Positions 1-64,000 of a stretch of DNA of 64,000 bases are shown one piece after another. Position 1 is the first letter of the stretch. The number at the start of each line of letters is the position of its first letter. This DNA comes from Lentzea guizhouensis (lineage in GTDB: Bacteria; Actinomycetota; Actinomycetes; Mycobacteriales; Pseudonocardiaceae): NCBI RefSeq assembly GCF_001701025.1, contig NZ_CP016793.1, forward strand, positions 372,001 through 436,000. Reading direction: 5' to 3'. A program made the position numbers and the translations under genes. The notes beneath the pieces were generated by a model. That model was not told the origin of the DNA. It saw nothing but the letters and a program-made list of their open reading frames with translations, and did not search any database.

Positions 1-53
1 GCGGCGTTGAGCTGGTCGAACAAGTAGTCGCGCAAGTCGTCGAACGAACGCAT
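1..53 (-). CDS. 5' end of an unrecognised gene leaving the left edge
   Basis: Read on the minus strand, the first 53 bases give an ATG and 16 more codons (MRSFDDLRDYLFDQLNA) before the window ends. A strong ribosome binding site, GGGGGATGG, lies directly before the ATG, and this decides the start. Too little is visible to assign a family. The gene is divergent from the HNH gene, and bases 54-189 are their shared upstream region, in which I see no clear operator. Confidence 0.45.
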   Translation of the reverse strand, partial: MRSFDDLRDYLFDQLNA

Positions 54-189
54 CCATCCCCCTGCGACAACACGGAAAGGGACGGCCGGGAGATGGCCGC
101 CCCTTTGGCGTTGTTCTATCAGACCGCCCACATGCGAAACGCAAATGGCTCCGCCGCCGACAAGGAGGGGCAACGGACCGGGAGGGCAC

Positions 190-702
190 ATGGACGCCAA
201 GCACGTGGTCGAGCACTGGGCACCGCTGGAGCAGGTGGCGGTCGACTGGAGCGAGGCGCACGAACGGTGCTGGCGCTGCGGATACCGCGCCCCGCTGCAG
301 ACCTGCCACATCGTGCCGGAGTCGCTGGGCGGCACCGATGTGGTGTCGAACCTCGTGCTGCTGTGCGGTCGTTGTCGCCGAGAAGCCCCTACACACGCCG
401 ATCCGCGCTATCTGTGGCGTTGGCTGCGTGCGACGTCGGTGTCCACGCACGACACGTACTGGACCATCCGCGGGTGGGCGGAGTTCGAGGTCATCTTCGG
501 CCGCAAGCCGTTGGAGTGCTTCAAAGAGGCCGCGGTCGACCACGGGACGTTGAACGCGGAATGCCGTGAGCTGGCGGCCGATGAGTTCGCGAAGACCGTC
601 GTGCAGTTCGGGGAGGCGAAGCTCAACCCGTCGACGATCGCGTGTGTGATCGCGGAGATCGAGAAGAAGCTGGCGGACCGCCACGGCATCGAGCTGCCGT
701 GA
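190..702 (+). CDS. HNH endonuclease domain protein
   Basis: A 170-residue protein with a compact HNH nuclease core. Seen: a CWRC zinc knuckle (Cys27, Cys30), then CHIVPESLGG with the catalytic-type His40, then NLVLLCGRC with Cys59 and Cys62. Two Cys-x2-Cys pairs bracketing the beta-beta-alpha-metal fold are typical of stand-alone HNH proteins. The C-terminal half (about 75-170) is helical and not recognised. The ATG at 190 was chosen over in-frame starts from 145 because GGGAGG precedes it. There is no neighbouring methylase or phage gene, so a role in restriction or in a mobile element is not supported; substrate unknown. It ends 15 bases before nrdJ, which converges on it. Confidence 0.85.
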   Translation: MDAKHVVEHWAPLEQVAVDWSEAHERCWRCGYRAPLQTCHIVPESLGGTDVVSNLVLLCGRCRREAPTHADPRYLWRWLRATSVSTHDTYWTIRGWAEFEVIFGRKPLECFKEAAVDHGTLNAECRELAADEFAKTVVQFGEAKLNPSTIACVIAEIEKKLADRHGIELP

Positions 703-717
703 CGGTCCGCCCACTCA

Positions 718-3549
<2,832 letters not shown>

Positions 3550-3617
3550 GGTGGATCTCCCTCGTGCTGGTGCTTCAGAAAAAGATGTTGATGTCGCGCG
3601 CTTGTGATGCGCGCCGA

Positions 3618-4085
3618 TCACTGCTCCTGGGCCGCTTCGGCCCGGGCAGTGCGAAGATCGAGGATTTCCTTCTCGAAGTCCTCGACGGACGAGAAGGACC
3701 TGTAAACGCTCGCGAAGCGCAGATAAGCGACCTCGTCGAGCTCGCGCAGGGGCCCGAGAATGGCCAGACCCACCTCGTGGCTCGGGATTTCCGCGCATCC
3801 CGTCGACCGGATCGACTCTTCCACCCGCTGGGCGAGCACCTGGAACGCGTCCTCGTCGACCGGGCGGCCCTGGCACGCCCTGCGCACGCCGACGACCACC
3901 TTGTCGCGGCTGAAGGGCTCCGTCACCCCGGAGCGCTTGACCACGGCGAGAACCGCTTCTTCGACCGTGGTGAACCTGCGGCTGCAGCTGTTGCAGGAGC
4001 GGCGACGACGGATCACCTGACCCTCGTCCACCTCACGGGAGTCGACCACCCGCGAGTCCGAATGGCGGCAGAACGGACACCGCAC
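3618..4085 (-). CDS. nrdR: Transcriptional repressor of ribonucleotide reductase genes
   Basis: NrdR represses ribonucleotide reductase genes in response to (d)ATP occupancy. This 155-residue protein has the full family layout: an N-terminal zinc ribbon with Cys3, Cys6, Cys31 and Cys34, then an ATP-cone (about residues 46-136, starting [15 protein letters not shown]). The length is normal. It is the first gene of an operon with nrdJ. The upstream region holds two NrdR-box-like sites 32 bases apart, so autoregulation of nrdRJ is expected. The gene order nrdR, chiZ-like, lexA matches Mycobacterium tuberculosis Rv2718c-Rv2720. Confidence 0.97.
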
Positions 4086-4142
4086 GCCACCTCACCCCTT
4101 CCCCCGCGCAGCATCCATCGCAGCAGCCTCACTGGTCGGGTT

Positions 4143-4190
4143 ACCCACAACCTGTGGACTACTTACAACGGTGCAACCACTAGATGTAGG
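4143..4190. promoter_or_regulatory. Pair of putative NrdR boxes upstream of nrdR
   Basis: Two related imperfect palindromes share the pattern CCAC(A/T)A-N2-TGT(A/G)G: CCACAACCTGTGG at 4145-4157 and CCACTAGATGTAGG at 4177-4190. Their starts are 32 bases apart, about three helical turns, as expected for paired NrdR boxes. They lie roughly 60-105 bases before the nrdR start. Their identity as NrdR sites is inferred from position and symmetry. Confidence 0.5.
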
Positions 4191-4282
4191 GGTAGAACCT
4201 AGATCGCAACAGGGCGCCGACGCAACTCGACACACCACCCGAACGGGCGAACGTTGCGCCGATCAGGGGCGATTACACAAAG

Positions 4283-4320
4283 ATGCCCGCGATGACGGAG
4301 AGTTCACGTCATCGCGGGCA
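4283..4320 (-). terminator. Hairpin terminator after the chiZ-like gene
   Basis: A perfect 14-bp inverted repeat (TGCCCGCGATGACG with its complement) encloses a 10-base loop. It starts 27 bases past the chiZ-like stop and lies before the nrdR promoter, so it should insulate nrdRJ from SOS-driven transcription. There is no U-tract, as is usual in G+C-rich actinobacteria. Confidence 0.7.
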
Positions 4321-4346
4321 CCAAGACACAAGATGTAGGGGTCGCC

Positions 4347-4619
4347 CTACGGCGTGACCCCCATCTGCTGGAGGTAGAGCACGCCGAGCGCGATGACCGT
4401 CAGGGCACTCAGCGCGCCGACGGCGATCAGCTCCAGAGCGGACTCGCGCTGGGGTCGCACCTCGCACGAGCGCGACTCGCGCGAGGACGGAACCAAGACG
4501 GGGCGCGGCTTCGTGGCCGGGCGCTTCGGCATCACACGCGGACCCGAACGGAGTGGACGGCCCGCTGCGACGTCCGCGTCCTCGACAACGCGCAACCGCT
4601 TCTCGACCAGTACCGCCAT
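4347..4619 (-). CDS. ChiZ/DivS-position SOS membrane protein without LysM
   Basis: A 90-residue protein: an Arg/Pro-rich cytoplasmic part (1-60) and one transmembrane helix (about 61-83, [20 protein letters not shown]), then only about seven residues outside. It sits divergent to lexA and next to nrdR, exactly where M. tuberculosis has Rv2719c (ChiZ) and Corynebacterium has divS, both SOS-induced inhibitors of cell division. A perfect SOS box lies 32 bases before its start. ChiZ carries an extracytoplasmic LysM domain; none is present here, while the arginine-rich tail and the helix are kept. The start at 4619 follows GGAGGGCGTC and is preferred to the ATG at 4631. The role in halting septation is inferred. 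Confidence 0.8.
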
Positions 4620-4650
4620 GACGCCCTCCATTGCAGGTCAAGCACCATGA

Positions 4651-4666
4651 TCGAACACAGGTTCGA
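4651..4666. promoter_or_regulatory. SOS box (LexA site), perfect match
   Basis: TCGAACACAGGTTCGA matches the actinobacterial LexA operator TCGAAC-N4-GTTCGA at every fixed position. It is 32 bases upstream of the chiZ-like start and 172 bases upstream of the lexA start, so it mainly controls the chiZ-like gene. Confidence 0.9.
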
Positions 4667-4731
4667 TCGAACGTCCGTGCGAATTTCTACCAGAACGTCA
4701 CCCCGGACGCCACAACACGCCGCCAAATACC

Positions 4732-4747
4732 TCGAACAGGTGTTTGA
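4732..4747. promoter_or_regulatory. SOS box upstream of lexA, one mismatch
   Basis: TCGAACAGGTGTTTGA differs from TCGAAC-N4-GTTCGA at one base. It lies 91 bases before the lexA GTG and would give lexA autoregulation separate from the operator of the divergent gene. Confidence 0.8.
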
Positions 4748-4838
4748 TCTGTGCAGCAAACACGACTACCGTCGACCAGGAAGATCGACGGAGGCCGGAA
4801 TCCCATTCGAACTGGGGGCGGCGAGGAGGACAGCGACC

Positions 4839-5531
4839 GTGGCAGGCAAGACGATCGACCCAGACCCCGCTGTCGTGGGGACAGAGGTGAGCGAGATCGC
4901 GGGCAACGCCGGCCTGACCCTGCGCCAGCGCAAGGTGCTCGACGTCATCCGCGACTGGGTCGACCGCTTCGGCTACCCGCCGAGCGTGCGGGAGATCGGT
5001 GAGGCCGTCGGCCTGACCTCGACGTCGTCGGTGGCCTACCAGCTGCGCGCGCTGGAGCGGAAGGGCTTCCTGCGCCGCGACCCGAACCGCCCGCGCGCGG
5101 TGGGGATGCTGCCGCCCGAGATCGACCCCGGGCTCGACCCGATGTCCAAGCCGACGCCCGCGTACGTGCCGATGGTCGGCCGGATCGCGGCCGGTGGTCC
5201 GATCCTGGCGGAGGAGTCGATCGAGGACGTGTTCCCGCTGCCGCGCGAGATCGTCGGTGAGGGCGAGCTGTTCCTGCTGCGCGTCGTCGGTGACTCGATG
5301 ATCGACGCCGCGATCACCGACGGCGACTGGGTCGTGATCCGCAAGCAGCCCACGGCCGACCAGGGCGAGATCGTCGCCGCCATGATCGACGGCGAGGCGA
5401 CGGTGAAGACGTTCAAGCGCAAGGACGGCCACGTGTGGCTGATGCCGCACAACCCGGCCTACCAGCCGATCAACGGCGACGAGGCCACCATCCTCGGCAA
5501 GGTCGTCACGGTGCTGCGGCGCCTGCCGTAG
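4839..5531 (+). CDS. lexA: LexA, SOS response repressor and self-cleaving protease
   Basis: LexA represses DNA-damage genes and cleaves itself when RecA filaments form. The protein is 230 residues from GTG 4839, preceded by GAGGAGG; an earlier in-frame ATG at 4647 would span both operators and is rejected. Seen: an N-terminal winged helix (about 25-85, with [15 protein letters not shown] as recognition region), the cleavage site Ala118-Gly119 in RIAAGGP, catalytic Ser153 in GDSM and Lys190 in ATVKTFK. All catalytic residues are intact. It ends by overlapping the converging regulator gene by 26 bases. Confidence 0.97.
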
Positions 5532-6294
5532 GTTCGCCGGTTCCGCTTCCTGCTGTGCGCGCGCCCGTGGTTTCGCCGCGGGCGCGTTTCTTCTTGTCGA
5601 AGAAGTCCAGCCACTTCTGCCTCGTGGCCTCCATGTCCACGACGACGAAGCTGAAGAACTGGCCCATGTCCTTGAGGCGCGCGCCCACCGGCGTGTCGAG
5701 ACCGAAGATCTCGGCACCGTCCAGCGCGGTGTGCGCCCAGGTGCTGTTCCGCTGGGCACTGGACAGCCACGCGCGGTACCAGATGTCGTCGTCCAGGAAG
5801 TAGCGCATGCGCTTGCCGTCGCGTTCGGCGCGCAGCAGGTCCAGGTTCTGCAGGTAGGCCGTCGTCCGCGAGACGGTGCCCGGGCTGACCGACAGCCGCA
5901 GCACCAGCTCCGTGGCGGACAGGCTGCCCTTGTCACACATGAAGATCTCGGCGAGGATCCGCGCCGCCGTGCGCGTGAGGCCGGTCTGCCGGAACACCGC
6001 GACCAGCCGCAGGTGGAACTCCTGCACCTTCCCCGGACTGCGGTCGAACGAGTAGGCCTCGTCGTCCACGTCGAGGTCGTCGACCGCGGGCATCCGGCGC
6101 ATGGCCCGTTCGCTCGCGGCCCGGTGCGCGGCGCCCGGCCGGTAGTTGTTGTGGCCGCCGTTGCGGAGCACTTCCCGCTGGATCGTCGACGCGGGCCTTT
6201 GCAACCGCCTCCCGATTTCGGAGTACCCCAGCCCGTCCCACAGCCACTGGGCGATGAGCTGCCGTTCCTCTTCGTTTAGCCGTTTACCAGGCAC
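5506..6294 (-). CDS. Two-HTH transcriptional regulator next to the P450
   Basis: A 262-residue regulator. Residues 1-45 ([16 protein letters not shown], then [15 protein letters not shown]) form a helix-turn-helix like the IS30-type HTH_38 domain. Residues about 100-165 ([15 protein letters not shown], then [17 protein letters not shown]) form a second, MarR/GbsR-like winged helix. The C-terminal third is helical and ends in a Gly/Thr/Ala-rich tail. It is divergent from the P450 gene, with only 108 bases between them, filled by a dispersed inverted-repeat element. Control of itself or of the P450 is an inference. Its last 26 bases overlap the end of lexA. Confidence 0.75.
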
Positions 6295-6323
6295 GACCTC
6301 ATGGTGCCTTGCGCTTCAAGCCA

Positions 6324-6392
6324 TTGCAACGAGTCTTTTGACTTCGTCCGCAAACGTTTTTAGCTTGCAGGTAGGGGAAGACCTCGTTGCAA
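6324..6392. repeat. Dispersed inverted-repeat element, copy A
   Basis: Outer arms TTGCAACGAGTCTT (6324-6337) and AAGACCTCGTTGCAA (6378-6392) pair with one bulge and enclose the family core CGTCCGCAAACG. The element fills most of the regulator/P450 intergenic space and ends just before the AGGGGGA ribosome binding site of the P450. Related copies are at 33869, 34177 and 40370. Confidence 0.7.
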
Positions 6393-6402
6393 GGGGGAAG
6401 CA

Positions 6403-7524
6403 ATGCCACTCAGCCCGATGACGTACCCGGACGGGCACGTCGGCTGGCGCGCGCACGACCACGGAACCGTGCGCGCCGTGCTCGCGGACAACCGGTTCAG
6501 CATCCGGCCGGACCTGATGCACAACCCGTTCGGTCCCGGCAGTCCCGGTGACGCGCCGCCGTCGCCGCCCGGTGCGTTCACCGACCACGACCCGCCGGAG
6601 CACACGCGCTACCGCGGCAGGCTGACCGGGCAGTTCACCGTGCGGCGGATGCGGCTGCTGGCCGAGCGGCTCGAGGAGATCACCGCGGCCCAGCTCGACG
6701 TGCTCGCGGCGGCGGGGTCACCGGCGGACCTGGTGGAGCACTTCTGCTCACCGGTGCCGGGGTTGATGATCTGCGAGCTGCTGGGCGTGCCGTACGAGCG
6801 GCGCGGGGAGTTCCACCAGGACGCGATGCTGCTGACCGGCGCCAGCGGGGCGGAGGCCGGCGAGGCCGAGGCGATGTTCGAGGCGTTCGGGCGGCTGCAG
6901 CGGTTCATGCTGGAGATGGTCGCGGCGAAGCGGGAGCAGCCGACCGACGACCTGCTCAGCGACCTCGTCAACGCCGAAGCCGGGTCAGCTGACCCGTTGT
7001 CCGACGACGAGATGGCGGCGATGGGCATGGCGTTGCTCGGCGGCGGGCTCGACACGACGACGAACATGCTCTCGCTCGGGACGCTGGAGCTGCTGCGTGA
7101 CCGAGCTCGGGTGGAGGCGATGCTGGCCCGGCCCGACGCCGCCGTCGAGGAGCTGCTGCGATATATCAGTTTGACGCCCGTCACGGTGCGCACGGCGTTG
7201 GAGGACGTCGAGGTCGACGGCGTGCTCGTGCGCAAGGGCGACACGGTGAAGGTCGAGCTCGGCTCCGCGAACCGCGACCCGGCACGCTACGCCGATCCCG
7301 ACGTGCTCGACCTGGCGCGAGGTGCGGCGGGGCACGTGGCGTTCGGGCACGGCATCCACCAGTGCATCGGGCAGCACCTGGCGCGGGTCGAGCTGAAGAT
7401 CGCCTTCCCCGGCCTGTTCGCGCGGTTCCCGAAGCTGCGGCTCGCCGTGCCGGAGGAAGAGCTGCCGCACCGGGCGAGCCTGGTGATCGGCGGGCTGGAA
7501 CGCATGCCTGTCGCCTGGGACTAG
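6403..7524 (+). CDS. Cytochrome P450 monooxygenase
   Basis: A soluble bacterial-type P450 of 373 residues. Seen: the heme loop FGHGIHQCIG with the cysteine ligand near residue 321, the K-helix ExxR as EELLR near 249, and an I-helix GGGLDTTTN near 210 in place of the usual AGxDTT oxygen-activation groove. The protein is slightly short at the N terminus compared with the usual 395-410 residues, but the start at 6403 has a good AGGGGGA site. Codons 253-256 fall in the AT-rich word GATATATCAGT, unlike the rest of the gene. No ferredoxin or ferredoxin reductase is nearby, and the substrate cannot be predicted. Confidence 0.93.
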   Translation: MPLSPMTYPDGHVGWRAHDHGTVRAVLADNRFSIRPDLMHNPFGPGSPGDAPPSPPGAFTDHDPPEHTRYRGRLTGQFTVRRMRLLAERLEEITAAQLDVLAAAGSPADLVEHFCSPVPGLMICELLGVPYERRGEFHQDAMLLTGASGAEAGEAEAMFEAFGRLQRFMLEMVAAKREQPTDDLLSDLVNAEAGSADPLSDDEMAAMGMALLGGGLDTTTNMLSLGTLELLRDRARVEAMLARPDAAVEELLRYISLTPVTVRTALEDVEVDGVLVRKGDTVKVELGSANRDPARYADPDVLDLARGAAGHVAFGHGIHQCIGQHLARVELKIAFPGLFARFPKLRLAVPEEELPHRASLVIGGLERMPVAWD

Positions 7525-7567
7525 AACAGCGGTACTGGTGGGGCGCGGAGTGCGGGAGCCTGCTGTC

Positions 7568-7912
7568 GTGACCCAGGAACCTCCGTCGCCGCGGTTCACC
7601 GAAACGCAGATCGTCGAGTGGCTGATCGCGGAATGCCGAGATGTGTCCGACCGGGTGACAACCGTGACCACGTCCGGCGACCGCATCCTCACCGCGGGCG
7701 TGACGGTGATGGCGATCGCCGTCACCGTCGCGATCGGGGGTGGCAAGGGTTACCTGCTGATGTGGTTTCCCTTCGCCGTCTCGGTCGTGATCCTCCACGC
7801 CCTGTACCTCAAGAAGACGGCACGGAGCTTGATGGGGTACCAGCTCGGCTTGGAGAAGGAGATCGCGCGACGCACCGGTCTTCCGCTGATCGCCTGGCAG
7901 TCGCACGTCTAG
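7568..7912 (+). CDS. Membrane protein, N-terminal part of a split gene
   Basis: A 115-residue protein from GTG 7568 (GTG 7538 is an alternative) with two adjacent transmembrane helices, about 45-61 and 66-82 (KGYLLMWFPFAVSVVILHA), followed by a basic cytoplasmic stretch. No family was recognised. The reading frame continues in phase beyond the TAG at 7910-7912 into a segment with another clear membrane helix (7937-8140). The original gene was therefore probably one protein of about 190 residues broken by a nonsense codon. It begins 43 bases after the P450 stop and may be co-transcribed with it. Confidence 0.55.
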   Translation: MTQEPPSPRFTETQIVEWLIAECRDVSDRVTTVTTSGDRILTAGVTVMAIAVTVAIGGGKGYLLMWFPFAVSVVILHALYLKKTARSLMGYQLGLEKEIARRTGLPLIAWQSHV

Positions 7913-7936
7913 AAGAGCGGTCGGCCGGTCATCGGG

Positions 7937-8140
7937 TTGGCGCAAGCGCTCCGCACGACGTCGCCAGGCGCTTGGGGCCACGAGCGAGCTTGGTTGTACA
8001 TCGCGCTCACCTCGGTGAACGTCGTCGGCAGCGCTGTCCTCATCGGCTATTCCCACGTCAGTCAGCTCGGCACGACGAGGGCTGCGGAAGAGGCGATCGA
8101 GCACGCCTTCTCCGCAGCTGTCCGGCCGGTCGCCGACTGA
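7937..8140 (+). pseudogene. In-phase tail of the split membrane gene
   Basis: This frame is the same as that of the preceding membrane gene, separated from it only by TAG 7910-7912. It encodes about 67 residues with one transmembrane helix (AWLYIALTSVNVVGSAVLIG) and an alanine-rich amphipathic end. The only start available is a TTG at 7937 with no ribosome binding site, so independent expression is doubtful. Stop-codon read-through, a base error or a recent nonsense mutation would explain it. Confidence 0.4.
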
Positions 8141-8146
8141 GTTCGG

Positions 8147-9106
8147 TCAGGCGCGCCGGCGCCGGCGCAGGCCGATGACGAGGGCGACGGCGAGCACGAG
8201 GCCGCCGAGAGTCAGCGCCAGCGGCCAGTTCTGCCACGACGACGACGTCGTCGCGGTGTCCGATGGCGCGGCCTGCTGTTGCTCGGCGGCGGGCGGTGGG
8301 GCCGTGGTCGTCGGCGCGGCGGGCTTCGCGAGGGCGGCGGCACCGGCGACCGAGCGGATCGGGGTGCCGGCGCCTTCGGAGGCGGAGAGCAGGGTGCCGT
8401 CCGGGTCGAAGGCGATGGCCTCGCCCTGGGGTTCATTCGGCAGCGGGACCCGGACCGGGTCGCCGGACAGCGCCTTCACCAGGTCGCCGTCGGGGACCCG
8501 GAAGAGGTACGCCTCGGTGTAGGTGCGCAGAGCCACGACGGAGCCGTCGCGCATCGACGCGGCACCCGTCACCAAGCGCGTGTCGAGGCTGCCCTCCAGA
8601 GGGCCGCCCGGCGTGTCGGTCGTCGCCAGCGATATGCGTGCCACCTGCTCCAACGGCACCGAAACATCAGTTCGCAGCGGCGCTGCGGGGCGATATATCA
8701 GTGCGGAGCCGAGGGGTTCCTTGGTGACGATGTAGGGCGTGCCGGACTTGTCGAGCAGCAACGCCTCGGCGTCGTGCTTGCCGTCCGGGTAGGTGACGCG
8801 GAACCGTTCGACGGCGCCGGAAGGCGACACCTTGTGCAGTGCGACCGTGGCACGGGACTTGTTGTTGTCGCCCGTGTCGGAAGCCCACAGGGTGCCGTCC
8901 GGCGCCATCGCGAGGTCCTCGACGTCGAACGGGTCCACGGGCGCGGTGATCGTGCGCTTCACGACGCAGTCGCGCCCGAGGACCTGGATGCGCAGCGTGC
9001 CGTTGTCGCTGTCGCTGACGGCGTAGAACTGCTTGCCGTCGGACGTGAGCCCGGAGAGCTCCTGCATGGCTACCGGGCACACGTCCACCGGTGGAGGCGG
9101 GATCAA
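8147..9106 (-). CDS. Beta-propeller/esterase-like protein with C-terminal membrane anchor
   Basis: A 319-residue protein. Residues 10-255 carry repeated propeller-like motifs (LAMAPDGTLWASDTGDN, AIAFDPDGTLLSASEG) as in extracellular phytase-like or SMP-30-like proteins. A Pro/Thr/Gln linker follows, then a transmembrane helix (about 293-315) and RRRRR at the end. Its relatives are normally exported, yet no signal peptide is visible. The TTG start overlaps the hflX stop (TTGA), and any earlier start would run into hflX. Ser and Cys after the start resemble the beginning of a mature exported domain. Codons for LIYR use the AT-rich word GATATATC with a rare ATA. Confidence 0.65.
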   Translation of the reverse strand: MIPPPPVDVCPVAMQELSGLTSDGKQFYAVSDSDNGTLRIQVLGRDCVVKRTITAPVDPFDVEDLAMAPDGTLWASDTGDNNKSRATVALHKVSPSGAVERFRVTYPDGKHDAEALLLDKSGTPYIVTKEPLGSALIYRPAAPLRTDVSVPLEQVARISLATTDTPGGPLEGSLDTRLVTGAASMRDGSVVALRTYTEAYLFRVPDGDLVKALSGDPVRVPLPNEPQGEAIAFDPDGTLLSASEGAGTPIRSVAGAAALAKPAAPTTTAPPPAAEQQQAAPSDTATTSSSWQNWPLALTLGGLVLAVALVIGLRRRRRA

Positions 9107-10560
9107 GCAGGTGATCCGTTCGTCGCGAACGGCTCGAGCACACCGGCCAGGTCCGGGCGCACACGGGCGCTGAGCAGCGTGCCCGACTCCGTGTGCTTCT
9201 CGGACAGCACCTCGCCGTCGCGGTGCACGCGGGCGACGACCTCGCCGCGCGCGTACGGCACGAGCGCCTCGACCACGACCTCCGGCCGCGGCATCAGCTC
9301 GGCGATGCGGACCTTCAGCTCCTCGATGCCGACGCCGGAGTGCGCCGACACGAACGACGCGTCCGGGAACAGGTGCCGCAGCCGGGCCAGGCCCAGGTCG
9401 CCCACCGCGTCGATCTTGTTCACGACCAGCAGCTCGCGCGGCATCGGCACGTCGTTGCGCTCGTTGATCTCGGCGAGCACCTCGCGCACCGCCTTGACCT
9501 GGCTCTCCGGCATCGCGTCGGAGCCGTCGACCACGTGCACGAGCAGGTCGGCCTGACCGACCTCCTCCAGCGTGGAGCGGAACGCCTCGACGAGCTGGTG
9601 CGGCAGGTGCCGGACGAAGCCGACGGTGTCCGTCAGCGTGTACGGCAGTCCCTCCGGCGTCAGCGCGCGGCGCGTCGTCGGGTCGAGGGTGGCGAACAGC
9701 GCGTCCTCCACCAGCACACCGGCGTCGGTCAGCGCGTTGAGCAGCGAGGACTTGCCCGCGTTCGTGTACCCGGCGATGGCGACGCTGGGGATCTCGTTCG
9801 CGACGCGGCGGCTGCGCTTGGTCTCGCGGATCACCTTGATCGCGGCGAGCTCGCGGCGCAGCTTCGCGATGCGGTCGCGGATGCGGCGCCGGTCGGTCTC
9901 GATCTTCGTCTCACCGGGACCGCGCAGACCCACACCGCCGTTGCCGCCACCGGCACGACCACCGGCCTGCCGGGACAACGTCTCACCCCAGCCACGCAGG
10001 CGCGGCATGAGGTACTGCAGCTGGGCCAGCTCGACCTGTGCCTTGCCCTCCTTGGACCGCGCGTGCTGCGCGAAGATGTCCAGGATGAGCGCGGTGCGGT
10101 CGATGACCTTGACCTTGAGCCGCTCCTCCAGCTGCCGCAGCTGGCCGGGTGAGAGCTCACCGTCGCAGATCACCGTGTCCGCGCCGGTCGCCTGCACCAC
10201 GTCGCGCAGCTCGGCGACCTTGCCGGAGCCGATGTAGGTCGCGGGGTCCGGCTTGTCGCGCCGCTGCACGACACCTTCGAGGACCTCGGAACCCGCGGTC
10301 TCGGCGAGGCGGGCCAGTTCGGCGAGCGAGGCGTCGGAGTCCGCGGCCGTGCCCTCGGTCCACACCCCGGCGAGCACGACCCGCTCCAGGCGCAGCTGGC
10401 GGTACTCGACCTCGGTGACGTCCTCGAGCTCGGTGGAGAGCCCGGCGACGCGACGCAGCGCGGCACGTTCGGCGCGCTCGTAGTCGCCCGTCGAGAAGTC
10501 GTCCTCCCACTTCTCGTCGAACTCCGGGTCGAACTCTGTGCTCTGGATGTTTTCCGTCAT
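9103..10560 (-). CDS. hflX: HflX, ribosome-associated GTPase
   Basis: HflX binds the 50S subunit and rescues or splits stalled ribosomes under stress. The protein is 485 residues from ATG 10560 (AAGGGC before it). Seen: an N-terminal HflX domain with TYIGSGKVAEL and GELSPGQLRQLE, the glycine-rich GGRAGGGNGGVGLRGPGE loop, a coiled segment, then the G domain with Walker A GYTNAGKSSLLN, switch II DTVGFVRHLPH and NKID. Length and motifs are normal. The location between lexA and dapF/miaA matches the actinobacterial order. Confidence 0.96.
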   Translation of the reverse strand: MTENIQSTEFDPEFDEKWEDDFSTGDYERAERAALRRVAGLSTELEDVTEVEYRQLRLERVVLAGVWTEGTAADSDASLAELARLAETAGSEVLEGVVQRRDKPDPATYIGSGKVAELRDVVQATGADTVICDGELSPGQLRQLEERLKVKVIDRTALILDIFAQHARSKEGKAQVELAQLQYLMPRLRGWGETLSRQAGGRAGGGNGGVGLRGPGETKIETDRRRIRDRIAKLRRELAAIKVIRETKRSRRVANEIPSVAIAGYTNAGKSSLLNALTDAGVLVEDALFATLDPTTRRALTPEGLPYTLTDTVGFVRHLPHQLVEAFRSTLEEVGQADLLVHVVDGSDAMPESQVKAVREVLAEINERNDVPMPRELLVVNKIDAVGDLGLARLRHLFPDASFVSAHSGVGIEELKVRIAELMPRPEVVVEALVPYARGEVVARVHRDGEVLSEKHTESGTLLSARVRPDLAGVLEPFATNGSPA

Positions 10561-10585
10561 TTGCCCTTCATCGTCCCATGGACCT

Positions 10586-11086
10586 TCAGTCCCCCGGATA
10601 CACCGCGAGGTAGATCGCCACACGGGGAACATCCGGTCTGACCGGTTGCGCGGCCAGCTCATCCATCAACGCTCCGAGCCGCTGCTTTAGTTCCTCCGGG
10701 TCGACGGTCACGACCAGGCGGCTCTGATCCACGTCACTGAGCCCGATGTCGGCGACCTCGCCGAGGAAAGCGTGCAACATCGCCTCGCCGACGGCGACCA
10801 TATTTTCGCTGTTGTCGAGCTCCCGCGACAGCCCGGTAGACCGATAGGGGATTTCTTTCGCGCCCCGGTTGCCCGCGCGCGGGGGCAGTGCCTCCAGGAA
10901 ACCGGTGGCCACGAGCTTGCGCACGTGGTGCAGCGTCGTGGCCGGGTCCTTGCCCAGCCGTTGCGCCAGCTCCTTGTTGGTGAGCGGGCGCTCGAACGCC
11001 ATGCGGATCATCCGCAGCCGCAGGTCGGAGCTGAGAGCCGCGGCTTCCTCGCGGGTTGCGGGACGCCGGTTCCGGGAGAACGACAC
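10586..11086 (-). CDS. ArsR-like winged-helix regulator, probably leaderless
   Basis: A 166-residue regulator with one winged helix (about 10-75: RLRMIRMAFERPLTNKELAQ, then DPATTLHHVRKLVATGFLE) and an effector-type C-terminal half. It is divergent from the MFS exporter. TACACT lies exactly six bases before GTG 11086, so the transcript may start on the initiation codon; no ribosome binding site is present. A perfect inverted repeat beside this hexamer is the likely operator. A much longer open frame through the MFS gene in the same phase is an artefact of high G+C. Confidence 0.85.
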   Translation of the reverse strand: MSFSRNRRPATREEAAALSSDLRLRMIRMAFERPLTNKELAQRLGKDPATTLHHVRKLVATGFLEALPPRAGNRGAKEIPYRSTGLSRELDNSENMVAVGEAMLHAFLGEVADIGLSDVDQSRLVVTVDPEELKQRLGALMDELAAQPVRPDVPRVAIYLAVYPGD

Positions 11087-11098
11087 CGGCACAGTGTA

Positions 11099-11122
11099 AG
11101 TGATTGACAGTTTCCAATCACT
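11099..11122. promoter_or_regulatory. Operator-like inverted repeat between regulator and MFS gene
   Basis: AGTGATTG at 11099-11106 and CAATCACT at 11115-11122 are perfect complements around an 8-base centre. The site touches the -10-like hexamer of the regulator and lies 18 bases before the MFS start, so bound protein could control both genes. Confidence 0.6.
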
Positions 11123-11140
11123 CAGCGCAGACTTCCCGCC

Positions 11141-12382
11141 ATGACGCTTTGGGGGCATCACGACTTCCGCCGGCTGTGGGCCGGCGACACGATCAGCCAG
11201 TTCGGGTCGACCATCGGCCTGACGGTGATCCCGCTGCTCGCGGCGGGTGTGCTGAACGCGACACCGTTCGAGATGGGACTGCTGGCCGCGGCCGGCACGA
11301 TGGCGTTCCTGCTGATCGGGCTGCCCGCCGGCGTCTGGGTGGACCGGATGCGCCGCAAGCCGTTGATGATCGCGATGGACGTCGTCCGCGCCGTGCTGAT
11401 GCTGAGCGTGCCGGTGGCGTGGTGGCTGGGCGTGCTGGACCTGCCGCAGCTGGTCGTGGTGAGCCTCGCGGTGGGTGTGTGCACGGTGTTCTTCGACGTC
11501 GCCTACCAGTCGTACCTGCCGTCGCTGGTGGGGCGTGACCAGCTCGTCGAGGGCAACTCGAAGCTGCAGGCCAGCATGTCGGTCGCGGAGGTGTCGGGGC
11601 CGGCGATCGGCGGGTACGCGGCGCAGTTCATCGGCGCGGCCAACGGTGTGCTGGCAACCGGGCTGGGCTACCTGAGCTCGGCGTTCTTCCTGTTCCGGAT
11701 CAGGGTGGTGGAGCCGGTGCCGCACCGGCACTCCTCGCCGAACCTGCGGCGCGAGGTGATGGAGGGGCTGCGGTTCGTCTTCGGCAACGTCACGCTGCGC
11801 GCGATCGTGGCCTGCACCGGCACGTCGAACTTCTTCCACGGCGTCCAGAACGCCGTGCTGATCCTGTTCCTGCTGAACGTGGCCGAGCTCAGCGAGGGCA
11901 CGGCGGGTCTGGTGCTGAGCGCGGGCGGTGTCGGGGGCGTGGTCGGCGCGGCGGTGGCGTTCAAGCTGGGCAAGCTGGTCGGGCAGGCCAGGATGATCTG
12001 GCTGATCCCGCTGCTGACCTGGCCGTTCACCCTGGCACTGCCGTTCGTCTCCGCGGGGTGGGGCCTCGTGCTGCCGATGGCCGGGCTGGCGATCTCGGTG
12101 TTCGGCATCGTCGTCTACAACGTCGGCCAGGTGAGCTACCGGCAGGCGATCTGCCCCGACCACCTGATGGGCCGGATGAACGCCTCGATCCGCTGGGTGG
12201 TGTGGGGCGCGACGCCGCTGGGCGCGCTGGCCGGCGGCGCGCTCGGTTCCTGGCTCGGGATCGTGCCGACGCTGTGGATCTCGCTGGTCGGCTCGGTGTT
12301 CGGGATGGCGTGGGTGCTGCTGTCGCCGTTGAGGTCTATGCGGGACCTGCCGACCGGCGCTAGCGTCGAGGCCCATGGCTGA
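11141..12382 (+). CDS. MFS exporter (EntS/MFS_3 type)
   Basis: A 413-residue major facilitator with about 12 membrane helices. Seen: the loop 2-3 signature GVWVDRMRRKPLMI and a second-half repeat with a long central cytoplasmic loop (about 190-210). The MTLWGHHDFRRLWAGDTIS opening is typical of the MFS_3 group, which includes siderophore and drug exporters. The substrate cannot be told from the sequence. The ArsR-like regulator and operator upstream point to induction by an effector, perhaps the exported compound. Its end overlaps the start of the SMP-30 gene by 8 bases, indicating translational coupling. Confidence 0.9.
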   Translation: MTLWGHHDFRRLWAGDTISQFGSTIGLTVIPLLAAGVLNATPFEMGLLAAAGTMAFLLIGLPAGVWVDRMRRKPLMIAMDVVRAVLMLSVPVAWWLGVLDLPQLVVVSLAVGVCTVFFDVAYQSYLPSLVGRDQLVEGNSKLQASMSVAEVSGPAIGGYAAQFIGAANGVLATGLGYLSSAFFLFRIRVVEPVPHRHSSPNLRREVMEGLRFVFGNVTLRAIVACTGTSNFFHGVQNAVLILFLLNVAELSEGTAGLVLSAGGVGGVVGAAVAFKLGKLVGQARMIWLIPLLTWPFTLALPFVSAGWGLVLPMAGLAISVFGIVVYNVGQVSYRQAICPDHLMGRMNASIRWVVWGATPLGALAGGALGSWLGIVPTLWISLVGSVFGMAWVLLSPLRSMRDLPTGASVEAHG

Positions 12383-13256
12383 CACCACGGTGCTGCGGGA
12401 CGGTCTCCACTTCGGCGAGGGACCGCGGCGCGGCCCCGACGGTCGCCTCTACTACTCGGACTTCTACGCGGGCGAGGTGCACGCCCTCGACCTCGCGACC
12501 GGTGACGACGAGCTCGTCGTGGCCTTCGACGGCCAGCCGTCCGGGCTGGGCTGGCTGCCCGACGGCCGCCTGCTCGTCGTGTCGATGCTCGACCGCACCG
12601 TGCGCAGGCTCGAAGACGGCGAGCTCGTCCTGCACGCCGACATATCGGATATCGCGACCTTCCACGCCAACGACATGCTCGTCGACGGCGAGGGGCGGGC
12701 TTACGTCGGCAACTTCGGTTTCGACCTGCACGGGCTGATCGACGAGGTGGGCCTGCCGCGGTTGCTGGAGCCGGACTTCGCTCCGGAGGGCGCCTCGCTC
12801 GCGCTGGTGCAACCGGATGGTTCGGTCTCCGTGGCGGTCGAGGACCTGAAGTTCCCGAACGGAATGGCGCTGCTGCCCGACCCGGCCGGCGAGTCGGAGA
12901 GCGGCACCACACTGGTTGTCGCGGAAACGGTGGCGTTCAAGCTGACGGCGTTCTCGGTCGACCTCGACGGTTCGTTGCGCGGGCGGCGGGTGTGGGCCGA
13001 CGTGAAGGAGCTCGGCATCGCGCCCGACGGCATCGCGGGCGACGGGGACGGTGTGTGGGTGGCGCCGGCGTTGCAGCCCGCGGTGTTCCGGGTGACCGAG
13101 GGAGGCGAGGTCACGCACCGGGTGGAGACGACGCAGACCTGCTTCGCCGTCGCGGTCGTCGGCGACAAGCTCGTCTGCCTGACTGCGCCGGACTCGCATC
13201 CCAACGTCGTCAAGCCGGAGCGGCTCGGCAAGATCGAGGTCTACGAGCTGAGCTGA
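12375..13256 (+). CDS. SMP-30/gluconolactonase-like hydrolase
   Basis: A 293-residue six-bladed propeller of the SMP-30/gluconolactonase/luciferin-regenerating family. Seen: the metal-binding start FGEGPRRGPDGRLYYSD (glutamate ligand), AFDGQPSGLGWLPDGRLLV, a conserved asparagine region FHANDML, the LKFPNGMAL loop and the IAPDGIAGDGDG aspartate. These are the ligand positions of metal-dependent lactonases. It is coupled to the MFS gene upstream, so it may act on the same compound before or after export. The frame ends inside a hairpin shared with the converging dapF. Confidence 0.85.
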   Translation: MADTTVLRDGLHFGEGPRRGPDGRLYYSDFYAGEVHALDLATGDDELVVAFDGQPSGLGWLPDGRLLVVSMLDRTVRRLEDGELVLHADISDIATFHANDMLVDGEGRAYVGNFGFDLHGLIDEVGLPRLLEPDFAPEGASLALVQPDGSVSVAVEDLKFPNGMALLPDPAGESESGTTLVVAETVAFKLTAFSVDLDGSLRGRRVWADVKELGIAPDGIAGDGDGVWVAPALQPAVFRVTEGGEVTHRVETTQTCFAVAVVGDKLVCLTAPDSHPNVVKPERLGKIEVYELS

Positions 13257-13278
13257 TATATCGGATGCGATATATCAG
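13253..13278. terminator. GATATATC hairpin between convergent genes
   Basis: CTGATATATCG (13253-13263) and CGATATATCAG (13268-13278) are perfect 11-base complements with a GATG loop. The structure fills the 22 bases between the SMP-30 stop and the dapF stop, and its arms overlap the SMP-30 stop codon. It could terminate both transcripts. The arms are very AT-rich for this genome. Confidence 0.65.
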
Positions 13279-14118
13279 TCAGGCGAGGGCGTCCCACCAG
13301 GACTTGTCGAGCTCGCCGCGCGCGACCAGCACCGCGGGGCCGGTGAGGGTCGAGGTCGTCGGCTCGATCGTGACGGTGACCTGGCCGCCGAGGACGTCGA
13401 CGGTGGCCGAGCCGGTCGTCCTGCCCTGACCTGCCAGCCACGACGCGACCGATGCCACGGTGCCGGTGCCGCAGGAGCGGGTCTCGCCGACGCCGCGTTC
13501 GTAGACGCGCATCTTGAGGGCGCCGCGCGGGGTGGTGCCCGACTCGGCGGCGACCCCGGCACCGGTGCCGGGGTCGAGGACGTTGATCAGCTCGACGTTC
13601 ACGCCGTGCGGGAACATGACCGGGTCGTAGCCGGGGGGCACGGTGAGGTCGAAGCCGTCGACCGGGGTGTCGGTGACGCAGGCGAGGTGCGGGTTGCCGA
13701 CGTCGACCGCGAAGCCGCCGATGCCCTGGCCGTCGACCGCGGCGATGGAGGTGCCGGTGACGCGGGCGGGGCCCATGTCGTTGGTGACGGAGCCGTCCGG
13801 GTGCGTCGTCACGGTCCGGTCGCCCGCGCGCGTGCCCACGACGAACGTTCCCTGCGGCTGGTGGCCCGCGTCGACCAGGTAGCGGGCGAAGACGCGCAGG
13901 CCGTTGCCGCACATCTCGGCGATGGAGCCGTCGGCGTTGCGGTAGTCCATGAACCACTGGCCGTCGGTCCGCACGACGCGCAGCACGCCGTCCGCGCCGA
14001 GGCCGCGCTGCCGGTCGCACAGCGCCTGGACGCGCGCCACCGTCAGGTCCAGCCGGTCATCGAGGTCGGGCAGGATGACGAAGTCGTTCTCCGTGCCGTG
14101 CCCCTTCACGAACTCCAC
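13279..14118 (-). CDS. dapF: Diaminopimelate epimerase
   Basis: DapF converts LL- to meso-diaminopimelate for lysine and peptidoglycan synthesis. The protein is 279 residues, normal length. Both catalytic cysteines are present, in [14 protein letters not shown] (about Cys89) and in [12 protein letters not shown] (about Cys221). The N-terminal motif GHGTENDFV is typical of actinobacterial enzymes, where many others have G-N-DF. It overlaps miaA by 13 bases and continues the miaA transcript. Confidence 0.97.
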
Positions 14119-15014
14119 GGCACTAGGCTACCGGCGACCTCCACCAGGTCGGGCCGCGAGCCGTCCAACCAGGTGATGCGCTGGTCACGCCGGAACCACG
14201 ACCGTTGCCTGCGCACGAAACGGCGGGTGGCGCGCTTGGTCTCCTCGGCGGCGAAGTCGATGGTGCAGGCTCCGTCCATTGCGGACAGCACCTGCTGGTA
14301 GCCGAGAGCGCGGGAGGCGGTCTTGCCCTCGCGCAGACCGAGCTTCACCAGCGCGCGCACCTCGGCCTCCAGGCCCGCTTCGAACATCAGGTCCACGCGC
14401 AGGTCGACGCGGGTGTCCAGTTCGGACACCTCGCGGTCGACGCCGATCTGGACGGTGTCGTACCGGGCGGGGCCGGGCTTGGGGAGGTTCGCGGAGAACG
14501 GCTCGCCCGTCAGCTCGATGACCTCCAGCGCGCGCACGATGCGGCGGCCGTTCGAGGGCAGGATCGCGATCGCGGCGGCCGGGTCGAGCTCCTGCAGCCG
14601 CCGGTGCAGCGCCTCCGGGCCGGCCGAGGCGAGCTCCGCCTCGTAGCGTTCGCGCACCGCGTCGTCGGTACCGGGGAACTTCAGGTCGTCGAGCACGGCC
14701 TGCACGTACAGCCCGGAGCCGCCGACGAGGACCGGCGGGCGGCCGGCGGCGAGCAGGGACTCGACCACCGCACGGGTCTCGCGCTGGTAGGCGGCGACCG
14801 AGGCGGTCTCGGTGACGTCGAGGACGTCGAGCAGGTGGTGCGGGACGCCGCGACGTTCGTCGAGGCTCATCTTGGCCGTGCCGATGTCCATGCCGCGGTA
14901 GAGCTGCATGGCGTCGGCGTTGACGACCTCTCCCCCGAACCGCTCGGCGAGGGCGACGGCCAGGTCGGACTTGCCGGTCGCGGTGGGGCCGACGACGGCG
15001 ATTGGCGTGATCAC
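14106..15014 (-). CDS. miaA: tRNA dimethylallyltransferase
   Basis: MiaA adds a dimethylallyl group to N6 of A37 in tRNAs reading UNN codons; MiaB, encoded at 17764, then thiomethylates it. The protein is 302 residues from GTG 15014. Seen: P-loop [11 protein letters not shown] near residue 8, the [15 protein letters not shown] substrate region near 32, GGSGLY near 95 and the C-terminal [10 protein letters not shown] tRNA-binding segment. GTG 15014 overlaps the upstream stop as GTGA, which decides the start over the longer frame to 15116. Confidence 0.97.
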
Positions 15015-15691
15015 GGGCGCTCCCAGACTGCGACGTGGTAGCCCACGCCGAACGGTGCGAAGAACTCGGCGCTCGCGCAGCGCCACGGACCGGGCACGCC
15101 GGCGAGGACCTGCCACGCCGCGCGGCCCTGCGCGCCCAGCTCACGGGCGAGCTCGGGGTCGAGTGCGAGCAGGCCGTCGGTGTCCGCGGCGGCCAGCAGG
15201 GCGTGGACGTGGTCGTCGAACGGTCCCGAACGCTCGTCGTTCGCGCCGGGCGAACGCGGGCCGTGCCGGGTCGAGCCGTCGCCGAGGACCAGCAGGCCGC
15301 AGTCCTCGGCCGCGAGTCGTTGTCCAAACGAGACGCAGTCGGACGGGGCCAGGTCAGGTGGAACGAGCTCGACGCGTGACACCTCGATCGCGCAGCGTTC
15401 CCGCAGCCACGCCGTGACCAGCACCGGCAGCGGGAGCCGCGGGTCGGGAGGCTCGTTCCCGCCGAGTGACACGGGCACGTCGACCCCATAGCCGAGGAAT
15501 GTTCCGGACAGCGGTGGCACGAACGTCGCCGGGCCGCTGCCGCCGACCGCCACAGCCACCCACGGACCAGGCAACTTTCCTGCCGCGGCAACGGTTGCGG
15601 CTCTCACGGGAGCGGTTTCCGCGGCGGCTCCCGCGACCAGTTCTGGCACGAGGAGCGGCGGGTGCGGCACCACCGCGGCACGGGTGATCAC
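15011..15691 (-). CDS. LigB/MEMO-like dioxygenase-family protein
   Basis: A 226-residue protein positioned like M. tuberculosis Rv2728c between miaA and the DUF349 gene. The opening [15 protein letters not shown] is the hallmark of the class III extradiol dioxygenase LigB/MEMO family, in which the histidine helps bind iron. Further family-like parts are VAVGGSG and [18 protein letters not shown]. Only some of the metal ligands of true ring-cleaving enzymes can be recognised, and no substrate is known. It is the first gene of the cluster leading into miaA and dapF, joined by 4-base overlaps. Confidence 0.75.
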
Positions 15692-15861
15692 GACGAACGA
15701 GGCTACCTATCGTGGACTCCCAGTACCGAGTCGAGCTCTGACCTGTTTGAATGCGCGCGGGGAACTGGGGACGGGAGACCCTCCAGCGCCCGTATTGCAT
15801 CGGCCCCGCCGCTGGCGGGGCGCTCGTGGCTGGCACGGGCGTCAGATGGGAGGAACCGGCG

Positions 15862-17223
15862 ATGTCGGAGCAGGACAGCACACCGGAGACCGTCGCGGTC
15901 GAGACCGTCGAGACTGAGGTCGAGAACGTCACCGCGGTCGAGGGTGGAGCCGAGGAAACGCCGAAGGAGACCGCGGCGGCGACGCCTCCGGCCGTCCCCG
16001 TGGCGTCGGACCACCCTGAGCGCTGGGGGCGCGTTGACGCCGACGGCACCGTTTACGTGAAGACCGAGGACGGCGAGCGCGCTGTCGGGTCGTGGCAGGC
16101 GGGCGAACCGGTCGAGGGCCTCGCGCACTTCGCGCGCCGGTTCGACGACCTGCGCACCGAGGTCGAGCTGCTGGTGTCGCGGCTCAAGTCCGGCGCCGGC
16201 GACCCCAAGCACGCTCTGACCAGCGCGAAGCACGTCAAGGAGCAGCTGGCCGAGGCCGCCGTCGTCGGTGACCTCAAGGCGCTGGCCGCCCGCGTCGAGC
16301 ACGTGCTGGAGCAGGCCGAGGCCGGCATGGAGAAGGCGAAGGAGGCCAAGGAGGCCGCCCGAGCCCAGTCCGTCGCGCGCAAGCAGGCGCTGGTCGACGA
16401 GGCCGAGTCGATCGCGAACGAGTCCACCCAGTGGAAGGTCGCGGGCGACCGGCTGCGCCAGATCCTCGACGAGTGGAAGACCATCCGCGGCGTCGACCGC
16501 AAGACCGACGAGCAGCTGTGGCGCCGGTTCTCGAAGGCCCGTGACGCGTTCAACCGCCGTCGCGGCTCGCACTTCGCGGACCTCGACCGGCAGCGTTCGG
16601 TGGCGAAGACGTCGAAGCAGGCGCTCGTCGAAGAGGCCGAGAAGCTCGTCGACTCCGACGACTGGGGCCCCACGGCCGGTCGCTACAAGGAGCTGATGGT
16701 CGAGTGGAAGGCCGCCGGGCGTGCGCCCAAGGAGGCCGACGACGCGCTGTGGCAGCGGTTCCGCGCCGCGCAGGACGCGTTCTTCCAGAAGCGGTCCGAG
16801 GCCTTCAGCGAGCGGGACGCTGAGTTCACGGCCAACGCGAAGCTGAAGGAGGAGCTGCTCGCCGAGGCCGAGACGATCGACCCGTCGGCCGACCTCGAGG
16901 CGGCCCGCAACCACCTCTACAAGATCCAGGAGCGCTGGGACGCCATCGGCAAGGTGCCGCGGGAGCGCATCCGCGAGCTCGAGGGCAAGCTGCGCGCGAT
17001 CGAGGAGAGGGTGCGCGGCGCGGTGGACGCGCAGTGGCGCCGGTCCGACCCCGAGGCCGAGGCCCGCGTGGCGCAGTTCCGCGAGCGCGTGGAGCAGTTC
17101 GAGGCGCAGGCCGCGAAGGCTCGTGCCGCGGGCGACAAGCGCCGCATCGAGCAGGCCGAGGCGCAGGCCGCGCAGTGGCGCGAGTGGCTGGCCGCCGCTG
17201 AGCAGGCGCTGGCGACCCGTTAG
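15862..17223 (+). CDS. DUF349 coiled-coil protein
   Basis: A 453-residue, highly charged protein. After an acidic Thr/Glu-rich N terminus (1-60) and a short globular part with WGRVDADGTVYVKT, it carries three DUF349-type helical repeats (about 170-245, 247-320 and 322-395), each with a Trp-x-x-(I/A)-G/D pattern (QWKVAGDRLRQILDEWK, DDWGPTAGRYKELMVEWK, ERWDAIGKVPRER). The end is an extended coiled coil. The molecular role is not known. ATG 15862 has GGGAGGAAC before it. It is a conserved neighbour of miaA/miaB and ends in a strong bidirectional terminator. Confidence 0.85.
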   Translation: MSEQDSTPETVAVETVETEVENVTAVEGGAEETPKETAAATPPAVPVASDHPERWGRVDADGTVYVKTEDGERAVGSWQAGEPVEGLAHFARRFDDLRTEVELLVSRLKSGAGDPKHALTSAKHVKEQLAEAAVVGDLKALAARVEHVLEQAEAGMEKAKEAKEAARAQSVARKQALVDEAESIANESTQWKVAGDRLRQILDEWKTIRGVDRKTDEQLWRRFSKARDAFNRRRGSHFADLDRQRSVAKTSKQALVEEAEKLVDSDDWGPTAGRYKELMVEWKAAGRAPKEADDALWQRFRAAQDAFFQKRSEAFSERDAEFTANAKLKEELLAEAETIDPSADLEAARNHLYKIQERWDAIGKVPRERIRELEGKLRAIEERVRGAVDAQWRRSDPEAEARVAQFRERVEQFEAQAAKARAAGDKRRIEQAEAQAAQWREWLAAAEQALATR

Positions 17224-17236
17224 TCCGGTTTGACGT

Positions 17237-17273
17237 ACTGAGGGGCCCCTCCGCTCAGGAGGGGCCCCTCAGT
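17237..17273. terminator. Bidirectional hairpin terminator
   Basis: ACTGAGGGGCCCCTCC (17237-17252) pairs perfectly over 16 bases with 17258-17273 around a 5-base loop. It lies between the DUF349 stop and the end of the converging membrane gene, so it can serve both strands. Confidence 0.85.
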
Positions 17274-17299
17274 GCGTTCAGCGGGCAGTACGCCGCGCT

Positions 17300-17767
17300 T
17301 CAGAGCTGCGGCGGGCGGGAAGCGGCGATGCGGAGCCACTTCACCAGCAGGAAGACGACCGCGATCACGGCGATGGTCAGACCGATCCCAGGACCGGGGC
17401 CGATGGTCTTGTTGCTGGTGGTGGTCTGCTGGGTCCAGATCGACAGCACGCCGGTGACCGCCCCGGCGAACAGGCCCAGCGAGCACACCCACGCGAGTGC
17501 CCAGCGGCGGACGGCAAGGGTGAGGCCGGAGCCGACCACGCCCACGCCGAGGGCCAGGAACGCGAACAGGCGCGGCAGGAACGTCGTGGACTCGCCCAGC
17601 ACGACCTGCAGACCGGTGTGGTCGCCGATCCACGGCAGAACCAGCGACACGAGCAGGGCGAGCACCGCGATGGAGATCGTCAGCGCTCCGGTGCCGGGGT
17701 CGATGCGGCGGGCGGCGGTGCGCTCCACCTCGTCGATCTCGCGGCGCAGGTACTCCTCGTCGCTCAC
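17300..17767 (-). CDS. Four-helix membrane protein (Rv2732c-like)
   Basis: A 155-residue protein: a short charged cytoplasmic N terminus ([20 protein letters not shown]), then four membrane helices (about 27-45, 61-85, 90-110 and 128-145) and a basic end. It follows miaB with a GTGA overlap, which fixes the start at 17767. Rv2732c occupies the same position beside miaB in mycobacteria. No motif indicates a function. Confidence 0.8.
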
Positions 17768-19248
17768 TGGGCCGCACATCCCGAGACGGCGGGCAGCGGG
17801 GCCGGCTTGCCGAAGGAGGGCAGGCCCAGGCCGACGCCCTGGGTCTTGGGCTTCAGGCCTGCCTCCGAACGGTCACCCGCCTTGGTGCGCCGCCACGTCA
17901 GCGGTTCGCCGTCGGCCACCAGGTAGTGCGGGGCGGCGTAGGTGACGACGGTCTCGACGACGTCGCCGGGGCGCGGGGTGCCGGGCGTGAAGTGCACCAG
18001 GCGGCCGTCGCGGGAGCGGCCGCTCATGCGGTGGGTCTCGGCGTCGCGCTTGCCCTCGCCGGTGGCGACGAGGACCTCGACGGTGCGACCGAGCTGCTCG
18101 GTGTTGAGCGAGTGGGTGATCTCGTTCTGCAGCGCGACCAGGCGGTCGAAGCGTTCCTGCACGACGGCCTTGGGCAGCTGGTCGGGCAGCTCGGCGGCCG
18201 GGGTGCCGGGGCGCTTGGAGTACTGGAACGTGAACGCGGAGGAGAACCTGGCCTGGCGCACCACGTCGAGCGTGCCCTGGAAGTCCTCCTCGGTCTCACC
18301 GGGGAAGCCCACGATGATGTCCGTGGTGATCGCGGCGTCCGGCATGGCGGCGCGGACCTTCTCGATGATGCCGAGGTACTTCTCGGTGCGGTACGAGCGG
18401 CGCATCGCCTTCAGCACGCGGTCCGAACCGGACTGCAGCGGCATGTGCAGCTGGTGGCACACGTTCGGCGTCTCGGCCATGGCGGCGATGACGTCGTCGG
18501 TGAAGTCCTTGGGGTGCGGCGAGGTGAAACGGACCCGCTCCAGACCGTCGATCTGACCGCAGGCGCGCAGCAGCTTGCCGAACGCGAACCGGTCGCCGAA
18601 CTCGACGCCGTAGGAGTTCACGTTCTGGCCCAGCAGCGTCACCTCCAGCACGCCCTCGTCGACGAGGGTCTGCACCTCGGCGAGCACGTCGCCGGGGCGG
18701 CGGTCCTTCTCCTTGCCGCGCAACGAGGGCACGATGCAGAACGTGCAGGTGTTGTTGCAGCCCACGGAGATCGACACCCAGCCGGAGTAGGCGGAGTCGC
18801 GGCTCGCGGGCAGCGAGGAGGGGAACGTCTCGAGCGCGTCGAGGATCTCGACCTGCGCCTCGGAGTTGTGGCGGGCGCGGTCGAGCAGCACCGGCAGCGA
18901 GCCGATGTTGTGCGTGCCGAACACGACGTCCACCCACGGGGCGCGCCGCACGATCTCGCTGCGGTCCTTCTGCGCGAGACAGCCGCCGACGGCGATCTGC
19001 ATGCCCGGCTTGGCCGCCTTCTGCGGGGCGAGGTGACCGAGGGTGCCGTAGAGCTTGTTGTCGGCGTTCTCCCGGACCGCGCAGGTGTTGAACACGACGA
19101 CGTCGGCCTGCTCGTCCTCGGTGGCCCGTTCGTACCCAGCGTCCTCCAGCAGACCGGCGAGCCGCTCGGAGTCGTGCACGTTCATCTGACACCCGAACGT
19201 GCGTATCTGGAAGGTCTTCTGAACCTGCGTCGTGCTCACGCTCACCAC
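17764..19248 (-). CDS. miaB: tRNA-i6A37 methylthiotransferase
   Basis: MiaB is a radical-SAM enzyme that converts i6A37 of tRNA, made by MiaA, to ms2i6A37. The protein is 494 residues. Seen: the N-terminal cluster cysteines in [14 protein letters not shown] and GGCLAQ, the radical-SAM triad in CNNTCTFC, the [12 protein letters not shown] motif and a C-terminal TRAM domain ending near GEPLTW. About 45 further residues, rich in Gly/Pro, extend beyond TRAM. The start GTG 19248 has AGGG seven bases ahead. Confidence 0.96.
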
Positions 19249-19409
19249 GATAAACCCTGGTCAGCAGCCCCTCTCCGGCGGACCGGGCCCAACCGTGCCC
19301 AGTTCGGCCCTGACCAGGCACTACCCACCGGTCACCGGTCACCAGCTGTGACGGCTACCAACCTTTCGTCGGGTGCAGGCGCGCGACGTCCGCGTGGCAC
19401 GATGCGCAG

Positions 19410-20327
19410 GTGCTGGGACGAGTGCATGCCGCCGTGAGCCTGCTGACCGCCGCAACGGTCCTGACGGGCTGCAGCAGCACGCTCGAGGACGTGAAGATCA
19501 CGATGGCCACCGGTCCCCAGGGCGGCGTCTACTACTCGCTGGGCAACGGCCTCGCCGACGCGTGGAACGGCCGGCTCGGCATCGCGCGGCCCCAGGTCGT
19601 GGTGACCAACGGCTCGAAGGACAACGTGCTGCGGCTGGTCAACAACCAGGCGCAGGTCGGGTTCTCGCAGGCCGACGCCATCGAGGGCGTGCCGGGCGGG
19701 ACGAAGCTGCGGGCGCTGGCGCGGATGCACGACGACTACCTGCAGGTGATCGTGCGGGCGGACCTGCCGGTGGCGACGTTCGCCGACCTGGCCGGGCTGC
19801 GGGTGTCGATCGGGGCCAGGGAGTCCGGCGTCGAGATCATCGCGAACAGCCTGCTCAAGGCGACGAACGTGAAGCCGCGGCAGCAGCTCAACCTGGGCTT
19901 GGACGCCTCGGCGGATGCCATGCGGGAAGGCAGGCTCGACGCGTTCTTCTGGTCCGGCGGACTGCCGACCGGCAGCATCACGCGGCTCACCAGGGATCTC
20001 CAGGTGCGGATGCTCGACCTCAAGGACGTGCTGCTGACGATCCGCGAGCAGTTCCCCACCTACGGCTCGGCGACGCTGCCCGCCTCCATCTACAACCTGC
20101 CGTCCGGCCCGGTCATCACGCTCGTGGTGCGCAACTTCCTGCTCGTCACCGAGTCCATGCCCGACGACGTGGCCGAGGCGCTCGTCCGGCAGCTCTTCGA
20201 AGCTCAGCCGGACCTGGTGAAGGCGCACTCGGCGGCGCGGACGATAGAGCAGCGGTCGGCGATCGAGACGTCGCCGGTGCAGCTGCACCCCGGAGCGGTC
20301 CGGTACTACCGCGACTTCAAGGTCTGA
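19410..20327 (+). CDS. TAXI-family solute-binding lipoprotein
   Basis: A 305-residue lipoprotein with a signal peptide and lipobox LTGC (Cys about 21). The body has the TAXI-type TRAP solute-binding signature ITMATGPQGGVYYSLGNGLA, then VRADLPVATFADLAGLRVSIG and DAFFWSGGLPT. Such proteins bind glutamate-like or other acidic ligands and normally feed a TRAP permease. No TRAP permease subunit is in the window. It converges on a sensor kinase and response regulator pair, so it may deliver a ligand to the kinase rather than to a transporter; that is inference. The gluABCD uptake operon lies just beyond. Confidence 0.88.
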   Translation: MLGRVHAAVSLLTAATVLTGCSSTLEDVKITMATGPQGGVYYSLGNGLADAWNGRLGIARPQVVVTNGSKDNVLRLVNNQAQVGFSQADAIEGVPGGTKLRALARMHDDYLQVIVRADLPVATFADLAGLRVSIGARESGVEIIANSLLKATNVKPRQQLNLGLDASADAMREGRLDAFFWSGGLPTGSITRLTRDLQVRMLDLKDVLLTIREQFPTYGSATLPASIYNLPSGPVITLVVRNFLLVTESMPDDVAEALVRQLFEAQPDLVKAHSAARTIEQRSAIETSPVQLHPGAVRYYRDFKV

Positions 20328-20382
20328 GCAGCAGCACCGCAATATCTCATATATTGGATATTGGATATCAGGCGCCGGTACA

Positions 20383-21768
20383 TCAGACGGCCGGTAGCTC
20401 GATCACGACCTTCAAGCCGCCGTCCTCCGGCGACTCCAGCCGGACGGAACCGTCCACGCGCTCGACGACCAGCCGCACGATCGACAGGCCCAGCCCGGAG
20501 CCGGGCACGTTCTGGTGGGCCGGGCTGCGCCAGAACCGGTCGGTCGCCCGGTCGAGCTCATCGGGTTGCAGGCCGGGGCCGTGGTCGGCGACCGACAGGC
20601 GGACGACGTCGCCGTCCCTGCGCACGTCGACGATGACGAGCGTGCCCTCCGGGGTGAACTTGAGCGCGTTGTCGAGCAGCGCGTCGAGCACCGTCTCGAT
20701 GCCGCGCGGCGGTGCCAGCGCCATGCCGACGCGCTGGCCGTCGAGCACGAGGTGCACCTCCTTGGCGGCCGCCGCGGCCTGCCAGGCGGAGAGGCGGGCG
20801 GCGACGGACTTGTCGACGTCCACCGGTACCGGGTCGACGGAGCTCGACTCGGTGCGGGCCATGGCCAGCAGCTCGTCGAGGATCCGGTTGAGGCGATCGG
20901 TCTCACTGAGAGCCTCGACCTGGTGCACCTCGGCCTCGGCGTCGACGTGTCCCTCCAGGTTGGACAGTCGCAGCTTCAGGGCGGTCAACGGGTTGCGCAG
21001 CTGGTGCGAGGCGTCGGCGATGAACGCGCGTTGGGCGGCAAGCACATCGCTGACGTTCGCGGCCATCTGGTCGAACGAGCGGCTGAGCTGGCGCAGCTCC
21101 GGCGGCCCGCTCTCGGCGCCCACCGGCGGCACCGGGCGGCCAGCGACCACGGCTGCGAGCAGCTTGCCGGTGGCGTCGTCCAGTGCCTGCACCGGCCGCA
21201 GCGTCCAGCGCACCACCGGCAGCGCGAGCAGCACCGCGAGCGCCAGCACCAGCAGGCTCGCCGCCAGCAGCAGCCCCCACCAGGCGAGGATCTCGAAGCG
21301 GGTCTTCGACGTCGGCGAGAACGTGATCACCGCGCCACGCACCTCGCCGTCGACCAGCACCGGCTCGGCCAGGACCACCTGGGTGTCGCTCCACGGCGTG
21401 AACAACGGCGGCGCGACCGGCAGCCGCCCGGCCAGCGCCTTGCCGATCAGCTCCTGCACCGCCGGGTCACCCAGCGCGAGGTTCGTCCGCGAAGCCACCA
21501 ACGGCACCGTCGGCGCGTCACGGCCGACGACCGCGACCCCGATGCCGTAGATCTCGTCGTAGCGCTGCAGCTCGGGCAGCATCAGGTGCGGACGGTCGTC
21601 GATCAGCGGCCCCTGCGCCAAAGACGCGAACCGGCTCGTGTCGGTCAGCCGGTCGAGGAACATCTCCTGTTGCTCGCCCGCCGCGACCCCTCGTCCCAGC
21701 GGCACGCCAAGACCTACGAGCACCAACACGATCAGGGCGAGCACCACGCCCAGCAGTCGAGACCTCAC
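20383..21768 (-). CDS. Membrane sensor histidine kinase
   Basis: A 461-residue HisKA-type kinase. Seen: a membrane helix at 5-27, an extracytoplasmic sensor domain of about 140 residues, a second helix (about 172-197), a HAMP linker, the phospho-acceptor box ADASHQLRNPLTALKLRLS (His about 257), the N box DNALKF, and G boxes DHGPGLQ and GSGLGLSI. All ATP-binding elements are intact. It is downstream of its response regulator by 64 bases and converges on the TAXI lipoprotein, which could present a ligand to the sensor domain. The 55 bases beyond its stop contain an AT-rich stretch with three ATAT words. Confidence 0.93.
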   Translation of the reverse strand: MRSRLLGVVLALIVLVLVGLGVPLGRGVAAGEQQEMFLDRLTDTSRFASLAQGPLIDDRPHLMLPELQRYDEIYGIGVAVVGRDAPTVPLVASRTNLALGDPAVQELIGKALAGRLPVAPPLFTPWSDTQVVLAEPVLVDGEVRGAVITFSPTSKTRFEILAWWGLLLAASLLVLALAVLLALPVVRWTLRPVQALDDATGKLLAAVVAGRPVPPVGAESGPPELRQLSRSFDQMAANVSDVLAAQRAFIADASHQLRNPLTALKLRLSNLEGHVDAEAEVHQVEALSETDRLNRILDELLAMARTESSSVDPVPVDVDKSVAARLSAWQAAAAAKEVHLVLDGQRVGMALAPPRGIETVLDALLDNALKFTPEGTLVIVDVRRDGDVVRLSVADHGPGLQPDELDRATDRFWRSPAHQNVPGSGLGLSIVRLVVERVDGSVRLESPEDGGLKVVIELPAV

Positions 21769-21832
21769 GGGCAGTCACCCAACCGGTACAGGGCATGCCG
21801 GCGAAAGCCGCGGTGCCCCGGATCACCCGAAC

Positions 21833-22510
21833 TCACGACACCTGACCCAGCCGGTACCCGACCCCGCGCACGGTCTCGAGCAGCGCGGGCCGGCCCAGCT
21901 TGGTGCGCAACGTCGCGACGTGCACGTCCAACGTCCTGTTTGCACCGGACCAGGTCCGCCCCCACACCTCGGCGAGGATCCGCTCCCGCGTGCACACCGC
22001 CCCGCCCGCCGCCATCACGAGCGCGAGCACCTGGAACTCCTTGCGCGAAAGAGCGACGGATTCACCCGCCACGGTGACCTCGTGGCGTCCCAGGTCGACC
22101 CGCACGTCGCCGGTCTCGAACACCTCGGTGGACGACGACCCCGGCGCCACCGGATCCGCTCCACGACGGCGCCGCACCGCGTGCACCCGCGCCACCAGCT
22201 CACCCACGTCATAGGGTTTGACCAGGTAGTCGTCGGCTCCGGCGTGCAGGCCGAGGATCCGGTCGTCGATCTCACCCCGCGCCGACACCACGATGATCGC
22301 CACGTCCGACGCCGCCCTGATAGCCCGGCACAGCGTCACCCCGTCCATGTCGGGCAGGCCCAGGTCGAGCAGCACCACGTCGACGCCCGCGAGACGGTCG
22401 AGCGTGCCGCGGCCGGTGGCCTGCCGGTCCACGTGGAAACCCCGTCTGGTCAGGGCTGGGACCAGTGCCTCCGCGACCCGGTCGTCGTCTTCGACCAGCA
22501 GCACGCGCAC
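21833..22510 (-). CDS. OmpR-family response regulator
   Basis: A 225-residue regulator. The receiver domain has the acidic pair EDDD near residue 9, phospho-acceptor Asp in VVLLDLGLPDMDG (about 50), SAR and the conserved lysine in DYLVKPYD (about 102). The DNA-binding half is an OmpR winged helix (about 135-222, RKEFQVLALVMAAGG to TVRGVGYRL). GTG 22510 has GGGAGG upstream and is preferred to the longer frame from 22603. It is co-transcribed with the sensor kinase and divergent from gluA, so it may regulate glutamate uptake. Confidence 0.93.
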   Translation of the reverse strand: MRVLLVEDDDRVAEALVPALTRRGFHVDRQATGRGTLDRLAGVDVVLLDLGLPDMDGVTLCRAIRAASDVAIIVVSARGEIDDRILGLHAGADDYLVKPYDVGELVARVHAVRRRRGADPVAPGSSSTEVFETGDVRVDLGRHEVTVAGESVALSRKEFQVLALVMAAGGAVCTRERILAEVWGRTWSGANRTLDVHVATLRTKLGRPALLETVRGVGYRLGQVS

Positions 22511-22645
22511 TTTCGCTACCTCCCGGGCAACCGATGTCTGCCTGTGACAGAGTTGAGACCCTAAGTCTTGCTCAATGTCCTGGACTGGTGTGGTGGCGGA
22601 CACCTAGGTTTCCGCCAACGCCGACGACCCCTCATGGAGGACTGG

Positions 22646-23398
22646 ATGACTGCCGCCTCTGCCCCGCCGATGATTCGTGTGGCGGGTGTGGACAAGTTCT
22701 TCGGCCCGTTGCACGTGCTCAAGAACGTGCAGCTGGAGGTGCCGAAGGGGCAGGTCGTGGTCGTGCTCGGGCCGTCGGGTTCCGGCAAGTCGACCCTGTG
22801 CAGGACCATCAACCGCCTCGAACCGATCGACTCGGGTGTCATCGAGGTGGACGGGCAGCCCCTTCCGGCGGAAGGGAAGGAACTGGCTCGCCTGCGCGCC
22901 GACGTCGGCATGGTGTTCCAGTCCTTCAACCTCTTCGCGCACAAGACCATCATCGAGAACGTGATGCTCGCGCCGGTGAAGGTGCGCAAGACGCCTGCCG
23001 CGGAAGCGCGCAAGACCGCGATGGAGCTGCTCGAGCGGGTCGGCATCGCCAACCAGGCCGACAAGTTCCCCGCACAGCTCTCCGGTGGCCAGCAGCAGCG
23101 CGCGGCGATCGCCCGCGCGCTCGCGATGAGGCCCAAGGTGATGCTGTTCGACGAGCCGACCTCCGCACTGGACCCGGAGATGGTCCAGGAGGTCCTCGAC
23201 GTGATGACCGGCCTCGCGAAGGACGGCATGACCATGCTCGTGGTCACCCACGAGATGGGCTTCGCCCGCAAGGCCGCGGACCGGGTGATCTTCATGTCCG
23301 ACGGTGAAGTCGTCGAGGATTCCACCCCGGAAGAGTTCTTCTCGGCCCCGAAGTCCAACCGCGCGAAGGACTTCCTTGGCAAGATCCTGACTCACTAG
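22646..23398 (+). CDS. gluA: Glutamate ABC transporter ATP-binding protein
   Basis: GluA energises glutamate import with GluB, GluC and GluD. The protein is 250 residues from ATG 22646 (GGAGGACT before it). Seen: Walker A GPSGSGKS (42-49), Q-loop VFQSFNLF, signature LSGGQQQR near 147, Walker B VMLFDEP and switch histidine VVTHEMGF, all characteristic of polar amino-acid (PAAT) ATPases. It is the first gene of a four-gene operon. The order gluABCD near recX/recA and miaB matches Corynebacterium and Streptomyces. The 135 bases upstream separate it from the divergent response regulator. Confidence 0.95.
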
Positions 23399-23437
23399 TA
23401 GTCAGCTCACTTTCGAACGAATGGCAGGAGAAGGACG

Positions 23438-24334
23438 ATGAGGGTTCGCGCCCTTACGGCGGTACTGCTGGCGGGCGGCCTCGCCCTGACCGCGTGTGGC
23501 AAGGAAGGCACGGGCACCGAGACGGGGGCGCCCGCCGGCGTCTTCGAGGTGGCCAAGGACGTCAAGGTCGACGGTTCGCCGACGTTCGAGAAGATCAAGT
23601 CGCGCGGCTCGCTGGTCGTCGGCGTCAAGGAGGACCAGCCGGGTCTGGGCTTCAAGGACCCGACGACCAACAAGTACACCGGCTTCGACATCGACATGGC
23701 GAAGCTGATCGCGGCGCAGCTGGGCTTCGACCCCGAGACGAAGATCCAGTTCAAGACGATCCAGTCCGCCGCCCGCGAGCAGGCGATCATCAACGGCGAC
23801 ATCGACTACTACGTCGGTACGTACTCGATCACCGCCGCCCGCAAGGAGAAGGTGTCCTTCGCCGGCCCGTACTACGTCGCCGGCCAGGACCTGCTGGTGA
23901 AGAAGGACAACACCGCCATCACCGGCCCGGACACCATCAAGGACAAGAAGGTCTGCTCGGTCACGGGCGCGACGCCGGCCAAGAAGCTGCGCGACGACAA
24001 GCTGGTCCAGCCCGACTCCAACGTGGTCGAGCTGCAGAGCTACTCGCTGTGCGTCACCAAGCTGCACGACGGTGAGGTCGACGCGGTCAGCACCGACGAC
24101 GCGATCCTCAAGGGCTACGCGGCCGCCGAGCCGGACAAGCTGAAGGTCGTCGGCAAGACGTTCTCCACGGAGAAGTACGGCATCGGTCTCGCCAAGGACG
24201 ACAAGGCGCTCCGGGACAAGATCAACGAGGTCCTCGAGAAGTCGCTGACCGACGGCAAGTGGGACGACATCTACAAGAACACGCTGGGCAAGTCGGGTGC
24301 GGAGGGCAAGCACCCGACGCTCGAGAAGTACTGA
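23438..24334 (+). CDS. gluB: Glutamate-binding lipoprotein
   Basis: GluB captures glutamate outside the membrane for GluCD-A. The protein has 298 residues, with a signal peptide and lipobox LTACGK (Cys about 20). The type 3 solute-binding fold shows LVVGVKEDQPGLGFKD, the Gly-Phe-Asp-Ile-Asp motif TGFDIDMAKLIA and DIDYYVGTYSITAARK. These are the amino-acid-contacting regions of PAAT binding proteins. It lies 39 bases after gluA with AGGAG before the ATG. Confidence 0.94.
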   Translation: MRVRALTAVLLAGGLALTACGKEGTGTETGAPAGVFEVAKDVKVDGSPTFEKIKSRGSLVVGVKEDQPGLGFKDPTTNKYTGFDIDMAKLIAAQLGFDPETKIQFKTIQSAAREQAIINGDIDYYVGTYSITAARKEKVSFAGPYYVAGQDLLVKKDNTAITGPDTIKDKKVCSVTGATPAKKLRDDKLVQPDSNVVELQSYSLCVTKLHDGEVDAVSTDDAILKGYAAAEPDKLKVVGKTFSTEKYGIGLAKDDKALRDKINEVLEKSLTDGKWDDIYKNTLGKSGAEGKHPTLEKY

Positions 24335-24412
24335 CGTTCCTCTGTGGCCGGTGGACTCGCGCGGCGGGTCCACCGGCCGTTCCATTGACGACGGACGACG
24401 GCAAGGAAATCG

Positions 24413-25060
24413 ATGGGCGTCCTCACCCGCAATCTCGACCTCTTCGTGGCTCACTTCGGGGAAACGCTGCGGCTGTTCGCGTTCTCCGCGGTGATCTCAC
24501 TGCTGGCCGGTGTCTTCCTGGCCATGCTGCGCGTCAGCCCCGTCCCCGTGTTCCGCGGGGTGGGCACGCTCTACGTCACGGTGGTGCGCAACACGCCGCT
24601 GACCCTGGTGTTCGTGTTCTTCGTGTTCGCGTACCCCTACCTGGAGATCATCAAGTTCGAGTTCTTCACCGCCGCCGTCGTGGCGCTGTCGATCTACACG
24701 TCGGCGTTCGTGTGCGAGGTCGTCCGCTCGGGCATCAACACGGTGCCGGTCGGCCAGGCCGAGGCGTCGCGGGCGCTCGGCCTGACGTTCACCCAGATGC
24801 TCGGCAGCATCGTGCTGCCGCAGGCGATGCGGTCGGTCGTCCCGCCGATGGTGAGCACGTTCATCGCCCTGCTGAAGAACACCACCGTCGCGGCGGGCTT
24901 CTCGGTCAGAGAAGCGGGTGCGATCCGCGACGCGCTGTCGGAGGCTGGTGAGAGCACGCTGGTCGGCATGCTGTGGGTCGCCGGCATCTTCGTCCTGCTG
25001 GTGATGCCGCTGACGTTCCTGCAGCGGGTTCTGGAAAAGCGCTGGAGCGTGGCCCGATGA
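24413..25060 (+). CDS. gluC: Glutamate ABC transporter permease
   Basis: A 215-residue permease with five to six membrane helices. The EAA motif EASRALGLTFTQMLGSIVLPQA, which contacts GluA, is in the usual place near residue 115, and RNTPLTLVFVFF is the family entry motif near residue 60. It overlaps gluD by ATGA, so the two permeases are translated together. Confidence 0.94.
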   Translation: MGVLTRNLDLFVAHFGETLRLFAFSAVISLLAGVFLAMLRVSPVPVFRGVGTLYVTVVRNTPLTLVFVFFVFAYPYLEIIKFEFFTAAVVALSIYTSAFVCEVVRSGINTVPVGQAEASRALGLTFTQMLGSIVLPQAMRSVVPPMVSTFIALLKNTTVAAGFSVREAGAIRDALSEAGESTLVGMLWVAGIFVLLVMPLTFLQRVLEKRWSVAR

Positions 25061-25929
25061 GCAGCACCGTCCTCTTCGACGTCCCCGGCCCGCGGGCCAG
25101 GGTCCGCCACCGGTTGCTCGCCGTCGTCGGTGTCGCCGCGATCGCCGCACTGGTCGGCTACGTGGTGTGGCGCTTCATCGACACCGGCCAGTTCGAGGGC
25201 CGCAAGTGGAGCTGGATCGAGTACAAGCAGATCCAGATCTCCCTGGCCGAGGCCCTCGGCCGCACGCTCAGCGCGTTCGCGGTCGGCGCGGTGCTCGCGC
25301 TCACGTTCGGTGCGATCTTCGCCGCGGCACGCCTCTCCGACCACCGGTGGGTCAGCGCTCCCGCCGCCGTGGTCGTGGAGCTGTTCCGCGCGATCCCGCT
25401 GGTCATCATGATGTTCTTCTTCTACTACGGCCTGCCGGCGACGGGCATCAAGCTCTCCGCCTTCACCGCCGTCGTGCTGAGCCTCATGCTGTACAACGGC
25501 TCGGTGCTCGCCGAGGTGTTCCGCGCGGGCATCAACTCGCTGCCCAAGGGCCAGAGCGAGGCCGCGTACGCGCTGGGCATGCGCAAGACCCAGGTGATGG
25601 TGCTCGTGCTGCTGCCGCAGGCGTTGCGGGCGATGATGCCGACCATCATCAGCCAGCTCGTCGTGCTGTTGAAGGACACCGCGCTCGGCTTCCTCATCAC
25701 CTTCGAGGAGCTGCTGTACTGGGGCCGCCAGATCGGTGGTCAGCTGCAGTTCGGCCGTCCGCTGATCCCGACCATGATCGTGGTCGCGGCCATCTACATC
25801 GGACTGTGCCTGTTGCTGACGTGGTTCGCGAACTACCTGGAGAAGCGCAACCGCCGCAACAAGAAGGTCATCGCGCTGGAGAACAAGGACGCCGAGATGG
25901 TCGTGCTCACGAACGACCACCAGGCTTGA
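25057..25929 (+). CDS. gluD: Glutamate ABC transporter permease
   Basis: A 290-residue second permease. It is longer than GluC because of an extra N-terminal membrane helix (about 20-40) and an extracytoplasmic stretch before the core. Seen: ELFRAIPLVIMMFFFYYGLP and the EAA motif SEAAYALGMRKTQVMVLVLL. The charged C-terminal tail (EKRNRRNKK onward) is cytoplasmic. ATG 25057 overlaps the gluC stop. A strong hairpin terminates the operon 16 bases later. Confidence 0.94.
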   Translation: MSSTVLFDVPGPRARVRHRLLAVVGVAAIAALVGYVVWRFIDTGQFEGRKWSWIEYKQIQISLAEALGRTLSAFAVGAVLALTFGAIFAAARLSDHRWVSAPAAVVVELFRAIPLVIMMFFFYYGLPATGIKLSAFTAVVLSLMLYNGSVLAEVFRAGINSLPKGQSEAAYALGMRKTQVMVLVLLPQALRAMMPTIISQLVVLLKDTALGFLITFEELLYWGRQIGGQLQFGRPLIPTMIVVAAIYIGLCLLLTWFANYLEKRNRRNKKVIALENKDAEMVVLTNDHQA

Positions 25930-25944
25930 CGCCGGGCTGAACCG

Positions 25945-25979
25945 GAACGGGGCGCGTCCACTTCGGACGCGCCCCGTTC
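25945..25979. terminator. Bidirectional hairpin terminator after gluD
   Basis: GAACGGGGCGCGTCC (25945-25959) and its perfect 15-base complement (25965-25979) enclose ACTTC. The hairpin serves gluD on the plus strand and the converging small gene on the minus strand. Confidence 0.85.
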
Positions 25980-25990
25980 TCGTTCCCCAG

Positions 25991-26329
25991 TCAGGAGTGG
26001 ACGTTCCAGTCCACGATGCCGTGCCACAGACCGCTCGCCGGACCGGAGACGGCGAGGCAGAACCGCGTACCGGCCCGGAAGCCACCGCCGATGCGGCGGC
26101 GGGTGCGGTCACCCGCGGGGAACAGCACGGGCACACCGCCGACCCCGCGGTCGTCGCACCGGTACCACCAGACCGCCAGGTCGACCGGGCTCGCCGTGAT
26201 CCGCAGGTGGACGCCGGACCCGGCCGCGGTGATCGTGCGGACGACGCGGTCCCACGTGACGCCCGCGCTCACCACGCCGGAGACGTTGGCGGACGACGCG
26301 GTCGGGGCGGTGACGAGGAGCTGGGCCAT
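25991..26329 (-). CDS. Small protein of unknown function
   Basis: A 112-residue protein, not recognised. It has no signal peptide or membrane helix. It is rich in Val, Thr, Gly and Trp with alternating hydrophobic residues, suggesting a beta-sandwich (for example VHLRITASPVDLAVWWYRC), and has two cysteines (in WYRCDD and RFCLAV). ATG 26329 is the start. It stands alone, convergent to gluD and divergent from the NarL-type kinase gene. Confidence 0.7.
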   Translation of the reverse strand: MAQLLVTAPTASSANVSGVVSAGVTWDRVVRTITAAGSGVHLRITASPVDLAVWWYRCDDRGVGGVPVLFPAGDRTRRRIGGGFRAGTRFCLAVSGPASGLWHGIVDWNVHS

Positions 26330-26424
26330 GACTTCGGAACGTAGTCAGGTCAGCGGAACTCGGTCGTCTCACGACGAGTGGATCCCCCGTCAACTTTCGC
26401 GGTATGCCGCCGGGGTGACGCCGG

Positions 26425-27303
26425 GTGGCGGACGTGCTCGCGTTCTACACCGTTGCCGCGCAACACCCACCGCGCATCACGGCGTTCAGCGCCCTCCTGC
26501 TCGCTGTTGTGCTGCTGCACAGTGGTCTCGTGGTGCCGGACCTGCCGGCGTCCGTGGTGTGGGCTCAGGCGCTCGTCGTGCCCGGTGCGGCGTGGGCGCT
26601 GGGTGACGTCTCACGCAAGCTCGCCGCCGCACGGGACGAGCTGCGCGCGCGTCAGGAAGAACGCACCGCACGTGCCGTGACCGTCGAACGGCTGCGCATC
26701 GCCCGCGAGCTGCACGACGTCGTGGCGCATCACCTGTCGGTGATCTCCATGCAGGCCGGGCTGGCCGGCTACGTGTTCGACAGCGACCCGGCCACGGCGC
26801 GCACCGCCGTGGCGACGATCGGTGCGACCAGCCGTGAGACGTTGCAGGAGATGCGTAGGCTGCTCGCCCTGCTGCGGTCCACGCCGGACACTCCGGCGCC
26901 CGTGCTCGCCGACCTCGCGACGCTGGTGGCACGGTTGCACGGCAGCGGGGCCGAGGTGTCGCTCGAGCTGTCCGGGGAGCTCGACGACCTGCCGTCCAGG
27001 TTGCAGCTCGCGGTGTTCCGGGTGGTGCAGGAGGCGTTGACGAACGTCGTGAAGCACGTCGGGCCGTGCGTGGTCGAGGTGGTGGTGTGCCGTTCGGCCA
27101 CTCGGCTGACCACGACGGTGACGAACTCACCACCGTTGGTAGCAATCGCGCCGGTGGACCCCGGTCATGGCTTGATCGGGATGCGGGAACGCGCCAGGAT
27201 CTACCACGGCACGTTGACGACCGGTTCCCTGCAGGACGGGGGCTATCGGGTGGAGCTGGTCGTGCCTCTTGGGGGAACTACCGCGGTGACGTCACATGGT
27301 TAA
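26425..27303 (+). CDS. NarL-type (HisKA_3) sensor histidine kinase
   Basis: A 292-residue kinase. Two short N-terminal hydrophobic segments (about 17-35 and 42-60) are followed by a charged coil, the HisKA_3 box ERLRIARELHDVVAHHLSV (His about 99) and a shortened HATPase domain with QEALTNVVKH and GHGLIGMRER. Many relatives have four or more membrane helices, so the sensor part is reduced here. GTG 26425 has only a weak ribosome binding site, and an upstream start cannot be excluded. It is 8 bases from its partner regulator. Confidence 0.9.
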   Translation: MADVLAFYTVAAQHPPRITAFSALLLAVVLLHSGLVVPDLPASVVWAQALVVPGAAWALGDVSRKLAAARDELRARQEERTARAVTVERLRIARELHDVVAHHLSVISMQAGLAGYVFDSDPATARTAVATIGATSRETLQEMRRLLALLRSTPDTPAPVLADLATLVARLHGSGAEVSLELSGELDDLPSRLQLAVFRVVQEALTNVVKHVGPCVVEVVVCRSATRLTTTVTNSPPLVAIAPVDPGHGLIGMRERARIYHGTLTTGSLQDGGYRVELVVPLGGTTAVTSHG

Positions 27304-27311
27304 GGGGCGTT

Positions 27312-27986
27312 GTGACGCGCGTGCTCGTAGTCGACGACCAGCCGCTGTTCCGCGCGGGACTGGTCGCCTTGTTGAACGCCGCACCGGGCATGACGGTCGT
27401 CGGCGAGGCCGCTGACGGCGAGAGCGCCGTGTGCCTGGTCGAGTCGTCGGCGCCGGACGTGGTGCTGATGGACATCCGCATGCCCAGGATGACCGGGATG
27501 GCGGCGTTGGAACGCATCGTCGCGTCCGGGTCGCCGGCGCGGGTGCTGGTCCTGACCACGTTCGACCTCGACGAGTACGTCTACGAGGCGCTGCGGCTGG
27601 GTGCCGCCGGGTTCGTGCTCAAGGAGTCCGAACCGGCCAGGCTGCTCGCCGCGATCACCGCCGTGGCGTCCGGGGAGATGCAGTTCAGCCCCACGGTGAT
27701 GAGCCGGCTGGTGGCGGCCTACCTGCGCGACGACGTGGCCGCCGCACCGTGCGCCCCACCGGGTCTGGACGAGCTGACCGACCGCGAGCGCGAGGTGCTG
27801 CGGCTCGTCGGCACCGGCATCACCAACGCCGACATCGCCTCCCGGCTGACCGTCACCGAGGGCACGGTGAAGACGCACCTGAACCGCGTGATGACGAAGC
27901 TGCGGCTGACCAGCCGGGCGCAGGCGGTGGTGATGGCCTACGAGTCCGGGCTGGTCACGCCGCAGCTCGTCGCTAGGACCGCCTGA
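27312..27986 (+). CDS. NarL/LuxR-family response regulator
   Basis: A 224-residue regulator. Receiver domain: VDDQPLFRAG, phospho-acceptor Asp in VVLMDIRMPRMTG (about 55), and lysine in GFVLKESEP (about 105). The LuxR-type HTH (about 153-215) has LTDREREVLRLVGTG and NADIASRLTVTEGTVKTHL. GTG 27312 follows AGGGG. It forms a pair with the kinase just upstream. Its end overlaps the end of the converging sdhB by 14 bases. Confidence 0.93.
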   Translation: MTRVLVVDDQPLFRAGLVALLNAAPGMTVVGEAADGESAVCLVESSAPDVVLMDIRMPRMTGMAALERIVASGSPARVLVLTTFDLDEYVYEALRLGAAGFVLKESEPARLLAAITAVASGEMQFSPTVMSRLVAAYLRDDVAAAPCAPPGLDELTDREREVLRLVGTGITNADIASRLTVTEGTVKTHLNRVMTKLRLTSRAQAVVMAYESGLVTPQLVARTA

Positions 27987-28722
27987 ACAGCTTGTTGCCG
28001 AGCCAGACGATCGGGTCGTACTTGCGGTCGGCGACGCGTTCCTTCATCGGGATGAGCGCGTTGTCGGTGATGTGGATGTGCTCGGGGCACACCTCGCTGC
28101 AGCACTTGGTGATGTTGCAGAGCCCGAGGCCGTGCTCGTCCTGCGCCTGGTCGACGCGGTCCGCGGTGTCGAGCGGGTGCATCTCCAGCTCGGCCACGCG
28201 CATCAGGAACCGCGGCCCGGCGAACGCCTCCTTGTTCTCCTCGTGGTCACGCACGACGTGGCAGGTGTTCTGGCACAGGAAGCACTCGATGCACTTGCGG
28301 AACTCCTGCGAGCGCTCGACGTCCACCTGCTGCATCCGGTACTCGCCCGGCGCCAGGTCCTTCGGCGGCGCGAACGACGGCACCTCGCGCGCCTTGGTGT
28401 AGTTGAAGGACACGTCGGTCACGAGGTCGCGGATGATCGGGAACGTCCGCATCGGCGTGACGGTGATCGTCTCCGACTCCTGGAAGATCGACATCCGGGT
28501 CATGCACAGCAGCCGCGGCCGGCCGTTGATCTCCGCCGAGCACGACCCGCACTTGCCCGCCTTGCAGTTCCACCGCACCGCGAGGTCCGGCGCCTGCGTG
28601 GCCTGCAGCCGGTGGATGATGTCGAGGACGACCTCGCCCTCGTTGACCTCGACGGTGAAGTCCTCCAGGCCACCGCCGGTGTCGTCGCCGCGCCAGACGC
28701 GGAACTTCCCCTGGTAGCTCAT
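27973..28722 (-). CDS. sdhB: Succinate dehydrogenase iron-sulfur subunit (Sdh1 type)
   Basis: This subunit carries electrons from the flavoprotein to the membrane subunit. The protein is 249 residues from ATG 28722, overlapping the sdhA stop as ATGA. Seen: [2Fe-2S] ligands in WNCKAGKCGSC with a later LLC, then two ferredoxin-like groups CIECFLCQNTC and CNITKCCSEVCP for the [4Fe-4S] and [3Fe-4S] clusters. The sequence resembles M. tuberculosis Rv0247c rather than the classical SdhB. Confidence 0.93.
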   Translation of the reverse strand: MSYQGKFRVWRGDDTGGGLEDFTVEVNEGEVVLDIIHRLQATQAPDLAVRWNCKAGKCGSCSAEINGRPRLLCMTRMSIFQESETITVTPMRTFPIIRDLVTDVSFNYTKAREVPSFAPPKDLAPGEYRMQQVDVERSQEFRKCIECFLCQNTCHVVRDHEENKEAFAGPRFLMRVAELEMHPLDTADRVDQAQDEHGLGLCNITKCCSEVCPEHIHITDNALIPMKERVADRKYDPIVWLGNKLFRRS

Positions 28723-30593
28723 GACAGCTCCTCGGCGGTGAGGTACTTCTCCAGCTCGGTGCGGTCGAACAGGTCGAGCAGGTCGGAGCGGATCGGGATC
28801 TGCGGTTTCTCCTCGACGGAGGCACCGTCGCCGTCCGCCTTGCACACCAGCAGCTTGCGCCGCCACTCCGCGTCCATCGAGGGGTGGTCGTCGCGGGTGT
28901 GCCCGCCGCGTGACTCGGTGCGCAGCAACGCCGCCTTCGCGACGCACTCCGACACCAGCAACATGTTCCTCAGGTCGAGCGCGAGGTGCCAGCCCGGGTT
29001 GAACTGCTGGTGGCCCTCGACGCTGAGCGACCGCGCCCGTTCCTTGAGCTTCTCCAGGCGCTGCAAGGCCTCTTCCATCTCGCCCGCGCGCCGGATGATG
29101 CCGACGAGGTCGTTCATCGACTGCTGCAGCTCCATGTGCAGCGTGTACGGGTTCTCGCCGCCCTCCTGCTGGAACGGCTTGAGCGCGGTGGCCCGTGCTT
29201 CGGTGACGGTCTCCTCGGCGACGGTGGGACGGTCGCCCAGCGAGCGCACGTACTCCGACGCGCCCGCGCCGGCCCTGCGCCCGAACACCAGCAGGTCCGA
29301 CAACGAGTTGCCGCCCAGCCGGTTGGAGCCGTGCATGCCACCGGAGACCTCACCGGCCGCGAAAAGGCCTGGCACGGCGGAGGATCCGGTGTCCGGGTCG
29401 ACCTCGACGCCGCCCATCACGTAGTGGCAGGTCGGGCCGACCTCCATCGGCTGCGCGGTGATGTCGACGTCGGCCAGCTCCTTGAACTGGTGGTGCATCG
29501 ACGGCAGCCGGCGGCGGATCTCCTCGGCGGGCAGCCGCGTCGACACGTCGAGGAAGACGCCGCCGTGGGGTGACCCGCGCCCGGCCTTGACCTCGGAGTT
29601 GATCGCGCGGGCGACCTCGTCGCGCGGCAGCAGCTCCGGTGGGCGCCGGTTGTTCGCCTGGTCGGTGTACCAGCGGTCGGCTTCCTCCTCGTTGTCGGCG
29701 TACTTGTCCTTGAACACCTCGGGGATGTAGTCGAACATGAACCGCTTGCCGTCGGAGTTGCGCAGCACACCACCGTCACCGCGCACGGACTCGGTGACGA
29801 GGATGCCCTTCACCGACGGCGGCCAGACCATCCCGGTGGGGTGGAACTGGATGAACTCCATGTTGATCAGCGAGGCACCGGCGCGCATCGCGAGCGCGTG
29901 GCCGTCGCCGGTGTACTCCCAGGAGTTCGAGGTGACCTTGAACGACTTGCCGATGCCACCGGTCGCGAGGATCACCGCCGGTGCCTCGAAGAGCACGAAC
30001 CGGCCGGACTCGCGCCAGTAGCCGAACGCGCCGGCGATGCGGTCCCCGTCCTTGGCGAGCTCGGTGACGGTGAACTCCTGGAACACCCGCAGGCGTTCCT
30101 CGTAGTCGCCGAACTCCTTGAAGTCGTCCTGCTGCAACGACACGATCTTCTGCTGCAGCGTGCGGATCAGCTCGAGGCCGGTGCGGTCACCGACGTGCGC
30201 GAGGCGCGGGTACTCGTGACCACCGAAGTTGCGCTGCGAGATCCGGCCGTCCTTGGTGCGGTCGAACAGCGCGCCGTAGGTCTCCAGCTCCCAGACCCGT
30301 TGCGGCGCTTCCTGTGCGTGCAGCTCGGCCATGCGCCAGTTGTTGAGGAACTTGCCGCCGCGCATGGTGTCGCGGAAGTGCACCTGCCAGTTGTCGCTCT
30401 CGTTCGCGTTGCCCATGGCGGCGGCGATCCCGCCCTCGGCCATGACGGTGTGGGCCTTGCCGAACAACGACTTGCAGAGAACGGCGGTGCGCAGGCCGTG
30501 CTCACGGGCCTCGATCGCGGCACGCAGACCGGCACCACCCGCGCCGATCACGAGAACGTCGAACGAATGCCTTTCCAGCTCGGGCAAAACCAC
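28719..30593 (-). CDS. sdhA: Succinate dehydrogenase flavoprotein subunit (Sdh1 type)
   Basis: The catalytic subunit oxidising succinate to fumarate. The protein is 624 residues. Seen: the FAD dinucleotide fold VLVIGAGGAGLRAAIEA, His48 in KAHTVMAEGGI for covalent FAD attachment, the active-site region QFHPTG, and TCHYVMGGVEVD plus GSNRLGGNSL near the C-terminal FAD contacts. It has the long form seen in Rv0248c. The order on the transcript is sdhC, sdhA, sdhB with gaps of 3 and -4 bases. Confidence 0.95.
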   Translation of the reverse strand: MVLPELERHSFDVLVIGAGGAGLRAAIEAREHGLRTAVLCKSLFGKAHTVMAEGGIAAAMGNANESDNWQVHFRDTMRGGKFLNNWRMAELHAQEAPQRVWELETYGALFDRTKDGRISQRNFGGHEYPRLAHVGDRTGLELIRTLQQKIVSLQQDDFKEFGDYEERLRVFQEFTVTELAKDGDRIAGAFGYWRESGRFVLFEAPAVILATGGIGKSFKVTSNSWEYTGDGHALAMRAGASLINMEFIQFHPTGMVWPPSVKGILVTESVRGDGGVLRNSDGKRFMFDYIPEVFKDKYADNEEEADRWYTDQANNRRPPELLPRDEVARAINSEVKAGRGSPHGGVFLDVSTRLPAEEIRRRLPSMHHQFKELADVDITAQPMEVGPTCHYVMGGVEVDPDTGSSAVPGLFAAGEVSGGMHGSNRLGGNSLSDLLVFGRRAGAGASEYVRSLGDRPTVAEETVTEARATALKPFQQEGGENPYTLHMELQQSMNDLVGIIRRAGEMEEALQRLEKLKERARSLSVEGHQQFNPGWHLALDLRNMLLVSECVAKAALLRTESRGGHTRDDHPSMDAEWRRKLLVCKADGDGASVEEKPQIPIRSDLLDLFDRTELEKYLTAEELS

Positions 30594-30596
30594 TCC

Positions 30597-31361
30597 TTAG
30601 TTGATGAAGCGGAGGTCGGAGATCGTTCCCGAGGCGACCAGCGCGACATAGAGGTCGGTGAGGCAGACGAAGATCAGCGAGGCCCACGCGAGCTGCATGT
30701 GCCGGTTGTTGAGCTTCGAGATCTGCGTCCACGTCCAGTACCGGACCGGGTGCTTGGAGAAGTGCTTGAGGCGGCCGCCCGCGATGTGGCGGCACGAGTG
30801 GCACGACAGCGTGTACGCGGCGAGCAGGCCCACGTTCACGAGCAGGATGAGGTTGCCCAGGCCGACACCGGTGCCGAACGCGAGCAGCGCGTCGTAGATG
30901 TTGATCAGCAGCAGGAGCGAGGCCGCGTAGAAGAAGTAGCGGTGCAGGTTCTGCGCGATCAGCGGGAACCGGGTCTCGCCGGTGTACTTCGAGTGCGGCT
31001 CGGCCACGGCGCAGGCGGGCGGGGACGCCCAGGCGGCGCGGTAGTAGGCCTTGCGGTAGTAGTAGCAGGTGATCCGGAAGCCCAGCAGGAACGGGATGAT
31101 CAGCAGCGGCGGGGTCAGGAAGCCGGGCAGCGCCGGGAACCACTGGCCGAAGTGCGATGCCGCGGGGACGCACTCCTCGGTGAGACACGGCGAGTACATC
31201 GGTGTGAGGTAGTGGTACTGGTCGACCCAGTAGTAGTCCCCCTGGAACGTGCGGAACGCCGCGTAGATCGAGATGAGCAGCAGCCCGACGAATGTCGTCA
31301 AGGGCGGCAACCACCATCGGTCCGTGCGCAGAGTCCTGGCGGCGATCTCTGCCCTCGCCAT
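30597..31361 (-). CDS. sdhC: Succinate dehydrogenase membrane anchor (Sdh1C type)
   Basis: A 254-residue membrane subunit with five or so helices, matching the Rv0249c type that replaces classical SdhC/SdhD. Seen: helices at about 18-36, 82-97, 140-160, 168-185 and 222-242, and several conserved His/Cys positions (SCHSCRHIAGG, QNLHRYFFY) suitable for heme or quinone binding. An extracytoplasmic loop carries CLTEEC. It is the first gene of the sdh operon; ATG 31361 follows AGAAAGG. Confidence 0.9.
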   Translation of the reverse strand: MARAEIAARTLRTDRWWLPPLTTFVGLLLISIYAAFRTFQGDYYWVDQYHYLTPMYSPCLTEECVPAASHFGQWFPALPGFLTPPLLIIPFLLGFRITCYYYRKAYYRAAWASPPACAVAEPHSKYTGETRFPLIAQNLHRYFFYAASLLLLINIYDALLAFGTGVGLGNLILLVNVGLLAAYTLSCHSCRHIAGGRLKHFSKHPVRYWTWTQISKLNNRHMQLAWASLIFVCLTDLYVALVASGTISDLRFIN

Positions 31362-31403
31362 TGCTCACCTTTCTGGGGGTCCACGCCGTTGTGGAGGAAC
31401 GAC

Positions 31404-31432
31404 CACGGCCCCCGCGTCAGGCGGGGGCCGTG
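31404..31432 (-). terminator. Hairpin terminator
   Basis: CACGGCCCCCGC and GCGGGGGCCGTG form a perfect 12-bp stem with loop GTCAG. It lies just past the end of the small gene at 31447 and before the sdhC start, so it separates the two transcripts. Confidence 0.8.
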
Positions 31433-31446
31433 TGATCAGCCGGTGA

Positions 31447-31737
31447 TCAGGTCCGGTGGCGGTAGCCACCGAGTCCTTCGTCGTCCGCGTCCTTCCACAA
31501 CGACTCGTCGTAGGGCGTGTCCGGCACGACCACGACCTCGCGCTCCACTCGGGGTGCTTCGCGCTGCCGCGGCGTGCTCAGGTCGACGAGCTCGGTGGCG
31601 TCGATGTCCATGCGTTCTACGTCGTTGGCGAGCCGCTGCACCGCGGCCACATCGCCGTACTTGGCGCGCAACGAGCTGACGCAGTGCCTCATCTGACCGA
31701 TGACCCGGCGCAGTTCGACGATCTCCGTGGACGTCAT
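31447..31737 (-). CDS. Small conserved-type protein of unknown function
   Basis: A 96-residue protein. Residues 1-50 (STEIVELRRVIGQMRHCVSSLRAKYGDVAAVQRLANDVERMDID) are amphipathic helices suggesting a helical hairpin; the rest is charged and probably disordered, ending in GGYRHRT. No family recognised. ATG 31737 has CGGAGGTGTC before it and is chosen over the upstream GTG/ATG starts. It is divergent from edd across 227 bases, in which I see no clear operator. Confidence 0.7.
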   Translation of the reverse strand: MTSTEIVELRRVIGQMRHCVSSLRAKYGDVAAVQRLANDVERMDIDATELVDLSTPRQREAPRVEREVVVVPDTPYDESLWKDADDEGLGGYRHRT

Positions 31738-31964
31738 GGGACACCTCCGTTCCAAGGTCGTGCCCCGCACTCTGCCCAATCTCAAGCCATGTGACAAGCA
31801 CCACACGCCAAGATTCAAAACTGGCCGCCTCCCACTTACTGAATCGTTTTTGTGTCGGCGACCAGCAATGACTTACTGTGTGTGGCGTCACGCCCGTCCG
31901 TGGGACGCCACCGTTGTCGTCTCGTAAGGGCCCCACCACGGCCCGTGATGACCCGGAGAGCCCC

Positions 31965-33821
31965 ATGAGCCAACTGCATCCCGTTCTGACAGAGGTGACG
32001 CGCCGGATCGCCGCCAGGAGCGCCGACTCCCGTCGCGTCTACCTCGAACGCGTGGCCGCGGCAGCGCAGGACGGCACGTCCCGGTCCGGCTTCGCGTGCA
32101 GCAACCTGGCGCACGGTTTCGCCGGTATCACCGGCGGTGACAAGGCGGCCCTGCGCGCCCTGCGCAAGTCGAACATCGCGATCGTGTCGTCCTACAACGA
32201 CATGCTGTCGGCCCACCAGCCGTTCCAGGAGTACCCGGCCTGGATCAAGGACTCCGTGCGCGAGGCCGGTGGCGTGTCCCAGTTCGCGGGCGGCGTGCCC
32301 GCGATGTGCGACGGCATCACCCAGGGCCGCGAGGGCATGGAGCTGTCGCTGTTCAGCCGCGACGTCATCGCCATGTCGACCGGTGTGGCGCTGTCGCACG
32401 AGATGTTCGACGCCGCGGTGCTCCTGGGCGTGTGCGACAAGATCGTGCCGGGCCTGCTGATCGGCGCGCTGTCGTTCGGCCACCTGCCGTCGATCCTGGT
32501 GCCCGCCGGCCCGATGTCGTCCGGCCTGTCGAACAAGGAGAAGGCGCGCGTCCGGCAGCTCTACGCGGAGGGCAAGGCCACCCGCGAGGAGCTCCTCGAC
32601 GCCGAGGCCGCCTCGTACCACTCCCCCGGCACCTGCACGTTCTACGGCACCGCGAACTCGAACCAGATGGTCGTCGAGGTCATGGGCCTGCACCTGCCGG
32701 GCGCCTCCTTCGTACCGCCAGGGACTTCCCTGCGCCGCGCCCTGACCGAGCACGCCGCCCGCCGCGCCGTCGAGATGGCCCGCGGTGACGGCTACACCCC
32801 GATCGCGCACATCGTCGACGAGAAGGCCGTGGTCAACGGCGTTGTGGCCCTGCTGGCCACCGGCGGCTCCACGAACCACACGATGCACCTGGTCGCCGTC
32901 GCGGCCGCCGCGGGCATCGAGCTGAGCTGGGACGACTTCTCCGACCTGTCCTCGGTCGTGCCGCTGATCGCGCGGGTCTACCCCAACGGCAGCGCCGACA
33001 TCAACCACTTCCAGGCCGCCGGCGGCGTCCAGTTCGTGGTCGGCACCCTGCTCGACGCGGGCCTGCTGCACGGCGACGTCAACACCGTCGCCGGCTTCGG
33101 CCTGGACCGCTACCGCCAGGAGCCCGCTCTGGTCGACGGCGAGCTGGTGTGGCTCGACTCCCCCGGCCACAGCCTCGACGAGAACGTCCTGCGCCCCGCC
33201 TCGGCCCCGTTCGCCGCCGACGGAGGCCTGCGCATGCTGTCGGGCAACCTCGGCCGCTCGGTCATCAAGGTCTCGGCGGTGGCCTCCGAGAACCACGTCG
33301 TCGAGGCCCCGGCCCGCGTGTTCACCACGCAGGAGGCGTTCCAGGAGGCCTTCAAGGCAGGCGAGCTCGACCGCGACGTGGTCGTCGTCGTCCGCCAGCA
33401 GGGCCCCCAGGCCAACGGCATGCCCGAGCTCCACAAGCTCACCCCACCGCTCGGCGTGCTGATGGACCGCGGCTTCAAGGTCGCCCTGGTCACCGACGGC
33501 CGCATGTCCGGCGCCTCGGGCAAGATCCCGGCGGCGATCCAGCTGACCCCGGAAGCCGCGGTCGGCGGCCCACTCGGCCGGGTCCGCGACGGCGACATCG
33601 TCCGGCTCGACGCCACCGCCGGCACCCTCGAGGTCCAGGTCTCCGCCGACGAGCTGGCCGCCCGCCCGCTCGTGGACTTCCCGCCGACCGGCCGCGAGTG
33701 GGTCGGCACGGGCCGCGAACTGTTCGCCGCACTGCGCCGGAGCGTGGGACCGGCGGACCGCGGGGCAACCGTGTTCGGCCCGATCACCGCCGACCACTTC
33801 GCCCCCGTCACGCACCACTGA
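31965..33821 (+). CDS. edd: 6-phosphogluconate dehydratase
   Basis: Edd dehydrates 6-phosphogluconate to KDPG, the first specific step of the Entner-Doudoroff pathway. The protein is 618 residues. Seen: the IlvD/Edd signature with cluster cysteines in [11 protein letters not shown] and [11 protein letters not shown], then [15 protein letters not shown] and [13 protein letters not shown] near the C terminus. Edd, rather than dihydroxyacid dehydratase, is indicated by the length and by eda downstream. ATG 31965 follows GGAGAG. The gap to eda is 534 bases and full of repeats, so the two may not be a simple operon. Confidence 0.95.
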
Positions 33822-33868
33822 CCAATATATCGGCCGCGAAATCCCCTGCCGCCTGCTCGCTGACCTGC

Positions 33869-33920
33869 GCCTTAGCAATGAGACTTTGGACGACGACCGC
33901 AAACGTCTCATTGCTAAGGC
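33869..33920. repeat. Dispersed inverted-repeat element, copy B
   Basis: GCCTTAGCAATGAGAC (33869-33884) and its exact complement (33905-33920) make a 16-bp perfect stem around the 20-base loop that holds the family core GACGACCGCAAA. The arms differ from those of copy D at several positions, but pairing is kept. It lies 47 bases beyond the edd stop and could also end that transcript. Confidence 0.8.
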
Positions 33921-33967
33921 ACGGCGAAGCTCGACCACGACGCGTCCGCCGGCCCGGCTTCTCAGCT

Positions 33968-34026
33968 AGCTCGCCACCTGAGCGAGCTCGCCACCTGAGC
34001 GAGCTCGCCACCTGAGCGAGCTCGCC
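33968..34026. repeat. 17-bp tandem repeat, 3.5 copies
   Basis: AGCTCGCCACCTGAGCG is repeated exactly at 33968, 33985 and 34002, followed by AGCTCGCC at 34019-34026. The unit contains AGCTCGC/GCGAGCT, so successive copies can pair with each other. The copy number is likely to vary between strains. Confidence 0.9.
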
Positions 34027-34176
34027 GACCCAGGCCGGCTCACCTGAGCCCAGAGCCAACCCACCCGAGGCGGGCTCGCCCAGCCAAGGCCAGCTCACCT
34101 CGCCGCCCCGCCAGCCCACCGAAGCGACGACCTGCCCGCCAGCTCGTCCCGGACCCGACCGCCCCAGCTCACCAGC

Positions 34177-34220
34177 CTTTGCAACGAGTCTTTTGCGGGC
34201 GACCGCAAACGTCTTTTGCA
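34177..34220. repeat. Dispersed inverted-repeat element, copy C
   Basis: CTTTGCAACGAGTCTTTTGCGG is followed by GCGA and CCGCAAACGTCTTTTGCA. The inner arms TTTGCGG (34192-34198) and CCGCAAA (34203-34209) form a perfect 7-bp hairpin with a GCGA loop, while the outer arms pair poorly. The core matches copies A, B and D. It creates a false start (MQRVFCGR) upstream of eda. Confidence 0.7.
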
Positions 34221-34355
34221 TCCCGACAGGCGGGACGAGCAGCGCAACAGCAGGAGGGTCAGTGGGCGAGCAGCCAGGCGGCGGTGAGAGGGTCGACATC
34301 AGTGCGGCAGCGCGGCCGACCGCGATATATCGGTTTTCGATCAAGGAGAGCACCA

Positions 34356-35003
34356 GTGACCAGCGGTGACATTTCGAGGGCGACCACCGGGGCGGACCTG
34401 CTCGCGCTGTCGCCCGTCATCCCCGTCGTCGTGGTCGACGACGCCGACCACGCCGTGCCGCTCGCCCAGGCGCTGCTGCGCGGTGGCGTTCGCGTCATCG
34501 AGCTCACGCTGCGCACCCCGGCCGCGCTCGCCGCGATCGAGAACGTCGCCCGCGAGGTGCCGGACATCGTGATCGGCGCGGGCACCGTCACCGCGCCCGA
34601 GCACGCCGAGCAGGCGGCCAAGGCGGGGGCGGCGTTCCTCGTCACGCCCGGCACGACCGAGCGGGTGCTCGACGCCGCCGACGCGACCGGGCTGCCGTAC
34701 CTGCCGGGTGCCGCGACCGTGTCCGAGGTGATGCGGCTGGCCGAGCGCGGGCTGAGCGCGCTCAAGTTCTTCCCGGCCGAGGCGGCGGGTGGCGTCGACT
34801 ACCTGAAGTCGATCGGCGGGCCGATCCCCCACGTGCGCTTCTGCCCGACCGGCGGCATCACCCCGCAGACGGCGCCGAACTACCTCAAGCTGCCCAACGT
34901 CGGCTGCGTCGGCGGCTCCTGGCTCGCCCCCAAGGACGCACTGCAGGCCGGTGACTGGGACCGCATCGAGACGCTCGCCCGTGAGGCCAGCCAGCTCGGC
35001 TGA
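34356..35003 (+). CDS. eda: KDPG aldolase
   Basis: Eda splits 2-keto-3-deoxy-6-phosphogluconate to pyruvate and glyceraldehyde-3-phosphate, completing the Entner-Doudoroff pathway begun by edd. The protein is 215 residues, normal length. Seen: catalytic Glu49 in VIELTLRT, Schiff-base Lys137 in SALKFFPAEAAGG and the phosphate loop CPTGGIT. GTG 34356 follows AAGGAGAG. A longer frame starting at 34179 lies in a repeat element and is rejected. Confidence 0.95.
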   Translation: MTSGDISRATTGADLLALSPVIPVVVVDDADHAVPLAQALLRGGVRVIELTLRTPAALAAIENVAREVPDIVIGAGTVTAPEHAEQAAKAGAAFLVTPGTTERVLDAADATGLPYLPGAATVSEVMRLAERGLSALKFFPAEAAGGVDYLKSIGGPIPHVRFCPTGGITPQTAPNYLKLPNVGCVGGSWLAPKDALQAGDWDRIETLAREASQLG

Positions 35004-35088
35004 CCCGGCGTCAGGCACAGAAGTCCGCGGGCACGGCGTCCAAGGCGAAACGGCGCCGCGCCCGCCACCTCCACCCGCACAGCAACGA

Positions 35089-37616
35089 TCAGGACCACAA
35101 GGCGGCGACGAGCTCGGCTCGTCCGGTGATGGCGAGCTTGCGGTAAGCACTCGACAGGTGCAGCTCGACCGTGCGGCGGGTCAGGTGCAGGGTCTCGGCG
35201 ATCTGCCTGTTCGTCAGCCCCTGCGCCGCCATCCGCGCGACCCGGTTCTCCTGCTTGGTCAGGCCCTGCACCTGCTCGTCCTCGCCGTGCACCTCGTCAC
35301 CGGCGAGCTTGGCCAGCGGGTGCGCGCTGAGCTGCCGCGCCAGCTCGAACGCCCGGCGCAGGTGCGGGGCCGCGGCGTCGGTGCGGCCCTTGCGGCGCAG
35401 GTGGTGCCCGAGCCAGTACAGCGACTGGGCGTGCAGCAACCGGTGCGGTGTCGCGGTGAGGACCTGTTCCGCGTCGACCAGGACGTCGACGTCGTCGGTG
35501 CTGATGCCGACGCTCATCAACGCCGTGCCGACCACCCGCGGCGACCCCCACCGCTTGGCCAGGTCGAGCTCCTCGTGCGCGAGCCGGGCGGCGTCGTCGC
35601 GGTTGCCCAGCGCCAGGTACGCGCGCACGGCGTGGTGGCGCCACGGCATCAGCGCCGGGTTCGGCATCTCCCGCGAGGCCAGGCGCCGGCCGGCTTCCAG
35701 CAGGTCCTCCAGCGCGCCCTCCGCGTGGCACGACGCGAGCTTGAGCCGGCCGCGCGCGTAGACGACGTTGATGTGCTGCAACAGTTCGCCGTCCGCGGTG
35801 ACCAGCGGGGCGGCCTCGTCGAACTGTCCCATCTCGATGCACACCTCGGCGAGCTTCGCGGTGGCCAGCAGGACCGAGGGGCAGTCCAGGTTGCCGGTCG
35901 AGACCGGCGGCGTCAGGAACGTGTAGGCACGCGCGAGGTCACCGTTGTTGTGGAAGGCGCAGGCTCGGGCGATCATGCTGAGCATGCCGCGGCGCAGGTG
36001 CGGGTCGTGTGCGACCGGCGCGGTGCTGTGGGTGAGCCAGAGCCTGTTGCTGTGCTCGGGGTCGTCGCCGAGCACCGGCACCAGGAACGTGAACAGGTGC
36101 GACTCGCCGAAGACGTCGACCCAGCCGCCCTCCAACGCCTCCAGCGCGTGCCCGACGGCGTCGGCGGAGGAGTCACCGCTGCGGGCGTTGCCGACGGCGA
36201 GCAACGCCGACCGCGCGCGTTGCAGGTCGGGGTTCTGCGGCAGCTCGCCGACGAGGTCGTCGAAGTACTTGCCGGCACAGTTCGCCATCCGCGCGTCGCG
36301 GTTGGCCGCCAGCAGGTAGGTGGTGCAGACGAGGTTCCAGACCAGGTCGCGGTCCTCCGGCAGCAGCCGGGCGATGACCATGATCGCGAGCGAGACGGCG
36401 AAGTGGGCGTCCGAGCCGGTGCACATGCGCTGGATCAACGACAGCGCGACGTTCGCGGCGAGCTGCGGGTCCTCGCACCGCATCAACGCGTCGCGCACGC
36501 GGTCGCGGCCGAGCTTGTTGTCCCGCAAGTGTTCCGCGTGTCCGAGCTCGACCTCGATCGACAGCCGGTCCTCTTCGGACAGGTGCTCTTCGAGAGCCCG
36601 TTCCAGGTGTTCGACGCCGCCGACCTCACGCAGCAGGCCGACGGCCCAGGGCAAGCGGACGGACCTGGCCTTGAGCACGTGCTCGGCGACGCGCTCGCCA
36701 GGGGCGTCGGACTCGAACAACAGCTTGGCGGCGCGGGCGTGCGCGGCGGAACGGACGGCGACCGGCATGTCGGCGAGGATGCTGTTGCGCACGAACGGAT
36801 GCCGGAACGTCAGCGGGTCGGTGTCGGCGAGCACGCCGAGGCGGACGAGCGTGTCGACGGCGGGCAACGCGTCGAACCCGGTGAGCGCGGACAGCAGGTC
36901 GAGACCGGCGTCGGCGTCCAGCACGGCGGCGGAACGGGCGACCTCGGCGGCACCGCTGTACTCGCGCAGCCGCATGCCGATCATCTCACCGACCGCGGCC
37001 GAACCCTCGCCTTCCTCGCGCAGCAGGGCTTGCAGCAGGTAGGGGTTGCCGCCGGTGAGCTCGTGGCAACGGCCGGGGTCGCGGTCGGTGAGCTGCGCGA
37101 TGGTCGCGACGTCGAGGCCGTCGAGGTCGATGCGCCGCGGGTGGGCACCGGCGATCTCGGGGAGCGTGACCTCGTCCGTCGCCAGGTAGCCGGGCGACGC
37201 GCCGAGTGCGATGACGACCGGCAGGCCCTGCAGCCGTGGCCGCAGGTAGGCGAGTGCGCGCTTGGAGAACGTGTCCGCGACGTGCACGTCGTCGATGACC
37301 ATGAGGATCGGGCCCTGGCGAGCGGAGCTCGCTGCACGGGAGTAGAGCTCTTCGAGGTCGCGTTCGTTCGCCAGGCACGGGCGAGCTGCCGCACGACGGC
37401 GCCGGGCAGGTGGCTCTCCAGGCGGGAGCTCTGGGCGAGGCGGACGGTGAACCCGCGGCGACGGGCCTCCGCGCTGAACGCGTCGAGCAGCGCGGTTTTG
37501 CCGATCCCGAACCCGCCGGCGACGACCACGCAGGACGCGACGCCTTCGAGCGCGTCGTCCAGCAGACGTCCGAGCGTCGCGAGCTCCGCGTCGCGACCGA
37601 GCAGTGGAGATGTCAC
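35089..37616 (-). pseudogene. Large ATPase LuxR-type (LAL) regulator, frameshifted
   Basis: A MalT-like regulator of about 842 residues. The N terminus is in one frame: MTSPLLGRDAELATLGRLL, then P-loop GGFGIGKTALLD near 33-45. Near base 37375 the coding continues one frame away (ANERDLEELYSRAASS, then Walker B PILMVIDDVH). The rest is intact: winged helix, TPR-like repeats and a C-terminal LuxR HTH with LTKQENRVARMAAQGLTNRQIAET. One base appears to be missing in a C-rich spot (CGTGCCTGG). If real, the gene is inactive; if a sequencing error, it is a normal regulator. It converges on eda, with 85 bases between. Confidence 0.8.
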
Positions 37617-37719
37617 CTCTGCTTACCCCTGCCTTCGGTACCGAGAGGACCGCGGCTCGAAGGGTTCGGTGTTCCTTCGGTGCGGACCGTAGAGACCTGC
37701 GCTTCGCCGTCGGGCAAAC

Positions 37720-37733
37720 TTACCCACAGGTAA
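37720..37733. promoter_or_regulatory. Small inverted repeat upstream of the LAL regulator
   Basis: TTACC-CACA-GGTAA is a perfect 5-4-5 palindrome, 104 bases before the LAL start and about the same distance beyond the anti-sigma gene. It is the only clear symmetric site in bases 37617-37839. Its role is unknown; autoregulation by a LuxR-type protein is possible. Confidence 0.25.
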
Positions 37734-37839
37734 CGGTGGACGGAACTGTCCACGACTCGGGACAGCGAGCCGGGGAGCAGCGATGATCTTCGCCAGGCTG
37801 GTGCGCGGGTGGCTCCGCCTGGCCTGCGTGCTCACCCGC

Positions 37840-38286
37840 TCACACGTGCCGGAAAAGGACGAACGGCGTGCTGACGGAGACGCCCTCCGCCCTGAGCAGG
37901 CTGTCGAGCTCGACCGGGTCGCTGGGGTGCGCCGCGAGCGACTCGACCACCGAGAGAACCGCGGCCACGGCCACCACGATGCCGGCCACCACCAGCATGA
38001 TGCTGCGCGTGACGCCGCAGGGCCTCGGTGGACCGAGCGAGCTGACGGACTGCCTCAGCACGGGCGTGAACACACCGAAGTCGGCCGCGTCGCCCTGGCA
38101 GCCCTCGCACCCGGCTAGGTGCCGGGCGAAGACCTCCCGCTGCGCCGGGTCGAGCACTCCCAGCACGTACGCCGCGACGTCACCGCACGGACCTTCGCCC
38201 GTGCGGTCTTCCGCGTCTTCGGTGTCCTCCACGTCCGTCACGTGCCCGAACTGCGCGGGCCCGTGTCCTGGTTGACGTGTCACCAT
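37840..38286 (-). CDS. Zinc-finger anti-sigma factor, membrane-bound
   Basis: A 148-residue protein following the ECF sigma gene by 4 bases. Seen: a zf-HC2-type zinc-binding region GPCGDVAAYVLGVLD followed by RHLAGCEGCQ (His-x3-Cys-x2-Cys), a single transmembrane helix (about 94-113, RSIMLVVAGIVVAVAAVLSVV) and a short outer part. This is the layout of ZAS-domain anti-sigma factors that hold the sigma factor at the membrane until a signal arrives. The upstream GGAG lies in the end of the sigma gene. Confidence 0.88.
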   Translation of the reverse strand: MVTRQPGHGPAQFGHVTDVEDTEDAEDRTGEGPCGDVAAYVLGVLDPAQREVFARHLAGCEGCQGDAADFGVFTPVLRQSVSSLGPPRPCGVTRSIMLVVAGIVVAVAAVLSVVESLAAHPSDPVELDSLLRAEGVSVSTPFVLFRHV

Positions 38287-38290
38287 CGCG

Positions 38291-38818
38291 CTAGCTCCTG
38301 TCCTGCAACGCCCGGCGGATCGTGTGCATCGCCTTGTACAGCCGGGACTTGACGGTTCCCTCCGGCACCCCCAGAACGATCGCGGCCTCCTTCACCGTCC
38401 GCCCCATGACATAGGTTTCGTAAATAGCCGAGCGGTGTTCATCACTCAATTGGCGTACTACGTCGGTGATGACCATGACGGAAAGTGTCTGTTCGGTGTC
38501 GTCCGGGGATTCGGCGATGTCCGGACGCAACAATTCGACTTCCTGCGGGCGCGCCTGCCGGCTGCGCCATCCGTCGATCACAATGCGACGAGCCACAGTA
38601 CAAAGCCAGCCGCGCAACATGCCGGGTTCACGAACAAGATGAGCCGAGTTCTGCCACGCCCTGATCAATGTCTCCTGAACTACGTCTTCCGTCCACTGGC
38701 GGTCGTAGTTGGTCAGGCACAGGACCTGCGAGAACAACGTTCGCTGGAACTGCCCGTACAGCAGCGTGAGCAATTCTTCGTCCTGACGGGCGTGTGCGAC
38801 CTTGCCCTGATCAGCCAT
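38291..38818 (-). CDS. ECF sigma factor
   Basis: A 175-residue group 4 sigma factor. Region 2 is at about 18-80 (LYGQFQRTLFSQV, then DVVQETLIRAWQN and LRGWLCTVARRIVID). Region 4 is at about 115-172 (LSDEHRSAIYETYVMGRTV, then LGVPEGTVKSRLYKAMHTI). It is co-transcribed with its anti-sigma factor. ATG 38818 was chosen because region 2 begins soon after and GGGGAGG lies upstream; a longer frame to 39076 has no family match. Base composition is more AT-rich than in neighbouring genes. The 259-base divergent region to the DUF4142 gene probably holds its target promoters, but no convincing -35/-10 pair was identified. Confidence 0.92.
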   Translation of the reverse strand: MADQGKVAHARQDEELLTLLYGQFQRTLFSQVLCLTNYDRQWTEDVVQETLIRAWQNSAHLVREPGMLRGWLCTVARRIVIDGWRSRQARPQEVELLRPDIAESPDDTEQTLSVMVITDVVRQLSDEHRSAIYETYVMGRTVKEAAIVLGVPEGTVKSRLYKAMHTIRRALQDRS

Positions 38819-39077
38819 GAAGCGTACGACCTCCCCAGATATCGGCGACGGCTTCGCTTCGGGCGGCAGTCCTAGCGACTCGGTGGCCGAGCGTGGAATC
38901 CCGCCGATACTACCCCGCGAACACGAAAAGCTCTCGGGTACGTAAATCGGCCACAAATGGTTCGCAGGCCCGCATGTGATGCACGTCACACTGCAGTCTG
39001 GCACATGTCGTGAACTGCGACTCCGCTTGCGCGTATCACCTTCGAAGGCAGCTCGATCACGGGGAGGAACGGGCACT

Positions 39078-40301
39078 ATGCGTCACCAGTTGGGGACGCT
39101 GGGCAAGAAGATCTGTCTTTTTAGCCTGCTGTCCGCAGCGTTTTCCTGGAGTTTTCTCGGTGTTGTTCCGGCGCACGGTCAATCAACTGACGTACAACCC
39201 TACGACCGCCAATTCATGGTCGCTCTCCGCCAAATCGACTCGTGGCTCATCCCGATGAGCAAAGACGCCCCGACCCGAACCACGAATGCGGGCCTGAGCA
39301 ACGCCGGCAGGGACATCTTCGAAGGACACTCACGACTCGACGTCGATTTGCTGAAAGCCGCTTCCGATCTTGGCGTGGTACTGCCGAACGACGCGAACAG
39401 TGAACACGCTTCACTCATCGACGACATGGCCGGACGCACCGGAGACAACCACGACCGCGCCTACGCGACGATCGTGCGACAGGCCCAGGGCGGCCTCCTG
39501 GTAATGGCCGTGCAAACACGTGCCACGACCCAGAACACCGCAATTCGCACACTCGCCCACCAAACGGTGCAAACACTGGTTCGCACAATGACGACCCTGG
39601 AGAACACAGGCCTGGTCGATCCGTCCGCACTCGAATTGGTGACGGCCAAGGCACAGGTGAACTCAGTGCGCGTCATCGGTCAAAACGCGGAACCGTCGGA
39701 CCGGGAAATGCTGGTGCTGCTCACCCAGCATTCGCTGTGGCAGAAACCGACCAGCCGGGAGGCCTCCGACCGCGGCCGCGACGCGCGGGTCCGCAAGGTC
39801 GCGGGCCAGCTCGCCGCCGAGCACACCCAGCTGGCCCGCGCGGTGTCCGACGCCGCCGCACAGATCGGTGTCGACCTGCCGGCCGAGCCGACGACCGAGC
39901 AGAAGTCGTGGGCGAACGCCGTGTCGTCCAGCTCGGGCGAGGAGCTCGACCGCATGTACGCGAACCTGGCACGTGCCGCCGACGGCACGCTCATCGTCCA
40001 GGTCGCCCAGGCCCGCGCGACGACCAAGAGCGTTCCCGCCCGCGTCGCCGCACAGACCGGCCTGACCCTCCTGCTCAAACACATGCTGCTGCTGGAGAGC
40101 ACCGGCCTGGTCAAGGCGACCTCGCTGCAGATGACCGAGACACCACCCATCGCCCAGACCAAGCAGAACACCCCCGCCACACCGGACGACTCCTCCACCG
40201 GCGTCGGCTTCCTCACCGGCATCGCCGTCCTCGTCGTCGCCGCCGCCGGCACCCTCTGGCTCGTCCGCGCCGTGGGCCACCACGGCAACCACCGCCGCTG
40301 A
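39078..40301 (+). CDS. Exported tandem DUF4142 protein with C-terminal membrane helix
   Basis: A 407-residue protein. After a signal peptide (1-36, cleavage near AHGQ) come two copies of the ferritin-like DUF4142 fold, about 45-175 (DRQFMVALRQIDSWLIPMS) and about 195-325 (DREMLVLLTQHSLWQKPTS). They share the pattern of long helices and the phrases QTRATTQ/QARATTK and LENTGLVD/LESTGLVK, so they arose by duplication. A Thr/Pro linker leads to a membrane helix (about 373-394). It is divergent from the ECF sigma operon, the likely controller. Function of the family is not established. The first half is more AT-rich than the second. Confidence 0.85.
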   Translation: MRHQLGTLGKKICLFSLLSAAFSWSFLGVVPAHGQSTDVQPYDRQFMVALRQIDSWLIPMSKDAPTRTTNAGLSNAGRDIFEGHSRLDVDLLKAASDLGVVLPNDANSEHASLIDDMAGRTGDNHDRAYATIVRQAQGGLLVMAVQTRATTQNTAIRTLAHQTVQTLVRTMTTLENTGLVDPSALELVTAKAQVNSVRVIGQNAEPSDREMLVLLTQHSLWQKPTSREASDRGRDARVRKVAGQLAAEHTQLARAVSDAAAQIGVDLPAEPTTEQKSWANAVSSSSGEELDRMYANLARAADGTLIVQVAQARATTKSVPARVAAQTGLTLLLKHMLLLESTGLVKATSLQMTETPPIAQTKQNTPATPDDSSTGVGFLTGIAVLVVAAAGTLWLVRAVGHHGNHRR

Positions 40302-40334
40302 TATATCGGGCGCGCCCTCGCCGCCCGATATATC
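40300..40334. terminator. GATATATC hairpin terminator after the DUF4142 gene
   Basis: GATATATCGGGCG (40300-40312) pairs perfectly with CGCCCGATATATC (40322-40334) around a 9-base loop. The left arm overlaps the TGA stop codon. The arrangement copies the hairpin at 13253: an AT-rich outer octamer, here with a G+C core. Confidence 0.7.
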
Positions 40335-40369
40335 GCTCATCTGCACGGCGCCGAGCTACCGCTACCAGC

Positions 40370-40420
40370 TTTTGCAACGGGTCTTTTGCGGACGTCGTCC
40401 AAAGACTCGTTGCAAGGGGG
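40370..40420. repeat. Dispersed inverted-repeat element, copy D
   Basis: TTGCAACGGGTCTTT (40372-40386) pairs with AAAGACTCGTTGCAA (40401-40415) at 14 of 15 positions, one being G-T. The loop TGCGGACGTCGTCC, read on the minus strand, matches the core of copy B (TTTGGACGACG, CCGCAAA). GGGGG follows, as in copy A. It lies between convergent genes. Confidence 0.8.
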
Positions 40421-40471
40421 CAGGTCAGCGCGGTGCAGCTGTTGTCATAACTACTGACGACGGTTGCCGAG

Positions 40472-40840
40472 CTACGGCTGGCCGAGGCGGAATGTGCCCA
40501 GCACCTCAGCACCACCGGTGCTGTTGCGGACGACGGCGACGTGGTCCGCGTCCGGCGGTGCAGGTACGACGACGGTGACGACGGACGGAGCTGCCGCACC
40601 GATATATGGATCTTCGGGGAACACCTCGACACTGGTGCCGATCCCCGTCGACACCGGCACGCAGCCGAGCGAGCGGCCGTCACGGGTGCGGACCTCGACG
40701 TGGTCGCCGGGCCGGCGGTCGCGGGCGAGCTCACCGGCCACGTGCACCGGGTGCTGCTCGACCAGGCGCAGGCCGTCGGCGGCGAACTCGAAGATCATCC
40801 GGACGGACCGGGTGGATCTGGCGGCCGGAACATCGGTCAC
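40472..40840 (-). CDS. Small beta-rich protein of unknown function
   Basis: A 122-residue protein without signal peptide or membrane helix. Beta-strand-like segments alternate with turns (VRMIFEFAADGLRLVEQHPV, DHVEVRTRDGRSLGCVPV, SVVTVVVPAPPDADHVAVV). No family recognised. Codons for Pro-Tyr-Ile-Gly lie in the AT-rich word GATATATG (plus strand). It is 55 bases downstream of the HD-Pnk gene on the same strand and could be part of that operon, but nothing in it suggests RNA binding. GTG 40840 is the likely start. Confidence 0.65.
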   Translation of the reverse strand: MTDVPAARSTRSVRMIFEFAADGLRLVEQHPVHVAGELARDRRPGDHVEVRTRDGRSLGCVPVSTGIGTSVEVFPEDPYIGAAAPSVVTVVVPAPPDADHVAVVRNSTGGAEVLGTFRLGQP

Positions 40841-40895
40841 GGTGCACTCCCCGAGGACTGAGCAGGGTCCCTTACAGGAGTCATCGGCGGAAGAA

Positions 40896-42029
40896 CTACG
40901 TACGTGTCGGCACGAGAGAGGTGTCCACCCGTTCGACGGCGTGCGCCTCGGTGACGTCGACGGCCTCCCACTTGTCGACCAGCCGGTCGATCACGGCCGC
41001 CGGCACCGGTTCCGGACGAGAACGGTTGCGGGCGTGGATCACGCCCTTCGGTGCTTCCAGCCCGATGAGCGTGACCCGAGCGCGGTAGTCCGCTGCGAGC
41101 CCGATGCAACGGTCACGCAGGTGGCGCGAGATGTTGGTCGCGTTCCACACGAACCGCTCCCCCGCTCTCAACAACACCCGCGCCTCTTCGAAGGCTGCCG
41201 CCGCCACGGTCCGTTGGTCGCCATCGGGTGCGATACCGAGACGTGCGCGCACGGCGTCGAGACTCACCACCGGCCAGCCCGGCCGATGCGTGGCGATCCA
41301 GTGGTCCTTGCCGACACCTGGCAGACCCGACAGCACAGTCACCTCGACGCGCGTGTCGTCGTAGGCGGCATAACCGGGGTCGCGGCCCGGCGTGCGGAAG
41401 TACTGGAACCGCGCGTGGTCCGACGGGAACTCCCGCGGCCGGTCCAGGCACGAGTGTTCCCGGCAGTACTCCTCGAACAGCGCGATGTTCTCCAGCACCG
41501 ACTCGGCGTCACCGCAGATCCGGCCGAGGATGTCGGCCCGCGCGAGCGTCGCCAGGTCGTCGTTGCGCGCGACCAGGCTCACCCGGAACGCGATCCGGTC
41601 GAGGTCCGGCCTCTCCAGCGCCCAGAACGGCACCTGGTGGTGCCGCACCAGGGCAGCGACGTGCTCACGCCACTCGATCGGCCGCCCCATCTCCCACAGC
41701 AACCTGCGCGCCAGCAGGTCCCCGGCGCGTGAGTGGCCGTGCGCGGTGATCCGCTCGTCCTCGACCTGCGTGCGAAACGGCTTCGCGACGTCATGCAGCA
41801 ACACGGTCGCGAACAACCGCACACGATCGGTCTCCGACCGCGCCCGCCACTCCGGCAGCGCGACCAACGCTTCACACGCCATGCGCGTATGCGTCGCAAC
41901 GTCCCCCTCGGCGTGATGCACCGAGTCCTGCGGAACGCCCTCCAACGCGCGTACCCACGCAAACGCGTCATGCACGGCATCCCAGTCCAACGTCCACGAC
42001 GGACCGGAAGGACACAACTGCTCAAACAC
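40896..42029 (-). CDS. HD-Pnk: RNA/DNA end-healing phosphoesterase-kinase
   Basis: A 377-residue two-domain protein. The N-terminal HD phosphohydrolase domain has His47, the HD pair His79-Asp80 in LLHDVAKPFR, His97 and His130-His131. The C-terminal polynucleotide-kinase domain has P-loop GLPGVGKD (235-242), a general-base-type Asp258 in SLDAVR and lid arginines in ARNRSRPEPVP. This matches HD-Pnk enzymes, which remove 2',3'-cyclic phosphates and phosphorylate 5'-OH ends. GTG 42029 overlaps the RNA ligase stop by 8 bases, so healing and sealing enzymes are translated together. Targets are unknown; cleaved tRNA is the obvious candidate. Confidence 0.88.
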   Translation of the reverse strand: MFEQLCPSGPSWTLDWDAVHDAFAWVRALEGVPQDSVHHAEGDVATHTRMACEALVALPEWRARSETDRVRLFATVLLHDVAKPFRTQVEDERITAHGHSRAGDLLARRLLWEMGRPIEWREHVAALVRHHQVPFWALERPDLDRIAFRVSLVARNDDLATLARADILGRICGDAESVLENIALFEEYCREHSCLDRPREFPSDHARFQYFRTPGRDPGYAAYDDTRVEVTVLSGLPGVGKDHWIATHRPGWPVVSLDAVRARLGIAPDGDQRTVAAAAFEEARVLLRAGERFVWNATNISRHLRDRCIGLAADYRARVTLIGLEAPKGVIHARNRSRPEPVPAAVIDRLVDKWEAVDVTEAHAVERVDTSLVPTRT

Positions 42030-42789
42030 GGGCCACCACCCGGTTCGGCAGAATCGGCCGGTCCTGCCAGTGGCTGCCCGAGTCCAGCACGGCAGTGAGG
42101 AACGTCGACCGCACCCACTTGTACCGCTCGACTGTGCGCCCGCCCTCCTCCACCTTGATGTAGAGACCTTCCATGTCGTCGTCGGAGTCCGTCTCCGCGA
42201 CAACGACATCCGGGTCCTGTCCGGCCGAGCGCGCCGCCTCCACCAAGACGTCCCGCCATCGCTCCGTGCGACACGTAGACGGTCCGACGAACGACTTCAG
42301 CTCACGCAACGTCCGCACCGGCCCCTCGTGCAGCACCGGCACGGACACCACCGGCGTACCCGCGAGGATCCGCCGGCGTTCCGGTGTGGACAGGAACTCA
42401 CCGGTCTCCCGGTCGAGCAGGTCGAACTCGCAGAAGTGGTGCGGCAGCGCGTCGTAGAACACCGTGTGCTTGGCGTACAACCATTCCCCGTACAGCACGA
42501 AACGCGTACCGAGCCGTTCGTGCAACACCGCCTGATGCGTCGCTGCCCACGCCTTCAGCGGCGCGAACTGCCGTTCCCGCGGCCCACCGGTCAGGAAATG
42601 GCCACGTGACTGCAGCTGCAGCACACCGGACGGCGAGAAGCTGATGCCCGCGTTGGCACCGTCGAGCTTCTCCTCGACGACGAGGTGCCGCCCCGCGATC
42701 GCACGGAACGGCACCTGGTCGAGGTCCTCGTCGCCCGGCTGCAGGCGCGAGCCCTCGAGGTGGGGCGTCCGCGGGTACTTGCGCAACAT
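42022..42789 (-). CDS. ATP-dependent RNA ligase (Rnl2-like)
   Basis: A 255-residue nucleotidyltransferase that would seal 3'-OH/5'-phosphate RNA ends. All ligase motifs are visible: motif I EKLDGAN with nucleophile Lys41, Ia SRG (61-63), III VLYGEW (98-103), IIIa FCEFDLLD (119-126), IV EGLYIKVE (207-214) and V ERYKWVR (221-227). There is no C-terminal extension, so it is a minimal enzyme. It precedes HD-Pnk with an 8-base overlap. ATG 42789 is chosen because MLRKYPRTPHLEGSRL begins the conserved part; TACAAA seven bases before suggests a leaderless or near-leaderless transcript. Confidence 0.9.
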   Translation of the reverse strand: MLRKYPRTPHLEGSRLQPGDEDLDQVPFRAIAGRHLVVEEKLDGANAGISFSPSGVLQLQSRGHFLTGGPRERQFAPLKAWAATHQAVLHERLGTRFVLYGEWLYAKHTVFYDALPHHFCEFDLLDRETGEFLSTPERRRILAGTPVVSVPVLHEGPVRTLRELKSFVGPSTCRTERWRDVLVEAARSAGQDPDVVVAETDSDDDMEGLYIKVEEGGRTVERYKWVRSTFLTAVLDSGSHWQDRPILPNRVVARV

Positions 42790-42831
42790 GCCCCGATTTG
42801 TAACCCGCCACAGCACTCGCGGGCGAACGGT

Positions 42832-43563
42832 TTACGCCTGCCCGACGAACGCCGCCTTGTCGGAGTTGAAGCTCGGCTCGAACACGAGCTGCATCTCACC
42901 GGGCTGCGCGCCGACGGCGTAGGCGACCTCGTAGGCGAAGGTCTTGCCGGGCAACACGGTCGCGTTGTCGAACCCGCCACCGCAGCCGCCGCTGGAGTCG
43001 AACACCCGCTCCGCCTTCTGCCCGTTGAACTGCGCGTCGTCGCCCAGCGACAACAGCGCGGTCTCGAAGGCCGCGCTCGTGCCGTTGGTGATGGTGACCG
43101 TGAACTTCACCGCGCGCACGATGCTCGTCGGCGACGCGTACGCGCCGGGCGTGCACGGCACCGGCGGCGCGACGTCGACCGCGAGCCCGTTGGCCCACGT
43201 GTGCTGCTTGCTCCACGTCGACGTCGCGGCGGGCGCGGACTGCGACACCGGGCCGCCGTCGAGGATCCGGTCCAGCTCCTCGACCGCTTTCCGTTGCGCC
43301 GCAAAGGTTGCCGTGACACCGGCGACGCACAGCACGACACCGATGAGCGCGAGCACCTTGCGCGTGCCGAACAACGCGACCACGCCCAGCACCAGACCGA
43401 CGAACGCGGCGATGACGGTGACGTTGTTGAAGATGATGATCGGCGAACCGACTAGGCCCACGATCCCGAGGATCACCGCGGTCCAGGCGAGCGCCCCGAA
43501 CCTGGCCGGCTTCGGCGGCACCGGCTGCGGCGGGACGTGGACGGACTGCGTCGGGTTGGTCAT
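42832..43563 (-). CDS. Membrane-anchored DUF4352-like protein
   Basis: A 243-residue protein: a Pro-rich cytoplasmic start (1-22), three closely spaced membrane helices (about 24-45, 47-66 and 72-90), then an extracytoplasmic beta-sandwich (about 120-243) with KFTVTITNGTSAAF and VLPGKTFAYEVAYAV. The domain resembles the immunoglobulin-like DUF4352 fold of actinobacterial surface proteins. Cysteines in VPCTPG and GGCGGG may form a disulfide. ATG 43563 follows AGGAG. It ends 43 bases from the RNA ligase start on the same strand but is unlikely to share its function. Confidence 0.75.
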   Translation of the reverse strand: MTNPTQSVHVPPQPVPPKPARFGALAWTAVILGIVGLVGSPIIIFNNVTVIAAFVGLVLGVVALFGTRKVLALIGVVLCVAGVTATFAAQRKAVEELDRILDGGPVSQSAPAATSTWSKQHTWANGLAVDVAPPVPCTPGAYASPTSIVRAVKFTVTITNGTSAAFETALLSLGDDAQFNGQKAERVFDSSGGCGGGFDNATVLPGKTFAYEVAYAVGAQPGEMQLVFEPSFNSDKAAFVGQA

Positions 43564-43814
43564 CACGGCTCCTGAGCGGTTGCGAAGTGTGATCACGACG
43601 TCGATCGGCCTGCTTCACCCGTTACCCACCAAAACCAGTCATGACCGCCTCGACACACGCCCTCTGAGCAGCGACAACAGCGCAAACACCGAACCCGCCG
43701 CATCACCTGATCGAGTTAACGCGGGCACGGCTTCCGACTTCCGTCGGTAGCGAGACGGATACGATCCGTACACGCTGGCCCGGTTGGATGCCATTTCCCG
43801 AAAGGACCCCTGTG

Positions 43815-44615
43815 ATGGCACGACGCTTCATCGGATCCCTGCTCGCGGCGATCGCCGCGCTCGGCGTGACGACGGCACCCGCCCAGGCCGCTGTCGACTT
43901 CACCGGCATCGTGGCGCTCAACAACTGCTCCGGCTCACTCGTGCGGCTGCCGTCCTCGGCGGCGACGGACAAGGCGCTCGTGCTCACGAACGGACACTGC
44001 GTCAAGCTCATGAAGGCGGGCGAGGTGATCGTCGACCAGGCGGTCTCGCGCGGCTTCAGCTTGCTCAACGGCTCCGGCACGAAGATCGCGAACCTCACCG
44101 GCACCAAGCTCGTCTACGCGACGATGACGGGCACGGACGCCGCGCTCTACCAGCTCAACACGACCTACGGGCAGATCCAGCAGCAGTACGGCAGCCGTGC
44201 GCTGGAACTGTCGGCCTCGCACCCCGTCGCCAAGACCGACATCCGCGTCGTCTCCGGCTACTGGAAGCGGATCTACTCCTGCCAGATCGACGGTTTCGTG
44301 CACCAGCTCAAGGAGGACGCCTGGACGTGGCGTGACTCACTCCGCTACACGTCCGCGTGCAACACGATCGGCGGCACCTCCGGCTCGCCGATCATCGACA
44401 ACGCCACCGGCAAGGTCGTCGGCGTCAACAACACCGGCAACGAGAGCGGCGGCCGCTGCACGATGAACAACCCGTGCGAGGTGGACGCGGCCGGCCAGGT
44501 CACCGTCCGGCGGGGCATCAACTACGGCCAGCAGACGTTCGACTTCGTGTCCTGCTTCGGTCCCGGCACGACGCTCGACCTGGCGCTGCCGGGTTGCAAG
44601 GTCGCGAAGCCGTAG
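43815..44615 (+). CDS. Secreted trypsin-like serine protease
   Basis: A 266-residue chymotrypsin-fold protein with a signal peptide (1-27, cleavage after AQA). The triad is visible: His in LVLTNGHCV, Asp in TGTDAALYQL and Ser in GGTSGSPIID. Cysteines in NNCSG/GHC and in SACNT/GGRC suggest disulfides. No propeptide is evident, so it may be active on export. ATG 43815 follows AAAGGA. The preceding 251 bases hold a short palindrome ACGGAT-ACG-ATCCGT at 43755-43769. A strong hairpin follows the gene. Confidence 0.9.
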   Translation: MARRFIGSLLAAIAALGVTTAPAQAAVDFTGIVALNNCSGSLVRLPSSAATDKALVLTNGHCVKLMKAGEVIVDQAVSRGFSLLNGSGTKIANLTGTKLVYATMTGTDAALYQLNTTYGQIQQQYGSRALELSASHPVAKTDIRVVSGYWKRIYSCQIDGFVHQLKEDAWTWRDSLRYTSACNTIGGTSGSPIIDNATGKVVGVNNTGNESGGRCTMNNPCEVDAAGQVTVRRGINYGQQTFDFVSCFGPGTTLDLALPGCKVAKP

Positions 44616-44622
44616 ACGCGGC

Positions 44623-44657
44623 GGAAGCCGGGACGCCCCTGCCGCGTCCCGGCTTCC
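44623..44657. terminator. Bidirectional hairpin terminator
   Basis: GGAAGCCGGGACGC (44623-44636) pairs perfectly over 14 bases with 44644-44657 around CCCTGCC. It lies between the protease gene and the converging hydrolase gene. Confidence 0.85.
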
Positions 44658-44670
44658 AGGTCTCACTCAC

Positions 44671-45471
44671 TTACCGCGCGGCGCGGACGATCAGGTCGGC
44701 CACGGCCTCCGGCTGCGACACCGCCACCGAGTGCGAGGCGCCGCGGAGCTCGACGACCGCCTTGGCGTGGGCGCGCTCGGCCATGAAGCGCTGCGCCGCG
44801 ATCGGGATGTTCTTGTCCTTGGCCGCGTTCACGAAGTACGACGGGATGGTGTGCCACGCGGGCTCACCGGCGCCCTCGGTCAGCGCGGAGTCGTTGACCG
44901 GCCGCTGGGTCGCCGCCGCCAGCGTCGCCTCGCGGCGCGGGACGTCCGCGGCGAACTGCTGCCAGTACTCGTCCTGCTGGATCGCCAGGTCCTTGGTGCC
45001 GTCACCGAGGTCGATGGTCTGCAGCGTGTCGCCCAGCGTGCTGCCGGGGAACTTGTTCGACAGCTCCAGCGCGCTCTCACCCTTCTCCGGCGCGAACGCC
45101 GCGACGTACACGAGCGACTTCACGTTCTTGTTGCCCAGCGCCGCCTGCGACTGGACCATGCCGCCGTAGGAGTGGCCGGCGAGCACGATCGGCCCGTCGA
45201 TCGAGGCGAGCACCTGACGCAGGTAGTTCGCGTCGTAGGTCAGGCCGCGCAACGGGTTCGCCACCGCGACGACCGGGAAACCCTTGCGCTGCAATCGTTC
45301 CACCACGCCGTTCCAGCTGGAGGCGTCCGCGAACGCGCCGTGCACCAGCACGACCGTCGGCTTCTTGGCACCGGGCTTCTCGGTCTCCTCCGCGGCACCG
45401 GCGCCCGACGGGACGACAGCAGCCAGCGCCAGCAGGGTCCCAACAACGGCGAACACCTTACGAACTCGCAT
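44671..45471 (-). CDS. Exported alpha/beta hydrolase
   Basis: A 266-residue hydrolase with a signal peptide (1-27, ending SGAGA). Seen: the oxyanion strand VVLVHGAFADASSW, the nucleophile elbow GHSYGG (Ser about 103), and a C-terminal His in RGASHSV; an acidic partner is likely near RFMAERAH. The closest recognised group is esterase-like enzymes of the MenH/EST class. It lies 107 bases downstream of a MarR/OhrR-type gene on the same strand, with direct repeats between them, so regulation by that protein is likely. The substrate is unknown. Confidence 0.88.
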   Translation of the reverse strand: MRVRKVFAVVGTLLALAAVVPSGAGAAEETEKPGAKKPTVVLVHGAFADASSWNGVVERLQRKGFPVVAVANPLRGLTYDANYLRQVLASIDGPIVLAGHSYGGMVQSQAALGNKNVKSLVYVAAFAPEKGESALELSNKFPGSTLGDTLQTIDLGDGTKDLAIQQDEYWQQFAADVPRREATLAAATQRPVNDSALTEGAGEPAWHTIPSYFVNAAKDKNIPIAAQRFMAERAHAKAVVELRGASHSVAVSQPEAVADLIVRAAR

Positions 45472-45520
45472 TGCTCTCTCACTCTCGTCCGGCACTCGAT
45501 GGTGCATCGCGCTCGATTAG

Positions 45521-45569
45521 GTCGTGCACGATGTAAGTTACCGGACGAGGTACCTCGTACGCGATGTAA
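45521..45569. promoter_or_regulatory. Two operator-like direct repeats before the hydrolase gene
   Basis: GTCGTGCACGATGTAA (45521-45536) and CTCGTACGCGATGTAA (45554-45569) agree at 13 of 16 bases and are 33 bases apart, about three helical turns. The first holds the perfect palindrome TCGTGCACGA. They lie 50-98 bases before the hydrolase start, fitting binding by the adjacent MarR-family protein (inference). Confidence 0.5.
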
Positions 45570-45578
45570 TTCAGGTCA

Positions 45579-46031
45579 CTAGCGCTCGGCGCCGTGCTTC
45601 ACCCGGTGCAGGGCCTTGCGCAGGACCTCGATCTCCTGGGCGTCCATGCCGAGCGCCTGACCCAGCTGGTTGGTCATCTCCGCGCCGATCCACTTCAGCT
45701 CACGGCCCTTGTCGGTGAGCTGGACCAGCACCGACCGCTCGTCGTCGGGGTGCGTGACGCGCACCAGCAGCCCGCTCTTCTCCAGCCGCTTGATCAACGG
45801 CGACAGCGTGCTGTACTCCAGGTCGAGCTCCCGCACGAGCTCCCTGATCGGCCGCGAGTCCCGCTCCCACAGCAGCAGCATCACCAGGAACTGCGGGTAG
45901 GTGATGCCGGCCTTGTCCAAGATCGGCCGGTAGAACCCGGTGACCGCTCGCGACGTCGTGTAGAGGTCGAAGCAGAGCAGGTCGGAGACCGTGGGGGTCA
46001 CGGCGGACGGCGCGTCGGGAGTGGTGCTCAC
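45579..46031 (-). CDS. MarR-family regulator, OhrR-like
   Basis: A 150-residue winged-helix regulator. The N-terminal LLCFDLYTTSRAVTGFYRP carries the cysteine (about Cys20) that senses organic peroxide in OhrR proteins, followed by AGITYPQFLVMLLLWE. DNA binding is by the winged helix YSTLSPLIKRLEKSGLLVR with wing HPDDERSV. No ohr peroxidase is present; the neighbour is an exported hydrolase. The tyrosines of the OhrR redox pocket are partly kept. ATG 46031 is the start. Peroxide sensing is likely but not proven. Confidence 0.85.
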   Translation of the reverse strand: MSTTPDAPSAVTPTVSDLLCFDLYTTSRAVTGFYRPILDKAGITYPQFLVMLLLWERDSRPIRELVRELDLEYSTLSPLIKRLEKSGLLVRVTHPDDERSVLVQLTDKGRELKWIGAEMTNQLGQALGMDAQEIEVLRKALHRVKHGAER

Positions 46032-46076
46032 GTGGTTCAGGCTACTCGCGGCGAACCGGCCAAGCCGCGAAGTCGG

Positions 46077-46688
46077 TTACCGCCCGTCGGCCGTTCCGGG
46101 CCAGGGCAGCACGGTCAGCCCCGGCCACTGTTCGCGCCACCGCCGGGTCTTGGCCTTGTACACGGCGCGCGGAGCCAGCACCGGGTTCGGGCGGACGACG
46201 AGGTTGAACACGTCGGCCAGCCCGTGCGGTGCGTAGACGCGCCACCGGCCACCGGCTTCGAGCCGGACGCCCAGGCAACACGTCGTGGCGGCGAACGAGT
46301 CGATCGCCGCCTCGGTCGAGGTGTGGGGCGCACAGGGCACCCCGAACCTGTTCTCGTACCAGAGGTGCACGCGCGCCTCGTTGCGGATCTCGACGACCAC
46401 AGGCAGGTCGCCGAAGAGCCGCTCCCCGGCCTGGATGACCTCGTCCTCGGCCTCCCAGCCGAGGTCGGAGGCGTCGAAGTAGAACAGGTCGTAGTCCTTG
46501 ATGCCCTCGGCCGGCGGCCTGCCGGTGACCACGTTCCACACCGTCTGGAACACGCAGCCCGCCGTCAGGTACCACCCGGGTAAGCCCAGTGTCGCGGCGC
46601 GAGCCAGGACCTCCACGAGCAGCTCGTTGCGCGCGAGAGCCGCACGCAACGCCTCGACCTGCTGGTCGACCGGGAGCCTGCCGAGCAC
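46077..46688 (-). CDS. Nucleotidyltransferase family protein (DUF925-like)
   Basis: A 203-residue protein of the NTP_transf_6 type. Seen: LPGWYLTAGCVFQTVWN near residue 35 and the acidic pair in IKDYDLFYFD (metal-binding aspartates), then VEIRNEARVHLWYENRFG. This is a minimal nucleotidyltransferase fold with an unknown acceptor. GTG 46688 overlaps the recX stop by one base (TAGTG), so it is the third gene of the recA-recX transcript. Confidence 0.8.
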   Translation of the reverse strand: MLGRLPVDQQVEALRAALARNELLVEVLARAATLGLPGWYLTAGCVFQTVWNVVTGRPPAEGIKDYDLFYFDASDLGWEAEDEVIQAGERLFGDLPVVVEIRNEARVHLWYENRFGVPCAPHTSTEAAIDSFAATTCCLGVRLEAGGRWRVYAPHGLADVFNLVVRPNPVLAPRAVYKAKTRRWREQWPGLTVLPWPGTADGR

Positions 46689-47197
46689 TACGACCAGGTC
46701 TCGTCCAACGCCGCGGCCTCGTCGCCTGCCGCACGCAGCTCGTCGCGCACCACCCGGTACGCGAGCCCTTCCGCGTATCCCTTGCGCGCCAACGCCCCCA
46801 CGAGCCGGCGGATCTTCGCCGTCTCGTCCACACCGGACATCGTGCGCAGCCGTTTGCGGACCAGCTCGCGCGCCTTCTCCTCCTCGGCCTCGCCGTCGAC
46901 CGCGGCGACGGCCTCGGCCACCACCTCGTCGGCGACGCCCTTGCGGCGCAGCTCCATGACGAGGGCGCGGCGGCCCAGGCCGTTGTAGGTGTGCCGCGAC
47001 TGCACCCACATCTCGGCGAACTGCGCGTCGTCGATCAGGCCGGCGCGGTCGAACTTTCCGAGGACGACCTCGGCCACACCGGCACTGATCCCCTTGCGTA
47101 GCAACGCGTCGTGCAGCTCCTGCCGCGAACGGGCCCGAGCGGTGAGCAGCGCGTAGCAGATGTCGCGTGCTTTGCGCTGCTCCTCAGCCTCGTCCAA
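46688..47197 (-). CDS. recX: RecX, regulator of RecA filaments
   Basis: RecX caps and limits RecA filament growth. The protein is 169 residues with three-helix repeat units: CYALLTARARSRQELHDALLRKG, then FDRAGLIDDAQFAEMWVQSR and ARELVRKRLRTMS. It is 8 bases downstream of recA and thus SOS-induced with it. Length and spacing are normal for actinobacteria. Confidence 0.95.
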   Translation of the reverse strand: MDEAEEQRKARDICYALLTARARSRQELHDALLRKGISAGVAEVVLGKFDRAGLIDDAQFAEMWVQSRHTYNGLGRRALVMELRRKGVADEVVAEAVAAVDGEAEEEKARELVRKRLRTMSGVDETAKIRRLVGALARKGYAEGLAYRVVRDELRAAGDEAAALDETWS

Positions 47198-47205
47198 CGC
47201 GGAAC

Positions 47206-48252
47206 TCAGAACTCGACGGGAGCGGCGGGTGCCGACTCGTCGGCGTCGAGCGTGGCGCCGATGCCGAGCTTGTCCTTGATCCGCTTCTCGATCTCGTTCG
47301 CGATGTCCGGGTTGTCCAGCAGGAACTTGCGGGCGTTCTCCTTGCCCTGGCCGAGCTGGTCGCCCTCGTAGGTGTACCAGGCACCGGACTTGCGCAGGAT
47401 GCCCTGGTCGACGCCCATGTCGATGAGCGAGCCCTCGCGGCTGACGCCCTTGCCGTAGAGGATGTCGAACTCGGCCTGCTTGAAGGGCGGCGCGACCTTG
47501 TTCTTCACGACCTTGACCCTGGTGCGGTTGCCGACGGGCTCGCCGCCGTCCTTCAGGGTCTCGATGCGGCGGACGTCGAGGCGCACGGAGGCGTAGAACT
47601 TCAGCGCCTTACCACCGGTCGTGGTCTCCGGGGAGCCGAACATCACGCCGATCTTCTCGCGCAGCTGGTTGATGAAGATCGCGGTCGTGTTCGACGCGCT
47701 CAGCGCACCGGTGATCTTGCGCAGCGCCTGGCTCATCAGGCGGGCCTGCAGACCGACGTGGTTGTCACCCATCTCGCCCTCGATCTCGGCGCGCGGCACG
47801 AGGGCGGCGACCGAGTCGATGACCAGGATGTCGAGCGCGCCGGAGCGGACCAGCATGTCCGCGATCTCCAGGGCCTGCTCACCGGTGTCGGGCTGCGACA
47901 CCAGCAGCGCGTCGGTGTCGACGCCCAGCTTCTTCGCGTACTCGGGGTCGAGGGCGTGCTCCGCGTCGATGAACGCCGCGATGCCGCCCGCCTTCTGGGC
48001 GTTCGCCACGGCGTGCAGCGCCACGGTCGTCTTACCGGAGGACTCCGGACCGTAGATCTCGACCACGCGACCCCTGGGCAGGCCACCGATGCCGAGCGCC
48101 ACGTCCAGCGCGATCGCACCGGTCGGGATCACCTCGATCGGGGCGCGGCCCTCCTCGCCGAGGCGCATCACGGAGCCCTTGCCGAACTGCTTGTCGATCT
48201 GCGCCAGGGCCAGCTCGAGCGCCTTGTCCCGGTCGGGTGCTGCGGGTGCCAT
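47206..48252 (-). CDS. recA: RecA recombinase and SOS co-protease
   Basis: RecA drives strand exchange and LexA cleavage. The protein is 348 residues. Seen: Walker [10 protein letters not shown], catalytic Glu in DAEHALDP, Walker [11 protein letters not shown] and the DNA-binding loops (MGDNHVGLQ and [10 protein letters not shown]). No intein is present, unlike M. tuberculosis. ATG 48252 follows AGGTGGA; the frame to 48378 spans promoter sequence. Two promoters are visible upstream: a RecA_NDp/PafBC-type promoter at 48302-48324 and an SOS box at 48357-48372, the same arrangement as in mycobacteria. Confidence 0.98.
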
Positions 48253-48301
48253 CTTGGGTCCACCTTTTGTCGTCTGCCGTTGCTTCGTCATGTTGGACCT
48301 G

Positions 48302-48324
48302 ACGCTACTGGCGGGGTCTGACAA
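48302..48324 (-). promoter_or_regulatory. RecA_NDp (PafBC-type) promoter of recA
   Basis: On the minus strand TTGTCAGAC-N8-TAGCGT fits the LexA-independent RecA_NDp consensus TTGTCRGTG-N8-TANNNT with two mismatches in the first block. Transcription would begin near 48295, giving a leader of about 43 bases with the recA ribosome binding site. A near-identical sequence precedes lhr at 51845. Confidence 0.75.
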
Positions 48325-48356
48325 TTTTGCGAAGCCGGGGGTCGGGGCCACTGTAG

Positions 48357-48372
48357 CCGAACACGTGTTCGA
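48357..48372. promoter_or_regulatory. SOS box upstream of recA, one mismatch
   Basis: CCGAACACGTGTTCGA differs from TCGAAC-N4-GTTCGA only at the first base. It is 105 bases before the recA start and distal to the PafBC-type promoter. Confidence 0.85.
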
Positions 48373-48399
48373 GCACACGTGACACTCCGAACCGTGAGA

Positions 48400-48594
48400 T
48401 CACCGGCGATTTGCGGGAACTTCGAACGCGTCGCAGACCGCGACCCACACCTCTTTCGCGCCGATCCCGGCCTCCAGCGCCTCGTCCGCGGTGCGGCCGC
48501 CGAGCGCCGACAGGACGTGGTCCCGGGCGATCATCTCGCCCCTGACCTGGCCGAACTCCCCCGACATGAGCTTGCGGAACATGGTGATGCGCAC
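48400..48594 (-). CDS. DUF3046 protein
   Basis: A 64-residue protein of the DUF3046 family, always found beside recA in actinobacteria (Rv2738c in M. tuberculosis). The family core is clear: FRKLMSGEFGQVRGEMIARD, then VLSALGGRTADEALEAG and VWVAVCDAFEVP. GTG 48594 is preferred to 48603 because AAGGTG lies six bases ahead and VRITMF matches the usual beginning. The upstream MFS gene stops within this ribosome binding site, so the two are coupled. Function unknown. Confidence 0.88.
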   Translation of the reverse strand: MRITMFRKLMSGEFGQVRGEMIARDHVLSALGGRTADEALEAGIGAKEVWVAVCDAFEVPANRR

Positions 48595-48604
48595 GTGCGG
48601 CACC

Positions 48605-49855
48605 TTAACCGGCGGGCCTGCGCAGTGATGCGAAGAGGCACACGACGAGCAACGGCAGCGCGGTGAAGCCCACGATCAGGCCGAGCGAGGCGTAGGACCA
48701 CGCCGTGACGACGATCCCGGACACCGCTCCGCCCACGGCACCGCCGACGTTCATCATCAGGTCGGACAACCCCTGTGCGGCCGGCCGGTCGTCGACCCGC
48801 ACGGACTCGGTGAGCAGCGCCGAGCCCGCCACCAGTCCCGCCGACCAGCCGAGGCCGAGCAGCACGAGCCCGGCGGCGAGCTGCGGCGCGTCGTGCGAGG
48901 GCGCCATCCCCGCGACCCCGGACGCCGCCACCACCAGCGACGCCCCGATCGCGAGCACCGGCACCCGGCCCAGGCGGTCCGCCATCCACCCGAACACCGG
49001 ACTCGCGCCGTACATGGCGGCCACGTGCAGGCTGATCACGATGCCGACCACGCGCAACGACGACCCGGCGTGGTTCATGTGCACCGGCGTCATCGACATC
49101 AGCCCGACCATCGCCGTGTGGCACAACATCACACCAACGAGTGCAAGTCGCGCCATCGGCCCGAGCGTTCCCCAGATCCGCACCCCGCCGGGTGCCCCAC
49201 CACCGGCGCAGTGCGCGGGCTCGACCGGCCTGGTGCTCTTGACCACGACCAGCGGGTCCGGCCGCAACCCGAGCTGGATGGCCAGCACGGCGATCCCGAG
49301 CACCAGCGCGGCGAGGACGAACGGGCCGACACCGACCGGCAGCCCGGCCGCGGCCATCACCCGACCGGCTGGATCCGCGAGGTTCGGCCCGATGATCGCG
49401 CCGATCATGGCCGCCCAGACCACGCGCGAGAGCTCACGCGCGCGACGTTCCGGGTGCGCCAGATCCGTTGCGGCATAGCGGGCCGCGAGGTTCGCACTGG
49501 ACGCACCGCCGAACAGGAGGAGCCCCGCCAGCAACAGGGGCCACCATCCGAGGCCAACGGCGACAGCGGCGACCAACGCGCCGATAGCGCCCACGCCGTA
49601 GCCGAGGATCAACGCGGGGCGTCGCCCACGCCGTTGCGCGAGCCGGGCTCCGGGCAGGGCGAGCAGCGCGGCACCGGCGACGGCCGCGGTCTGCGCGAGC
49701 CCGCCGACGGCGTCGGACCCGGACAGCGACGCGGCGATCAGCGTGCTGATCGCGAGGCCGATCGTGATCGCGGCCGACCCCATGATCTGGGTGCCGGTCA
49801 GGACACGGACGACCTTGCGCTGCACGCGTTCGAGCTGCGGCGCGGCGGTCACCAT
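48605..49855 (-). CDS. MFS transporter
   Basis: A 416-residue major facilitator with 12 predicted membrane helices. Seen: the ARLAQRRGRRPAL loop 2-3 motif and the equivalent GWMADRLGRVPVL in the second half, with a central loop holding CAGGGAPGG. No substrate motif. ATG 49855 is the likely start; GTG 49879 is possible. It lies 49 bases after the Hsp70-like gene on the same strand and is coupled to DUF3046. Confidence 0.88.
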   Translation of the reverse strand: MVTAAPQLERVQRKVVRVLTGTQIMGSAAITIGLAISTLIAASLSGSDAVGGLAQTAAVAGAALLALPGARLAQRRGRRPALILGYGVGAIGALVAAVAVGLGWWPLLLAGLLLFGGASSANLAARYAATDLAHPERRARELSRVVWAAMIGAIIGPNLADPAGRVMAAAGLPVGVGPFVLAALVLGIAVLAIQLGLRPDPLVVVKSTRPVEPAHCAGGGAPGGVRIWGTLGPMARLALVGVMLCHTAMVGLMSMTPVHMNHAGSSLRVVGIVISLHVAAMYGASPVFGWMADRLGRVPVLAIGASLVVAASGVAGMAPSHDAPQLAAGLVLLGLGWSAGLVAGSALLTESVRVDDRPAAQGLSDLMMNVGGAVGGAVSGIVVTAWSYASLGLIVGFTALPLLVVCLFASLRRPAG

Positions 49856-49904
49856 GATCACGATCGTGGCACGGTCCACCCGCCCGCCGACAGGTCCGTT
49901 GCGG

Positions 49905-51764
49905 TTACTCCCCCGGCTGGACGGACCTCTCGAAGAAGTCGGCGACCTCGTCGGGCTTGAGCTCGTCGGCGTTCTCCTCGGCGTGCTTGGTGAGGATGCC
50001 GAACATCGGGCGGCCCTTGGCGGTGAAGACGAGCACGCCGGTGCCGCTGGAGGTGGCCGCGCGGTAGGTGCCCTCCAGGCCGTTGCCGGTCCAGTCGGCC
50101 TCGACGCGGTCGGTCTGGAACGACTTCACGATGGCGTCGGCGTTGTTCTCGGCGCCGGTGACGCTGTCGGTGAGGATGTACTGGACCTCGTAGCCGTCGC
50201 GGACGGCACAGCTGACGACCGTGCCCTTGATCTCCTCCATGCCGGTGATCTGCGCGGAGTCGGCCTTCTCGCAGCCGCCGCCGTCGGGCACGGTGCCCGC
50301 GAGCTGGCGCAGGCAGCGGGTGAAGCCCTGACCGTCCTGGGTGACGTCGTCCTTGCACTCGTCGGCGCTGGGCAGGTCGGGGCCGGACAACGCGAAGATC
50401 GCGCCGATCACGCCCGCGACCAGCACGACCGCGCCGCCGATGCCGAGCAGGACCTTCTTGTTGTCCTTCTTCTGCGGTTGCGCGACCGGGAAGTTCGTCG
50501 GGTAGCTGCCGCTGACCGACGGGTTCACCGGGTAGGGGCCGGTGACCGGGTAGCTGCCGCTGGCCGAGTACGCGCCGCTCACGTTCGGGTTGACCGGGTA
50601 CGAGCCGCTGCTCGCGGGGTTCACCGGGTAGGAGCCGCTGCTGGTGGGGCCGACCGGGTGCGGGCCCGTGACGGTGGGGCTGACCGGCGTGGTCACCACC
50701 GTCGGCGGTTCGTTGTACTTCGGCTTGTCGTCCTCGGCCTTGAGCGTGATCGCCGCGCGGTCCACGACCAGCGCGCCGGACGCGACGATCGTCTCCGGGT
50801 GGTCGGGGTTGGTCGGGACGATGCCGACCTTCTCCGCGATGGTCTGCGCGACCAGCGGCATCCGGCACGAGCCGCCGACCAGGTAGACGTGCTCGGGCGT
50901 GACGCCGGCCTTGCGGACCGTGGAGATGAGGATCTCGGTGCTGCGGATCAGGCTCGGCCGGATCAGCGCCTCCAGCTCACCGCGCGTGACGACGACCTTC
51001 TCGAACGGCTCCGGCATCATCACCTCGACCTGGGGCAGCTCGGAGAGGTCCTCCTTCGCGAGCCGCAGCTCCTCGCGCAGGCCCAGGCGCGCGCGGTGGT
51101 CGTCGGTGGTGGCCGGGCGCAGCAACCGCTGCCAGCCGGCCGGGTCCTTGTGGGAGACCGTGCGGCCGATGTGCTCCAGCAGCGCCTCGTCCACGTCCAG
51201 GCCGCCGACGTCGCTCAGGCTGCCGTCGGCGAGGATGCGGTGCTCGGCGTCGAGCACGGAGACGTCGAACGTGTCGGCGCCGAAGTCGTAGACGGCGAGC
51301 GGCCGGCCACCGCCGAGCGAGGCGACCGCGATGGCCTCCGGCACGGGCACCAGCTCACCGGTCATGCCCGCGAGCCTGGCCGAGGAGAGCAGCTTGTTGC
51401 GCCTGGTCGGGCCCCATTCGGCGGGGTGGGTCAGGCGGATCTCGTCGAGCTGCTCACCCTGCAGCAGCGGCGTGACGGCGTCCATCACGCGGGCGTAGAT
51501 CGCCGCGAGCGCGTCGTTGAGCGGGAGCTGGCGGTCGGCGAGCTTGATCGTCGGCTTGTCGATGTGGCGCTTGGGGTTGGCCTCGTAGCGCGCCGGGTCC
51601 TGGCGGGACCGCCGCTCGGCCTCCCTGCCGACCAGCAGGGTGCCGTCCTCGTCGAGGTAGAGCGACGAGGGCATGGTGAGCCCTCCGTCCACATCCACGA
51701 CACCGTGGTCGGACAGCACCGCAACAGTGTTGGCGATGCCCAGGTCGACGGACAGGACGCGCAC
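49905..51764 (-). CDS. Membrane-anchored Hsp70-like ATPase with repeat linker
   Basis: A 619-residue protein. Residues 1-340 form an Hsp70/actin-type ATPase with phosphate loops VDLGIANTVAVL and VYDFGADTFDVSVLD, and the adenosine motif VYLVGGSCRMPLV. There is no Hsp70 substrate-binding domain. Instead, residues about 360-428 are a Pro/Ser/Tyr linker with repeats of SGSYPVNP, followed by KKDNKK, a membrane helix (438-459) and an extracytoplasmic domain of about 155 residues with four cysteines (in DECK, TRCL, GGCE and SCAV). Such a protein could couple cytosolic ATP binding to an external event. GTG 51764 is the start; it is divergent from lhr. Confidence 0.85.
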   Translation of the reverse strand: MRVLSVDLGIANTVAVLSDHGVVDVDGGLTMPSSLYLDEDGTLLVGREAERRSRQDPARYEANPKRHIDKPTIKLADRQLPLNDALAAIYARVMDAVTPLLQGEQLDEIRLTHPAEWGPTRRNKLLSSARLAGMTGELVPVPEAIAVASLGGGRPLAVYDFGADTFDVSVLDAEHRILADGSLSDVGGLDVDEALLEHIGRTVSHKDPAGWQRLLRPATTDDHRARLGLREELRLAKEDLSELPQVEVMMPEPFEKVVVTRGELEALIRPSLIRSTEILISTVRKAGVTPEHVYLVGGSCRMPLVAQTIAEKVGIVPTNPDHPETIVASGALVVDRAAITLKAEDDKPKYNEPPTVVTTPVSPTVTGPHPVGPTSSGSYPVNPASSGSYPVNPNVSGAYSASGSYPVTGPYPVNPSVSGSYPTNFPVAQPQKKDNKKVLLGIGGAVVLVAGVIGAIFALSGPDLPSADECKDDVTQDGQGFTRCLRQLAGTVPDGGGCEKADSAQITGMEEIKGTVVSCAVRDGYEVQYILTDSVTGAENNADAIVKSFQTDRVEADWTGNGLEGTYRAATSSGTGVLVFTAKGRPMFGILTKHAEENADELKPDEVADFFERSVQPGE

Positions 51765-51844
51765 CGTTCTCCCCTCACAGACAACTCGGTGGTGATCGTG
51801 CCACAGAGGCCACTGGCGGGTGCTCGGACCTGCGTAATCAGAAA

Positions 51845-51867
51845 TTGTCAGACCCCGGCGTCATGAT
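51845..51867 (+). promoter_or_regulatory. RecA_NDp (PafBC-type) promoter of lhr
   Basis: TTGTCAGAC-N8-CATGAT repeats the recA promoter: CGGGGTCTGACAATTT is shared exactly with the recA upstream region on the opposite strand. The -10 block has one mismatch to TANNNT. The predicted transcription start is at about 51874, directly at ATG 51875, so the mRNA should be leaderless. Confidence 0.6.
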
Positions 51868-51874
51868 GGTCGCC

Positions 51875-54800
51875 ATGGACGTGATGAAGGCATTCTCACC
51901 GGCGACCAGGCAGTGGTTCGCCGGGGCCTTCGCCGCACCCACCCCGGCGCAGAGCGGTGCGTGGGCGGCCGCGGCGGCGGGCGAGCACGCGCTGGTCATC
52001 GCCCCGACGGGCTCGGGCAAGACGCTGGCCGCGTTCCTGTGGGCGCTGGACCGGCTGGCGTCGGCCGGTGTGCCGGAGGAGCCGAAGCGGCGGTGCCGGG
52101 TGCTGTACGTGTCGCCGCTGAAAGCGCTGGCGGTGGACGTGGAGCGCAACCTGCGGGCGCCGCTCGCGGGCATCCGGCAGGCGGCGCACCGGCTGGGGCT
52201 GGCCGAGCCGTCGATCGCGGTCGGCATGCGCACCGGTGACACGTCGCTGGAGGAGCGGCGGGCGTTCGGGCGGACGCCCCCGGACGTGCTGGTGACGACG
52301 CCGGAGTCGTTGTTCCTGCTGCTCACGTCCTCGGCGCGGGAGTCGCTGCGCGGGGTGGAGACGGTGATCGTCGACGAGGTGCACGCGGTGGCGGGCACCA
52401 AGCGCGGCGCGCACCTGGCGTTGTCACTCGAAAGGCTGGACTCGCTGCTGGAGCGGCCGGCGCAGCGGATCGGGCTGTCGGCCACGGTGCGGCCGGTCGA
52501 GGAGATCAGCACGTTCCTGGCCGGCGGGCGGCCGGTGTCGGTGGTGCAGCCGAAGACGCCGAAGACCATCGAGGTCGAGGTGGAGGTGCCGGTCGAGGAC
52601 ATGTCGGTGCTCGGCCAGCCGACGGGTGAGGTGTCGGGGTCGGCCGCGGGTGCCGAGCAGCGCACGTCGATCTGGCCGTCGGTCGAGGCGCGGGTGCTGG
52701 AGCTGGTGCGGGCGCACCGGTCGACGATCGTGTTCGCGAACTCGCGGCGGCTGGCCGAGCGGCTGACGGCGCGGCTGAACGAGCTCGCCGAGGAGGCTGA
52801 GGAGGGTTCGGAGCCGTCGAGCTTCCCGGCGGAGGCGATCGGCCAGGCCGGGATGACCGTGCAGAAGAACGCCTCGGTCGCCCGCGCGCACCACGGCTCG
52901 ATGTCGCGGGAGCAGCGCAGCGCGGTGGAGGAGGACCTGAAGTCGGGGCGGCTGCCGTGCGTGGTGGCGACGTCGTCGCTGGAGCTCGGCATCGACATGG
53001 GCGCGGTCGACCTGGTGGTGCAGGTGGAGGCACCGCCGTCGGTGGCGTCCGGTCTGCAGCGCGTCGGCCGGGCCGGGCACCAGGTGGGCGCGGTGTCGCG
53101 GGGTGTGATGTTCCCGAAGTTCCGCGGCGACCTGGTGTCGTGCGCGGTGGTGGCGGAACGGATGCAGAGCGGTGCGATCGAGGCGGTGCGGTTCCCGCGC
53201 AACCCGTTGGACGTGCTGGCGCAGCACATCGTGGCGATGGTGGCGATGGAGCCGTGGCCGGTGGAGGAGCTGACGACGCTGGTGCGGCGGGCGGCGCCGT
53301 TCGCCGGGCTGCCGGAGTCGGCGTTGCACGCGGTGCTGGACATGCTGTCGGGCCGGTACCCGTCGGAGGAGTTCGGGGAGCTGCGGCCACGGATCACGTG
53401 GGACCGGGTGAACTCGGAGCTGCGCGGCCGTCCGGGTTCGCAACGGCTGGCGGTCACCTCCGGCGGCACGATCCCCGACCGCGGGATGTTCGCGGTGATG
53501 ACACCGCCCTCGGAGAAGGGGCCTGGTTCGCGGGTCGGCGAGCTCGACGAGGAGATGGTCTACGAGTCGCGGGTCGGTGACACGTTCCTGCTGGGCACGT
53601 CGTCGTGGCGGGTCGAGGACATCACGCACGACCGGGTGATCGTGGTGCCCGCGCCGGGCCAGCCGGCGCGGATGCCGTTCTGGAAGGGCGACGCGCCGGG
53701 CCGGCCGCTGGAACTGGGCCGTGCCATGGGGAAGTTCCTGCGCGAAGTGTCCACGATGGAGGATTCGGCGGCGCGTGCCCGTGCGGCCGCGGCGGGGCTG
53801 GACCAGTGGGCTACGGACAACCTGCTGGCGTACCTGGGTGAACAGCGGGAAGCGACGCGGCACGTGCCGAACGACCGGACCGTGCTGGTGGAGCGGTTCC
53901 GCGACGAGCTGGGCGACTGGCGGCTGGTGGTGCACTCGCCGTTCGGTGCGCAGGTGAACGCGCCGTGGGCGTTGGCGATCGCGGCGCGGTTGCGCGAGCA
54001 GCGCGGGGTCGAGGTGCAGGCGGCCCACTCCGACGACGGCATCGTGCTGCGGCTGCCCGACGCGTTGGACGTGGACGGGCAGGAGGTCACCGCCAGCGCC
54101 GAGGACGTGCTGCTGGACCCGGACGAGGTCGAGCAGATCGTGGTCGCCGAGGTCGGTGGTTCGGCGTTGTTCGCGGCCCGGTTCCGCGAGTGCGCCGCGC
54201 GGTCGTTGTTGCTGCCCCGTCGTGATCCACGCCGGCGCACGCCGTTGTGGCAGCAGCGCCAGCGTTCCGCGCAGCTGCTGTCGGTGGCGTCGAAGTACGA
54301 GCGTTTTCCCGTTGTGCTGGAAGCGATGCGTGAGTGCTTGCAGGACGTCTACGACGTGCCGGGCCTGCGTGAGCTGATGTCCGACGTGCGCGCGCGCCGG
54401 GTGCGTGTGGTTGAGGTGGAGACGCCGTCGCCGTCGCCGTTCGCGCGCAGCCTGCTCTTCGGTTACGTCGGCATGTTCCTCTACGAGCTCGACGCGCCGC
54501 TGGCCGAACGCCGTGCCGCCGCGCTGTCGCTGGACTCGACGCTGCTGGCCGAGCTGCTCGGTTCGGAGGCGATCCGCGAGCTGCTCGCCCCCGAGGTGCT
54601 CGCCGAGGTCGAGCAGAGCCTGCAACGGCTGTCCGCCGACCGCCGTCCGCGTCACGCCGAGGACACCGCGGACCTGTTGCGGTTCCTGGGAGACCTGTCG
54701 GACGCGGAGGCTCTGGAACGCGGAGTGCCGCGCGAGTGGCTGGACGAGCTGGTGGCCGAGCGCCGCGCGATCCGCGTCCGCATCGCCGGCGAGGAGCGCA

Positions 54801-56416
54801 CGATCGCCATCGAGGACGCGGGCCGGGTCCGCGACGCGCTCGGTGTCGCGCTGCCGGTCGGTGTCCCGGAGGCGTTCACCGAACCGGTGGCCGATCCGCT
54901 CGGCGACCTGCTGAGCCGCTACGCCCGCACCCACGGCCCGTTCGCGGCCGCCGATCCCGCCGCCCGGTTCGGCCTGGGTGTCGCCGTCGTGACCGGTGTC
55001 CTCGAACGCATGGCGCGACCGGCCGCCTGGTTCGCGGCGAGCTGCGCCCGGCGGCACGCACACCGAGTACTGCGACGCCGACGTGCTCCGCCGCGTGCGC
55101 CGCGGCTCCCTGGCGCGCCTGCGTTCCGAGGTGGAGCCGGTCGAACCCGCCGCGCTGGGCCGCTTCCTGCCCTCGTGGCACGGCCTCGGCCGCCGCCTGC
55201 GTTCGGCCCCGACCGCGGACGACGTCTTCTCGGTTGTCGAACAGCTCGCCGGCGCCCCGCTACCCGCGAGCGCCTTCGAGTCCCTGCTGCTGCCCGCGCG
55301 CCTGCCCGGCTACTACCCGGCCCTGCTCGACGAGCTGACCGCGTCCGGCGAGGTCACCTGGACCGGCTGCGGCTCCCTGTCCGGCGGCGACGGCTGGATC
55401 GCCCTCGCCCCCACCGATGTCGCCGACCTGCTGCTGCCCGACCTGGTCCCGGAGTCGATCCCCGAGTCCCCGCTGCACACCGCGGTCCTGGACACCCTCT
55501 CCGGCGGCGGCGCCCTGTTCTTCCGCCAGGTCGTCGACCGCACCTCGCTCACAGTCCAGTGCACCGACGCCGAGGTCGTCGCCACCCTGTGGGACCTCGT
55601 CTGGGCAGGCCTCGCCACGAACGACACCCTGGCCCCCCTGCGCGCCCTGGTCTCCGGCGGGGGCGCCGCCCACAAACCCCGCCGCACCACCCGCGGCCGC
55701 TACGCCCGCCTGCGCCGCCCGCCCCGACATGCCCTCCGCACGGGCCCGCCACCGCCGCCGGCCGCTGGTCCCTCGCCGTCCCCCCGACCGCCGACCCCAC
55801 TCGCCGCGCCCACGCCCGCGCCGAGTCCTTCCTCGAACGCCACGGCGTCCTCACCCGCGGCGCCCTCGACACCGAACGCGTGACCGGCGGCTTCAGCTCC
55901 GTCTACCGCGTCCTGCGCGCCATGGAGGAGTCCGGCCAGGTCATCCGCGGCTACGTCGTCGAGGGCCTCGGCGCCGCCCAGTTCGCCGCCCGAGGCGCCG
56001 TGGACCGCCTCCGCACCCTCTCCCGCCCCACAGGCCAACCCCCACAACACAACCCCGACCAACCACCCGCCGTAGTCCTCGCCGCCGCCGACCCGGCCCA
56101 GCCCTACGGCGCCGCCCTCCCCTGGCCCACCCCGGTAGGCGAAGGCAAACACCGCCCGGCCCGCAAAGCCGGCGCCCTCGCCGTCCTGGTCGACGGCACC
56201 CCGGCCCTCTACGTCGAACGCGGCGGCAAGTCCCTGCTCTCCTTCACCGACGACGACCCAACCCTCCGCACCGCCGCCACCGCCCTCAGCCGAGCAGTCC
56301 GCGACGGCTGGCTGGGCCACCTCGCCGTCCAACGAGCCGACGGCGAATCCGCCCTCACCTCCCACCTCTCCACGGTCCTCCAAGAGGCCGGCTTCCGCGC
56401 CTCCGCCTCCGCGTGA
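51875..56416 (+). CDS. lhr: Lhr-family superfamily 2 helicase, with apparent frameshifts
   Basis: A large DNA-repair helicase of 1513 residues if read straight through. Seen: Walker A APTGSGKT (43-50), DEVH box near 166, motif VVATSSLELGIDMGAVDLVVQ, motif VI QRVGRAGHQ and the long Lhr-specific domains, ending in LTRGALDTERVTGGFSSVY. Between about 55017 and 55745 the reading frame is wrong. TGRLVRGELRP lies one frame away, then GGTHTEYCDADVLRR to RTGP lies two frames away, and the original frame returns at ATAAGRWSL. Three single bases appear lost, so the frame is restored. Sequencing error is the simplest explanation. Start 51875 is set by the promoter. Confidence 0.9.
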   Translation: MDVMKAFSPATRQWFAGAFAAPTPAQSGAWAAAAAGEHALVIAPTGSGKTLAAFLWALDRLASAGVPEEPKRRCRVLYVSPLKALAVDVERNLRAPLAGIRQAAHRLGLAEPSIAVGMRTGDTSLEERRAFGRTPPDVLVTTPESLFLLLTSSARESLRGVETVIVDEVHAVAGTKRGAHLALSLERLDSLLERPAQRIGLSATVRPVEEISTFLAGGRPVSVVQPKTPKTIEVEVEVPVEDMSVLGQPTGEVSGSAAGAEQRTSIWPSVEARVLELVRAHRSTIVFANSRRLAERLTARLNELAEEAEEGSEPSSFPAEAIGQAGMTVQKNASVARAHHGSMSREQRSAVEEDLKSGRLPCVVATSSLELGIDMGAVDLVVQVEAPPSVASGLQRVGRAGHQVGAVSRGVMFPKFRGDLVSCAVVAERMQSGAIEAVRFPRNPLDVLAQHIVAMVAMEPWPVEELTTLVRRAAPFAGLPESALHAVLDMLSGRYPSEEFGELRPRITWDRVNSELRGRPGSQRLAVTSGGTIPDRGMFAVMTPPSEKGPGSRVGELDEEMVYESRVGDTFLLGTSSWRVEDITHDRVIVVPAPGQPARMPFWKGDAPGRPLELGRAMGKFLREVSTMEDSAARARAAAAGLDQWATDNLLAYLGEQREATRHVPNDRTVLVERFRDELGDWRLVVHSPFGAQVNAPWALAIAARLREQRGVEVQAAHSDDGIVLRLPDALDVDGQEVTASAEDVLLDPDEVEQIVVAEVGGSALFAARFRECAARSLLLPRRDPRRRTPLWQQRQRSAQLLSVASKYERFPVVLEAMRECLQDVYDVPGLRELMSDVRARRVRVVEVETPSPSPFARSLLFGYVGMFLYELDAPLAERRAAALSLDSTLLAELLGSEAIRELLAPEVLAEVEQSLQRLSADRRPRHAEDTADLLRFLGDLSDAEALERGVPREWLDELVAERRAIRVRIAGEERTIAIEDAGRVRDALGVALPVGVPEAFTEPVADPLGDLLSRYARTHGPFAAADPAARFGLGVAVVTGVLERMARPAAWFAASCARRHAHRVLRRRRAPPRAPRLPGAPAFRGGAGRTRRAGPLPALVARPRPPPAFGPDRGRRLLGCRTARRRPATRERLRVPAAARAPARLLPGPARRADRVRRGHLDRLRLPVRRRRLDRPRPHRCRRPAAARPGPGVDPRVPAAHRGPGHPLRRRRPVLPPGRRPHLAHSPVHRRRGRRHPVGPRLGRPRHERHPGPPARPGLRRGRRPQTPPHHPRPLRPPAPPAPTCPPHGPATAAGRWSLAVPPTADPTRRAHARAESFLERHGVLTRGALDTERVTGGFSSVYRVLRAMEESGQVIRGYVVEGLGAAQFAARGAVDRLRTLSRPTGQPPQHNPDQPPAVVLAAADPAQPYGAALPWPTPVGEGKHRPARKAGALAVLVDGTPALYVERGGKSLLSFTDDDPTLRTAATALSRAVRDGWLGHLAVQRADGESALTSHLSTVLQEAGFRASASA

Positions 56417-57193
56417 CCCACCCGCCCTTCCAGCGCAGCGGTCCCCTCACCACCCGCGCACCCCGCACAAGCCGCAACCGCTGCCCACCGGAGCCGTTGC
56501 GCCCCTGTCGACTCCAGGTGCGAGTCGAGCCCGTCCGGCAACGCCTCCACCACGTCCACCGCGGCCGCCACCCAGATCGCCTGCTCCAGCACGAACTCGT
56601 CGTGCTCGGCACGGCACACGCTCGGCACGGCACGGCACGCTTGCTTCGCACGACCCGCTCAACCCGCACCGCCTCCGGGCGCACAGCCGCACGGCTTCCA
56701 GCGGACTGCGCAGGTCGCTGGAGCTGAGGCTTGGCAGTGTGGCCGGCCGAAGACCGGTGAGCTGGCTGGAACTGGAGGCTGGCTGGCGAGCTCGGAGCGG
56801 ACCGCTGCGGTCGCGTCGATCTCAGCGCCTCATCTGTCGCAGGCGCGGCCTCGGACAAGCGAGCCTGAAGCCATCTTCCACGCCTGCCTCGCAACGTCCG
56901 CTCACTCACCTTGCCAGACCTGACTTCGCCGAACCCGGCTTCTCGAGCCTCCATCGGTGGGCCATTTCCCAAACCCAGCCGTCCCCCAACCCAAGCCCAG
57001 GCGTCCTCAAGCTGTCTCCCAATCCCCTCCTCCGTCACAGCTCCTCGTCACGAACACGCCCGCCCCCGCGTTCCTCCTATCTGCGGGACGAGCGAACTGT
57101 CGGATCAGGACGTACGTCAGTGCACACGGGAGACAAGACGAGGCGAAGGACCGATCAGGACGAGCTTCACCCGGTCGAGTGACGAGGAGTGCG
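56417..57193. other. Gene-poor 0.78-kb interval
   Basis: No convincing gene. Frames on both strands are open because of high G+C but give low-complexity Arg/Pro/Ser proteins. The CTCGGCACGG word recurs around 56617-56649. One minus-strand stretch near 56500-56628 has a more protein-like composition (AEHDEFVLEQAIWVAAAVDV), possibly a remnant gene end. The last 130 bases before acdS contain no clear hairpin. Confidence 0.5.
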
Positions 57194-58180
57194 TCAGGCC
57201 GGGTAGAGGGAGCTGTAGGCGTTGAGGGCCGGTTGGCCGCCGAGGTGGGCGTAAAGGACGGTGGACGACCGGTCGATCTCGCCTGAGGTGACCAGGCTGA
57301 TGAGGCCGGCGAGCGACTTTCCCTCGTAGACCGGGTCGGTGATCATGCCTTCGAGCTGGGCGCCGAGGCGCATGGCTTCGAGGGTGGTGTCGTCGGGGAG
57401 GCCGTAGACGCCGGCGTGGAAGCGGTCGTCGAGGAGGATGTCCTCTTCGGACACCGTGGTGTTGCGGAGCTTGGCGGTGTTGTGGGCGATGCGGGTGATC
57501 TGGGCGAGGGTTTCCGCGGGTTTGGCGGAGGCGTCGATGCCCAGGACGCGGCGGTTGGGGTCGTCTGCGAAGCCGGCGACCATGCCTGCCTGGGTGCTGC
57601 CGGTGACGGAGCAGACGATGATGGTGTCGAAGAAGACGCCGAGTTGTGCTTCTTGGTCGCGGAGCTCGTCGGCCCAGGTGGCGAAGCCCATGCCGCCCAG
57701 CGGGTGGTCGGAGGCGCCTGCCGGGATCGGGTAGGGGGTGCCGCCTGCGGCGCGGACGTCGGTGATGGCCTGTTCCCAGGCCGGTTTGATGCCGATGCCG
57801 AAGTCGGCGCTCACCAGGCGGACGTCGGCGCCCATCATGCGGCTCAGGAGGATGTTGCCGACTCGGTCGTGGCCGGTGTCGGTCCAGTCGACCCAGCTTT
57901 CTTGCACCAGAACGGCTTTGAGGCCTGCGCGGGCGGCTGCGGCGGCTACCTGGCGGGTGTGGTTGGACTGGATGCCGCCGATGGAGACGAGGGTGTCGCA
58001 GCCGGTGGCGAGGGCGTCGGCGACGAGGTACTCGAGTTTGCGGGTCTTGTTGCCGCCGTAGGCGAGGCCGGAGTTGCAGTCCTCGCGCTTGGCCCAGATC
58101 GTGGCGCCGCCGAGGTGGGCGGTGAGGCGGTCGAGGCGGTGGACCGGGGACGGGCCGAAGAGCAGCGGGAACCTGTTCAC
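57194..58180 (-). CDS. acdS: 1-aminocyclopropane-1-carboxylate (ACC) deaminase
   Basis: AcdS, a PLP enzyme, breaks down ACC, the ethylene precursor of plants, to ammonia and 2-oxobutyrate. The protein is 328 residues. Seen: [38 protein letters not shown] with PLP Lys45, the active-site nucleophile region [26 protein letters not shown] and DPVYEGKS with the substrate tyrosine/glutamate, then [13 protein letters not shown]. Length and motifs fit true ACC deaminase rather than D-cysteine desulfhydrase, which lacks parts of these, though residues at a few discriminating positions should be checked. GTG 58180 overlaps the GntR stop as GTGA. Confidence 0.9.
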
Positions 58181-58806
58181 AGCTCCTCCCGGAGGGTGTT
58201 CCAGTTCTCGTCCACGAGGAGAGCGGCTTGCTTGTCGTCGCGGCGTTCGCAGGCCTCGATGATCTGCTGGTGCTGGGTCACCGAGTGGCGGGCGTGGGGG
58301 GACGAGAAGCGGCTGTGCTCGGCGCGGCGGACGAGCGGGGTGAAGCGGTCGATGGTGGCGGTGATCGCGAAGTTGTCGCAGCGGTGGACGGAGACGGCGT
58401 GGAACTCGTCGTCGGCGGCGAGGGCGGCTACGGCGTCGTTGGCGTCGAGGGCCTTCTTGAAGGCCTTGTTGGCGGCGCGCATGGCGGCGATGTCGTCGTC
58501 GGTCATCAGGGGGACGGCGAGGCCGGCGGCGAGGGCGTGCATCGTCTGCACGACAACGAGGGCGTCGCGCACGGGTTCTGCTTCCAGTGCGGTGACGCGG
58601 GTGTAGGCGTGCGGCTTGGTCTCGACGAGGCCCTCGTCGGTGAGCGTCGCCAGCGCCTCGCGCACCGGGGTGCGGGAGAGGCCGAGCTTCTGCGCCAGCT
58701 CGACGTCCTTGATGGCGGTGCCCGGTTCGAGGTCGCCGCGCACGATCGCCGACCTGATCTCGGCTGCTGCTCGCTCCTTCAACGACCCATATCCAATATA
58801 TTGCAT
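58177..58806 (-). CDS. GntR/FadR-type regulator of acdS
   Basis: A 209-residue FCD-type GntR regulator. Winged helix at about 8-72 ([20 protein letters not shown], then [19 protein letters not shown]). The effector domain (about 85-200) has [11 protein letters not shown] and histidines usual for metal/acid binding ([11 protein letters not shown]). It is translationally coupled to acdS and probably controls it. ATG 58806 begins inside a perfect 7-5-7 inverted repeat; GTG 58830 is an alternative start. The first codons (MQYIGYGS) are unusually AT-rich because the operator overlaps them. Confidence 0.9.
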
Positions 58807-58811
58807 ATTGG
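58793..58811. promoter_or_regulatory. Operator-like inverted repeat over the gntR start codon
   Basis: CCAATAT (58793-58799) and ATATTGG (58805-58811) are perfect complements with five bases between. The site covers the likely initiation codon of the GntR gene, so bound regulator would block its own transcription or translation and that of acdS. Confidence 0.6.
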
Positions 58812-58842
58812 TGAGGGTAAGGCGGGTCACAGGCAAACGCAA

Positions 58843-58875
58843 CCGGCCCGCAGCGCGAGGTGCGCTGCGGGCCGG
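58843..58875 (-). terminator. Hairpin terminator after the GNAT gene
   Basis: CCGGCCCGCAGCGC pairs perfectly over 14 bases with 58862-58875 around GAGGT. It lies 15 bases past the GNAT stop and upstream of the gntR promoter region. Confidence 0.8.
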
Positions 58876-58889
58876 AGAAGAAACGGGAG

Positions 58890-59450
58890 CTAGAACGGCA
58901 GAGTTCGGCCGAGCACTGCGAACGGGCGCGGGTCGCCGGTGAACTGGTAGTGCCGCAGCACGTCCTGGAAGCCGACGCGCCGGTAGAGCTTCCACGCCTT
59001 GCTGGGGCCTTCGGGCGTGGACAGCAGCACGCGGGAGGAGGAAACGCCCTCCATGAGCCTGCGCAACAGGTCCTCACCGAGGCCACGGCCCTGGGCGCGC
59101 GGCAGCACGTGCAGCTCGGTGAGCTCGAAGTAGTCCTCCAGCCAGTCCGCGACGACGGACGGCGACGCGACGGCCATGAGCCCGCGGCGCACCTGTTCGT
59201 GCCACCACTGGCCGGCGGCACCGCGGTAGCCGTAGCCGATGCCGACGAGCTCGTCCTGCTCTCCCAGCGCCACGACGCAGCGCCAGTCCTCGCGCATCAT
59301 GTGCGCGAGCCACATCGGGGCGCGCTGCTCGACGGTGCCCGGCGGGTAGTTCATCGCGGTCACGTACAGCTCGAGCGCCTCGCCCAGCCGCACGTTCAGC
59401 TCGGCGGCGCTCATCTCGACGATGCGCTCCAGGCGCGGCGCCGCGGTCAC
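58890..59450 (-). CDS. GNAT-family acetyltransferase
   Basis: A 186-residue acyl-CoA-dependent transferase. Seen: strand/loop [23 protein letters not shown], with the pantetheine-binding (Q/R)-x-x-G-x-G/A motif, then [21 protein letters not shown] in the usual C-terminal place. The N-terminal third ([20 protein letters not shown]) is specific to a subgroup acting on unknown acceptors. GTG 59450 overlaps the ybaK stop as GTGA, so both genes are co-translated. Confidence 0.88.
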
Positions 59451-59947
59451 TGCGACACCACCGCCACACGTCCGCCGGTCAGCGCGACCAGGTCCGCGAA
59501 CGTCGTGGGGTACACGGCGTGCGGGTGCCCGGCGGCGGCCCAGACCTCCTCGTAGCCGGCCAGCGCCTCGTCGACCAGCGTCTCGATCGGCGCCGGGTGC
59601 CCCACCGGGGACACACCGCCGATCACCTGGCCGGTGTGCTCGCGCACGAAGTCCGGGTCGGCGCGCTTGACCGCGTCCGCACCCACCAGCTCGGCCACCA
59701 GCGAGGTGTCCGCCCGGTGCGCGCCGGAGGTCAGCACCAGCAGCGGGCTGGCCACGCCGTCGCGGACCGCGGCGAACAGCAGGCTGTTCGCGATCGCGCC
59801 CACGGCCACGCCCACCGCCTCGGCCGCGGCGGCCGCTGTGCGCACCGCGTCGGGCAGCACGACGATGCGCGCCGCGGTGGCGGGAGGCAGGGCTTCCGCG
59901 ACTTTGCGGATTCCGGGGTGCTCCGCAGAGGTTTCCACAGCACTCAC
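59447..59947 (-). CDS. YbaK/EbsC-type aminoacyl-tRNA deacylase
   Basis: A 166-residue single-domain editing protein. It resembles YbaK/ProX proteins that remove mischarged amino acids from tRNA(Pro). Seen: the conserved lysine region is replaced by VAVGAIANSLLFAAV, then GADAVKRADPDFVREHTGQVIGGVSPVGHP with the catalytic GxxP-type loop, and PTTFADLVALTGG at the end. The absence of an obvious catalytic lysine in the NSL segment makes the substrate uncertain. It is divergent from the SOS-controlled HEPN operon; bases 59948-60028 are shared. Confidence 0.85.
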   Translation of the reverse strand: MSAVETSAEHPGIRKVAEALPPATAARIVVLPDAVRTAAAAAEAVGVAVGAIANSLLFAAVRDGVASPLLVLTSGAHRADTSLVAELVGADAVKRADPDFVREHTGQVIGGVSPVGHPAPIETLVDEALAGYEEVWAAAGHPHAVYPTTFADLVALTGGRVAVVSQ

Positions 59948-60028
59948 CGCACCATCAGACCACGAGCGGGCGGTAGGTGGTGGGCCGGGTTGAGGAATCC
60001 ATCAACCGGGAGCTACGCTGGAGAGGGC

Positions 60029-60044
60029 TCGAACATGTGTTCGA
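60029..60044. promoter_or_regulatory. SOS box upstream of the HEPN operon, perfect match
   Basis: TCGAACATGTGTTCGA fits TCGAAC-N4-GTTCGA exactly and is symmetrical. It lies 107 bases before the HEPN gene start, leaving a leader of about 85-100 bases with a strong hairpin. Confidence 0.9.
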
Positions 60045-60056
60045 GCCGCACCATGC

Positions 60057-60109
60057 CTCGGAGGTGGGGTGGGGGAAGCACCCCACCTCCGAGAGCCGCC
60101 GGCTTCCCC
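60057..60109 (+). promoter_or_regulatory. Structured leader: hairpin with possible pseudoknot
   Basis: CTCGGAGGTGGGGTG (60057-60071) pairs perfectly over 15 bases with 60079-60093, leaving loop GGGGAAG. The loop plus one base (GGGGAAGC, 60072-60079) is complementary to GCTTCCCC at 60102-60109, and CCGCC/GGCGG flank it. The RNA could form a pseudoknot or switch between pairings. It stands between the SOS box and the HEPN gene. Confidence 0.6.
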
Positions 60110-60150
60110 TCGGCGGAGACGTCGTTCACCGACGCCACGAGGAGGCCGAG

Positions 60151-60555
60151 ATGTCAGCACCAGCCTTCCCGATCCCCTTGCCACCCGCTTCAGCACTCGC
60201 GTTGCTGCGGCAGGCACGCGACTCGCTCGCCGAGGCGGAACGCACCCCTGAGCCACCTGAGCGGTTCGCCGCCGCCTACCTCGCGGCTTTGCGAGCCGCG
60301 GCGGCTGTTCTCGCGTTGCGCGGACGCCCGCACCGCGGCCGGTCCAAGCCGACCAGCGCGTGGGTGCTGCTCGCCGCGATCGCACCGGAGATGCGCGAGT
60401 GGGCGGTGTTCTTCGCGGAGTGGTCCTCGACGCGCGCCGCCGTGCTCGCGGGCATCACCCGGCACGTCAACGCCCGCACGGCCGATGACCTGGTGCGGCA
60501 GACCGAGCAGTTCGTCGGCCTGGTCGGTCGCGTGATGAACGAGGGCGGGCGGTGA
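60151..60555 (+). CDS. SAV_6107-family HEPN protein under SOS control
   Basis: A 134-residue helical protein of the SAV_6107 HEPN group. After a short Pro-rich start come helices ALALLRQARDSLAEAER, FAAAYLAALRAAAAVLALRG, WVLLAAIAPEMREWAVFFAE and DLVRQTEQFVGLVGRVM. The canonical HEPN nuclease motif R-x4-6-H is not obvious (RHVNAR is the nearest), so RNase activity is uncertain. ATG 60151 follows GGAGG. A perfect SOS box lies upstream, so it is damage-induced. Its stop overlaps the next start (GTGA). Confidence 0.8.
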   Translation: MSAPAFPIPLPPASALALLRQARDSLAEAERTPEPPERFAAAYLAALRAAAAVLALRGRPHRGRSKPTSAWVLLAAIAPEMREWAVFFAEWSSTRAAVLAGITRHVNARTADDLVRQTEQFVGLVGRVMNEGGR

Positions 60556-61289
60556 ACGCTCTCGAAGTGTTGCGGCGTGAGGCTGATCTGCTCGCCATGT
60601 CCGCGCTCGGCCAGCCGCCGCACAAGGGTGTGCCCGCGTGTCCGGGGCTGAACTTGGGCGAGACCGTGCGGCACGTCGGCAGCGGCTGCCACTGGACGCT
60701 GGAGTACATCCGGCTCGGGCACCAGCCGCGGGAGTGGCAACGCCACCCCGCGGACGGGCAGGACCCGCTGGACTTCATGCGGTCGGCCGCCGAGGCCGTG
60801 ATCGAGGAGCTCGCCGCGCACGACGAGGACGAGCCGTGCGCGACGTGGTGGCCGCGGCAGCAGAACTACGGGTTCTGGCGGCGCCGGCTCGCGCACGAGA
60901 CCACGGTGCACCGCATGGACGTCCAGGGCGCCGCGGGCATGGAGGCCGGCCCGGTCGACGACGAGGTCGCGCTCGACGGCGTCGACGAGGTGCTCACGTT
61001 GTGGCTGGGCCACAAGCTCGACACGCTCGGCGTGCGGGGCTCGCGGGACGAGTTCGTCGCCGTGCGCGTCGAGGACCGCATGTGGCTCACCCGGTGCGGG
61101 CCGCAGGGCGCGTCGGCGTGGCAGGTCGAGCCGGAGGACGCCGAGCACGCCGACGCCCTGGTGACGGCGAACCCGATGACGATGTACCGCTGGCTGTGGG
61201 GGCGCCTGCCCGACCGGCTGATCGAGGTCTACGGCGACCACGACGCCATCGCGCAGCTGTGGGCGCTACTACGGCTCGCGACCAAGTGA
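60552..61289 (+). CDS. Maleylpyruvate-isomerase-like, mycothiol-dependent family enzyme
   Basis: A 245-residue protein of the DinB/MDMPI four-helix fold. The metal-binding histidines are visible: NLGETVRHVGSG near residue 41 and RRLAHETTVHRMDVQ (two histidines) near 117-121. A C-terminal MDMPI domain follows (DRMWLTRCGPQGASAW, then LWGRLPDRLIEVYGD). Members use mycothiol as cofactor in actinobacteria. It is co-translated with the HEPN gene and thus part of the SOS-controlled unit. Its stop region overlaps phoD by 21 bases (convergent). Confidence 0.88.
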   Translation: MNALEVLRREADLLAMSALGQPPHKGVPACPGLNLGETVRHVGSGCHWTLEYIRLGHQPREWQRHPADGQDPLDFMRSAAEAVIEELAAHDEDEPCATWWPRQQNYGFWRRRLAHETTVHRMDVQGAAGMEAGPVDDEVALDGVDEVLTLWLGHKLDTLGVRGSRDEFVAVRVEDRMWLTRCGPQGASAWQVEPEDAEHADALVTANPMTMYRWLWGRLPDRLIEVYGDHDAIAQLWALLRLATK

Positions 61290-62831
61290 CACCGAGGTGG
61301 TCTCCCCGCCCGCTGCCGAGATCAGCCGGTAGCGGGCGCGGCGACCGTCGAAGTCCAGCAGTGCCACGGAGTTCCCGAAGTGCGGCCCGGTGGTCTTGCG
61401 CCAGCCGACGAGGTCTTGCGGCACACCCGCGAACGTCGCGATGCGGCGGAACACCCGCCCGGCGGTGCGCGACCACGACAGCCGGAACGCGGGACGCAGC
61501 ACCTTGGGCGCCTCGTTGTGCACGGGTGAGCACACGAGCTGCGTGACCGTTGCCTTGGCGGGCACGGGGAAGTCGGCTTCGGCGACGTAGCTGTGGTGGA
61601 CGTCACCGGAGAGCACGCACACGGTGGCGGTGCCGTTGTCGGCCGCGTTGCGGATCATCCGGGTCAGCCGGTCGAACGACTCGCGGAACGCGGGCCAGTG
61701 CTCCAGGTCGAGCACCTGGCGGACCTGCTCGGCGGCACGGCCCTGCCAGCCGGGCTTGCGCGCGCCGACCTCGTTGATGGACTGGAAGTGGCTGAGCGCG
61801 TGCGGCATCAGCCACGGCAGCGACGAGCCGATCAGCAGGTGGTCGTAGTCGCCCTCGGAGTTGCGTTCGAGCCACTCGAACTCCGTGTCGCTGACCATCT
61901 GCCGCCGGTCGTCCGCCAGGATGCGGCCGCAGCGCGTGTCGATCATCAGCAGCCGGATGCGGCCGAAGTCGCGGCGGTAGCTCCACTGCGTGGACTTGCG
62001 GCCCTCGTTCTCCTGGTCGGCCTGCTCGGCGAACTCCTCCAGCAGCGGCAGCACGTCGGTGCCCTGGGCTTTCACCTTGGCGTACAAGGGATCGCGGGCG
62101 AGCTCGTCCGGGCCGAGGTTGCCGATGTGCTGGTACACCCAGTACGAGGAGAGCCCGCCGCGGATCCGGTCACGCCACCAGGGCTTGTCCTGCATGCGCT
62201 GTTTCCAGGCGGCCGAGGTGTTCCAGTCGTCACGGATGTCGTGGTCGTCGAAGATCATCGACGTGGGCACGACCGACAGCAGCCAGCGGATCTCCGGGTC
62301 GCCCCAGGTCTCGTGGTAGAGCCGGGCGTACTCGGAGAAGTGCACGACCTCGCCGTCGGGTTCCTCGGTGCCGCGGCGGTGTTCGCGCAGCCACTGCTTG
62401 GTGCTCTCGGTGGGTTCGTCGGCGTAGACCTGGTCTCCCAGCAGCAACAACGCCTGCGGCCACTCCTCCTCCGGCTGGCCCATGAGCCGTTGGGCGAGGG
62501 CGTCGAGGGCGTCGGGGCCGAGCGGCTGGTCGGGGGCGGCGCGGCAGGAGCCGAACGCGATGCGGCGCACCTCGCCGGTGCGGATGACCGGCTTCGGGAA
62601 CTCGCTGTCCGGCAGCGGCCAGACCAGTTCGCGGTCGAGCCGGACGTCGTACTCCGTGCGCGGCCCCAGGTTCTCGACACGCACGAGGGCGTAGTGCTGG
62701 GTGCCCACCTGGAAGGTTCTCGCCGTGTGGCCGGCGATGGTGACCTCACACGCCGCGTCCGTCTCGACCCACACCGTGGCCGAGGTCTCGTCGACGTATC
62801 TCAGGAGGGGTCCGAGCACCAGCTTCGTCAC
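61269..62831 (-). CDS. PhoD-like alkaline phosphatase/phosphodiesterase
   Basis: A 520-residue metallophosphatase. An N-terminal fibronectin-like part (1-95, TSATVWVETD, NLGPRTEYDVRLD) precedes the catalytic domain with LLLGDQVYADE, MIFDDHDIRDDW and LSGDVHHSYVAEAD, the PhoD metal-binding motifs. No Tat or Sec signal peptide is present, unlike classical secreted PhoD, so it acts in the cytoplasm or is exported another way. GTG 62831 is the start; open sequence further upstream does not fit the family. Confidence 0.92.
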   Translation of the reverse strand: MTKLVLGPLLRYVDETSATVWVETDAACEVTIAGHTARTFQVGTQHYALVRVENLGPRTEYDVRLDRELVWPLPDSEFPKPVIRTGEVRRIAFGSCRAAPDQPLGPDALDALAQRLMGQPEEEWPQALLLLGDQVYADEPTESTKQWLREHRRGTEEPDGEVVHFSEYARLYHETWGDPEIRWLLSVVPTSMIFDDHDIRDDWNTSAAWKQRMQDKPWWRDRIRGGLSSYWVYQHIGNLGPDELARDPLYAKVKAQGTDVLPLLEEFAEQADQENEGRKSTQWSYRRDFGRIRLLMIDTRCGRILADDRRQMVSDTEFEWLERNSEGDYDHLLIGSSLPWLMPHALSHFQSINEVGARKPGWQGRAAEQVRQVLDLEHWPAFRESFDRLTRMIRNAADNGTATVCVLSGDVHHSYVAEADFPVPAKATVTQLVCSPVHNEAPKVLRPAFRLSWSRTAGRVFRRIATFAGVPQDLVGWRKTTGPHFGNSVALLDFDGRRARYRLISAAGGETTSVSLGREP

Positions 62832-62855
62832 GCGCGAGACAGTACCCTCGCACGC

Positions 62856-63356
62856 GTGGAAGTCACGTTCGACGCTGAAGATCCCTCCGCGCTGGCGGCG
62901 TTCTGGTCCGAGTTCGCGGGTGACGAGATCGAGCTGACGTTCGTGTGGAGCGACGCGCCGAAGATCGAGAAGAACCGGGTGCACCTCGACCTGGCGTCGA
63001 CCTCGCCGGAGAACCAGGCGGACATCGTGGCGCGGGCGCTGGAGCTCGGCGCCGAGCACGCCGACGTCGGGCAGCGCGACGTGCCGTGGGTGGTGCTGCG
63101 GGACCCGCAGGGCAACGAGTTCTGCGTCCTCGAACCCAGGCCCGAGTACACCGGGGTGGTCGCGGCGGTGGTGGTCGACGCGCGTGACCCGCTCGCGGCG
63201 GCTCAGGCGACCGGGCACCCGGTGGTGCGCAGCGGTGACGGGTTCGCCTCGGTGCGGCCGGAAGCCGGCGGGCCGTGGCTGGAGTTCGTGCGCACCGACG
63301 ACGCCGACCCGTTCGCGAACCGCGTCCGCGTGCGGTGGGCGGCACCGGTGGTGTGA
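62856..63356 (+). CDS. VOC/glyoxalase-like protein
   Basis: A 166-residue protein with two beta-alpha-beta-beta-beta units of the vicinal oxygen chelate superfamily. The first (1-90) has RVHLDLAS, then DVPWVVLRDPQGNEFCVLEP; the second (about 97-166) has VVAAVVVDARDPLAAAQATGH and GGPWLEFV. The metal ligands (His in HLDL, Glu in NEFCVLEP) are partly present. Activity unknown. GTG 62856 is the likely start, 24 bases from the divergent phoD start, so both promoters are very close and the mRNAs may be leaderless. Confidence 0.8.
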   Translation: MEVTFDAEDPSALAAFWSEFAGDEIELTFVWSDAPKIEKNRVHLDLASTSPENQADIVARALELGAEHADVGQRDVPWVVLRDPQGNEFCVLEPRPEYTGVVAAVVVDARDPLAAAQATGHPVVRSGDGFASVRPEAGGPWLEFVRTDDADPFANRVRVRWAAPVV

Positions 63357-63363
63357 CCGGGTT

Positions 63364-64000
63364 TCAGACCTCGGCGGACAGCCCTGCCAGCGCGGCAGGT
63401 CCCCAGCCGGTCGGGTCGTCGCCGGGAGGGACCATCGCCAGTGCGTGCCAGAGCAGCAGGACGTCCCACCAGCCCGCCTCGTCCGGGGTCAGCGGGCGCA
63501 CGGACTCGTAGCCGCGGCGGAACTCCGCGTGGACCTCGGCCGGTACCGGGCCCCAGTCGCGGAACCGGGTGCCGAGCAGGACGGCCGACCGGGTGAGCTC
63601 GACGACCCGGTGGTCGAACCGGGCCTCCTCGAAGTCGAGGACCGCGACGACCTCGGTTCCGGCGCACAGCACGTTGGCGGCACGGAAGTCGTGGTGACCG
63701 AGCTGCGTCGGCAACCGGCCGGGTGGCGTGCCGGCGAGCAACCGGCGCAGGGTGTCGCGGGCAGGTGCTGTGCCCTGTCGAGCCAGTCGGTGATCCGGAC
63801 CGGCAACGGGCGCGGCCGCTCGGCGAGTGCGGCGACCTCGTCGGCGGCGGGGTAGGTGGCGAGCGCGTCCTGCAACCGGGCCAGCGTCGCGCCGGCAGCT
63901 CGCACCTCGGCGGGATCGGTGGTGTCGAGCAGGTCCCCCGCGATCTCGCGTTGCAGACCGATCGACGTGCCGTCGACCTCGACCTGCCGCCGGCCGTCCA
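63364..64000 (-). pseudogene. Aminoglycoside-phosphotransferase-like protein, frameshifted and cut by window end
   Basis: A kinase-fold phosphotransferase of the APH/choline kinase family. The C-terminal lobe shows the catalytic loop LGHHDFRAANVL (Asp and Asn) and the metal loop VLDFEEA. The upstream part (VEVDGTSIGLQREIAGDLL to RITDWLDRAQHL) is in a different frame. The switch lies near 63760, where CACCTGCCCGCG would need one more base to read HLARDTLRRLLAG. As in lhr and the LAL gene, a single lost base is suspected. The 5' end lies beyond 64000. Substrate unknown. Confidence 0.75.

Follow-up and report, generated by a model that had tools for sequence, protein, structure and literature searches.

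The ligase and HD-Pnk genes of Lentzea guizhouensis form a two-gene cassette that is probably a chromosomal nucleic-acid end-repair system, preceded in actinomycetes by a putative leaderless-type promoter. Within the 64,000-nucleotide stretch analysed here (the window, 372001-436000 of a 10-Mb contig), the cassette is a real pair, far beyond chance. The cassette itself is already known, and the one new lead is a conserved promoter-like block in front of it. The first gene (P0001, 42022..42789, reverse strand) starts at an ATG at 42789 and encodes a 255-aa ATP-dependent RNA ligase (PF09414) comprising the nucleotidyltransferase core only. The second (P0002, 40896..42029, reverse strand) starts at a GTG at 42029 and encodes a 377-aa HD-Pnk with an N-terminal HD phosphoesterase and a C-terminal P-loop 5'-OH polynucleotide kinase. 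As noted in the initial annotation, the two genes share 8 bases (GTGTTTGA, 42022..42029, reverse strand), which hold the GTG start of the HD-Pnk gene and the TGA stop of the ligase gene; among 24 Lentzea-genus loci, 23 have this overlap of 8 bases and one has an overlap of 14. The closest protein among the matches listed is from L. nigeriaca (88%). A search for structured RNA across 40300-43700 returned no Rfam match at gathering scores, and the 64-kb window contains no tRNA gene.

Both proteins retain the residues expected of active enzymes. The ligase scores 131.9 bits against Pfam RNA_ligase (cut-off 27) and carries K41 within EEKLDGANAG (motif I), followed by VLYGEW, CEFDLLD, EGLYIKV and YKWVR; the initial annotation had likewise credited it with all nucleotidyltransferase motifs. 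Lys41, E40, D43, G44, R62, E102, E207, G208, K224 and R227 are invariant across 12 aligned ligases, that of the window included. When the ligase profile was compared with solved structures, the best matches were labelled ATP-dependent DNA ligase and RNA ligases came only next, all of them distant. The proposed fusion of an HD phosphoesterase to a polynucleotide kinase is borne out by Pfam matches to HD (26.5 bits, cut-off 22) and AAA_33 (71.6 bits, cut-off 27), and by a predicted structure with a pLDDT of 95.9, in which the HD half aligns with PDB 3wfo ('tRNA processing enzyme') and the kinase half finds its nearest fold match in the Clostridium thermocellum polynucleotide kinase. Among 38 aligned HD-Pnks, again including that of the window, H40, H48, H80-D81, K84, H100, D167, K242, D259, R262 and R306 are invariant (P0002 numbering, one more than counting from the GTG). 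Neither a metal-binding His or Asp (H40, H48, H80, D81, H100, D167) nor the kinase Asp is lost in any of them, and G241-K242, D259, R262 and R306 make up an equally invariant kinase set, in which the P-loop Lys, general-base Asp and Arg presumably play the roles assigned from T4 Pnk.

The initial annotation had also put forward a third operon member, a small beta-rich protein (P0003, 122 aa, 40472..40840, reverse strand) encoded 55 bases after HD-Pnk. This gene occurs in just 8 of 24 Lentzea-genus genomes, always immediately after HD-Pnk, and in none of the 36 other relatives searched; because it is absent from 16 of the 24, it can be at most an accessory and not a regular member. Where present, it is 56-65% identical while the pair is about 90% identical, and its 42 database relatives at E 0.01 are, where named, mostly from Lentzea. 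Its predicted structure has a pLDDT of 80.7; P0003 has no Pfam match above cut-off, and comparison with the PDB gave nothing below E 0.6 by profile or below E 0.2 by fold (Foldseek), although silence from Foldseek is no proof of a new fold. Beyond it, at 38291-40301, an ECF-type sigma factor gene stands divergent from a gene for a DUF4142 protein; of 14 Lentzea-genus stretches, 12 contain both. On the other side, at a distance of about 4 kb upstream, are recA and recX (46691-48399, reverse strand); all 14 Lentzea-genus stretches fetched around the operon include recA, as does that of G044, a genome of another genus. The actinobacterial LexA box has the form TCGAAC-N4-GTTCGA, and perfect matches to it are found in the window at 4651-4666 and 60029-60044.

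Direct pairing of HD-Pnk with a minimal ligase had been considered unusual for an actinomycete, a view that the comparative analysis overturned. HD-Pnk is present in all 24 Lentzea-genus genomes, the matched span being interrupted by a single in-frame stop in two of them (G010, G013), and the ligase lies directly upstream in all 24 as well as in G044. A ligase-profile match precedes HD-Pnk at 33 of 36 named-genome loci from many phyla, the exceptions being L061, L074 and L078; this count covers the first 35 and L127 of the 80 loci returned, the other 44 matching the HD part only, and frames are split or broken at L060 and L073. In genus g204, HD-Pnk follows the ligase within 200 bases at 29 of 30 loci, with a partial same-strand match at the thirtieth, and it follows the ligase at 10 of 10 further loci from the window's own family, one of which (L346) repeats L026. 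Pairing is thus conserved among relatives and is, mostly so among the loci examined, the rule where HD-Pnk occurs. The partner ligases may fall into two or more groups: many exceed 300 bits on the ligase profile, some are intermediate, and those at L056, L058, L060, L080, L081 and L127 reach only about 90-165 bits. At L080 (5255-7855), a deltaproteobacterial MAG, HD-Pnk has a ligase gene on either side, all three genes lying on one strand.

The scarcity assumed at the outset held at one taxonomic level and failed at another. In a sample of the class, HD-Pnk was found in just 6 of 296 genomes (2 of 115 genera), with the ligase in the same six and adjacent, and the other 290 had neither gene at the limits used. 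The ligase is nevertheless concentrated in some genera. One actinomycete order has it in 7 of 70 genera (92 of 345 genomes, some matches being partial), and another family, placed in that order, has 4 positives among 80 genomes; in the window's own family it is carried by 21 of 200 genomes, from 4 of 46 genera. The cassette is therefore patchy across the class yet fixed in some actinomycete genera.

Members of the HD-Pnk family are often encoded beside an ATP-dependent ligase, and those of Runella slithyformis and Deinococcus radiodurans are reportedly the subject of work by Munir and Shuman and by Schmier and Shuman. The Lentzea protein has the domain order and size of this family and differs from it in nothing fundamental, so that the window holds an actinomycete member. 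Pnkp, unlike the Lentzea pair, combines kinase, metallophosphoesterase and ligase domains within a single polypeptide; assignment of HD-Pnk to bacterial Pnkp (TIGR04075) was rejected at 34 bits against a cut-off of 750, with only the kinase part matching. The bacterial Pnkp/Rnl/Hen1 RNA repair complex, as described in PMC4411300, shares the logic of healing and sealing, and the kinase of bacterial Pnkp is the nearest fold to the HD-Pnk kinase half.

A closer counterpart is the D. radiodurans operon of DRB0100 (ligase), DRB0099 (macro-domain) and DRB0098 (HD/polynucleotide kinase), described in PMC1274311 (2005) and in the same terms in passages of PMC1997131 (2007), PMC1978522 and PMC11833690 (2025), and published as a putative repair operon induced by ionising radiation. 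Both operons have the ligase first, HD-Pnk last and overlapping genes, and their HD and kinase residues agree: H81/D82 of DRB0098 align with H80/D81 of the Lentzea protein. They differ in that a macro-domain/PARG gene separates ligase and HD-Pnk in Deinococcus, whereas the Lentzea genes overlap directly, and the proteins are only about 27-31% identical; with no macro-domain gene between the two in the window, the three-gene Deinococcus type was set aside. According to the account in PMC1997131, DRB0098 has kinase activity while a 3'-phosphatase could not be assigned to its HD domain, and the same account and that of PMC1978522 have DRB0100 giving adenylyltransferase activity and no ligation by itself.

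Upstream of the ligase gene we identified a block that recurs across lineages within 100 bases of the ATG. It comprises, in order, a GAAAACCGGTTGG-like box, about 20 bases, TASAAM, 6-7 bases and the start codon. In the window there is an overlap between the box (GTAAACCGTTCGC, 42823..42835, reverse strand) and the stop codon of the preceding gene, and the -10-like element TACAAA (42797..42802, reverse strand) lies 7 bases before the ATG; outside the window the box consensus is about GAAAACCGGTTGG or GAAAACCGGTGGC. Of 36 upstream regions, 35 have a box near GAAAACCGGTGGC followed after 19-20 bases by TASAAM when up to 5 mismatches are allowed over 19 positions; this count is descriptive because the consensus was written after inspecting those sequences. 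TASAAM is 6-7 bases from the chosen start in 34 of these 35; the distance is 1 at L037, where the start was probably misplaced by the script. The one failing region is that of L054, an Actinomycetota MAG, from which the block is missing.

The leave-one-lineage-out analysis and both matrix tests score held-out sequences. When each of nine lineages was left out in turn, the omitted site beat all 2.4 million positions in 1.2 Mb of genome G315, narrowly so for L241 (19.8 vs 19.6). A matrix trained without g204 gave at least 19.1 at all 30 g204 loci, which represent one genus and not independent lineages, against a background maximum of 13.9 (1614 pieces). A matrix built from the other family and Actinomadura alone gave 20.4-27.2 at all 25 loci L003-L027 and at least 18.1 at 8 of the 10 further own-family loci; the remaining two, L350 and L352, scored 12.9, below the background maximum of 17.9 (1552 pieces). 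These two and L054 are the three tested loci at which the block is absent or weak, and they count against the promoter reading.

Comparable sites are rare elsewhere. Of 954 75-base pieces preceding an ATG in the window, one had at most 4 mismatches (3, equal to the operon's own site) and three had 5. No comparable promoter site was seen elsewhere in the window. No comparable site was found in 2.0 Mb (32%) of contig 1 of G315, where the best site, located within what we take to be a secA-like coding sequence, scored 22.0 and the training sites 26.0-32.4. The 1.5-kb flanks of the RtcB, Pnkp and Tpt1 genes of L. guizhouensis itself contain no box match with fewer than 4 mismatches. The surroundings of the block differ between the families: comparison of 5 own-family with 7 other-family and Actinomadura loci revealed no shared frame of at least 80 aa outside the pair at E 1e-6 in the stretches compared, recA and other genes are common neighbours within the own family, and g97 and Actinomadura have a few weak matches (25-55% identity) in common. 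Between the two families the cis element thus stays with the cassette while other neighbours within several kb differ.

If the first base of the start codon is taken as +1, TASAAM sits at the -10 position, which leads to a leaderless reading. Scanning 40300-43100 with the sigma-70 consensus revealed no promoter-like site, and the upstream block departs from that consensus. Literature searches, made without most subscription journals, found no paper describing AACCGGTT as an actinobacterial promoter and none linking leaderless promoters, RNA repair and actinobacteria. As far as it can be read from these sequences, the arrangement suggests that transcription of the cassette is leaderless and under an unlinked regulator.

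Gene identities, catalytic residues, pairing, overlap and conservation of the upstream block were established by computation, and the identities, motifs and overlap support the healing-plus-sealing logic first proposed for the pair. The substrate would be a break leaving a 2',3'-cyclic phosphate (or a 2'/3'-phosphate) and a 5'-OH, and one polypeptide, HD-Pnk, would heal both ends. By analogy with the HD-Pnk chemistry of the literature, the HD domain would use a transition metal to remove the 3' phosphate, while phosphorylation of the 5' end would fall to the P-loop domain; the adenylylated product of the upstream gene would then seal. The overlapping frames would couple synthesis of the two proteins, and both genes would stand behind the leaderless-type promoter and its upstream box, making an unlinked regulator probable. 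RNA is the likely main substrate; that the target is tRNA is only a guess. The same genome encodes RtcB (G000:C1:332606), a full-length bacterial Pnkp (G000:C1:2002668) and a Tpt1/KptA homologue (G000:C1:4688985), so that, counting the ligase/HD-Pnk cassette, this one bacterium has four kinds of system for processing RNA ends. These homologues weigh against our main reading, in that they leave the special target of the cassette unclear.

The better of two alternatives, that the cassette mainly processes the ends of DNA strand breaks and that its ligase acts only with partner proteins, appears unlikely. It draws on Deinococcus, whose radiation-induced operon has been discussed as DNA repair, whose HD-Pnk is described in PMC1997131 as phosphorylating a DNA oligonucleotide and is said in the title of a 2018 paper to abet resistance to ionising radiation and mitomycin C, and whose DrLigB is stated in one paper's introduction to need partner proteins for end joining. 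The DRB0100 mutant is, however, given as fully radiation-resistant in PMC1978522. The recX-recA genes close to the operon could hint at DNA repair too, but no LexA-like or PafBC-like match with up to 3 mismatches to the consensus occurs at 42790-42840, whereas the LexA-like box of recA (48357-48372) has a single mismatch, and SOS control of the operon was rejected. Two LexA-like matches with 3 mismatches lie just upstream, at 42866-42893; with up to 3 mismatches allowed, the whole window yields 70 LexA-like and 45 PafBC-like matches, both totals higher than in any of 100 shuffles. The proteins themselves also speak against a DNA role, the ligase belonging to Pfam RNA_ligase despite the DNA-ligase labels of its best structural matches, and the HD half of its partner aligning with a tRNA processing enzyme.

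Copies of the cassette also occur on mobile elements. HD-Pnk matches 43 plasmid records, in 3 of them along no more than roughly a third of the query, and the ligase matches 28; among 50,697 phage records HD-Pnk matches 1. In the 10 records whose neighbourhoods were fetched, the two genes adjoin in the Sphaerospermopsis, P. aeruginosa, Bosea and Methylorubrum plasmids and in the phage, and are neighbours with one small gene between them in that of Variovorax; such neighbouring genes overlap or lie 2 to about 550 bases apart. The fetched stretches of Proteus, Vibrio and Miltoncostaea contain no P0001 match, and the D. radiodurans ligase, though annotated, is too distant for a P0001 search. Of 17 IMG/VR contigs with HD-Pnk, taken from 80 returned and including two with identical figures that may be one sequence (L128, L130), 10 have a ligase match, downstream in one (L140), and one of the 7 without a match starts at a contig end. 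In the phage, an uncultured one of 462 kb (L047, LR756500.1, 3850-6059), a stretch that looks HNH-like by eye is joined to the RNA ligase, and HD-Pnk follows directly. That the cassette serves in phage conflict, restoring RNAs (tRNAs or others) that host or phage nucleases have cut, and was spread by mobile elements, would fit these plasmid and viral copies and the patchy distribution across the class but is improbable, given the single matching phage record, the cassette's one chromosomal place in Lentzea (a trypsin-like peptidase gene upstream and recA in 14 of 14 stretches examined, from 14 of the 24 genomes), and a PADLOC search in which no model matched the ligase and only a Cas3-HD model matched HD-Pnk, weakly (E 0.0015).

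For the end-repair cassette that we favour, the upstream block also bears on control. The RtcB/RtcA RNA repair operon with its regulator RtcR (PMC7790460) is a parallel case provided that this block has been read correctly, a dedicated regulator then governing the repair genes in both. Its ligase, RtcB, is unrelated, and in the shared neighbourhood no gene for a regulator was seen next to the ligase/HD-Pnk pair. It is conceivable, if somewhat short of an even chance, that a dedicated damage-sensing regulator encoded elsewhere reads the GAAAACCGGTTGG-like box abutting the -35 of a leaderless promoter; such a regulator would be the HD-Pnk counterpart of RtcR. If this is true and the regulator is found, it would show what damage the cassette answers, and the cis element gives a direct handle on whether HD-Pnk systems respond to RNA or to DNA damage.
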